The notes below the pieces were generated by a model that had not been told where the DNA came from, searched no databases, and was given only the letters and a program-made list of their open reading frames with translations. The translations under genes and the position numbers were made by a program. A stretch of 32,441 nt of DNA from Cerasicoccus arenae (GTDB lineage: Bacteria > Verrucomicrobiota > Verrucomicrobiia > Opitutales > Cerasicoccaceae): contig NZ_BMXG01000030.1 of assembly GCF_014651635.1 (NCBI RefSeq), positions 1 through 32,441 on the forward strand, written 5' to 3'. Of this stretch, positions 1 to 32,441 are shown in pieces; position 1 is the stretch's first letter, and every line of letters begins with the position of its first letter.

Positions 1-2
1 CA

Positions 3-419
3 CCCCCCGCCGTCGAAAACCCAACTGAGCCAGACCATGCGGAGTTGCTTCAATTTCTCGCACAGTTGCAAGAAAAGGGACGTTTTGTGGATTTTGTCAT
101 GGACGACGTTACGTCCTACAGCGATGCCCAAGTAGGCGCAGCCGCCCGCGTCGTGCATCAGGGTTGTCAGACAGTCATGAAGGAGGCGCTTAGCGTGGAA
201 TCGGTCACGAACTCTGCGGAAAATAGCAATATTACGCTGGAGCCGGGTTACGCTGTCGGCGACTACCGTCTTGTGGGTAAAGTGACAGGCCAACCGCCTT
301 ATACGGGAGTTTTGCGTCACAAAGGCTGGCGTGCAACGGCCTTTAAACTGCCGCGCATGGTTGCTGCCAAAGATGGTGCGTTGCCGCCCATTGCCCCTGC
401 ACAAGTTGAGCTGAAATAG
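3..419 (+). CDS. DUF2760 domain protein, C-terminal part (truncated by window edge)
   Basis: The reading frame is open from base 3, so the real start lies outside the window; the first in-frame TTG (45) is not a credible start. The visible 138 residues match, from memory, the C-terminal domain of DUF2760 proteins: a helical part with FVDFVMDDVTSYSDAQVGAA and a conserved VVHQGC, then a small beta part ending in PPYTGVLRHKGWRA and PAQVELK. The function of the family is unknown. DUF2760 genes typically sit directly upstream of an Hsp70-family gene pair, as here (46 bases to the next start), so it is probably a partner or client-side factor of the Hsp70 proteins. That role is inference. Family assignment fairly sure. 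Confidence 0.8.
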   Translation, partial: PPAVENPTEPDHAELLQFLAQLQEKGRFVDFVMDDVTSYSDAQVGAAARVVHQGCQTVMKEALSVESVTNSAENSNITLEPGYAVGDYRLVGKVTGQPPYTGVLRHKGWRATAFKLPRMVAAKDGALPPIAPAQVELK

Positions 420-465
420 TTTGGTTGCTGTTCGTTGCCCCTCAGACCCACCACCTATTTTTGCC

Positions 466-2277
466 ATGAACGAAACGCATTGCCTTGGAATTGATTTGGG
501 CACGAGTAACTCCGCGCTTACGCTGGCTTCGCTGGATGAGCGTGTACTGTCGGTGTTGCCGGTCACGCAGGCTTTTGGGCCGCACAGTGTTGGCGAGCAG
601 GCTGGTTTGCCGTCCGCGCTTTATTTACCGAACGAGGGTGAGTTCGAAGACGACGCTTTCAGCGTGCCGGGACTGGATTCGACTAAGCCGGGCTTTGTTG
701 GTCGGTTTGCGCGGGAGCATGGTGCCCAGTCGCCGGATCGCTTGGTGACCTCGGCCAAGAGCTGGCTCTGCCATGGGCAGATTGACCATCGACAGCCGAT
801 TCTTCCTTGGGGCTCTATCAGTGTGCCGACGGAGCAAAAAGTTTCGCCGCTGACCGCTACACAGCGCTATCTGGAAGTGCTTAAGGCAAGTGTTGCGCCT
901 CTGGAAAGCACACAGGTTGTGCTGACGGTGCCTGCGTCGTTTGATGAAGCTGCTCGCCAATTGACATTGGAAGCCGCACAGGCGGCTGGTCTGGGTGATG
1001 TGATTTTAATGGAAGAGCCGCAGGCGGCGTTTTACGCTTGGCTGGAAAAAATGGGCGGTGACTGGCGTAGCCATGTGAAACCGGGCGATTTGGTTCTCGT
1101 CTGTGATGTGGGTGGCGGCACCTCAGATTTTAGCCTGATTGCAGTTTCCGACTCTGGCGGAGAATTGCAGTTAGAGCGTGTGAGCGTGGGCGAGCACATT
1201 CTGCTGGGAGGCGATAACCTCGACCTTGCATTGGCCTTTGCGTTGCGGGCGCAGATCGAAGCCGAGGGCGCATCGATTGACGACTGGCAGTTCTTGGCAT
1301 TGATTCATTCCGCGCGCGTTGGCAAAGAGCAGTTGTTTTCTGACTTGTCGCTGCCTGAAGTTCCGATCGCTGTTCCCTCACGTGGGTCATCGCTTTTCGC
1401 GGGCACGGTGAGCACGACGTTGGGGCGTGATTTGCTGGAGCAAATTGCACTGCAAGGCTTCCTGCCACTGACGGCACCGAGTGACATGCCGCAGACCAAG
1501 GCAGCGGGCGGCTTGAAGGAATTTGGGTTGGACTACGCAGCTGATCCCGTGCTGAGCAAGCACCTCGCCCGCTTTCTGAAGCGGAGTTTGGACAACGTAC
1601 GCTCTAGTGAGACACTGTCCGCTCAATTGTCCGCCGAAGCCTTGTCGGGCGAATTGCTCGCGCCGTCAGCGGTACTTTTTAATGGCGGCTTTTTCAATGC
1701 GGATCCCGCTCGCGCCCGCGTGCTCGAACTGTTGCGTTCATGGTCGAGTGCTGAGGTCCGCGAGCTTGCAGGGAGCGATTACGCGTTAGCAGTTGCGCAA
1801 GGTGCCTGCTATTATGGACTGAGCAAACTCTCAGGCAAGGGCGTGCGCATTAAAGCGGGCGCTTCGCGAAGCTACTACCTTGGCCTTGAGACAACGATGA
1901 TGGCGATCCCAGGATTCAAGCCACCGGTCAAGGGCATATGCGTCGTTCCACAAGGCATGGAGGAGGGGACCGAGGCCGTGTTGGGTGATCAAGAATTTGG
2001 CCTTGTACTCGGGCAGGAGGTGAGCTTCCGCTTCTTCAGTTCCACTGCTCGCGCTGGTGATGCTGTAGGGACAGTGTTGCCCAATGCTGAAAAGGAACTG
2101 GAAGAAACCGCCGCTGTGCAAACCGTGCTGGAACCGGTTGAAGGGCTTACTGCTGGCGAAGCGATTCCGGTGAAACTCCACAGTTGCGTGACCGAAGTGG
2201 GCGCCTTGGAGCTATGGATGCAGCACACGCGCTCCGATGCCCGTTGGAAACTGGAGTTTTCCGTGCGCACGGAATAG
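466..2277 (+). CDS. Hsp70-family ATPase (short form)
   Basis: A 603-residue protein with an actin/Hsp70-type ATPase fold. Visible motifs: phosphate-1 loop GIDLGTSNS near residues 8-16, TVPASFDEAARQLT near 160, phosphate-2 loop CDVGGGTSDFS near 213-223, and an adenosine motif FNGG near 405-408. The C-terminal ~170 residues do not look like the peptide-binding domain and lid of DnaK, so it is a divergent Hsp70 relative and not DnaK. I chose the ATG at 466 because the phosphate-1 loop then begins at the usual distance from the N-terminus; an in-frame TTG at 421 would add 15 unlikely residues. It lies between the DUF2760 gene and, after a sulfotransferase, a second Hsp70 paralogue. Probable ATP-dependent chaperone-like role in the cytoplasm; substrate unknown. 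Confidence 0.9.
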   Translation: MNETHCLGIDLGTSNSALTLASLDERVLSVLPVTQAFGPHSVGEQAGLPSALYLPNEGEFEDDAFSVPGLDSTKPGFVGRFAREHGAQSPDRLVTSAKSWLCHGQIDHRQPILPWGSISVPTEQKVSPLTATQRYLEVLKASVAPLESTQVVLTVPASFDEAARQLTLEAAQAAGLGDVILMEEPQAAFYAWLEKMGGDWRSHVKPGDLVLVCDVGGGTSDFSLIAVSDSGGELQLERVSVGEHILLGGDNLDLALAFALRAQIEAEGASIDDWQFLALIHSARVGKEQLFSDLSLPEVPIAVPSRGSSLFAGTVSTTLGRDLLEQIALQGFLPLTAPSDMPQTKAAGGLKEFGLDYAADPVLSKHLARFLKRSLDNVRSSETLSAQLSAEALSGELLAPSAVLFNGGFFNADPARARVLELLRSWSSAEVRELAGSDYALAVAQGACYYGLSKLSGKGVRIKAGASRSYYLGLETTMMAIPGFKPPVKGICVVPQGMEEGTEAVLGDQEFGLVLGQEVSFRFFSSTARAGDAVGTVLPNAEKELEETAAVQTVLEPVEGLTAGEAIPVKLHSCVTEVGALELWMQHTRSDARWKLEFSVRTE

Positions 2278-2317
2278 CATTGCCAGCGTGAAATTCCTAA
2301 CTGTGTTTAGCTAACCC

Positions 2318-2968
2318 ATGCCTTTGTTTTATCATAATAGCGTCAAGCCGACTCGCTACATGTTGGTTAGCTATAAGTGTCTATACAGCCAGTTTAATTC
2401 TTCCGGTGAGTGGAAGTATTTGGGGGAATATGTAACACCGCGCCTTTTCCTGCATGCGATGGTTCGAAAGCCTGGATCGGCTAAAATTATTTTGCGGAAT
2501 CCATATGATCGCACTGTTTCGTGTTTCAAGGACAAGTATCGCAAGCAACCGACACGGATTAAGGAGTCGAATTTTTATTGGCAGGAATGTCACCACGTTG
2601 TCTTCGAGCGCTTGGGGGTTGCATTAGACGCCAGTGACGAGGCGAAGACGGAGGCTTTATTGGCCTTTAGCTTCAAGGACTTTATTCAATTACTGCCAGA
2701 GATCTACCACTTGGATAGTCATTTTCATCCGCAGCATTGGCTCATGCAGATTCACTGGAAAGGGCGGCGATTTGGCCAATGGCCCAAGTGCGAGATTTTA
2801 TTTATGGAGCAATTAGAGACTATTGGTCAACTACCCGGATTAAATTTGGGAAAGCGCATCAACAGCACGGGTCATGTGCAGACTGATTTTGAATTTGATG
2901 AGGAATCGAAAGCCATCGTTCATCAGTTGTATCGCAAAGATTTCGAATTGGGATCCTATCCTGTATAG
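2318..2968 (+). CDS. sulfotransferase-like protein (carbohydrate sulfotransferase, family 2 type)
   Basis: A 216-residue protein. The strongest sign is ILRNPYDRTVSCFKDKYRK (residues 57-75), which fits the 3'-phosphate binding motif of PAPS-dependent sulfotransferases (R60, S68). YKCLYSQF (19-26) could be the 5'-phosphosulfate loop, though it is degenerate. DSHFHPQ near 130 and the NSTGH segment near the C-terminus also recall family 2 carbohydrate sulfotransferases. By family it would transfer sulfate from PAPS to a sugar. It starts 40 bases after the first Hsp70 gene and ends 34 bases before the second, so it is probably co-transcribed with them. Its sequence looks more AT-rich than its neighbours, which suggests a later insertion. 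No PAPS synthesis gene is in view. The family call is moderately sure; the substrate is unknown. Confidence 0.7.
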   Translation: MPLFYHNSVKPTRYMLVSYKCLYSQFNSSGEWKYLGEYVTPRLFLHAMVRKPGSAKIILRNPYDRTVSCFKDKYRKQPTRIKESNFYWQECHHVVFERLGVALDASDEAKTEALLAFSFKDFIQLLPEIYHLDSHFHPQHWLMQIHWKGRRFGQWPKCEILFMEQLETIGQLPGLNLGKRINSTGHVQTDFEFDEESKAIVHQLYRKDFELGSYPV

Positions 2969-3002
2969 GGCTTGGTGCTGGAGCAAAAGGCGTTTCTGAT
3001 TT

Positions 3003-5828
3003 ATGGCTGCCCGTTACAGTATTGGAATAGATTTAGGCACGAGTAATTGTGCGCTCGCATATGTGGACACAACGGCTGCATCGCCATCTACGCAGTTGCT
3101 CAATGTGCCACAATACGAGGCGCTGGGCCAGTGGCGGGAGGACCCTGTGCTGCCGTCGTTCTGCTATTTTCTAACTGATGACGAAGCGCGTGAGCTGCAT
3201 CCCGACGGAGCAGTTGAGGGAGAGCTTGCTGGGTGGTCGCATACGCGTGTCGTCGGACAGTGGGCACGGGAGATGGCGTCGCTTTCCCCGGAGCGTGTGG
3301 CGTATTCGGCGAAGTCTTGGCTCTGCCATCGAGGCGTTGACCGTGAAAGCAAATTACTGCCTTGGCAGTCGACGGTGTTGCCGGTTGATCGCAAACTTTC
3401 GCCAGTGGACGTCTCCGCTGCCTACCTCAGTTATTTGCGTGTCGTGTGGGATCGGCAGATGGCGGGCAAGGACAAGACCGCACGCTTTGACCGCCAAGAC
3501 ATTGTTATTACTGTTCCGGCTTCATTTGATGCAGATGCGCAACGGCTCACATTGGAAGCTGCGGAACGTGCGGGTTATCCTGCATCCACGCGACTCCTTG
3601 AAGAGCCGCAGGCAGCGTTTTACGCTTGGCTGGAGCGGCATCCGGGAGCGTCGGAATTGGCGACAGCCTTTCCACAGTTAAATGAGCGTCCCGAGCTAGT
3701 GCTGGTGTGTGATATTGGCGGTGGCACGTCAGACTTCAGTCTGTTTGAAGTGACTGCATCGGAGGGCGATGAGCATCCGTCGATTCGGCGACTGGCGGTT
3801 AGTGAGCATATTCTGCTGGGAGGCGATAACCTCGACTTGGCGCTGGCGAAAATGGTGGAGCCGCAATTAGCTGACGGAGGAACTTTATCTACCAGCGCTT
3901 GGGCGCAACTACTTTCGCAATGCCGCACATTGAAGGAGTGGGTATTAGCGGACCCCGCGCCAGACCCTGCCAAATTACTTCGTGTGTCGGTGACTGATGG
4001 CGGATCGAGTCTGTTTGCATCCGCTCGGAGCGCAGAGGTTTCGCAAGGAGAATTGTTGACGCTGATGCTGGATGGGTTTTTCCCCGAATGCCCGGTGGAT
4101 GCCCGACCCGCGCAAGAGCGGACAGGCTTACGCGAACTAGGGCTGCCCTATGCGCAGGACTCGGCGATTACGCGGCACTTGGCTGGCTTCCTGCGGGGCC
4201 GGCGGGTGGATGCGCTACTCTTCAACGGCGGGACGGTGGCTTCGTCTCTTTTACGCGAACGCTTGTGCGCGCAAGCGGCGGTCTGGCAGGATAACGCGGA
4301 GCCGGGGATGCTGGCCAATGACGAACCACACTTGGCGGTAGCGCGGGGTGCGGCTTTTTATCGATTTAGTGAGCGGCAGGCTGCGGGCTTGACGATTACG
4401 GGAGGCAGTGGGCACGCCATTTATTTGGAGATTCAGGGTGCAGCGCCGAAAAAGCGTCGCGGTAAAACAAAACGCAAGGATGCCCCAGTGCGCAGCGGCG
4501 TATGTATTTTGCCACAAGGCGCAGAAATCGAGGCACCAGTGCGGCTCGTGGAGCCCGAAATTCAATTGATGGTTGACCGCCCGGTGCGTTTTCAGGCCTG
4601 GACCTCTCCCTCGCGCCCCGAAGATACCGTGGGCGAGGTTGTTGATCTGGACGACGATGCATTTCACCGCCTGCCTGCGCTCACGACCTTGGCGTTGTTG
4701 CCCCCGAACGTTGAAAAACCGGAAGGCGGTAAACTCGCCGTGCACCTTATTGCGGAGCTGAATAATTTGGGGCTGTTGCAACTGGTCTGCGAAAGCGTGC
4801 GTCGGGTAGGAGACCGCCAGCGGCGTTGGTCTTTGGAATTTAATTTGCGCGAAAAACTCAATGGAGATGAGCCCATTGAGGAGACTCCTGCCGAGGACAC
4901 CGGTGCGGCTACTGAGGATTTGCAGGCGGCGCAGGCGCAGATAGGACAATGTTTCGGATTACAAAGTAATTCTGAGCCGCAGAGCGAACCAGCCCGACTG
5001 ATCAAGCAATTAGAGGACGTATTGCGGCTGAAGCGTAAGGACTGGAATACTGCGCTGTTGCGGGAGCTTTGGGAGCCATTGGGCGAATCCATCACCCGGC
5101 GCGACCGTTCGACGGAGCACGAGCTGGCTTGGCTGATGGCGGCGGGCTTCTGCTTACGTCCAGGCTATGGCCATCCGCTGGACCGTTACCGGATGCAGAG
5201 GCTATGGTTTTTACACGAGCTGGGGCTGGCACATGACCGGGATAAGGCGATTCGCGAACAGTTGTTCATTCTGTGGCGTCGTACGGCGGGTGGGCTTGAC
5301 CGAGACCAACAGGCTGCGCTCTATCATACTTGGCGGGAACGCATTTACGACGACGCCAAGCAGGCTTATGAGCCGCTGCGCATGGCTGGTGCGCTGGAGT
5401 GGCTTCCGAGCGAGGATCGCATGGAGTTAGCAAACCATTGTCTGAAGCTGATTTTGGAACGTGCCGATAAATACTGTGATCACGCAATTTGGGCGCTTGG
5501 GAGATTGCTTACCCGGACGCCTCTTTATGCCGGGGAGGGGGCTATTCTACCTGTATCGGCGGTGACTCAGGCCTTTGATCAACTTGCTAGGCTGAGCTGG
5601 CGTGACTCGCTGGCGGGCTTGAAGACGACTTTCACGCAGGCGGCGCGCCGACTGGACAACCGTGACCATGACCTCGACGAGGCGCTTCGTGGGCGAATTG
5701 TGGCGAAGTTAACGGAGTCGGGGGCCAAAGAGGATCAGCTACGACGTGTCACGACCTTTGTCCCGATCGAAGAAAAAGACCGTCAGCAGCTCTTTGGTGA
5801 GTCCCTACCGGTTGGGCTGCATTGGTAA
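3003..5828 (+). CDS. Hsp70-family protein with C-terminal DUF3731-like region
   Basis: A 941-residue protein. The N-terminal ~440 residues are an Hsp70-type ATPase: IGIDLGTSNCALAY near 7-20, TVPASFDADAQRLT near 175, CDIGGGTSDFS near 236-246 and FNGG near 407-410. A basic linker (KKRRGKTKRK, ~480-490) and a beta-rich segment to ~620 follow; an acidic, low-complexity stretch (EEPIEETPAEDTGAATE-like) leads to a helical region from about 660 to 930 that fits DUF3731, a domain known from the C-terminus of large Hsp70 relatives. It is clearly a paralogue of the first Hsp70 in this locus, with stretches of near-identical DNA. Start ATG 3003 puts the phosphate-1 loop at the expected place. Biological role unknown; chaperone-like ATPase acting with the first Hsp70 and DUF2760 is inference. 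Confidence 0.9.
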   Translation: MAARYSIGIDLGTSNCALAYVDTTAASPSTQLLNVPQYEALGQWREDPVLPSFCYFLTDDEARELHPDGAVEGELAGWSHTRVVGQWAREMASLSPERVAYSAKSWLCHRGVDRESKLLPWQSTVLPVDRKLSPVDVSAAYLSYLRVVWDRQMAGKDKTARFDRQDIVITVPASFDADAQRLTLEAAERAGYPASTRLLEEPQAAFYAWLERHPGASELATAFPQLNERPELVLVCDIGGGTSDFSLFEVTASEGDEHPSIRRLAVSEHILLGGDNLDLALAKMVEPQLADGGTLSTSAWAQLLSQCRTLKEWVLADPAPDPAKLLRVSVTDGGSSLFASARSAEVSQGELLTLMLDGFFPECPVDARPAQERTGLRELGLPYAQDSAITRHLAGFLRGRRVDALLFNGGTVASSLLRERLCAQAAVWQDNAEPGMLANDEPHLAVARGAAFYRFSERQAAGLTITGGSGHAIYLEIQGAAPKKRRGKTKRKDAPVRSGVCILPQGAEIEAPVRLVEPEIQLMVDRPVRFQAWTSPSRPEDTVGEVVDLDDDAFHRLPALTTLALLPPNVEKPEGGKLAVHLIAELNNLGLLQLVCESVRRVGDRQRRWSLEFNLREKLNGDEPIEETPAEDTGAATEDLQAAQAQIGQCFGLQSNSEPQSEPARLIKQLEDVLRLKRKDWNTALLRELWEPLGESITRRDRSTEHELAWLMAAGFCLRPGYGHPLDRYRMQRLWFLHELGLAHDRDKAIREQLFILWRRTAGGLDRDQQAALYHTWRERIYDDAKQAYEPLRMAGALEWLPSEDRMELANHCLKLILERADKYCDHAIWALGRLLTRTPLYAGEGAILPVSAVTQAFDQLARLSWRDSLAGLKTTFTQAARRLDNRDHDLDEALRGRIVAKLTESGAKEDQLRRVTTFVPIEEKDRQQLFGESLPVGLHW

Positions 5829-5852
5829 AGATCTGCGGCTTATAAACCGGGT

Positions 5853-6218
5853 TTAAGCGAGGGCTGTAACGGCGTATTGGCCAACGGCGGCAATGCTGCC
5901 GAAGTCCACATTGTCCACGGAAAAAAGCGCGACTAGCGCAATCATGGTTCCGGTGGCGAGAACCATGCCCGTGAGGAATAGCCAGAAAAGGGTGATCTTG
6001 TCGTAGATCAAGTGCATGAACCACAGGATGACTGCGAAGAATTTTATGACGGACAGCACCACAAGCATGCTCATCACCAGCCATGAGGCCCATGGCAAGA
6101 AGATGATGACGATTTCAATCCCTGTCAGGACCGCCAGGAACATCGCTAGGTTGAAGAAAGTGTGATAGCGCGCATTCTCAAGAATTGCGGCTTCTTTCCA
6201 GGTTGTGGCGTGGGACAT
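5853..6218 (-). CDS. ctaF: cytochrome c oxidase subunit IV family protein
   Basis: A 121-residue membrane protein with three predicted membrane helices (about 21-42, 46-70 and 76-101), the usual size and layout of bacterial subunit IV (CtaF/CoxD type). The KFFAVILWFMHLIYDK segment is typical of the family. It is the last gene of the caa3 oxidase operon, 38 bases after ctaE on the same strand, and ends convergently 24 bases from the second Hsp70 gene. The small 13-base palindrome TAAACCGGGTTTA (5843-5855) sits between the two stop codons. Subunit IV is an accessory subunit that stabilises the oxidase in the cytoplasmic membrane. Confidence 0.88.
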   Translation of the reverse strand: MSHATTWKEAAILENARYHTFFNLAMFLAVLTGIEIVIIFLPWASWLVMSMLVVLSVIKFFAVILWFMHLIYDKITLFWLFLTGMVLATGTMIALVALFSVDNVDFGSIAAVGQYAVTALA

Positions 6219-6256
6219 CGTAGATGAAAGGTTAAAGTTTGAAAATAAAAGTAACT

Positions 6257-7624
6257 CTAAATATACTCGACCAGATAAACGACGGTGAAGATGACAATCC
6301 AGACGATGTCAACAAAGTGCCAGTAAAGGCCCGCAATTTCAACGTCGACTGCATGGCGCGGAGTGAGGCGGCCAGAGTAAGAATAGACCAGCATTGAGAA
6401 CAACCAGAGCACGCCGATGGCGACGTGTGTGCCGTGCGTGCCAGTCATCACATAGAATGTGGAGCCGAAGACGCTGGTTTTCAGGTCGAGGCCGGGGACA
6501 ACTTGAACCTGCTTGAATTCATTCAGTTCGAAACCGTAATTGCTGTGCTTAAAGGTTTCCTTGGCTGCCTTGGTAACCTCAGCCATTGAGGTTGGGGCGG
6601 GGGTGTGAGTGTGGGGATGAGCTTCATTGTGAGTGTCTTCCGTGTGCTTCTCTGTGGCGTGTTCGTTAGGGGCTTCAGTGTGCTCAGTGCTTTCGGCCAC
6701 ATGTTCTTCGGCGGCTTCGGTTTGCTCTTGAGCGGCGGTCACATCCTTTGTTTCGCTTGCTTCGGCTGGTGCCTCTGCTTCTTCTGTGGTCTCAGCCTTT
6801 TCTGAAGCATCTGTCTTACCACCGGAGTCCGCTTTAGCCGTATCGTCGCTGGCTTCTTCCTTGGGGGCTTCTTTGGCTTCTTCAATGACGGGTGGTGGAG
6901 GAATTTCGCTCAGGACGACGACTTGGGAAGCGTGTGGGTCCGTGGGATTGTAAATATACTCGCCGTAAAAAGTTTCCGGGGCATTGCCCACTTCATCGGG
7001 TAATTCGACTTCGTATTTGAAGGTGATTGGAGGATGTGCAAGATCCGCGCCTTCGGCTGGAGTGAATGACAGCAACTCAAGGCCAAATTGTTCATGGCCA
7101 AAGCCTTCCTTGGCTGCGGCTGTGTTGGCGACATCATGGAAAAGCAGTTTGTTCTTTTCATTGCCGACAATCACCTGCCCAGCGTTGCTGGAGACCTTCC
7201 AATCATACCAGCCTTGTCCGTGGTAGAAGTGTTGGAATTCATATACCTGACCAGCCAAGAAGATGAGGCCGAAGATGATTACGCCGAAGGTGTAATTACG
7301 GAAGCTCTGGATCGCTCCTTTGTGCATGGAGGACACCGCGAGGGCCATCAGAAACGAGCTCATCAGCAGGATGAAGGTCGAGAAGGATGTCAGCTCAATG
7401 TCGAACGTACCCGTAATGTTGACAGCGCCCTCTTCTGGGTGGCCGAAGGGGTAGAGCTTGCGATAGATCAGGTGCGTGGAAATCAGCGTACCGAAGAACA
7501 TACAGTCCGACGCGAGAAAGAGCCACATAATGAGCTTCTTGTTCTCGATGCCGGTGTTGGTGTTCTGGTCGGCGTGAATTTCCTCCAGCAGTTGGTCGTC
7601 TAGCGGCGGGTTGGCGGAAGGCAT
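6257..7624 (-). CDS. ctaE: cytochrome c oxidase subunit III with a large extra loop
   Basis: Residues 31-54, 79-101 and 111-130 form the first three membrane helices and 388-415 and 432-454 the last two, matching the five-helix bacterial subunit III (QVYEFQHF, then GSTFYVMTGTHGTHV, then YWHFVDIVWI). The family is usually about 200 residues; this protein has 455. The extra ~250 residues (about 133-383) replace the short loop between helices 3 and 4, which in this family faces the periplasm. The loop has a folded-looking first part (133-243), then a Glu/Ala/Thr-rich stretch (244-305) and a His-rich stretch (306-340, eight His). The frame is open throughout and both flanks are canonical, so this is a real in-frame insertion and not a fusion artefact. 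Third gene of the ctaC-ctaD-ctaE-ctaF operon. Confidence 0.93.
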   Translation of the reverse strand: MPSANPPLDDQLLEEIHADQNTNTGIENKKLIMWLFLASDCMFFGTLISTHLIYRKLYPFGHPEEGAVNITGTFDIELTSFSTFILLMSSFLMALAVSSMHKGAIQSFRNYTFGVIIFGLIFLAGQVYEFQHFYHGQGWYDWKVSSNAGQVIVGNEKNKLLFHDVANTAAAKEGFGHEQFGLELLSFTPAEGADLAHPPITFKYEVELPDEVGNAPETFYGEYIYNPTDPHASQVVVLSEIPPPPVIEEAKEAPKEEASDDTAKADSGGKTDASEKAETTEEAEAPAEASETKDVTAAQEQTEAAEEHVAESTEHTEAPNEHATEKHTEDTHNEAHPHTHTPAPTSMAEVTKAAKETFKHSNYGFELNEFKQVQVVPGLDLKTSVFGSTFYVMTGTHGTHVAIGVLWLFSMLVYSYSGRLTPRHAVDVEIAGLYWHFVDIVWIVIFTVVYLVEYI

Positions 7625-7673
7625 TGGAAAGATTAAAGAAGATTAAAAATGAAAGTTGGGCCAAATGCGCGGC

Positions 7674-9689
7674 TTAATGAGCGGCGTGGGAGGCAGGTGC
7701 GTCATGTGGTTTGTCTGCGCCTTCTTCGTGGGGGGGCTCCAAGTGATAGCCGCCGGGGCCTTCGAGCGCCCAGAGGTAAACGCCGAGGAATACCGCGCTC
7801 AGTCCAGCGATTGCGCAATAGCCCGCGTATGGCACGCCAGCGCCCATCATGGCCATCGATACGCCAAAGAAGGCGAAACCGAAGCCACAGAGCAGAGGAA
7901 ACCAGGATTGGCTTGGCATGTGGATGCCATGGCCGTCATCGGGCATATATTCAATTTTCTTGTCGCCATGCTTGTGAACCCAGAAGCAGTCGCGCGCTTG
8001 CACGATAGGTGTAGCAGCAAAGTTGTAGGCGGGAACCGGGGTAGGGGTGGACCACTCCAGCGTGCGACCGCCCCAAGGGTCGGCGTCGCACTTCTTGCCT
8101 TTAAATACGGTGTAGACGATATTGACGAAGCAGAGTAGGACGCCGATGCCCAGAATGAACGCGCCAATCGTGGCAACGAGGTTCCAGAGGTTCCAGCCCA
8201 TGTCACCAAGATACGTGTGCGTGCGGCGTGGCATACCCGTCAGGCCCAAGTAGTGCATCGGGAAAAAGGTTATGTTGAATCCGGCGATCACGAGGAAAGC
8301 GGTCCAGTAACCAAGCTTCTGGTTAAGCATGCGGCCAAAGATTTTCGGAACCCAGAAATAGAGGCCAGCCAATAGACCAAGGAGCACGCCGCCGAGGAGC
8401 ACGTAGTGGAAGTGAGCGACCACGAAGTAGCTATCCTGCTGCTGCGCATCGGCAGGAGCAGAGGAGTGCATGATGCCGGTGAAACCGCCAAGCATGAACA
8501 TCCAGATGAAGCCCAATGAGAAAACCATAGGTACGGTGAACTTAATGCGGCCGCCCCAAAGCGTGCCCATCCAGTTAAAAATCTTAACACCCGTCGGGAC
8601 GGCAATGGCCATGGTTAGCAGCGAGAAGGCGGCTGTGGCGACCTTACCGAGGCCAGTCGTAAACATGTGGTGGCTCCAAACAGCGAAGCCGAGGAAGCCG
8701 ATTACAGCGCCTGAGAAAACAATGATTGGGTAGCCGAAAAGCGGCTTTTTGGAGAAAGTTGGCAGGATTTCGGATACGATGCCCATGGCTGGCAACACGA
8801 GAATATACACTTCCGGGTGACCAAAGACCCAGAATAAGTGCTGCCAAAGGATCGGTTGCCCGCCGTTCTCTGTGCGGAAAAAATTGGAGCCAAAATAGCG
8901 GTCGAACATCAGCTCAGCTAGCGCAATGGTAATTGCAGGAAACGCGAAGATGATCAGGAAACTGGTCACGAGGGTCATCCAGGTGAAGACCGGCAGGCGC
9001 ATCATGGTCATCCCAGGTGCACGCATGTTGAGGATCGTCACAATGAAGTTAAACGAGGCTGCGAGCGAGGCGACGCCAAGGATTTGTAGGCCCACAATCC
9101 AGAAGTCCGTGCCAATACCAGTGTATTTATCCCCCGTCAGCGGAGCGTAGCCGAACCAACCGCCGGAAGGGGCCATGTCTGTGTGCACGAGGCCTTGGCC
9201 AAACCAGCCAACCGTATGTGCAAACTGGAAGAGCCAACTGATATTCAACACGAAAGCCCCAGCAACAAAGGTCCACAATGAAAAGGTATTGAGCCGCGGG
9301 AACGCGACGTCTCGGGCACCGATTTGGAGCGGTACGAGGAAATTAAAGAACGCAGCAGACAGCGGCATGACCCCCAAAAAAATCATCGTGGTGCCGTGCA
9401 TCGTGAAGAACTGATTGTATAGCTGCGCGGTGATCAGATCATTTTGCGGCACGGACAGCTGTAGGCGGATCATCAGGGCTTCAATACCACCGATGATGAA
9501 GAATAGCAGGGCGAAGCCACCATACATGATGCCGATTTTCTTGTGGTCAACGGTGGTCACCCAGTCGATCCAGCCGGTGTGTCGATCAGGCCGTGTGAGG
9601 CCCAGCAACGACTTCTCCGGTGCCAACTGTGTTTTGTCGGCGACGGCGTGGTGGTGGGTGGTATGGACTTCGGCGGTGGCGCTGCTCAT
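7674..9689 (-). CDS. ctaD: cytochrome c oxidase subunit I
   Basis: A 671-residue haem-copper oxidase catalytic subunit. Visible ligands and signatures: HGTTMIF (low-spin haem His, helix II), WVFGHPEVYILVLP (CuB His, cross-linked Tyr and the helix VI Glu, so A1 type), SHHMFTTG (two CuB His), and HFHYVLLGG (haem a3 and haem a His). It reduces oxygen to water and pumps protons. The C-terminal ~130 residues contain further membrane helices and a soluble His/Pro-rich tail. I start at ATG 9689 (MSSATAEVHTTHHH), 16 bases after the ctaC stop; an upstream in-frame start at 9734 would overlap ctaC and adds an atypical N-terminus. Operon position: second. Confidence 0.97.
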   Translation of the reverse strand: MSSATAEVHTTHHHAVADKTQLAPEKSLLGLTRPDRHTGWIDWVTTVDHKKIGIMYGGFALLFFIIGGIEALMIRLQLSVPQNDLITAQLYNQFFTMHGTTMIFLGVMPLSAAFFNFLVPLQIGARDVAFPRLNTFSLWTFVAGAFVLNISWLFQFAHTVGWFGQGLVHTDMAPSGGWFGYAPLTGDKYTGIGTDFWIVGLQILGVASLAASFNFIVTILNMRAPGMTMMRLPVFTWMTLVTSFLIIFAFPAITIALAELMFDRYFGSNFFRTENGGQPILWQHLFWVFGHPEVYILVLPAMGIVSEILPTFSKKPLFGYPIIVFSGAVIGFLGFAVWSHHMFTTGLGKVATAAFSLLTMAIAVPTGVKIFNWMGTLWGGRIKFTVPMVFSLGFIWMFMLGGFTGIMHSSAPADAQQQDSYFVVAHFHYVLLGGVLLGLLAGLYFWVPKIFGRMLNQKLGYWTAFLVIAGFNITFFPMHYLGLTGMPRRTHTYLGDMGWNLWNLVATIGAFILGIGVLLCFVNIVYTVFKGKKCDADPWGGRTLEWSTPTPVPAYNFAATPIVQARDCFWVHKHGDKKIEYMPDDGHGIHMPSQSWFPLLCGFGFAFFGVSMAMMGAGVPYAGYCAIAGLSAVFLGVYLWALEGPGGYHLEPPHEEGADKPHDAPASHAAH

Positions 9690-9705
9690 TGTCTGTATGG
9701 TGAAA

Positions 9706-11181
9706 TTATTTGAGGGACTGCAGGTAGACCGCAACTTGTTTAAATTCTTCTGGGCTTAGCCAGCCACTGACTTTTGCAAGCTCAGCCAGCTTTTCGTCGT
9801 TATCTTCCAACGGCTTGATGATACGACGGAGGGTCATTTGGTCGGAAACAATGCTGGTCAAGGGATCGCCTGCATTGGCCTTGAGTTCGGCAAGCTGCTC
9901 GTCGGAGACTCCGGCGCTCGTCAGTTGTTTGTCAGTAATGCCGACTTTGGAAAGGTCAGCGTAGGTCAGGCCTTGATATTGCAGATCGGCGAGCCCGGCA
10001 CCCATCTGGTAATACATGATGTTGTCAGGCTTATAGCGGTGGGAGTAGGCTACCCAATTCAGAAGGTTCTCTGCTTGTTTGGCCTCATCCAATCCACCGT
10101 CTTCCGTGTAATGATTGAGAATACCGGCGGCGACGGACTTGCGTTGTCCGAGCTTGGTTAGGTTTGGGCCAATAGTACCGCCCGCAGGGGAGCTGTCGAT
10201 GGTATGGCAAACGATGCACTTGCCCTTGCCCATAAATACTTGTGCGCCCTTGGTAGCGTCGTCCTGAGGGAGCGATTGGGGGTCCTGGGCGTTCTGTTTC
10301 GCCCATGCGGTCCAGTTGTCCTGATTGGTGGGGTGGGGGTTCTCTGCCGTGGGTTTGGCGGTAAAGCCAGACGGGGCAGCGGCACCTTGCTTATAATCGG
10401 CGACCCACTCATTAAATTTGTCTTCGGAAACAACTTCGGCCCGGAAAAGCATGTAGGCATGAGCCGCACCACAGTATTCCGCGCACTGGCCGAAATAGTA
10501 GCCTTCTTCATCGGCCATCAACCAGAGCCAGTTCTTGCGGCCGGGGATGATGTCCACCTTGCCACCCAGTTTGGGCAACCAAAAGGAGTGGATGACGTCG
10601 CGGCCCTTCAGGTTGAACTTTACGACCTTGCCCACGGGCATCACGAACTCGTTTGCGGTCGTGAAGCCGAGCTGAGGGTATTCAAAAGCAAACCACCATT
10701 GCCAGCCGTAGACGTTGATCTCGAGCACGTTGTCTTTTTCTTCCGGTGCGAGTTCGCCTTTTATGTAAGTGCCGAGCTTGGACTCTTCGTAGTAGGGTTT
10801 ATCCTCTGGGAGGCCTTGTGTGAACCAAATTGCGCGCAAGGTGGGAATCGCGATAATGACGAGTAGGAAGATCGACCCGCCGATTAGGCCGATTTCAATC
10901 ATTGGATTGCCGTGGCCCTGCGAAGGCATGGGCTTGGCGTCGTCGCCAGGACGTTCGCGGAAGCGGATAACCACCCAAACCAGCGCGCCACCTACCAAAA
11001 TAAAGATGCCGAGGCAGACCCAGACGGTCAGGTAAAAAAGGTCGAGCTGCTCACGTGCAACGGGCCCTTTGGGGTCTAGGCTAGACTGCGGAGTCGTGAA
11101 GCTGCACCCGGCCAGACCGAGGCTCAACGCTAGAAAGCCAGCGCGCTGAAGAAAGCGTCGAAATCGGGGTGATGTCGTCAT
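9706..11181 (-). CDS. ctaC: cytochrome c oxidase subunit II fused to cytochrome c (caa3 type), lipoprotein
   Basis: A 491-residue protein. Lipoprotein signal with LGLAGC (Cys26), two membrane helices (about 48-73 and 96-117), a cupredoxin domain with the CuA ligands H198, C233, C237, H241 and M244 (CAEYCGAAHAYM), then a cytochrome c domain with KCIVCH (C322, C325, H326). The fused cytochrome marks a caa3 oxidase. The cytochrome domain is longer than usual: after the likely axial Met (M389 or M393) there are about 80 extra residues (394-474), with loosely repeated LTYADLSKVGITDKQL / SAGVSDEQLAEL units, before the usual last helix LSPEEFKQVAVYLQSLK. First gene of the operon; a promoter-like pair lies just upstream and an azurin-like gene diverges from it. 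Confidence 0.96.
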   Translation of the reverse strand: MTTSPRFRRFLQRAGFLALSLGLAGCSFTTPQSSLDPKGPVAREQLDLFYLTVWVCLGIFILVGGALVWVVIRFRERPGDDAKPMPSQGHGNPMIEIGLIGGSIFLLVIIAIPTLRAIWFTQGLPEDKPYYEESKLGTYIKGELAPEEKDNVLEINVYGWQWWFAFEYPQLGFTTANEFVMPVGKVVKFNLKGRDVIHSFWLPKLGGKVDIIPGRKNWLWLMADEEGYYFGQCAEYCGAAHAYMLFRAEVVSEDKFNEWVADYKQGAAAPSGFTAKPTAENPHPTNQDNWTAWAKQNAQDPQSLPQDDATKGAQVFMGKGKCIVCHTIDSSPAGGTIGPNLTKLGQRKSVAAGILNHYTEDGGLDEAKQAENLLNWVAYSHRYKPDNIMYYQMGAGLADLQYQGLTYADLSKVGITDKQLTSAGVSDEQLAELKANAGDPLTSIVSDQMTLRRIIKPLEDNDEKLAELAKVSGWLSPEEFKQVAVYLQSLK

Positions 11182-11207
11182 GGATCAGTTAGTGAGCAAG
11201 AAAATCA

Positions 11208-11236
11208 ATATTATTAAGCGCTGAAATGGCGCTCAA
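11208..11236 (-). promoter_or_regulatory. possible sigma-70-type promoter for the cta operon
   Basis: On the minus strand TTGAGC (11236-11231) and TAATAT (11213-11208) are separated by 17 bases, each matching four of six consensus positions. The predicted transcript would have a leader of about 20 bases before the ctaC ATG, with no clear Shine-Dalgarno sequence. The spacer includes half of the repeat AGCGC-N7-GCGCT (11217-11233). The match is suggestive only. Confidence 0.35.
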
Positions 11237-11318
11237 AACCTAACGTAATGTGCGAACAGCGACGTCAAATTCAAGCGGAATATTGCATTCGCGATATTTA
11301 CCCTCTTTACTTTGCCTA

Positions 11319-11840
11319 ATGCGTCATACCATTAGCATATCAATTTTCGCCATTTTAATTGCCTTTACAGCTTGCGGACCCCAGCCGCCCAAGGCCGAAT
11401 CCCCCCCCTCCACTGCCGCCAAGACTACCAATGCCGCAGGTAAGCCCAGCACGACCTTCGAGTTGACGGCAGGAGACAATATGCGCTTCAACAAAGGTCT
11501 GATTGAAGTTCCAGCAGGCAAAGAGATTACCCTTACCCTGACCAACATTGGTAACATGCCCAAAGCGCAGATGGGGCATAATTTGGTAATATTGGACCTG
11601 AAAAGAAAACCACAGGCTTTTATGGCAGAAGCATCCTTCGCTAAGGAGACGGACTATATTCCGGCTGGGATGGATGATTGGATGATTGCCCACACGGAGC
11701 TCCTTGGCCCTGGAGAGTCGGACACCATCACCTTCACCGCGCCTAAGATACCGGGTGATTACGAGTTCCTGTGCTCATTCACTGGCCATTACGCCATTGG
11801 CATGAAGGGCATCATGCGCGTCGTGGTGGAAGTGCCATAG
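11319..11840 (+). CDS. azurin/auracyanin-like blue-copper lipoprotein
   Basis: A 173-residue protein. ATG 11319 gives a short lipoprotein signal ending TACG (lipid-attached Cys19), then a Pro/Ala/Thr-rich linker (about 21-45) and a cupredoxin domain. Type 1 copper ligands are visible: H87 (MGHNLVI), C152, H157 and M162 in FLCSFTGHYAIGMKG. The two-His, Cys, Met set with this spacing resembles auracyanin as much as azurin. An upstream in-frame start at 11250 would put 23 charged residues before the signal and is rejected. By family it carries single electrons on the outer face of the membrane. It is divergent from the caa3 operon with 137 bases between starts, so a role as electron donor to subunit II is plausible but not shown. 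An 8-base C tract (11401-11408) lies in the linker. Confidence 0.9.
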   Translation: MRHTISISIFAILIAFTACGPQPPKAESPPSTAAKTTNAAGKPSTTFELTAGDNMRFNKGLIEVPAGKEITLTLTNIGNMPKAQMGHNLVILDLKRKPQAFMAEASFAKETDYIPAGMDDWMIAHTELLGPGESDTITFTAPKIPGDYEFLCSFTGHYAIGMKGIMRVVVEVP

Positions 11841-11882
11841 AGTTCAGTTGCGCAATTCTTTTTAACGCCCCATTTTTACTAG

Positions 11883-12968
11883 ATGAATCGACGACTCTCC
11901 TTCCTCGCCTGTGCTTTGCTGGTCACATGCTCGCTGCGCCTTGCCGCAGATGAACTGCCACAGAAAATTGCCCCTGATAACGACAGCATTGCGCTCCAAG
12001 GCGCTTGGACGGACGATTTTAAGGGGTCTTGGACGGGCATAGGCTTCAAGGTCCGCACCGATGCGGACGCAATGAACATCCTGATGCAAGATTATGCCCC
12101 GGGCGGCTTACACGGCGACGCTGAGGATGATTATCGCAATAATTACCTCAACATCCGCATCGATGACGAGGTGCCGACAGCCATTGCTCTGCAAAAGGGA
12201 CAGACGCGCTACGCCGTCTCTGGGTTCGATGGGAAGCCGCACACCGTCACCGTTTTCCGCCGGACGGAGCCACTGTTCAAGCCGATCCAGTTCCTTGGGT
12301 TGGAATTGCCTGTCGGTGCCCAATTATTGCCCCCCCCCCCTATGTCGGACGTTCGCCTGCAAGTTATTGGTGATTCCATCAGTTGTGGCTACGGCAATGA
12401 AACCGACGGAATTAAGGCTCCCTTCCGCCCCGCTACTGAGAACGGTGAGCTTACCTATTGGGCGATTGCTGGCCGTGAGCTTGGGGCCGATGTCCGCTGC
12501 GCCGCTTGGTCTGGCAAAGGCGTCCTGCGCGACCGTAACAACAATCTCCACGGGCAGCTCCCCGAAATCTGGCGTCAGGCCTTGCCAGAGACCGGAGAGC
12601 CTGAGCGTGCTGGCACTGCATGGGTCCCCACGATCGTCGTCATCAATCTTGGCACCAATGACTCCGCCAAGGGCATTCCGCCGAAGGACGACTATATAGC
12701 GGCCTATCAGGCCCTAATCGACGACATTCGCTCTACGGCACCGGAGGCCAAGATCTTTTGTGTGTTCGGACCCATGATTTACACTCCAAAGCATAGTGAG
12801 ATCTTGGCGTATTTAAACGAGATTGCTGCGAACAATCAGCAGGTTTATGTCGTCAAGCTGACGAATGAATTTGGTATGCAGGGCGTGGGCGCTCACTGGC
12901 ATCCAAACGTGAAGTCCAATCAGGCTATGGCCAAGCAGCTCCTGACCGCAATTGAGGCCACTCAGTAG
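11883..12968 (+). CDS. secreted SGNH esterase, carbohydrate esterase family 2 type
   Basis: A 361-residue protein with a signal peptide (MNRRLSFLACALLVTCSLRL, cleavage likely near AADE). Residues ~35-145 look like the N-terminal beta-sandwich of CE2 esterases; residues ~155-361 are the SGNH hydrolase domain: GDSISCGYGNE (nucleophile S165), AWSGKG, NLGTND (N259) and HWHPN (H340). CE2 enzymes remove acetyl groups from plant or algal polysaccharides. ATG 11883 is 42 bases after the azurin-like gene on the same strand, so the two could share a transcript, though their functions are unrelated. An 11-base C tract (12330-12340) encodes Pro150-153 at the junction of the two domains; a slip there would remove the catalytic domain. 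Confidence 0.85.
   Translation: MNRRLSFLACALLVTCSLRLAADELPQKIAPDNDSIALQGAWTDDFKGSWTGIGFKVRTDADAMNILMQDYAPGGLHGDAEDDYRNNYLNIRIDDEVPTAIALQKGQTRYAVSGFDGKPHTVTVFRRTEPLFKPIQFLGLELPVGAQLLPPPPMSDVRLQVIGDSISCGYGNETDGIKAPFRPATENGELTYWAIAGRELGADVRCAAWSGKGVLRDRNNNLHGQLPEIWRQALPETGEPERAGTAWVPTIVVINLGTNDSAKGIPPKDDYIAAYQALIDDIRSTAPEAKIFCVFGPMIYTPKHSEILAYLNEIAANNQQVYVVKLTNEFGMQGVGAHWHPNVKSNQAMAKQLLTAIEATQ
12330..12340. repeat. 11-base C homopolymer inside the esterase gene
   Basis: Eleven consecutive C bases encode a Pro run at the junction between the N-terminal domain and the SGNH domain. Tracts of this length are prone to replication slippage and also to sequencing error. The frame is intact as given. 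Confidence 0.9.
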
Positions 12969-12995
12969 GTCCGTCGGGTAAGTTTCAGGCGGATT

Positions 12996-13127
12996 TCATC
13001 GTTTCCGCCGGCAGCCACAGCTCTTGTTGTCTCCGCAACCCTGTGGTTTGGAGGACTTCCGCCAGCAGCGGAACAAGTAATACCCGGCTGCGAGGACGAT
13101 GGCGGCGACAATGGTGACCTCAGTCAT
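12996..13127 (-). CDS. FeoB-associated Cys-rich membrane protein
   Basis: A 43-residue protein: one membrane helix (about 4-19, VTIVAAIVLAAGYYLF), then a basic Cys-rich tail with CWRK, QGCGDNKSCGC and RRKR. This is the pattern of the small FeoB-associated proteins found directly after feoB. ATG 13127 lies two bases beyond the feoB stop, so it is translated from the same message; a longer reading frame reaching to 13265 runs antisense-free but inside feoB and is rejected. The Cys cluster could bind iron or sense its redox state, which is inference. It occurs where FeoC is found in enteric bacteria. Confidence 0.85.
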   Translation of the reverse strand: MTEVTIVAAIVLAAGYYLFRCWRKSSKPQGCGDNKSCGCRRKR

Positions 13128-13129
13128 GG

Positions 13130-15364
13130 CTAAAATCCGAGGGCGGTTCCAATCTGGTAAACAAGGACAGAGCCGATCCACGCCATAGCAGTCATCGAGA
13201 CAAAACTCGCCATTGCCCAGCGCCAGCCGAGTTCTTTGGCGATCACGGCTACCGTAGCGCCACATTGCTGACAGAGGGCAAAAAACACCATGATTGAGAA
13301 AGCCACCGCGAGCGTGAAAATCGGCTGGCCAGCATGTGGGCCATCAGGCCACTTGGCGTTCGCGAGCGTGGTTTTCAAGTCCGGTGAATCCTCGTCCACA
13401 TCGCCGCCCAAGCTATAAATGACGCCTAGTGTGGAGATAATGACCTCGCGCGCAGGAAAGCTCGCCACGACGCCTACCGTGATCTTCCAGTCAAAGCCCG
13501 CTAACTCAAAGACAGGCTGGATGGTTTTGCCAATCCGCGCCATGTAGCTTTGGTTCGTGTATGCGCTGTCAATTTTGTTGCCCAGCTCGACGGACAGGGC
13601 GGAATCTGGATCAGCGAGTTCTGCTTCCACCAGATCAGCATGGCCATCGTTCGCGGCGATTTGTTGTGCGGTAAATTGCTCAGTGACCTGTGCTTCGAGC
13701 TCTACAGGGCGAGGAAAATAGAGGAGTGCCCAGACAATGATCGTGATCGCCAGAATGATTGTTCCGGCACGGCCGATGAACTCTTTTCCAGCCTGCCACA
13801 TGCGGTAAAGCACGTCTTGCATGCGGGGCACACGATAGGGGGGGAGCTCTAGCAAGAAAGGCTGAGGCTTGGTCTTGACCACGTATTTCGTCAGCAGCCA
13901 GGCGGCGGGAATGGCAATCGCCAAGCCCAGGAGATGCATGGCAAAGAGGGCTAGTCCTGCAATCCTCACGCCATATCTCGGTTCCACAAAGGCTCCGATC
14001 AGGAGTACGTAGACGGGTAAACGCGCCGAGCAGCTCATCAGCGGGGCGACGAGAATCGTCACCATACGCGCCTTGGGGTCTTCGATGGTGCGAGTGGCCA
14101 AGATACCTGGGATCGCGCAGGCGTAGCTGGAGAGCATGGGTACGAAGCTTTTGCCGTTGAGGCCGCACCAGCCGAATAAGCGGTCCATCAGAAAGGCTGC
14201 ACGCGCCATATAGCCAGTGTCCTCCAACAGGGAGATAAAGAAGAACAGGATCAGGATTTGCGGCAGGAAAATAACGAATGCACCAACGCCCTCGATGATG
14301 CCATCGGTCACCAGACTACCCAGAATAGGCCAAGGCTCGAGCCAACCGCCGACTACACCTTGTACGGCTCCTTTGGCGACGTCAATGAGGTCCATCAGCG
14401 GGCCAGCCCAACTATAGACGGCCTGAAAAACGACGTACATGAGCACTCCGAAAATGGTCAGGCCCCCGATGCGATGCAGCATGAGCTTGTCAATGGATTC
14501 GCTTTTCTCGCCTTTGGCTTCACCAGCCTGCTTAACGATGCCTTCGAGCAGTTTTTCCAGATGTTTGTAGCAGAGTACAGCCTCCGCCGCCATTGGGTTG
14601 AGGCCTAGCTTACGGAGTTTTTCCCGACCTATTTGGACTGCATTACGCACGGTTTCGTGTTGGCTTTCCACCCGGCGCATCACGGCTGAGCCTGCGTCAA
14701 AGAGCATGCGGCGGACCTCTAGCTCTGTCAGGGCGACGGTGGTGTGGCCCTTGGCGGCGATTTGAATCTCTTTGACGGCCTCGTCGACTTCCTCCGGCCA
14801 GATCATTGGCGCAATGCAGCGTTCCTGCTGAATGGCGTTGGAAATGGCTTCTCTGAGCTCACTAACGCCGGTGCTTTTGCGGGCTACGGTGGCGACAACT
14901 GGCACGCCCAAGCGTTTTTCTAGTTCGTCTACATCGATGGTCTGTCCGCGTGCTTCGAGGGAGTCCCAGAGGTTGAGCGCAATGACCATGGGGATGCCGA
15001 GTTCGGCGATCTGCATTGCCAAGAAGAGGTTGCGCTTAAGGTTGGTTGCATCGACCACGCAGACTACGGCGTCAGGGCGTTCCATGCCGGGCAGGTGCCC
15101 GCTAAGGACGTCCACGGCCACGCGTTCATCAAGGGAGCTGGCGGCGAGGCTGTAGGCACCAGGCAAGTCAATGAGAGTCGCGGGGCCTTGAGCCAAGTAA
15201 ACGGTGCCGAGCTTCTTTTCGACGGTGACGCCTGGGTAGTTGCCTACGCGTTGGCGCATGCCCGTCAGGCAGTTAAAGAGCGACGTTTTCCCCGTATTGG
15301 GGTTGCCGATCAACGCAATTTGCTTGGTTTGCTGAGCGGGAGGTGAAGCGATGGTTGTGGTCAC
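13130..15364 (-). CDS. feoB: ferrous iron transport protein B
   Basis: A 744-residue protein. The N-terminal G domain shows GNPNTGKTSLFN (G1, 20-31), TVEKK after switch I, DLPGAYSL (G3) and NLWD (G4). A helical spacer follows, then the membrane core with the Gate-type segments, including FLPQILILFFFISLLEDTGYMARAAFLMDRLF and the SCSARLPVY block. It moves Fe(II) across the cytoplasmic membrane. The start codon is GTG (15362-15364); no ATG lies between it and the G1 loop, so this GTG is likely the true start. feoA is 33 bases upstream on the same strand and the Cys-rich helper directly downstream. An 8-base G tract (15388-15395) lies between feoA and feoB. Confidence 0.97.
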   Translation of the reverse strand: MTTTIASPPAQQTKQIALIGNPNTGKTSLFNCLTGMRQRVGNYPGVTVEKKLGTVYLAQGPATLIDLPGAYSLAASSLDERVAVDVLSGHLPGMERPDAVVCVVDATNLKRNLFLAMQIAELGIPMVIALNLWDSLEARGQTIDVDELEKRLGVPVVATVARKSTGVSELREAISNAIQQERCIAPMIWPEEVDEAVKEIQIAAKGHTTVALTELEVRRMLFDAGSAVMRRVESQHETVRNAVQIGREKLRKLGLNPMAAEAVLCYKHLEKLLEGIVKQAGEAKGEKSESIDKLMLHRIGGLTIFGVLMYVVFQAVYSWAGPLMDLIDVAKGAVQGVVGGWLEPWPILGSLVTDGIIEGVGAFVIFLPQILILFFFISLLEDTGYMARAAFLMDRLFGWCGLNGKSFVPMLSSYACAIPGILATRTIEDPKARMVTILVAPLMSCSARLPVYVLLIGAFVEPRYGVRIAGLALFAMHLLGLAIAIPAAWLLTKYVVKTKPQPFLLELPPYRVPRMQDVLYRMWQAGKEFIGRAGTIILAITIIVWALLYFPRPVELEAQVTEQFTAQQIAANDGHADLVEAELADPDSALSVELGNKIDSAYTNQSYMARIGKTIQPVFELAGFDWKITVGVVASFPAREVIISTLGVIYSLGGDVDEDSPDLKTTLANAKWPDGPHAGQPIFTLAVAFSIMVFFALCQQCGATVAVIAKELGWRWAMASFVSMTAMAWIGSVLVYQIGTALGF

Positions 15365-15397
15365 AGAAATTGCGTGTCGCGCACCTAGGGGGGGGAA

Positions 15398-15628
15398 TTA
15401 GACGGCGATCAGCTCAACCTCAACCAAGGCGGCTTCTCGTCTGCGCAGGCTGATTTTTTGTCCGCCAAAGGTAATTGCGATTGGGTCGCCAAACGGTGCA
15501 ATTTGGCTCATTTCAACTTCTTGCCCAGGCAGCAGGCCAAAGTTAGCCAATCGTTGGCAGACAGCGTGGTTGAAGTTAATCGCGGTGACGCGGCAACGGC
15601 GTCCGATCTGTAATTGGTCCAAGCGCAT
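15398..15628 (-). CDS. feoA: ferrous iron transport protein A
   Basis: A 76-residue SH3-like protein: LDQLQIGRRCRVTAI, RLANFGLLPGQEVEM and GDPIAITFGGQKISLRRREA are the usual FeoA blocks. It binds and assists FeoB in the cytoplasm. It lies 33 bases before feoB and 100 bases after the DUF420 gene on the same strand. In that gap a weak hairpin CCAAGA-N6-TCTTGG (15694-15711) has no T tract, so I do not call it a terminator. No clear Fur box was recognised. Confidence 0.94.
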   Translation of the reverse strand: MRLDQLQIGRRCRVTAINFNHAVCQRLANFGLLPGQEVEMSQIAPFGDPIAITFGGQKISLRRREAALVEVELIAV

Positions 15629-15728
15629 AGCGAAATTGATTTAGCCTATCGTAGTGCCCTGAAATCGAGTCTCAAGCCCAATTGACGCCTCGTCCAAGAT
15701 TTTATTCTTGGGTGGTTATTGTGGGTGC

Positions 15729-16190
15729 TTAGGCCGCTGGAAACCACTGATAGAGGAAAAAATAGACGAGCACGCCTGTTACGCTGACGTAATACCAGAG
15801 CGGAAAAGTCCACTTTGCCCATTTCTGATGCTTCTCATAACGGCCTTTGATGGCGTGCCATAGGGTGATGAGGATGAGGGGTACGATCACCATTGCGAGC
15901 AGCACGTGGCTGATGAGCATTGGGTAATAAATCCAGCGCCAGATACCTTCGCCAGCAAAGGACGTGTTGACCGCAACCCCAGACTGGGCCTTGAGCCACT
16001 TGTGCAATAGGTAGCAAGTCAGGAAGACCACGGACACCGTAAAGGCGCTCACCATAACGGCGCGGTGCGCGTTTTGGTTTTTAACCCGGTCGGCCTTGAT
16101 TAGTAGGAAGCCAGTGGTCAGCAGCACGGTCGCCAGGCCATTGAGGGAGGCGTTGATAGCAGGTAGCGTGTGGAGGAGGTCGGTGGACAT
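15729..16190 (-). CDS. DUF420 membrane protein (CtaM-like)
   Basis: A 153-residue protein when started at ATG 16190 (MSTDLLHTLPAINASLNGLA). Four to five membrane helices are visible (about 10-31, 41-62, 84-108, 128-148), with conserved features of DUF420: PAINASLNG near the start, NAHRAVM, a His in LLHKW, and SHVLLAMVIVPLILITL. DUF420 includes CtaM/YozB of Firmicutes, which is needed for caa3/aa3 oxidase activity; a similar assembly role for the oxidase encoded 5 kb away is plausible but inferred. An upstream in-frame start at 16265 is rejected because it adds a non-conserved tail. It precedes feoA on the same strand. Confidence 0.85.
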   Translation of the reverse strand: MSTDLLHTLPAINASLNGLATVLLTTGFLLIKADRVKNQNAHRAVMVSAFTVSVVFLTCYLLHKWLKAQSGVAVNTSFAGEGIWRWIYYPMLISHVLLAMVIVPLILITLWHAIKGRYEKHQKWAKWTFPLWYYVSVTGVLVYFFLYQWFPAA

Positions 16191-16569
16191 GATGATCAAT
16201 CTTCGCCCAAGAAGGCAGATGTCTGTGAGGTAAAATTGCAAACTGTTTGCGTGGAAAATTACCAATGTGAAAAACAGAAGGGGGGGGTGGCGATTTTTCG
16301 GAGGGCAAAAAATGGCATTTAGGCCAATTTACATCAGGGTTTACGAGGATTTTCGGCTGATTTCCCGTTTTTTAAAACTGATACTTTTATGCTCTTTTTA
16401 GGCTCATAATGTCTCAAAAATGGAAACTACAGCAAAGTTTTGAAAAATGTGACGGCCGAAATGAGGCTTAAAAAGCAGTTAAATCGGAAACAGGCAACCA
16501 TTTGGTTGCCTGTTGGGATGCAAGGGCTGCGATGCTTGGGCGAATTTGCGAAATCCGAAATTCGTTTGC
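16191..16569. other. AT-rich intergenic region between gdh and the DUF420 gene
   Basis: This 379-base gap has no credible gene. It holds the terminator-like hairpin of gdh (16490-16513), an 8-base G tract (16280-16287), and a 13-base palindrome GCAAACTGTTTGC (16238-16250) about 48 bases before the DUF420 start, which could be an operator. The part from 16310 to 16480 is AT-rich and would be the place for the DUF420 promoter, but I could not pick a convincing pair of boxes. Confidence 0.5.
16490..16513 (-). terminator. probable terminator hairpin after gdh
   Basis: A perfect inverted repeat ACAGGCAACCA-TT-TGGTTGCCTGT lies 57 bases after the gdh stop. On the gdh strand it is followed by a T-rich stretch (TTTCCGATTTAAC). 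The real loop is probably four to six bases. Spacing and T-rich tail support a Rho-independent terminator, although the T run is interrupted. Confidence 0.6.
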
Positions 16570-17832
16570 TTACGGAAAAAGACCGCGCACGGCTTTGGCG
16601 TCGGCGACTTTTTTAATGCCCAACGTGAGTGCGGCTTCGCGGCGGCTGCATTTGAGTTTCTTTTTCTGATTTTCGATCTCAATTTTGGCGCGATCGAGTA
16701 TCTTGTACATTTTGTTGAGGACTTCTTCGCGGGTCCAAAACAGACTTTGCAGGTCTTGAACCCACTCAAAGTAGGAGACGATTACGCCGCCGCTGTTGCA
16801 GAAAATATCGGGGATGGTGATGATGTCTTTGTTTTGCTTCAGAATGGCGTCGGCTTGGTTGGTCGTGGGGCCATTGGCGGCTTCGGCCAAGATGCGACAC
16901 CGCAGCTTGGGCGCGTTGTTCTCGTCGATCACGCGTTCCAGGGCGGCGGGGACGACTACGGTGCATTCCAGAATGAGCAGGTCCTCGTTTGAAATCGAAT
17001 CGCCGCCTTTCCAGCCTTTGAGCGAGCCATGTGCTTTCACGTAGGCAACCGCATCAAGGATGTTGATTCCGCCGGCGTTGTAAAATCCCCCGTAATAGTC
17101 GCTAATGGCAATGACCTTGATGCCAAACGCGTTCAGCGCAACGGCGGCCTCGGAGCCCACGTTGCCAAAGCCTTGGATCGCCACGGTAGCCTCGTCGAGC
17201 GGGATATTTAAGTCGTTTAGATAAGATTTTATGAGATAGGCGACGCCGTGGCCGGTTGCTTCGCGTCGTCCTTCCGAGCCGCCCAAGCTCACGGGTTTGC
17301 CGGTCACGATGGCCGGCACGGAGTTACCTACGTGGTTCGCATAGGTGTCCATCATCCAAGCCATGACTTGCTCGTTCGTGCCAACATCGGGTGCCATAAT
17401 GTCGGTGTTCGGGCCAACGAAGGAAATCATCTCCTGCATGTAACGGCGAGAGAGGCGCTCCAGTTCGCCAAAGGACAAATCGCGCGTGTCAACGCAAACG
17501 CCGCCCTTGGCCCCGCCGTAAGGCAGGCCCGTCAACGCGCATTTCCAACTCATCCACATGGAGAGCGCTGCGACCTCGCCCAGTGTGACTGCTGGGTGGA
17601 AACGAAGCCCGCCCTTGGTTGGCCCCATCGAGAGGTGGTGCTGCACGCGATAGCCTTCAAATACACGTACCTCGCCGGAGTCCATTCGGATCGGGCACAT
17701 GACCGCCATGCAGCGTTTCGGGTATTTCGTGCGCTCATAAAGCGAGGGATCGAGCCCCAGCAAATCGGCCGCAATGTCAAACTGACGGCACGCCATATCA
17801 AAGACTTCAGACTTATAAATTTGGGGTTGCAT
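16570..17832 (-). CDS. gdhA: Glu/Leu/Phe/Val dehydrogenase, probably glutamate dehydrogenase
   Basis: A 420-residue protein of the usual length for the hexameric short-chain form. The substrate domain shows HHLSMGPTKGGLRFHP (K73), WKCALTGLPYGGAKGGV (K97, catalytic K109) and APDVGTNE; the nucleotide domain has the Rossmann loop IQGFGNVGSEAA (G221-G226). It interconverts glutamate and 2-oxoglutarate, linking carbon and nitrogen metabolism. The pattern of residues fits glutamate better than leucine or phenylalanine as substrate, but that is not certain; the coenzyme cannot be read. ATG 17832 is the first start; a promoter-like pair upstream would make the message leaderless. It is a single-gene unit with its own hairpin terminator, and four inverted repeats lie upstream. 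Confidence 0.93.
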   Translation of the reverse strand: MQPQIYKSEVFDMACRQFDIAADLLGLDPSLYERTKYPKRCMAVMCPIRMDSGEVRVFEGYRVQHHLSMGPTKGGLRFHPAVTLGEVAALSMWMSWKCALTGLPYGGAKGGVCVDTRDLSFGELERLSRRYMQEMISFVGPNTDIMAPDVGTNEQVMAWMMDTYANHVGNSVPAIVTGKPVSLGGSEGRREATGHGVAYLIKSYLNDLNIPLDEATVAIQGFGNVGSEAAVALNAFGIKVIAISDYYGGFYNAGGINILDAVAYVKAHGSLKGWKGGDSISNEDLLILECTVVVPAALERVIDENNAPKLRCRILAEAANGPTTNQADAILKQNKDIITIPDIFCNSGGVIVSYFEWVQDLQSLFWTREEVLNKMYKILDRAKIEIENQKKKLKCSRREAALTLGIKKVADAKAVRGLFP

Positions 17833-17838
17833 GCATCA

Positions 17839-17867
17839 AATATACTCCGCCCCGTACACAAAGCAAA
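17839..17867 (-). promoter_or_regulatory. possible promoter of gdh, predicting a leaderless message
   Basis: On the minus strand TTTGCT (17867-17862) is followed after 17 bases by TATATT (17844-17839). If the last T is position -7, transcription would begin at 17832, the A of the gdh start codon. No Shine-Dalgarno sequence precedes the ATG, which is consistent. This rests on motif match alone. Confidence 0.35.
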
Positions 17868-17875
17868 TCCCTAAA

Positions 17876-17890
17876 CCAGCGTCCCGCTGG
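17876..17890. repeat. short inverted repeat upstream of gdh
   Basis: CCAGCG-TCC-CGCTGG, a perfect six-base stem. It is the first of four inverted repeats in 250 bases between gdh and the beta-helix gene. Confidence 0.6.
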
Positions 17891-17898
17891 ACCGAGAG

Positions 17899-17917
17899 TT
17901 TTGCGCACTGCGCAAAA
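17899..17917. repeat. 19-base near-palindrome upstream of gdh
   Basis: TTTTGCGCA-C-TGCGCAAAA has perfect nine-base arms around one base. Its size and symmetry suit a binding site for a dimeric regulator of gdh, about 70-85 bases before the start codon; it could equally be part of the repeat cluster. No regulator gene is adjacent. Confidence 0.6.
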
Positions 17918-17951
17918 GAGGCGCGGAGCGGCAGTGAGGTGGGAAACTGAA

Positions 17952-18035
17952 GGTGGAGCCCGGTGTCCCTACCGGGCCGTTTCATCCTGCTGGGGAGAGG
18001 CAGATGCCTGCCCGGTAGGGACACCGGGCTCCACC
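17952..18035. repeat. large inverted repeat with 26-base perfect arms (REP-like)
   Basis: The left arm (17952-17977) and right arm (18010-18035) are perfect reverse complements over 26 bases, 32 bases apart. Each arm also contains its own hairpin, GCCCGGT-N6-ACCGGGC, so the element is nested. A degenerate relative of the arm lies at 30651-30676. This looks like an interspersed extragenic palindromic element; I see no transposase and no clear target-site duplication. Confidence 0.85.
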
Positions 18036-18083
18036 CTTGGAGTGGCGATTCGTTTAGCTGAGTTGTCGTTTACTATCCGTTGC

Positions 18084-18125
18084 CAAAGTTAGCGCTGGCG
18101 CGGGGCTGCGCCAGCGCTAACTTTG
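18084..18125. repeat. perfect 18-base hairpin
   Basis: Arms 18084-18101 and 18108-18125 are perfect reverse complements with a six-base loop GGGGCT. It is very GC-rich in its middle (GCGCTGGCGC) and would form a strong stem in RNA or single-stranded DNA. It is 108 bases before the beta-helix gene and not followed by a T tract in either direction beyond TTTG, so a terminator role is uncertain. Confidence 0.85.
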
Positions 18126-18233
18126 TTATCATGCCTGCTGAATAGACTCAATAGATTCTCGCTTGATTGAATTAGTAAACATGTAAGAATTGTCTAGGTG
18201 TCTAGTTGTTGGTTGTTTAATACCCGAAAGATT

Positions 18234-19745
18234 ATGAATTACTCCTTGATGTTTAGCGCCAGTTTCCTGGCCAATGACGGAAGTGCGCAGCACGTATCAG
18301 AACTTTGGGGGCAAACTGGTGAGGCTTGGGTCCCCGGTGGGCGTTTGCCTGATTTTTCATTTGCTGGTTATCACTTTGGAGAGGACCCGCTGCCAGAGGT
18401 GGAAGTCGTCTGCTCGGTCAAGGATTTTGGGGCCGTGGGAGACGGGGTGCATGATGACACTCAGGCCTTCAAAGATGCCATTGCGCAGACCGAGTCTGGC
18501 GCGATTTTCGTGCCGCCGGGCCGCTATGTGATCACGGATATTTTATGGATTCGGAAGCCGAACATTGTTCTGCGTGGTGCGAGCGCGGAGCAGAGCGTGC
18601 TTTATTGTCCCACGCCACTGGAGACGATTTTGCCTGATATGAGCCAGACGACAACCGGCCGGCCCACGTCGAATTATTCGTGGAGCGGTGGGATCGTCTG
18701 GATCAAGGGTAAGTATGATGACGCAGTCATTACGCTGATTACGGCCAGCGCCCAGCGTGGCGACGCTTGGCTGGATGTGGCGTCGACGGATGGCTTAAGG
18801 GTTGGAGAGGTTGTGAAGGTCTCAGCCCACGCTGATGCGGAGAATACTTTGGTGGATTACTTGTATTCTGGTGATGCGGGTGATGTGGCCAAGATGCCTA
18901 CTTTTCGGGCGGGCATGCGGGCGCGTATTAAGGCCATCGATGGCCAGCGTGTCGAGTTGGAGCGTTCGCTGAGTTTTGATGTGCGGCCCGAGTGGAATCC
19001 GTCGTTGAAGGGCGGAGGCTCATCAGTCTATGAATCGGGTGTTGAGGAGCTGGGTTTTGAGTTTCCGAACATCCCTTATGAGGGACACTTTACGGAGCCG
19101 GGCTATAACGCACTTGCGATCAATGGTGCGGTGAATTGCTGGGTGCGCAATGTGCGCATATTCAACAGCGATAGCGGTATCTTTGGCGGCGGCTATAACT
19201 GCACCTTTGATGGCGTGCTGGTCGAATCCGAGCGAGAGACTCACAAGGGAAAAACAGGGCACCACGGCCTTCAAGTGGGGCGAGACAGTGTGCTGGAGAA
19301 TTTTGATATACGAACAGAGTTTATCCATGACGTTACGGTGGATGGTTTTGCCTCGGGTAACGTGATCAAGAACGGACGTGCGTTGGACATGTCGCTGGAC
19401 CATCATCGGCGGGTGCCCTATCAAAACCTATTCAGCAATCTGGATTGTGGAGAGGCGTCCAACATTTGGCGTTGTGGAGGCGGTCAGTCACTGGGTAAAA
19501 ATTGTGCGGCGCGGGGCACCTTTTGGCGGCTTCAGGCTAAGAATAATATTGCGCCGCCGCCGTCAGACTTTGGGCCGCCGTCGATGAATTTTGTGGGGCT
19601 GACGACTGATTCGCCTTCCGTTCTGGAGCATGATGGAATTTGGTGGGAAGCGATCCCACCGGAGGAACTCACCCCGATTGAACTGCATGCCGCGCAACTT
19701 GCCCGGCGATTGGCGACGAAGCATCAGCCGAGCATAGCGAAGTAG
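18234..19745 (+). CDS. pectate-lyase-like right-handed beta-helix protein
   Basis: A 503-residue protein from ATG 18234. VKDFGAVGDGVHDDTQAFKDAI (about residues 72-93) is the hallmark start of the pectate lyase superfamily / GH28-related beta-helix fold, followed by GAIFVPPGRYVITDIL and many short Gly/Asn/Asp-rich turns up to about 440. It probably cleaves or binds an acidic or sulfated polysaccharide; the exact reaction cannot be read. The N-terminus (ELWGQTGEAWVPGGRLPDFSFAGYHFGEDPLP) recalls secreted verrucomicrobial relatives, but the signal peptide from this ATG is weak. A GTG at 18198 adds 12 residues including Arg-Lys before the hydrophobic patch and could restore a signal, so the start is uncertain. 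Confidence 0.82.
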   Translation: MNYSLMFSASFLANDGSAQHVSELWGQTGEAWVPGGRLPDFSFAGYHFGEDPLPEVEVVCSVKDFGAVGDGVHDDTQAFKDAIAQTESGAIFVPPGRYVITDILWIRKPNIVLRGASAEQSVLYCPTPLETILPDMSQTTTGRPTSNYSWSGGIVWIKGKYDDAVITLITASAQRGDAWLDVASTDGLRVGEVVKVSAHADAENTLVDYLYSGDAGDVAKMPTFRAGMRARIKAIDGQRVELERSLSFDVRPEWNPSLKGGGSSVYESGVEELGFEFPNIPYEGHFTEPGYNALAINGAVNCWVRNVRIFNSDSGIFGGGYNCTFDGVLVESERETHKGKTGHHGLQVGRDSVLENFDIRTEFIHDVTVDGFASGNVIKNGRALDMSLDHHRRVPYQNLFSNLDCGEASNIWRCGGGQSLGKNCAARGTFWRLQAKNNIAPPPSDFGPPSMNFVGLTTDSPSVLEHDGIWWEAIPPEELTPIELHAAQLARRLATKHQPSIAK

Positions 19746-19910
19746 GCGCGTAAACGGTCAGAGAACGAAATACCTCTCGTCATGCTTCCAGCGAAACGTA
19801 TGTAGCGGCAGGTGACGCGGCTTCGCTACCGAAGCGTGCCAGCGTATTCCATGGCATCCAGCTAGACAATGGCCGTTTTATTCGTAGGCTGAGCTTATCG
19901 ATTTCCTGTG

Positions 19911-21212
19911 ATGAATTTTTCTTTAAAGGCCATTTGGTTGCGGATTCTTCAGTCGTTTTGGTTGTTGCCAGCGGGGCTGGCGGTTTCGGCGATATTTGCC
20001 TCGGTGGGGCTGAACTGGCTCGACCACCGTATCAACCTGGACCCCGAGGGCGCGTTGGCTTGGTTTTCGCAGTCCCCCGAGGGTGCGCGGTCGATTTTGA
20101 CGACGATTTCCGGGTCGATGATTACGGTGACCGGCGTGATCTTGTCCACTATGGTGGTCGTGTTGACGTTGGCCTCGCAGCAATACGGCCCAAGGCTGGT
20201 GAAAAACTTTATCGAAGATCGGCCCAGCCAATTTGTAATCGGGGCCTTCGCAGGGTGCTTCATTTACAGCATTATCACGCTGAAGAATATCAACTCCGGC
20301 GGGACGGAATTTGTGCCCACGTTGTCGGTTTTGTTTGCGGTGGTTTTGTCGCTAACGTGCATCGGGCTGATGATTTACTTCGTGCAGCACGTGGCGTCGG
20401 CGATCCAAGTGCAGTCGATTATGCGCCGCGTTTACCATGACTTGAATCATGCCGTCGATGAACTTTTCCCAGAGGAAATTGCGCCGGAGAAACCGTCCGC
20501 TAAACCAACCGCCGATGCCCCGCGAACGATTGGCGAAGGGGCTGAATTGACTTGCATCAGGAGCCACCGCGCAGGCTATGTCCAATATGTGCAGGATGAT
20601 GATCTGATGCGGTTGGCGAAGGAGTGGGATCTAGGGGTGGAGCTAAAAGCACGCCCCGGAGATTTCGTCTATGACGGCTACGAATTGGCGAGTGTGAACT
20701 CCAAGCGTGCGCTGGACGATGATGCGCTCGGAGAGCTGCGCGGGATTTTTGTCATGGGGACGTTTCCGACCCACCAGCAGGACGCGACGTTTCCAATTCG
20801 ACAAATGGAGGAAATCGCGATCCGCGCACTGTCGCCGGGTATCAACGATCCACATACGGCGGTGGAGTGCATCGACTACCTAACGTGCTCCTTTCGTAAG
20901 CTGGCTCGCCGCACGTGGCCCAAACCACAACGCTTTGACGCCGAAGGTGCGTTACGCGTGATCGCCCCGCCACGAGAGTTTGAGACGCTCTTAAGGCAGG
21001 CCTTTCAGCAAATTCATTTTTACGGCCGCCAGGATATCACCATCGTAACGCGAATTGTGGCGTCATTGAACATTATTGCGGAGGAATGCCCATCGGGTAG
21101 CGAGCGGCGTGAGACGATTGTCAAGCTGACCCGCGAGGTCATTCAGGAAAGCCAAGAGTCGCTGCCATTTGCATCGCAGCGTGAACGGATACCCGACGCA
21201 GTGTCGGCCTAG
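19911..21212 (+). CDS. DUF2254 membrane protein
   Basis: A 433-residue protein. The N-terminal half has four membrane helices (about 11-33, 61-83, 102-119 and 128-152) with ILTTISGSMITVTGVILSTMVVVLTLASQQYGPRLVKNF, a signature block of DUF2254. The C-terminal half is soluble and carries YVQYVQDDDLMRLA, KARPGDFVYDG and the conserved FPIRQMEEIAIRALSPGINDPHTAVECIDYL block. The function of the family is unknown; the domain order suggests a membrane-anchored sensor or channel-like protein. ATG 19911 is chosen over the GTG three bases upstream. It is preceded by a small hairpin GCTTCG-CTAC-CGAAGC (19820-19835) and ends 55 bases from the convergent gene. Confidence 0.9.
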   Translation: MNFSLKAIWLRILQSFWLLPAGLAVSAIFASVGLNWLDHRINLDPEGALAWFSQSPEGARSILTTISGSMITVTGVILSTMVVVLTLASQQYGPRLVKNFIEDRPSQFVIGAFAGCFIYSIITLKNINSGGTEFVPTLSVLFAVVLSLTCIGLMIYFVQHVASAIQVQSIMRRVYHDLNHAVDELFPEEIAPEKPSAKPTADAPRTIGEGAELTCIRSHRAGYVQYVQDDDLMRLAKEWDLGVELKARPGDFVYDGYELASVNSKRALDDDALGELRGIFVMGTFPTHQQDATFPIRQMEEIAIRALSPGINDPHTAVECIDYLTCSFRKLARRTWPKPQRFDAEGALRVIAPPREFETLLRQAFQQIHFYGRQDITIVTRIVASLNIIAEECPSGSERRETIVKLTREVIQESQESLPFASQRERIPDAVSA

Positions 21213-21267
21213 AACAACATCAATTTGAGCACGGGGAATTGTGCCCGCGTGCCGTTTAATTGCGGTG

Positions 21268-22008
21268 TTAGCGTTCCCAGCTGGGGTGCATTTGGCCTTG
21301 TTCGCGTTGGCCGACCGGAGTGCCGAGGATTTCCAGATAGAGGAAGGCTTCACGGGCGGCTTTGGGATCACGAAGGCGGCCCTTGATGCGGTTACTCATG
21401 CCACCAGTGAAGGTGCTGCTACTACGGCTTGGCTTGCGGCGCTTGGCACTCGAGAGGCCATACGTGCGGTCCATTTGGGCCTGAGCTTGCGCCCGGGCTT
21501 CAGCGGCTCGTTGTTCCGTGGCCGCGACGATACGTTGCTGCTCGGCAATTTCTGCCTCGTAGTTACGTTGTGGCGGCGGTGCCTCGTAGAAGCTTGGCTG
21601 AGGTTGCTCGCCCGGTCGTCCGTAGTCAATCTGCTTGCGCTGCTGGTAGGCGGGCTGCTGAGTTGGAACTGGCGGTGGCGCGGACGGAACCGGGGGCGGG
21701 CCAGAAGGCGAAGGTTGTGGTGCCTGCGGGGATTGCTCGCGGCGCGCTGCAATTTTCCGACGAATTTCCTCTTGGATGCGCTGGGTGCGTTCGTCCTCGC
21801 TAACTGGTTGTTGCTGATGACGCGGATGTTGCTGCTCACGCGGATGTTGCTGCTGATGTCGCGGCGGCGGATGGTTTTGCTGCGATGGCGGTGCCTCTCT
21901 TTGTGCGGGTGAGGTGGGTTGATTTTTTTCTTCTTTCTTACCGAAGAATTGTCCGACCGCCCACACGATGAACACAATAATGGGAACGATGATTTCGCTA
22001 AAGTCCAT
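21268..22008 (-). CDS. membrane-anchored Pro/Gln-rich protein, function unknown
   Basis: A 246-residue protein. Residues ~5-22 (EIIVPIIVFIVWAVGQFF) are one membrane helix; about 25-150 is low complexity, rich in Gln, Pro, His and Arg, with a charged helix SEDERTQRIQEEIRRKIAARRE inside; about 155-205 is a coiled-coil-like stretch (RNYEAEIAEQQRIVAATEQRAAEARAQAQ-like); and the C-terminus LRDPKAAREAFLYLEILGTPV looks conserved. I do not recognise a named family. It is the last gene of the nfeD-floA block, 49 bases after floA, so it may be a scaffold or partner of FloA in membrane microdomains. That is inferred from position only. Confidence 0.7.
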   Translation of the reverse strand: MDFSEIIVPIIVFIVWAVGQFFGKKEEKNQPTSPAQREAPPSQQNHPPPRHQQQHPREQQHPRHQQQPVSEDERTQRIQEEIRRKIAARREQSPQAPQPSPSGPPPVPSAPPPVPTQQPAYQQRKQIDYGRPGEQPQPSFYEAPPPQRNYEAEIAEQQRIVAATEQRAAEARAQAQAQMDRTYGLSSAKRRKPSRSSSTFTGGMSNRIKGRLRDPKAAREAFLYLEILGTPVGQREQGQMHPSWER

Positions 22009-22057
22009 ACGTGCTCTTTCGTTGTGTGGTTAACATTGGGTGCCTGGCCGGTTGGAA

Positions 22058-23074
22058 TTAATCTTGTATGCGGCCTTCACCCTGATCGGGCTTGGAGATG
22101 GAATCGCGCATTTCGGTGTCGGCCTGAATATTCTGGAGGCGATAGTAGTCCATGACGCCGAGCTTGCCAGTGCGCAGGGCTTCAGAAAGGGCGAGTGGGA
22201 CTTGGGCTTCGGCTTCGACGACCTTGGCCTGCATCTCCTGCACGCGTGCTTTCATTTCTTGTTCGAGGGCGACGGCGGCGGCGCGGCGGATTTCGGCTTG
22301 GGCTTGAGCCATGTTCTTGTTGGCGATGGCCTGCTCTTCCTGAAGTTTGGCACCGATGTTGGTGCCGACGTCGACGTCAGCAATGTCCACCGAAATGATT
22401 TCGAAGGCGGTGCCAGTGTCCAAACCGCGCTGAAGCACGACCTTGGAAATACGGTCCGGGTTTTCGAGCACGAACTTGTAGGTTTCGGAGGAGCCGATCG
22501 TGGTTACGATACCTTCACCGACACGGGCAATAATGGTTTCTTCCTGCGCGCTACCAACGTATTGGTCCAGATTGGAGCGAACCGTTACGCGGGCGCGGGC
22601 CTTGACCTGAATACCGTCCTTGGCGACACCGTCAATGGTTGTGCGACCAGATTCACGGGCTGGGCAGTCGATGACCTTCGGGTTAATCGAGGTGCGGACC
22701 GCTTCGAGGACACTCTTGTTGGTGCCTTTGGTGGCTAGGTCGATCGCGCAAGCGCGGTCCCAGCTCAGCTTGATGCCAGCCTTGTCGGCGGCGATGATGG
22801 CTTGGACAGTCTGGATGACGTTACCTTCGGCCAGGTAGTGCGCTTCAAGCTTGTCGGTGTCTAACCCGATGCCAGCCTTGACCGCGGTGATGCGGGCTTC
22901 GACGATCATCTTGTAGGGGACGTTACGCAGTCGCATAGCGATCAGCGTCGGGATGCCCACCTGTGCTCCGGAGAGGAGGGCCTGAATCCAGGTCCGGATG
23001 TAGGAAAGTATGATGAGGAACATCCCGATGAGGATGATGCCTAGAATGATCAGTGCTATATTTAGGAGATCCAT
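22058..23074 (-). CDS. floA: flotillin-like protein FloA
   Basis: A 338-residue protein, the usual length of FloA (about 330). A membrane helix at 4-26 ([23 protein letters not shown]) precedes the PHB/SPFH-like domain, with [27 protein letters not shown]-like, [27 protein letters not shown] and [31 protein letters not shown] blocks, all typical of FloA. The C-terminal region (about 240-310) is Ala/Glu/Gln-rich coiled coil for oligomerisation. FloA organises functional membrane microdomains. It follows the short nfeD gene by 43 bases on the same strand, the common pairing. Confidence 0.96.
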
Positions 23075-23117
23075 GGCGATTTTTAACGTTGTTGGTATTT
23101 ACTTAAAGGAATGGTTA

Positions 23118-23603
23118 TCAGGAAACTTTTTTAACGACAACCCGGAAGGCGTCACGTGCGACTACTTCTACCAAGGTGCCCTTGTTGAGTAGGCCGCTTT
23201 GTGAGTAGCCTTCGTAGCTCTTGCCCGAGATCATTATCCGGCCGCTGGGGGCCATGGTGGTAAGGGCCTCGCCCTGCTGACCGATCAGGGAGTCTTCCTG
23301 TGCGGCGTTGTCGTCCCGCTGACCATAGCGAATTGCGCCACCGCTCGAACTGGAGAGGAAGAATTGTTTGCCTAGCTTGGTCTTGGGGAGCAATTGGAAT
23401 TCCACGATAACCATCACCGTGATGATCACCAAGGACGCCAGAAAGACGATGGCGGCGATTTGCACGCCATATTGGGCATAGGCCACTCCGACTGCGCCCA
23501 TCACTGACAAGACGCCAATGGTTCCAAGCACGCCGCCCGGTACCACGATCTCAAACGAGATCAGCAGGAGGCCGGCAATTATGAGTCCGATGATGAGGAT
23601 CAT
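23118..23603 (-). CDS. NfeD-family protein, short form
   Basis: A 161-residue protein from ATG 23603: three membrane segments (about 1-20, 24-44 and 50-73), then a soluble C-terminal OB-fold domain (about 100-161, LIGQQGEALTTMAPSGRIMISGKSYEGYSQSGLL and RDAFRVVVKKV), as in NfeD proteins. It lacks the protease domain and lies directly before floA, its usual partner. A longer frame starting at 23693 lies inside the upstream gene and is rejected. Start and upstream stop are two bases apart, so translation is likely coupled. Confidence 0.93.
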   Translation of the reverse strand: MILIIGLIIAGLLLISFEIVVPGGVLGTIGVLSVMGAVGVAYAQYGVQIAAIVFLASLVIITVMVIVEFQLLPKTKLGKQFFLSSSSGGAIRYGQRDDNAAQEDSLIGQQGEALTTMAPSGRIMISGKSYEGYSQSGLLNKGTLVEVVARDAFRVVVKKVS

Positions 23604-23605
23604 GG

Positions 23606-24298
23606 TTATTTGCTTATGATAAGAGTGGCTGGGGCGGATTGGCTCGACGGTAGGCCTTGAAACAGGAGGACGAGTGGCCCACTGATTAGCCAAGTAAAGT
23701 ATGCCGGTATAAGCATCAGTCGTCTTTCACAATCGGTCCGAATTGTACGTTGGGCAATTTCACTACGGTAGGGGCGCTTTTTAAAGCATTTAATCTGCCG
23801 ATAGAGTAAACGTATTTGGGCCACATCGGAAAATGGGTAACACGCTGGATTGTTGTGGTAAAATGCTGTTCTGTTTTGGCTCCGATACTGAGCGATGAAC
23901 ATCGAAATTGCTCCAAATGGGACGGCGACGAGGAGTAAATGCCAGCCCCAACCCAGAAAGAGCCCAGTTCCGATAAAGCTAATGGAGGCAATCAACGCGA
24001 TAGTATGTAGCCACGACCAGTCATATTTATGCTCTTCAAAATCAGTGGCGAATTCGGCGTCGGAGTGGAGTATCAACAAAGAGCGTTGAAGATAATCCCA
24101 CTCTGGTTTTTGAACGTTAATCAGGTGATCTTTACAGTCATCGTAGAAGTACCAACAGGATAAGATGATTTCGCTCAAGGTTTTATCATCTGTTACGATT
24201 TTGAAGAGGCGATCATCAAATTCAAACGCCGTGATCCTGTCATCAAGAAATGCTTCGATGGCTTTAATTACTTGCTGCCTGGATTTTCGATCAACCAT
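23606..24298 (-). CDS. unknown two- to three-helix membrane protein between the two nfeD genes
   Basis: A 230-residue protein from ATG 24298 (MVDRKSRQQVIKAIEAFLDD). The N-terminal ~85 residues are soluble and helical with SCWYFYDDCKDH and WDYLQRSLLILHSDAEF, which recalls a small domain in scattered bacterial hypothetical proteins. A paired hydrophobic stretch (about 98-140) and a C-terminal one (about 204-225) would be membrane helices. I do not recognise a named family. The sequence looks more AT-rich than its neighbours. It lies 19 bases after long nfeD and two bases before short nfeD, so it seems to have been inserted in the operon and is co-expressed. An upstream start at 24376 lies inside nfeD and is rejected. 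Confidence 0.75.
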   Translation of the reverse strand: MVDRKSRQQVIKAIEAFLDDRITAFEFDDRLFKIVTDDKTLSEIILSCWYFYDDCKDHLINVQKPEWDYLQRSLLILHSDAEFATDFEEHKYDWSWLHTIALIASISFIGTGLFLGWGWHLLLVAVPFGAISMFIAQYRSQNRTAFYHNNPACYPFSDVAQIRLLYRQIKCFKKRPYRSEIAQRTIRTDCERRLMLIPAYFTWLISGPLVLLFQGLPSSQSAPATLIISK

Positions 24299-24317
24299 TA
24301 GACGTAAATTTGTTTGT

Positions 24318-25910
24318 TTACACGCTTCGCACAACGAGGGAAAAGTCCCGCTGCTCAACGACTTCGATGCGGTCACCGCGTTCGATGGCGCCGATGAGGA
24401 CGCGGGCTTGGAAGCGCCGTCCGTTAATTTCCACTTGGCCGCCGGGATGGAGGTCGGTCACGGCTTGGCCGCGAGTACCGGGTGCGGGGAGCGCGTTGTC
24501 GCCGCCTTCGGCATAGTCGATGGAGCGCCCGCCTCCGGTAATGGAGGGAGAGGTATCGCCGACTTCAGTGCTCAAGACGATGGCGCGCTTCATGGGGGAT
24601 TCCGGCAGGTAGCGCAGGATGGCGAGTGCTGCGCCAAAGGCAAGGCCTAGGCCCAGAATGAGTTGGCCGATGGGAGCGTAGAAAAGCTCAGGTGCCAGCT
24701 CGAAGCCTTTGCTACCTTTGGGCCAGATATCGGCCATGGTCCAGATCAGTGAGCCGAGGACGAGGATGCCGCCCGCCAAGCCCGCAATCAGGGTGCCGGG
24801 CACGAGGAATATCTCTACTGCGATTAGGATGACGCCGATAATAAAGAAAAGCAGTGGTTCATTGCCCGCCATGCCGGCAAAGTAATTACTGGCGAAGACG
24901 ACGAGCAGGAGGCAGATGCCACCGATGCCGAAGACACCGAAACCGGGCGTTTTCATTTCGATGAAAAGAAGCAAGACACCCGCACCCATGAGGAGGGGGG
25001 CAATGTTCTGGAACCACTTCGCGAATTCTTCGCTCCAGGTGACTTCAAACTGTTTGATGTGGTAATTGCCCGCGCCGTATTTCTGGGTGAGCAGGTCTTC
25101 GATATCCGTAGCGATGCCCTCAGCGAGCAAGGGCTCGGCTGGGTCGCCGTAGTAAGCAGTCGCTTCTTTGGCGGTCAGGGAGAGTAATTCGCCGGGCTCC
25201 TTGAGGACCACGCCGTTGATTTCGAACTCAAAATCGCTGTCCATCATTGCGCGCTGTACATCAGCACGGTAACGATTTTCACCCGACAATGCCCGCACTT
25301 TGCCGCGCAGGTAGCTGTCGATTTTTTCCTTCATGGTGTCCTGAATATCCTCACCGCCACCGGAGACGACGGCTGCCGCGCCCATGACGCCATTGGGGGC
25401 GAACCAGATATCATCGGTTGCGATGGAAATATAGGAACCGGCCGAAATGGCGTCAGGGTTCACGTAGGTGATTGTTGTACCCTCAAAGTAATCCAGCGCT
25501 TCCATCATTTCCAGAGTCACGCCGAGCGCGCCACCGGGTGTATCCATATCGAGCAAGATCACTTCTACGCCGTTGGCAATGGCTTCCTTGAGCGCGCGCT
25601 TGAGGATGAAAAGCTGTGGCTCGGTAATCGCCCCCTCAATCGGCACCACGTAGACGTCCCAACCGCCTTCAGGTGGTTCGGGGATGACGCGTGGGGCTGG
25701 CTGTGGGGCCTCTTCGACGTCGGCCTCTTTGGGCGTTTCTTCGTTGGCCTCGGTGGTTGCATCAACTGCGGATTCAGTGAGGACCTCGCTGTCTTCCGCC
25801 GGCTGGTTTTCATCGACGCGTGAGGCGATGAGTGGCAACGCCGCGGCGCAGGCGATCAGGATAACGCCTAAAATTGCAGACCATGTATGTTGGCGGTTCA
25901 TTATTTTCAT
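24318..25910 (-). CDS. NfeD-family membrane protease, long form (ClpP-class serine protease)
   Basis: A 530-residue protein. A signal-anchor (about 9-30) and an acidic Glu/Ala/Thr/Pro-rich linker (31-82) precede a ClpP-class serine protease domain: LLDMDTPGGALGVTLEMMEAL (119-139) and NPDAISAGSYISIA (151-164, nucleophile S156), with a catalytic Lys probably K194 or K196. Four or five membrane helices follow (about 300-440), then the C-terminal NfeD OB-fold domain (about 470-530). It cleaves membrane proteins near stomatin/flotillin partners. First gene of the block. I chose ATG 25910; ATG 25901 is equally possible. The region upstream (25911-26044) is divergent with the epimerase gene. Confidence 0.92.
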   Translation of the reverse strand: MKIMNRQHTWSAILGVILIACAAALPLIASRVDENQPAEDSEVLTESAVDATTEANEETPKEADVEEAPQPAPRVIPEPPEGGWDVYVVPIEGAITEPQLFILKRALKEAIANGVEVILLDMDTPGGALGVTLEMMEALDYFEGTTITYVNPDAISAGSYISIATDDIWFAPNGVMGAAAVVSGGGEDIQDTMKEKIDSYLRGKVRALSGENRYRADVQRAMMDSDFEFEINGVVLKEPGELLSLTAKEATAYYGDPAEPLLAEGIATDIEDLLTQKYGAGNYHIKQFEVTWSEEFAKWFQNIAPLLMGAGVLLLFIEMKTPGFGVFGIGGICLLLVVFASNYFAGMAGNEPLLFFIIGVILIAVEIFLVPGTLIAGLAGGILVLGSLIWTMADIWPKGSKGFELAPELFYAPIGQLILGLGLAFGAALAILRYLPESPMKRAIVLSTEVGDTSPSITGGGRSIDYAEGGDNALPAPGTRGQAVTDLHPGGQVEINGRRFQARVLIGAIERGDRIEVVEQRDFSLVVRSV

Positions 25911-26044
25911 TATTTTACAACGAAGCGGCAGGTCGATACAATTACAATGAACGCCGCGTTTTGGAATCGACAAGAGACAGGATTTTGCAGCGGATTGTTC
26001 ATTAGCACTGGTAAAATAGCCGACATTGGCTCACGTTCAAATCT

Positions 26045-26965
26045 ATGGAAATAATCGATCTGCAAGGCCACCCAATTCGTAAATGGACAATTGGGGCATC
26101 GACTTTTCTGGCTTATCCCGAGGCCGGCGCTCGCCTGATGAACTGGCACCTGCAAATGGCCGATGGTTCCTTTCGCGACGTCATCCACTGGCCGGAGAAC
26201 GCCAATTTAGACGAGATTGCCCATGTTCGCGGCGGCAACCCGGTTTTGTTTCCATTTTCAGCGCGGACCTTCTGCGACGGCGAGCTGGGCTTCTGGAAAG
26301 GGCCTGACGGTGTGCGCCGCCCCATGGCCCAGCACGGCTATGCGCGACAGGGGAAATTTCGCTTGGAGTCCGCGCACGACAAGGGTTTCCTGGCGAAGTT
26401 TATCCCCGATGAAGCCGCCCGCGAGGCCTACCCGTTTGATTACGATTTTTCCGTCCGCTACCGCTTCGAGCAGCTCGCGTTTTACGTGGATTTCGAGCTG
26501 AAGAATCTTGGTAAAGAGCCGCTGCCGTGGAGTGCGGGCCATCACTTCTATTTCGCGATGCCGTGGCACGAAGACCTTGGGCGCAAGGACTACATGCTCA
26601 CCACCGGAGCCAAGAAGGCCTTCCACCAAGAGCCCAACGGCAAACTTGCGCTGGTTAAGGATTTCCCCGACCCAGCGAATTTTGGCGATCCGGCGATTGT
26701 CGATTTGATCCGCACCAAGCTCAAGACGAACGAAATCCGTTTTGGCCCCAAGGGGGGGGAGGAAGACATTGTGATCAAGGCTGGAGATACCTCCCGCCCG
26801 GACCCTTGGATGACCGTGGTCACCTGGACTCTGGAGGACAGCAGCCCGTTTTTCTGCGTGGAACCTTGGATGGGCCCGCCGAACAGTCCGGAAATCAAAA
26901 ACGGCCTGCATTTCGTCTCCCCCGGCAAGAGCGAGGTGTTTTCGGTCGCGGTTTCGCTGGGCTAG
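26045..26965 (+). CDS. aldose 1-epimerase family protein
   Basis: A 306-residue protein with the galactose-mutarotase-like beta-sandwich pattern: FLAYPEAGARLMNWHLQ near the start, GGNPVLFPFSAR with MAQHGYARQ (catalytic-type His near 98), WSAGHHFYFAMPW near 160, and CVEPWMGPPNSPE (likely catalytic Glu273). By family it interconverts alpha and beta forms of an aldose or a hexose phosphate; it resembles the glucose-6-phosphate 1-epimerase / LacX branch more than classical GalM. Start ATG 26045. It ends convergently with the next gene, sharing CTAG as both stop codons. An 8-base G tract (26752-26759) lies in the gene. Confidence 0.85.
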   Translation: MEIIDLQGHPIRKWTIGASTFLAYPEAGARLMNWHLQMADGSFRDVIHWPENANLDEIAHVRGGNPVLFPFSARTFCDGELGFWKGPDGVRRPMAQHGYARQGKFRLESAHDKGFLAKFIPDEAAREAYPFDYDFSVRYRFEQLAFYVDFELKNLGKEPLPWSAGHHFYFAMPWHEDLGRKDYMLTTGAKKAFHQEPNGKLALVKDFPDPANFGDPAIVDLIRTKLKTNEIRFGPKGGEEDIVIKAGDTSRPDPWMTVVTWTLEDSSPFFCVEPWMGPPNSPEIKNGLHFVSPGKSEVFSVAVSLG

Positions 26966-27219
26966 GGAGCTATGGTGAAGATATCGGGTGCCGTTTTTTT
27001 GAGATACCAGACGTAGGGGCCCTCAAGTGGACTGCCCTCGATTATCTCCAGTGGCTTATAAACGAGTTCAATGTAATCGAAGCCCCAGTCATAGAGTACG
27101 CACAGCCTAATGGCAAAGGGAAACGAGAGCAAGTAGATCAATAGTGCGGCGAAGACTGTGATAATGCCGATGGCGGAGTATTGTCCGGCGGTGCGCTTGC
27201 TGTCGTCCTTGTCGGCCAT
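26962..27219 (-). CDS. small membrane protein, unknown
   Basis: An 85-residue protein with a charged N-terminus (MADKDDSKRTAGQ), one membrane helix (about 15-40) and a short aromatic tail. No family is recognised. The stop codon overlaps that of the convergent epimerase gene by four bases (CTAG). The start and hydrophobic stretch are credible and there is no competing gene, but conservation is unknown. Confidence 0.55.
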   Translation of the reverse strand: MADKDDSKRTAGQYSAIGIITVFAALLIYLLSFPFAIRLCVLYDWGFDYIELVYKPLEIIEGSPLEGPYVWYLKKTAPDIFTIAP

Positions 27220-27348
27220 GTTGTTTAGTTATTTATCACTAGTTGGGGCGTCAACTTAAACAACATCTACGTAGCGATGCTGTTAAAACCGCGCCGCATC
27301 AGATTTCCTTACTGACAAGATTAGAGATACGTGGAGTATGGCGCTACA

Positions 27349-28092
27349 ATGCGCATTATCGCTCACCGCGGGGCCTCTGGCTCCGCACCTGAAAATACCA
27401 TGGCCGCGATTAACCGTGCTTGGGAATTAGGCGCGGATGGTGTGGAGGTGGATGTCCACCTGACTAAAGACCACGTGCCCGTCGTGATTCACGACCCCGA
27501 TACGGAGCGCGTTGCGGGGCAAAAATTGGTCGTCGAGCAGTCGACTTACGAGGAGCTTTGCCAACTGGATGTGGGTTCGTGGAAAGGCTCGGAGTTTGCA
27601 GGGGAGCGTATCCCACGCTTGGCCGATGTACTGCACTCGATGCCAGCGCGAAAGAATTTCTTCGTCGAGGTCAAGGATGTCTCAGGGCAGGCTTTAGCAA
27701 AGGCGTTGGAGCCGATTTTCCGTGATAACCCGCAGTTCGTCACCGAGCGTCAGGTATTCCTGATGAGCTTTTACCCGGATGCGCTTTGGTCGATCGCGGC
27801 GCGTTTTCCCGACCTGACTTTGCTGCTGCTGTTGGACAACCTGAACCGGCTTCCGCGCAAGATTCCGAAACGCCTGCCAGCCGACAGCTTGCCGGTGCAC
27901 GGGTTGGGGCTCTCGAATCAGCTGGATTTGGATGACAAGCGTCGTGAGCAGCTTATTGCCGCGGGGGCGATTATGAATGTCTGGACGGTAAACGATCCGG
28001 CTGACCTAGGGAAATGGGACGCGGCGGGTTTTGACTTTCTAACGACGGATTCCCCGGAATTGTTTGTTGGGCGGAATATCGCGCAGCAATAA
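27349..28092 (+). CDS. glycerophosphodiester phosphodiesterase
   Basis: A 247-residue protein of the GDPD family: AHRGASGSAPENT (H6, R7, E15), GVEVDVHLTKD (E33, D35) and VVIHDPD (H48) form the metal and catalytic site, and NVWTVNDPADL near 215-225 is the usual C-terminal block. It hydrolyses glycerophosphodiesters to glycerol 3-phosphate and an alcohol. No signal peptide, so cytoplasmic like UgpQ. ATG 27349 is chosen; an in-frame GTG at 27331 would add six residues. It ends 15 bases from the convergent reductase gene. Confidence 0.93.
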   Translation: MRIIAHRGASGSAPENTMAAINRAWELGADGVEVDVHLTKDHVPVVIHDPDTERVAGQKLVVEQSTYEELCQLDVGSWKGSEFAGERIPRLADVLHSMPARKNFFVEVKDVSGQALAKALEPIFRDNPQFVTERQVFLMSFYPDALWSIAARFPDLTLLLLLDNLNRLPRKIPKRLPADSLPVHGLGLSNQLDLDDKRREQLIAAGAIMNVWTVNDPADLGKWDAAGFDFLTTDSPELFVGRNIAQQ

Positions 28093-28107
28093 CGACTACG
28101 GGGGGGA

Positions 28108-29070
28108 TTAAAAATCGCGTCCCTTGACGAAGCGTTCTCGGGGGGGGGGGGCGTCGGTGGCTTGCCCGGTCATCGCAGCGTGCCAAGCGCGGCAGAGCAC
28201 GGGTGGATCCATGGCGGCGAGCTGGTCGGCGAATGATAGGGGGGGGGTGCGTAGCTTGCTGATCAGCGGATGCAGGTCGAGGGTCAGGTCGAGCGGGCGG
28301 TCATCGCTGGCTTCGATGGGTTCGATTAAATCTTCGGGCAGGTCGAAATGTTTTAGGATGCGCTGGCCGATTTCGTAGCGGCTCAGGCGGTCTTGACCCG
28401 CCCAATGAAAGAGCCCGTGCAGGCTGGGGCGTTCGCAGAGCTCGGCCAAGACTTCAGCGAGGTTGTCTACTCCGAGGGGTTGACGTAACTCATTGGTGTA
28501 GAGTGGTGTGCGTTTGCCTTCGGCCCATTGTTTGAACAGTTTTTCGTGGAGGGAACGTTCGCCGCCGGGGCTGTTGCCGGTGATGATGGCGATGCGCAAC
28601 ACGGTCGCGAAGGTCTTGCCAAACTTGAGGACTTCGCGCTCGGCGAGCATCTTGGTCTGGCCGTAGAGATTGCGCGGGTTGGGCGCATCGGTTGAGCGAT
28701 AAGGCCCCTGCGAGCCGTCGAACACCATGTCCGTGGACAGGTGGTAAAAGCGCGCGCTCAGGTGGTTGGCCAGCATGGCGAGGTGGCGGGGGAGGGCGAC
28801 GTTGATTTTCTCCGCCTTGGTCGGGTCGGCCTCGACCGCGGCGGGGCTGGAAATGGCCGCGCAGTTGACAATGATATCGGGGAATTCTTCGAGGATGAGC
28901 GCCTCGATTGCGGCGGTCTCGGACAGGTCGATTTGGCGGCTGCGGGCACCGGGGGGGAGGGTGGCTTCGCGTGTGCCCGACACGGCGATCAGCTCATGCC
29001 GACGCCGTGCTGCTTCCTTTAGGAAGGCGTTGCCGACGAGGCCGCTGGCTCCAGTGACGATGATTTTCAT
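28108..29070 (-). CDS. RmlD-like NAD(P)-dependent sugar nucleotide reductase (extended SDR)
   Basis: A 320-residue protein. TGASGLVGNA (6-15) is the dinucleotide loop, VNCAAISSPAAVEADPTKAEKIN and HLSTDMVFDGS carry the SDR core, and YGQTK (Y136, K140) is the catalytic pair. The layout fits dTDP-4-dehydrorhamnose reductase (RmlD), but no other rml gene is next to it, so the exact substrate is uncertain. The gene carries three G tracts on the plus strand: 12 bases (28140-28151), 9 bases (28239-28247) and 7 bases (28951-28957). The longest lies near the 3' end, where a slip would alter only the last dozen residues. Confidence 0.85.
   Translation of the reverse strand: MKIIVTGASGLVGNAFLKEAARRRHELIAVSGTREATLPPGARSRQIDLSETAAIEALILEEFPDIIVNCAAISSPAAVEADPTKAEKINVALPRHLAMLANHLSARFYHLSTDMVFDGSQGPYRSTDAPNPRNLYGQTKMLAEREVLKFGKTFATVLRIAIITGNSPGGERSLHEKLFKQWAEGKRTPLYTNELRQPLGVDNLAEVLAELCERPSLHGLFHWAGQDRLSRYEIGQRILKHFDLPEDLIEPIEASDDRPLDLTLDLHPLISKLRTPPLSFADQLAAMDPPVLCRAWHAAMTGQATDAPPPRERFVKGRDF
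28140..28151. repeat. 12-base G homopolymer near the 3' end of the reductase gene
   Basis: Twelve consecutive G bases on the plus strand encode Ala-Pro-Pro-Pro-Arg on the coding strand. It is the longest homopolymer in the window. Confidence 0.9.
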
Positions 29071-29109
29071 GGGGCAACTTTTTATCCGTGGTATTTAGTG
29101 GCGGAGACC

Positions 29110-30300
29110 TTAGGCCATGCTTGGCATGGGCACTTCGACATCGACCTCGGCATCGTAGTCGACGCCTTCTACGCCAAATCCGAAGAGGCGGAGGAAGTCC
29201 TTTTGGTAGCTGGCAAAGTCGGTGTCGGTCATGAGGTTGTCGGAGGTAATGTCACCCCAGACGGCCTTGACGGCTTCCTGAATGTCTTCTCGCATTTCCC
29301 AATCATCGACGCGGATCAGGGATCGGTCATCAATGATGGGGCCACCGTCCACGTAAATTTTTTCGCGCATCATGCGGTCCATCTGTTCAATGCAACCTTC
29401 GTGGAGGCCCTTTTCTTTCATGATCTTAAAGAGGATCGCGATGTAAAGAGGGACGACGGGAATGGCCGAGCTGGCCTGAGTGACGACGGCTTTGTTGACC
29501 GAGACATAGGCGTTGAAGCCCAGTGTGCGGAGTCCGTTGGCGGTCAGTTCGAGGTGTTCCTTGGCCTTGCCAATGGTGCCTTCGCGGTAGATGGGGAAGG
29601 TGACTTCTGGCCCGATGTAGGAATAGGCGATGGTCTTGGCGTCGGGTGCGAGGGCGTCGGCGGCTTTGAGGGCGTTCATCCAGAGCGTCCAGTCTTCGCC
29701 CCCCATCACCTTGATGGTGTTTTCGACGTCGTCGCCACTGGAGGCTTCCAGCGAGACATCGGTCACGAGGCCCTTATCGGTGTCAACCGACTTGGCGGAG
29801 AATGGCTTACCGATGGGCTTGAGCGTGCTCTTAAAGACTTCGCCGGTGGCGGGATCGGTGCGGCGGGGGGAGGCCAGGCTGTAAATGACCAGATCGACTT
29901 GGCCAAGGTCAGCCTTGAGGGTATCAATGGTCTGCTGGCGAATTTCGTTGGAAAAGGCGTCACCGTTGATGCTTTTGGCGTAGAGGCCAGCGGCGTGCGC
30001 GGCATTCTCGAAAGCGACGGAGTTATACCAGCCAGCGGAGGCGGGGCGGCCCTTGTCACTGGGGCGCTCAAAGAAAACGCCCAGCGTGGCGGCGTCTCCG
30101 CCAAATGCGGCGGCAATGCGGGAGGAGAGGCCGTAGCCCGTGGACGAGCCAATCACGAGGACCTTCTTGGGGGCACCGGAAACGGGGCCTTGGGCCTTAA
30201 CGTAGTCAATTTGCTCTTGGACGTTTTTTGCGCATCCGGTTGGGTGGGCAGTTACGCAGACGAATCCGCGGACTCGAGGTTTTACGGTAGTAAGTGTCAT
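29110..30300 (-). CDS. fabV: FabV-type enoyl-ACP / trans-2-enoyl-CoA reductase
   Basis: A 396-residue protein of the usual FabV length. KPRVRGFVCVTAHPTGC at the start, VIGSSTGYGLSSRIA (49-63) for NAD(P)H binding, YNSVAFENAAHAAGLYAKSINGDAFS, and the catalytic Y-x8-K pair Y238/K247 in PIYREGTIGKAKEHL. It performs the last reduction of each fatty-acid elongation cycle; FabV enzymes are known to tolerate triclosan. The gene stands alone between the SDR gene (39 bases) and a 490-base gap. A long open frame of 456 codons on the opposite strand is a shadow of codon bias. Confidence 0.96.
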   Translation of the reverse strand: MTLTTVKPRVRGFVCVTAHPTGCAKNVQEQIDYVKAQGPVSGAPKKVLVIGSSTGYGLSSRIAAAFGGDAATLGVFFERPSDKGRPASAGWYNSVAFENAAHAAGLYAKSINGDAFSNEIRQQTIDTLKADLGQVDLVIYSLASPRRTDPATGEVFKSTLKPIGKPFSAKSVDTDKGLVTDVSLEASSGDDVENTIKVMGGEDWTLWMNALKAADALAPDAKTIAYSYIGPEVTFPIYREGTIGKAKEHLELTANGLRTLGFNAYVSVNKAVVTQASSAIPVVPLYIAILFKIMKEKGLHEGCIEQMDRMMREKIYVDGGPIIDDRSLIRVDDWEMREDIQEAVKAVWGDITSDNLMTDTDFASYQKDFLRLFGFGVEGVDYDAEVDVEVPMPSMA

Positions 30301-30650
30301 GATTTTTCGGGGATTAAAATGGCGGGAAGGGAAAGTTTAAAGTTTAAAGGTGAAGAATCCAAAGCGGAGTCTTGGGGGCATGGGCAGAGAATACCACGGT
30401 TTTTTCAACTCTGCAATGGCTCGGCTGGCTTGGTTGGCTCCACTGGTTCAGTTGGTTGGGTTGGATAAAAATCAGCCCGATTTTTTGCGCTGGGCGGCAC
30501 TTTGATGCTAATTATTCGTGCTAAGTGTTATCTGTTAGCTTTAATTAATCGAAAAACGTGGTGACGTTTGCCGATTTATGCCTCGGCCTGAAAAATATTT
30601 CAAAAAAAACCTTTGGGCAGTTTTATCCTGTTGGCCGTGAGCCGAGCAAT

Positions 30651-30676
30651 GCCCGGTCGGGACACTGCGTTCCACC
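30651..30676. repeat. degenerate copy of the REP-like repeat arm
   Basis: The stretch matches 22 of 26 bases of the right arm at 18010-18035, including GGGACAC and TCCACC. No second inverted arm was found next to it, so this is a decayed or solo copy. Confidence 0.65.
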
Positions 30677-30750
30677 TTTAGGCCGTAAACGTTGAACACG
30701 AGAGATCACTCTAGCATGTATGGATCGGGACAACCGAGCCCGTGCATTGA

Positions 30751-30772
30751 ATTCCGCAGTTGCTTGCGGAAT
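30751..30772 (-). terminator. possible hairpin terminator after thrC
   Basis: ATTCCGCA-GTTGCT-TGCGGAAT forms a perfect eight-base stem 18 bases beyond the thrC stop. No T tract follows on the thrC strand, so it could be a weak terminator or an mRNA end-stabilising hairpin. Confidence 0.4.
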
Positions 30773-30789
30773 CATTGCTCATTGAACCA

Positions 30790-32160
30790 TCATTCACTGC
30801 CCTTGGCGTGCTCCTTGAGGAACTCGGCCAGGGCTTCACCCTCGGCGGGGAGCATGTAGTTGACGATAGGCTCGTTCTTGATGGCCTCCAACGATGGAGC
30901 GGTGGGCGTGCGGCCCAAGGCTTCCTCGATGACTTCTGGGAACTTGGCGGGATGCGCCGTGGCGAGCACGATATTGGTTTTCGACTCATCAAGGTCTTTG
31001 AAAGCGCAGGCGGTGTGCGGGTCGGCTACATATTTATAACGCCCGTAAATGGATTCGATGGTCTCATGGATTTCCTTGTCGTCCATGCGGGTGGCCGAGA
31101 ACGCGCTGCGGTCGAAATCTTCGAAGGTGTATTTGCCCTTGGCCTTGAACTGCTCCATTACGGTGCGAACGCGCTCGGGGTCTTGCCCGACTGAATAATA
31201 AAGGAAGCGTTCGAAATTGGAGGCGACCTGAATGTCCATCGACGGTGCGACGCTTGGCTCGACGGCGGTGACTTCGTAGTGGCCGGTGTTGAAGAGGCGG
31301 CAGAGGATGTCGTTTTGGTTGGTCGCGACGCGGAAACCCTCAATGGGCAAACCCATTTCGCGGGTCAGCCAGCCAGCGAGCACGTTGCCGAAGTTACCGG
31401 TGGGCACCACGAATTGCACGCCGCGTTTGCGGGCGTCTTCATCGAGCTGGAGCCAAGCCCAAATGTAGTAAACACACTGCGCGAGGATGCGGGCGAGGTT
31501 GATGGAATTGATCGCCGACAGGCTATAGCGGGCCTTGAGGTTGGCGTCGCCAAAGGCGTCCTTAACCATGGCCTGCGCGTCGTCAAAGCTGCCTTCAATC
31601 GCGATGGGGTAAACGTTGCGCTCGGCGGTGGTTGTCATCTGCCGCTCTTGTAGCATTGAGACGCGTCCCTGCGGATACAGGATGAAAATGCGGACGCCTT
31701 TTTTGCCAAGGAGTCCGTGAATCGCCGCGGAACCCGTATCGCCAGACGTCGCGCCGAGCACATTGATGGGGTCGCCCGTGCGCTCGATTTGCTCCTCGTA
31801 AAGATTGCCCAGAAGCTGGAGCGCGAAGTCCTTGAAGGCGAGGGTTGGGCCGTGAAACAGCTCCAGTACGCTTAGATGGCCGTCCAGCTTGACGAGGGGC
31901 GCGATTTCCTTGCGGGAGAAATTGCTATATGATGCGTCGACGATGGTGCGCAGCTTGTCCTCCAGCATGTCGGTCGCAAAGAGCTTCATGAACTCAAAGC
32001 ACAGATCCGGGTAGGAGAGATCAGCCCACTGCTTGAGGCGAGGGGCAATGTTGGGCAGGGTCTTGGGCAGGTAAAGCCCGCCATCAGGCGCTAGGCCCGT
32101 CGCCACTGCTTCAGTGAAGGTCTTCTCGTCGCTTTGTCCGCGTGTGCTGATATATTTCAT
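30790..32160 (-). CDS. thrC: threonine synthase
   Basis: A 456-residue PLP enzyme of the long threonine synthase type. MKYISTRGQS at the start, APDGGLYLP, LELFHGPTLAFKDFALQ (PLP Lys K110), ATSGDTGSAAIHGL for the phosphate cup, and VPTGNFGNVLAGWL are canonical. It converts O-phosphohomoserine to threonine. ATG 32160 matches the family N-terminus exactly. No other threonine-pathway gene is in view. Confidence 0.97.
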   Translation of the reverse strand: MKYISTRGQSDEKTFTEAVATGLAPDGGLYLPKTLPNIAPRLKQWADLSYPDLCFEFMKLFATDMLEDKLRTIVDASYSNFSRKEIAPLVKLDGHLSVLELFHGPTLAFKDFALQLLGNLYEEQIERTGDPINVLGATSGDTGSAAIHGLLGKKGVRIFILYPQGRVSMLQERQMTTTAERNVYPIAIEGSFDDAQAMVKDAFGDANLKARYSLSAINSINLARILAQCVYYIWAWLQLDEDARKRGVQFVVPTGNFGNVLAGWLTREMGLPIEGFRVATNQNDILCRLFNTGHYEVTAVEPSVAPSMDIQVASNFERFLYYSVGQDPERVRTVMEQFKAKGKYTFEDFDRSAFSATRMDDKEIHETIESIYGRYKYVADPHTACAFKDLDESKTNIVLATAHPAKFPEVIEEALGRTPTAPSLEAIKNEPIVNYMLPAEGEALAEFLKEHAKGSE

Positions 32161-32441
32161 GCAGGAGAGAAGGCTCTTACGGTTCGCCGGATTTGTAAAG
32201 TTCGTAAGGCTAGGAGATTAAACCTGCGGCTTCTACCCATTAATATGGCGAACCTTCCAATCCCTCAAAATTGACGAGCCTTTCGAACGTAGAGGATAGC
32301 AGTAGATGAGCGCGTCGAAATCTATTGTGCTACTCCGACTTCCATGAGAAGGCATTTCAAGTTTAAGTTTCAAAATTTCAATTTTGGGTGTTCATCCCTT
32401 GGTGTGTTGGGGCTTTGTGCTGAGGTTGGTCTTCCGGTTTG
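32161..32441. other. non-coding stretch upstream of thrC to window end
   Basis: No gene, tRNA or clear promoter is seen. Two widely spaced inverted pairs occur: CTTACG/CGTAAG (about 32175-32209) and GGTTCGCC/GGCGAACC (about 32180-32255). They are short enough to be chance. The thrC promoter should lie here. Confidence 0.4.

Follow-up and report, generated by a model that had tools for sequence, protein, structure and literature searches.

We analyzed a window of 32,441 nucleotides, which makes up contig 30 of the Cerasicoccus arenae genome (G000 below; its family is designated f1). A cytochrome c oxidase operon lies on the minus strand of this window. The first gene, ctaC (9706..11181, minus strand), encodes subunit II with a CuA domain and a C-terminal cytochrome c domain, and the COX2 (74.6 bits), Cytochrom_C (25.5 bits), and CoxB models all scored above their cut-offs. 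A CxxCH motif is present in the CtaC translation, about 170 residues before the C-terminus. CtaC thus combines a CuA domain with a fused cytochrome c, as judged from its sequence, and the oxidase is predicted to be of the caa3 type. Downstream, ctaD (7674..9734, minus strand) encodes subunit I (TIGR02891, 687.7 bits, above cut-off), ctaE (6257..7624, minus strand) encodes subunit III, and ctaF (5853..6218, minus strand) encodes a subunit IV-like protein whose position is conserved and whose COX4_pro score of 27.3 bits is just below the cut-off of 28.9. The gene order ctaC-ctaD-ctaE-ctaF was found in the window and in six other f1 loci. A single COX3 match was detected in the C. arenae genome, which totals 4.13 Mb in 63 contigs and is 97.6% complete. 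Two further features were noted beside the operon. An azurin-like cupredoxin gene (11250-11840) is divergent from ctaC; its product has a lipoprotein-like start and scored above the cut-off of Copper-bind and below that of the azurin model, and a similar gene adjoins ctaC in G094, G069, G104, and G083. A neighbouring gene pair (421-2277 and 3003-5828), which may be DnaK-like, has matches in the same neighbourhood of G094 and G069.

The ctaE frame is open from 7624 to 6257 on the minus strand and encodes 455 amino acids, with five transmembrane (TM) helices predicted by AlphaFold2 at residues 28-57, 76-102, 105-134, 385-416, and 422-454. The protein passed the Pfam COX3 model (PF00510) with 60.8 bits against a curated cut-off of 23.8; because a long loop splits the gene, the sole matched stretch was residues 381-451. 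Residues T394, G395, H397, G398, and H400, as well as W435, H436, F437, V438, D439, and W442, were invariant across 43 sequences and correspond to the conserved subunit III motifs TG.HG.H and WHFVD..W. CtaE shares its TM core, operon position, and above-cut-off COX3 score with the five-TM subunit III proteins (CyoC, QoxC, CtaE).

Global alignment between TM3 and TM4 anchors gave a TM3-TM4 loop of 252 residues. By the same method, the loop had 11-22 residues in 99 of 101 other related loci, the remaining two being L042 (37) and L106 (47). These 101 loci comprised 23 same-order loci and 78 best-matching named records without a family label and are a set of best relatives, not a random sample; seven f1 genomes and L032 were left out of the count, and L070, whose gene is cut, has no row. 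A short loop at this site is usual for subunit III, though not strictly defining, and the CtaE of the window departs from it. The first-pass annotation had proposed an insertion of about 250 residues between TM3 and TM4 in a family where this loop is normally short, and both statements were confirmed, yet other families of the class also depart from the short loop, as described below. The annotation had set the limits of the insert at residues 133-383; its location was correct, but alignment with the short-loop CtaE of G083 gave slightly narrower limits for the insertion proper, residues ~139-377 (6494..7210, minus strand). Two PDB alignments, with the subunit III of aa3-600 and bo3, matched CtaE residues 29-135 and 376-452 as two blocks and skipped the loop; unlike CtaE, these two proteins have no residues matching it. 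Two same-genus genomes shared the arrangement, with an identity of 60-62% in the first structural module of the insert. Because these congeners carry the same arrangement, and the frame is open, the insertion is not an assembly artefact, in line with the earlier view. When searched alone, as had been suggested, the insert matched no Pfam family at E up to 1 (three queries), and a profile of its module gave only one chance-level match (E 1) against PDB sequences.

In the five-TM subunit III family, the TM3-TM4 loop lies outside, in the periplasm. The K/R versus D/E counts were 2/0 in the TM2-TM3 turn, 2/2 in the TM4-TM5 turn, 0/3 in the TM1-TM2 loop, and 17/50 in the TM3-TM4 loop. No help in assigning the side comes from the N-terminal tail (0/6), which is cytoplasmic by topology. 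The insert is therefore predicted to be periplasmic by family topology, with which the charges mostly agree, and the periplasmic placement in the first-pass annotation is upheld.

The insert is predicted to consist of a beta-beta-alpha-beta module that is present twice, with an acidic disordered arm inside the second copy. Module copy 1 covers residues 136-190 (7055..7219, minus strand). It was recognized both by the module profile (match at 7040-7219, E 7.7e-29, the window itself being one row of that profile) and in the AlphaFold2 model, with strands at 138-146 and 151-155, a helix at 161-172, and a strand at 183-189 (pLDDT 74-79, dropping to 43). Copy 2 is split into a hairpin part, residues 197-240 (6905..7036, minus strand; strands 200-207, 218-225, and 234-238, pLDDT 48-56), and a helix-strand part, residues 346-378 (6491..6589, minus strand; helix 347-361 and strand 365-375 in the model). 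Between them lies the arm, residues 241-345 (6590..6904, minus strand), whose 105 residues are 95% E/A/D/T/K/S/P/Q/G/H/N and include 23 Glu, 20 Ala, 15 Thr, 10 Pro, and 8 His; pLDDT was 33-40 across residues 241-340. The His-rich end of the arm, residues 306-340 (6605..6709, minus strand), holds the eight His that had been reported there, found at residues 308-340, and their number is not kept in relatives. The description of a folded-looking part followed by a Glu/Ala/Thr/His stretch thus agrees with both the predicted structure and the composition. Acidic low-complexity tracts of 80 residues occurred in two of 328 open reading frames (ORFs) of at least 120 aa, CtaE being one of them, in an own-genome sample of ~432 kb whose ORFs were called mechanically and filtered.

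Evidence for the second copy came from the profile, from shuffling, and from structure prediction. The module profile, built from six rows including window copy 1, matched a second copy at window 6482-6574 (E 9.5e-7) and in G069 (E 8.0e-6), although single-copy modules are among its rows, and their C-terminal flank, being orthologous to copy 2, contributes to the score. Self-alignment of the helix-strand element in the window scored 55, which none of 2000 shuffles reached; this repeat was likewise clear in G094 (4/2000), whereas in G069 (306/2000) it was not seen by shuffling but was found by the profile. Sequence support for relating hairpin 1 to hairpin 2 was weak, with 30, 602, and 266 of 2000 shuffles reaching the score in G000, G094, and G069. 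The single module of G039 was compared with hairpin 2 in the same way (105, 1, and 70 of 1000 shuffles), as was that of G104 (365, 971, and 459 of 1000). The AlphaFold2 model of the window protein, based on 43 sequences, contained the module order twice; its confidence is moderate in the first hairpin and the final helix-strand but low (43-56) over residues 161-240. The simplest form is the 271-aa protein of L032, a Verrucomicrobiia MAG, for which AlphaFold2 (25 sequences) predicted strands at 132-140 and 154-163, a helix at 166-176, and a strand at 181-189 between TM3 and TM4, in the element order of window copy 1 and with a pLDDT of 77-91 across the module block. Foldseek with the whole L032 model returned oxidase subunit III or fused I/III chains as significant matches and was uninformative for the module alone. 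A possible likeness between the module and the N-terminal hairpin of GspF gained no support from Pfam and PDB sequence searches and was rejected.

COX3 matches were found in seven of ten f1 genomes. Alignment placed the module in six of the seven genomes with ctaE, with loops of 252, 231, 270, 69, 158, and 74 residues, while the loop of G083 has 12 residues and no module; G083 encodes, in addition, a more distantly related COX3 protein (frame of 199 aa). G104 and G039 have the module without the arm, and L032 has the same frame and loop length as G039. In G117, whose module is single, the low-complexity tract sits within the hairpin, a different place from the arm of the window. The module profile was run over 384 genomes of the class, f1 contributing at least six. 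Strong matches came from three genomes of f1; the ten matches elsewhere were weak, with nothing outside f1 better than E 0.008, a 21-residue match; G094, G104, and G117 were absent from this sample, and their modules rest on alignments. The best match in 37 further chosen genomes had E 0.012. Within the samples searched, the module is restricted to f1.

The CtaD tree placed G000 outside (G104,(G094,G069)), the last fork being weak (80/55), which makes a collapse of the duplication the simplest account of the single G104 module. G083 grouped with G117 (87/88), and its short loop would therefore be most simply a loss. A short-loop clade (L033, L035, and L037) also falls inside f1 in this tree, with support of 96/92 and a long branch, and further losses of the module are therefore possible. 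Among the three double-form congeners (G000, G094, and G069), the TM core is 90-97% identical, helix-strand 2 64-70%, and module 1 60-69%, while identity falls to 35-49% for hairpin 2 and 27-37% for the arm. The NG86 omega was 0.03-0.10 for the TM core, 0.09-0.23 for module 1, 0.09-0.24 for helix-strand 2, and 0.24-0.54 for hairpin 2, where the values for module 1 and helix-strand 2 come from two of three pairs each and dS was high or inestimable in most regions. By these comparisons, module 1 is under purifying selection, and the arm preserves its composition but not its sequence.

Long loops at the same site were found in other families of the class. A COX3 match was present in 125 of 387 genomes of a phylum sample. 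All 15 COX3-bearing f30 genomes had an open frame of 537-762 aa (G332 also having a second frame of 236), and all six COX3-bearing f53 genomes had one of 455-521 aa, both measured stop-to-stop. The TM3-TM4 loops were 344-428 residues long in 10 f30 genes and 258-306 in five f53 genes (L151-L165); the f30, f53, and f35 loops were measured with other anchors, by which the window loop is 258. Conserved motifs are shared within each family by the 10 f30 and the five f53 loops, and the loops of the two families are homologous (HHalign E 6.5e-16, probability 98.6). Homology of the window insert to the f30, f53, or f35/f36 loops was rejected (HHalign E 0.46, 0.48, and 0.31, respectively; probability 0.1 for the window family against the f30 and f53 loops). 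Shorter extensions were seen in three f35/f36 genes (81-106 residues), one f101 gene (40), and one f104 gene (30). The f30 and f53 proteins thus resemble CtaE of the window in carrying 258-428 residues at the same TM3-TM4 site, many with acidic or His-rich tracts, but differ from it in that their loops are homologous to each other and not detectably to the f1 insert. Because these loops are large yet unrelated in sequence to the window insert, the TM3-TM4 site is a recurrent insertion hotspot, which extends past the window to these 15 genes.

Alternative complex III (ACIII) is a quinol oxidase that feeds such oxidases elsewhere. Its ActD subunit was detected in all ten f1 genomes (own genome, E 5.2e-62), and ACIII is therefore present in them; ActA, ActB, and ActE beside actD were named from gene order and from heme and Fe-S motifs. 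Three f1 genomes, G020, G054, and G129 (95-98% complete), have ActD and Sco with no COX3 match and therefore seem to lack the oxidase. In the genome of the window, actD lies on contig 15 and ctaE on contig 30. In nine of ten f30 and three of five f53 genomes, actD and the long-loop gene share a contig and lie 8-10 kb apart, but this closeness is not special to long loops, as actD and COX3 are 6-7 kb apart in G615 and G536 (loops of 40 and 30). A link between the insert and the presence of ACIII was rejected: ACIII was found in 10/10 f1 and 37/37 other genomes, with long and short loops alike. G083 retains both the oxidase and ACIII without the module, which is therefore dispensable.

The cytochrome c domain of CtaC is also enlarged. 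All seven f1 genomes with the gene have an extra stretch that separates the Met-ligand region from the C-terminus. The distance from CxxCH to the end of CtaC is 169-170 residues in f1 and 246 in G083 (L122:7643-9358), about 76 longer, compared with 84-128 in Opitutae- and Verrucomicrobia-labelled relatives other than L071 (184); three records from other phyla exceed 180. The extra stretch occurs both with and without the CtaE module. Neither ActA nor ActE of the f1 genomes showed insertions or deletions that follow the CtaE insert, and neither has a strongly basic net charge.

Published supercomplexes indicate where a partner could sit. The F. johnsoniae ACIII-oxidase structure is discussed in PMC8361435, PMC8552683, and PMC5928083; according to PMC8361435, its contacts go through a five-TM subunit III. 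In R. marinus, subunit I/III faces ACIII. Because the known contacts run there, a periplasmic addition on subunit III could face ACIII or the CtaC cytochrome domain. The reading that we rate highest, with a probability of about 40%, is that the insert is a lineage-specific periplasmic interface domain that touches one of these two. The ancestor of f1 would have carried a single beta-beta-alpha-beta module in the TM3-TM4 loop; in the genus of the window, the module would then have been duplicated and the gap between hairpin and helix of copy 2 expanded into the acidic disordered arm. The module would act as a protein-protein surface that caps subunit III and touches a periplasmic neighbour, with the ACIII heme wire or the enlarged CtaC cytochrome c domain as candidate partner, and the arm would tether it flexibly, with no function that depends on sequence. 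The contact and its partner, like any consequence for assembly or electron transfer, are inferred here. In favour of this reading count the module anatomy predicted in two models, with the second copy recognized by the profile; the low omega of module 1 and of helix-strand 2; ActD in every f1 genome; the subunit III contacts of the F. johnsoniae and R. marinus supercomplexes and the assembly role of the ciliate COX3 extensions described below; the extra CtaC stretch in the seven genomes with ctaE; and the large f30 and f53 loops, most of them encoded near actD. Against it stand the retention of oxidase and ACIII by G083 without the module, the presence of ACIII whatever the loop length, the similar closeness of actD to COX3 in G615 and G536, the separate contigs of actD and ctaE in the own genome, the lack of a matching indel or a strongly basic net charge in ActA and ActE, the occurrence of the CtaC stretch without the module, the lower constraint on hairpin 2, and the low confidence at which most of the window insert was modelled.

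Close behind ranks the possibility that the insert arose by near-neutral accretion, in which an insertion-tolerant loop gained a foldable piece and then a duplication and an arm, with no selected function and with weak purifying selection that prevents misfolding. The variability within f1 is consistent with such a history: loop length ranges over 12-270 residues in the family and 69-270 in one genus, the insert is absent in G083, the low-complexity tract of G117 sits at a different position, the identity of the arm is only 27-37%, and hairpin 2 has an omega of 0.24-0.54. The single module of G104, moreover, starts like copy 1 and ends like copy 2, which is what a collapsed duplication would produce. 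Against this, module 1 is 60-69% identical between congeners with an omega of 0.09-0.23, albeit with dS high or inestimable, and a long open frame is kept in all COX3-bearing f30 (15) and f53 (6) genomes, 10 and five of whose loops have family-wise conserved motifs.

The first-pass annotation had also suggested metal binding, such as copper loading of CuA and CuB. A His-rich arm that binds Cu, Zn, or Ni and loads these centres, or buffers metal at the oxidase, is an unlikely explanation of the insert. The window arm does have 8 His in 33 residues, and in the own-genome sample 8 His in 35 residues were reached in three of 328 ORFs (CtaE, ActB, and one spurious-looking ORF) and 7 in a CobW-like GTPase and two spurious-looking ORFs. 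Loops of the unrelated f30 and f53 type contain at least six His per 35 residues in 10 of 15 cases, as against 6/328 own-genome ORFs including CtaE, although the background of other genomes may differ. A His-rich C-terminal tail is also present on ActB in 10/10 f1 genomes (L185:2953-6474 on contig 15 of the own genome; L191-L199 in the nine others), where it is acidic and reaches 7-11 His per 35. Because many f30 and f53 loops and the ActB tails are His-rich too, the habit is wider than CtaE. A link between the insert and the ActB tail was rejected, the tail being found also in G083, which has no insert, and in the three genomes without a COX3 match. Within f1, however, the maximum number of His per 35 residues of the insert was 8 in G000, 3 in G094, 4 in G069, 4 in G104, 4 in G117 (5 with an earlier loop start), and 2 in G039, with no Cys, and Sco was present in 10/10 and PCuAC in 0/10 f1 genomes regardless of the insert. 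Because His richness is not conserved and Sco is present throughout f1, copper loading is unsupported, and a conserved role in metal binding is not borne out. A lineage-specific surface for attachment is thus a likelier role of the insert than the loading of metal.

A broader proposal is that, on two or more independent occasions, subunit III acquired in Verrucomicrobiota a large periplasmic domain that docks caa3 to ACIII, with the acidic His-rich arms of CtaE and ActB forming a metal- or pH-dependent bridge; we regard it as quite improbable. Still more doubtful is that the acidic arm guides a basic cytochrome or cupredoxin to CtaC, the docking of an electron donor that had been proposed earlier. 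The net charge of the loop, -33 in the window and -7 to -31 in five other insert-bearing relatives, would suit such a role, and an azurin-like gene stands next to ctaC. However, net charges were -9 to -1 for ActA (9 genomes), -8 to +2 for ActE (10 genomes), -7 to -3 for the CtaC cytochrome domain (7 genomes), and -4 to +5 for the azurin-like frame (five genomes), with ActA, ActE, and the azurin-like protein taken over whole open frames. Moreover, no azurin match was found around ctaE in the stretches fetched from G117 and G039, where the insert is present, and one was found in G083, where it is absent. No clearly basic partner is thus apparent by net charge, though one of them may have a local basic patch. 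The least probable explanation is proton buffering, also raised in the first-pass annotation, in which clustered Glu and His at the exit face take up pumped protons or spread them: the composition of the arm and the similar acidic His tails on ActB fit it, but the arm is missing in G104 and G039 and lies elsewhere in G117.

CtaE of the window is a known protein in a new form and not a new kind of system. We found no report of a subunit III with such a periplasmic module in the open-licence literature. The genome of the window resembles F. johnsoniae and R. marinus, with their ACIII-aa3/caa3 supercomplexes, in having ACIII and a caa3-type oxidase together; the excerpts on those supercomplexes mention no inserted module, and a corresponding supercomplex in C. 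arenae is hypothetical. Another case of large lineage-specific growth of subunit III is that of the ciliate Tetrahymena, where, according to an excerpt of PMC10060162, extensions of COX3a and COX3b (>400 and >200 residues) mediate supercomplex assembly on the matrix side. Unlike CtaE, Tetrahymena COX3 is mitochondrial, is encoded by a split gene, and makes its contact on the matrix side; Foldseek matches of the L032 model to Tetrahymena chains were weak (E 0.047 and 0.065). Subunit III holds no redox centre. Many oxidases lose activity during turnover once it is removed, as stated in PMC8361435. Natural variants with an added periplasmic module, together with close relatives that have a single copy or no copy, offer a direct route to ask whether subunit III also recruits partner complexes.

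A different addition was observed in L023, L026, and L044, whose CtaE has a normal TM3-TM4 loop but is enlarged by ~70-90 hydrophobic residues at the TM4-TM5 connection. This addition reads like a two-helix hairpin; other Opitutales frames of 274-343 aa are noted by length only.
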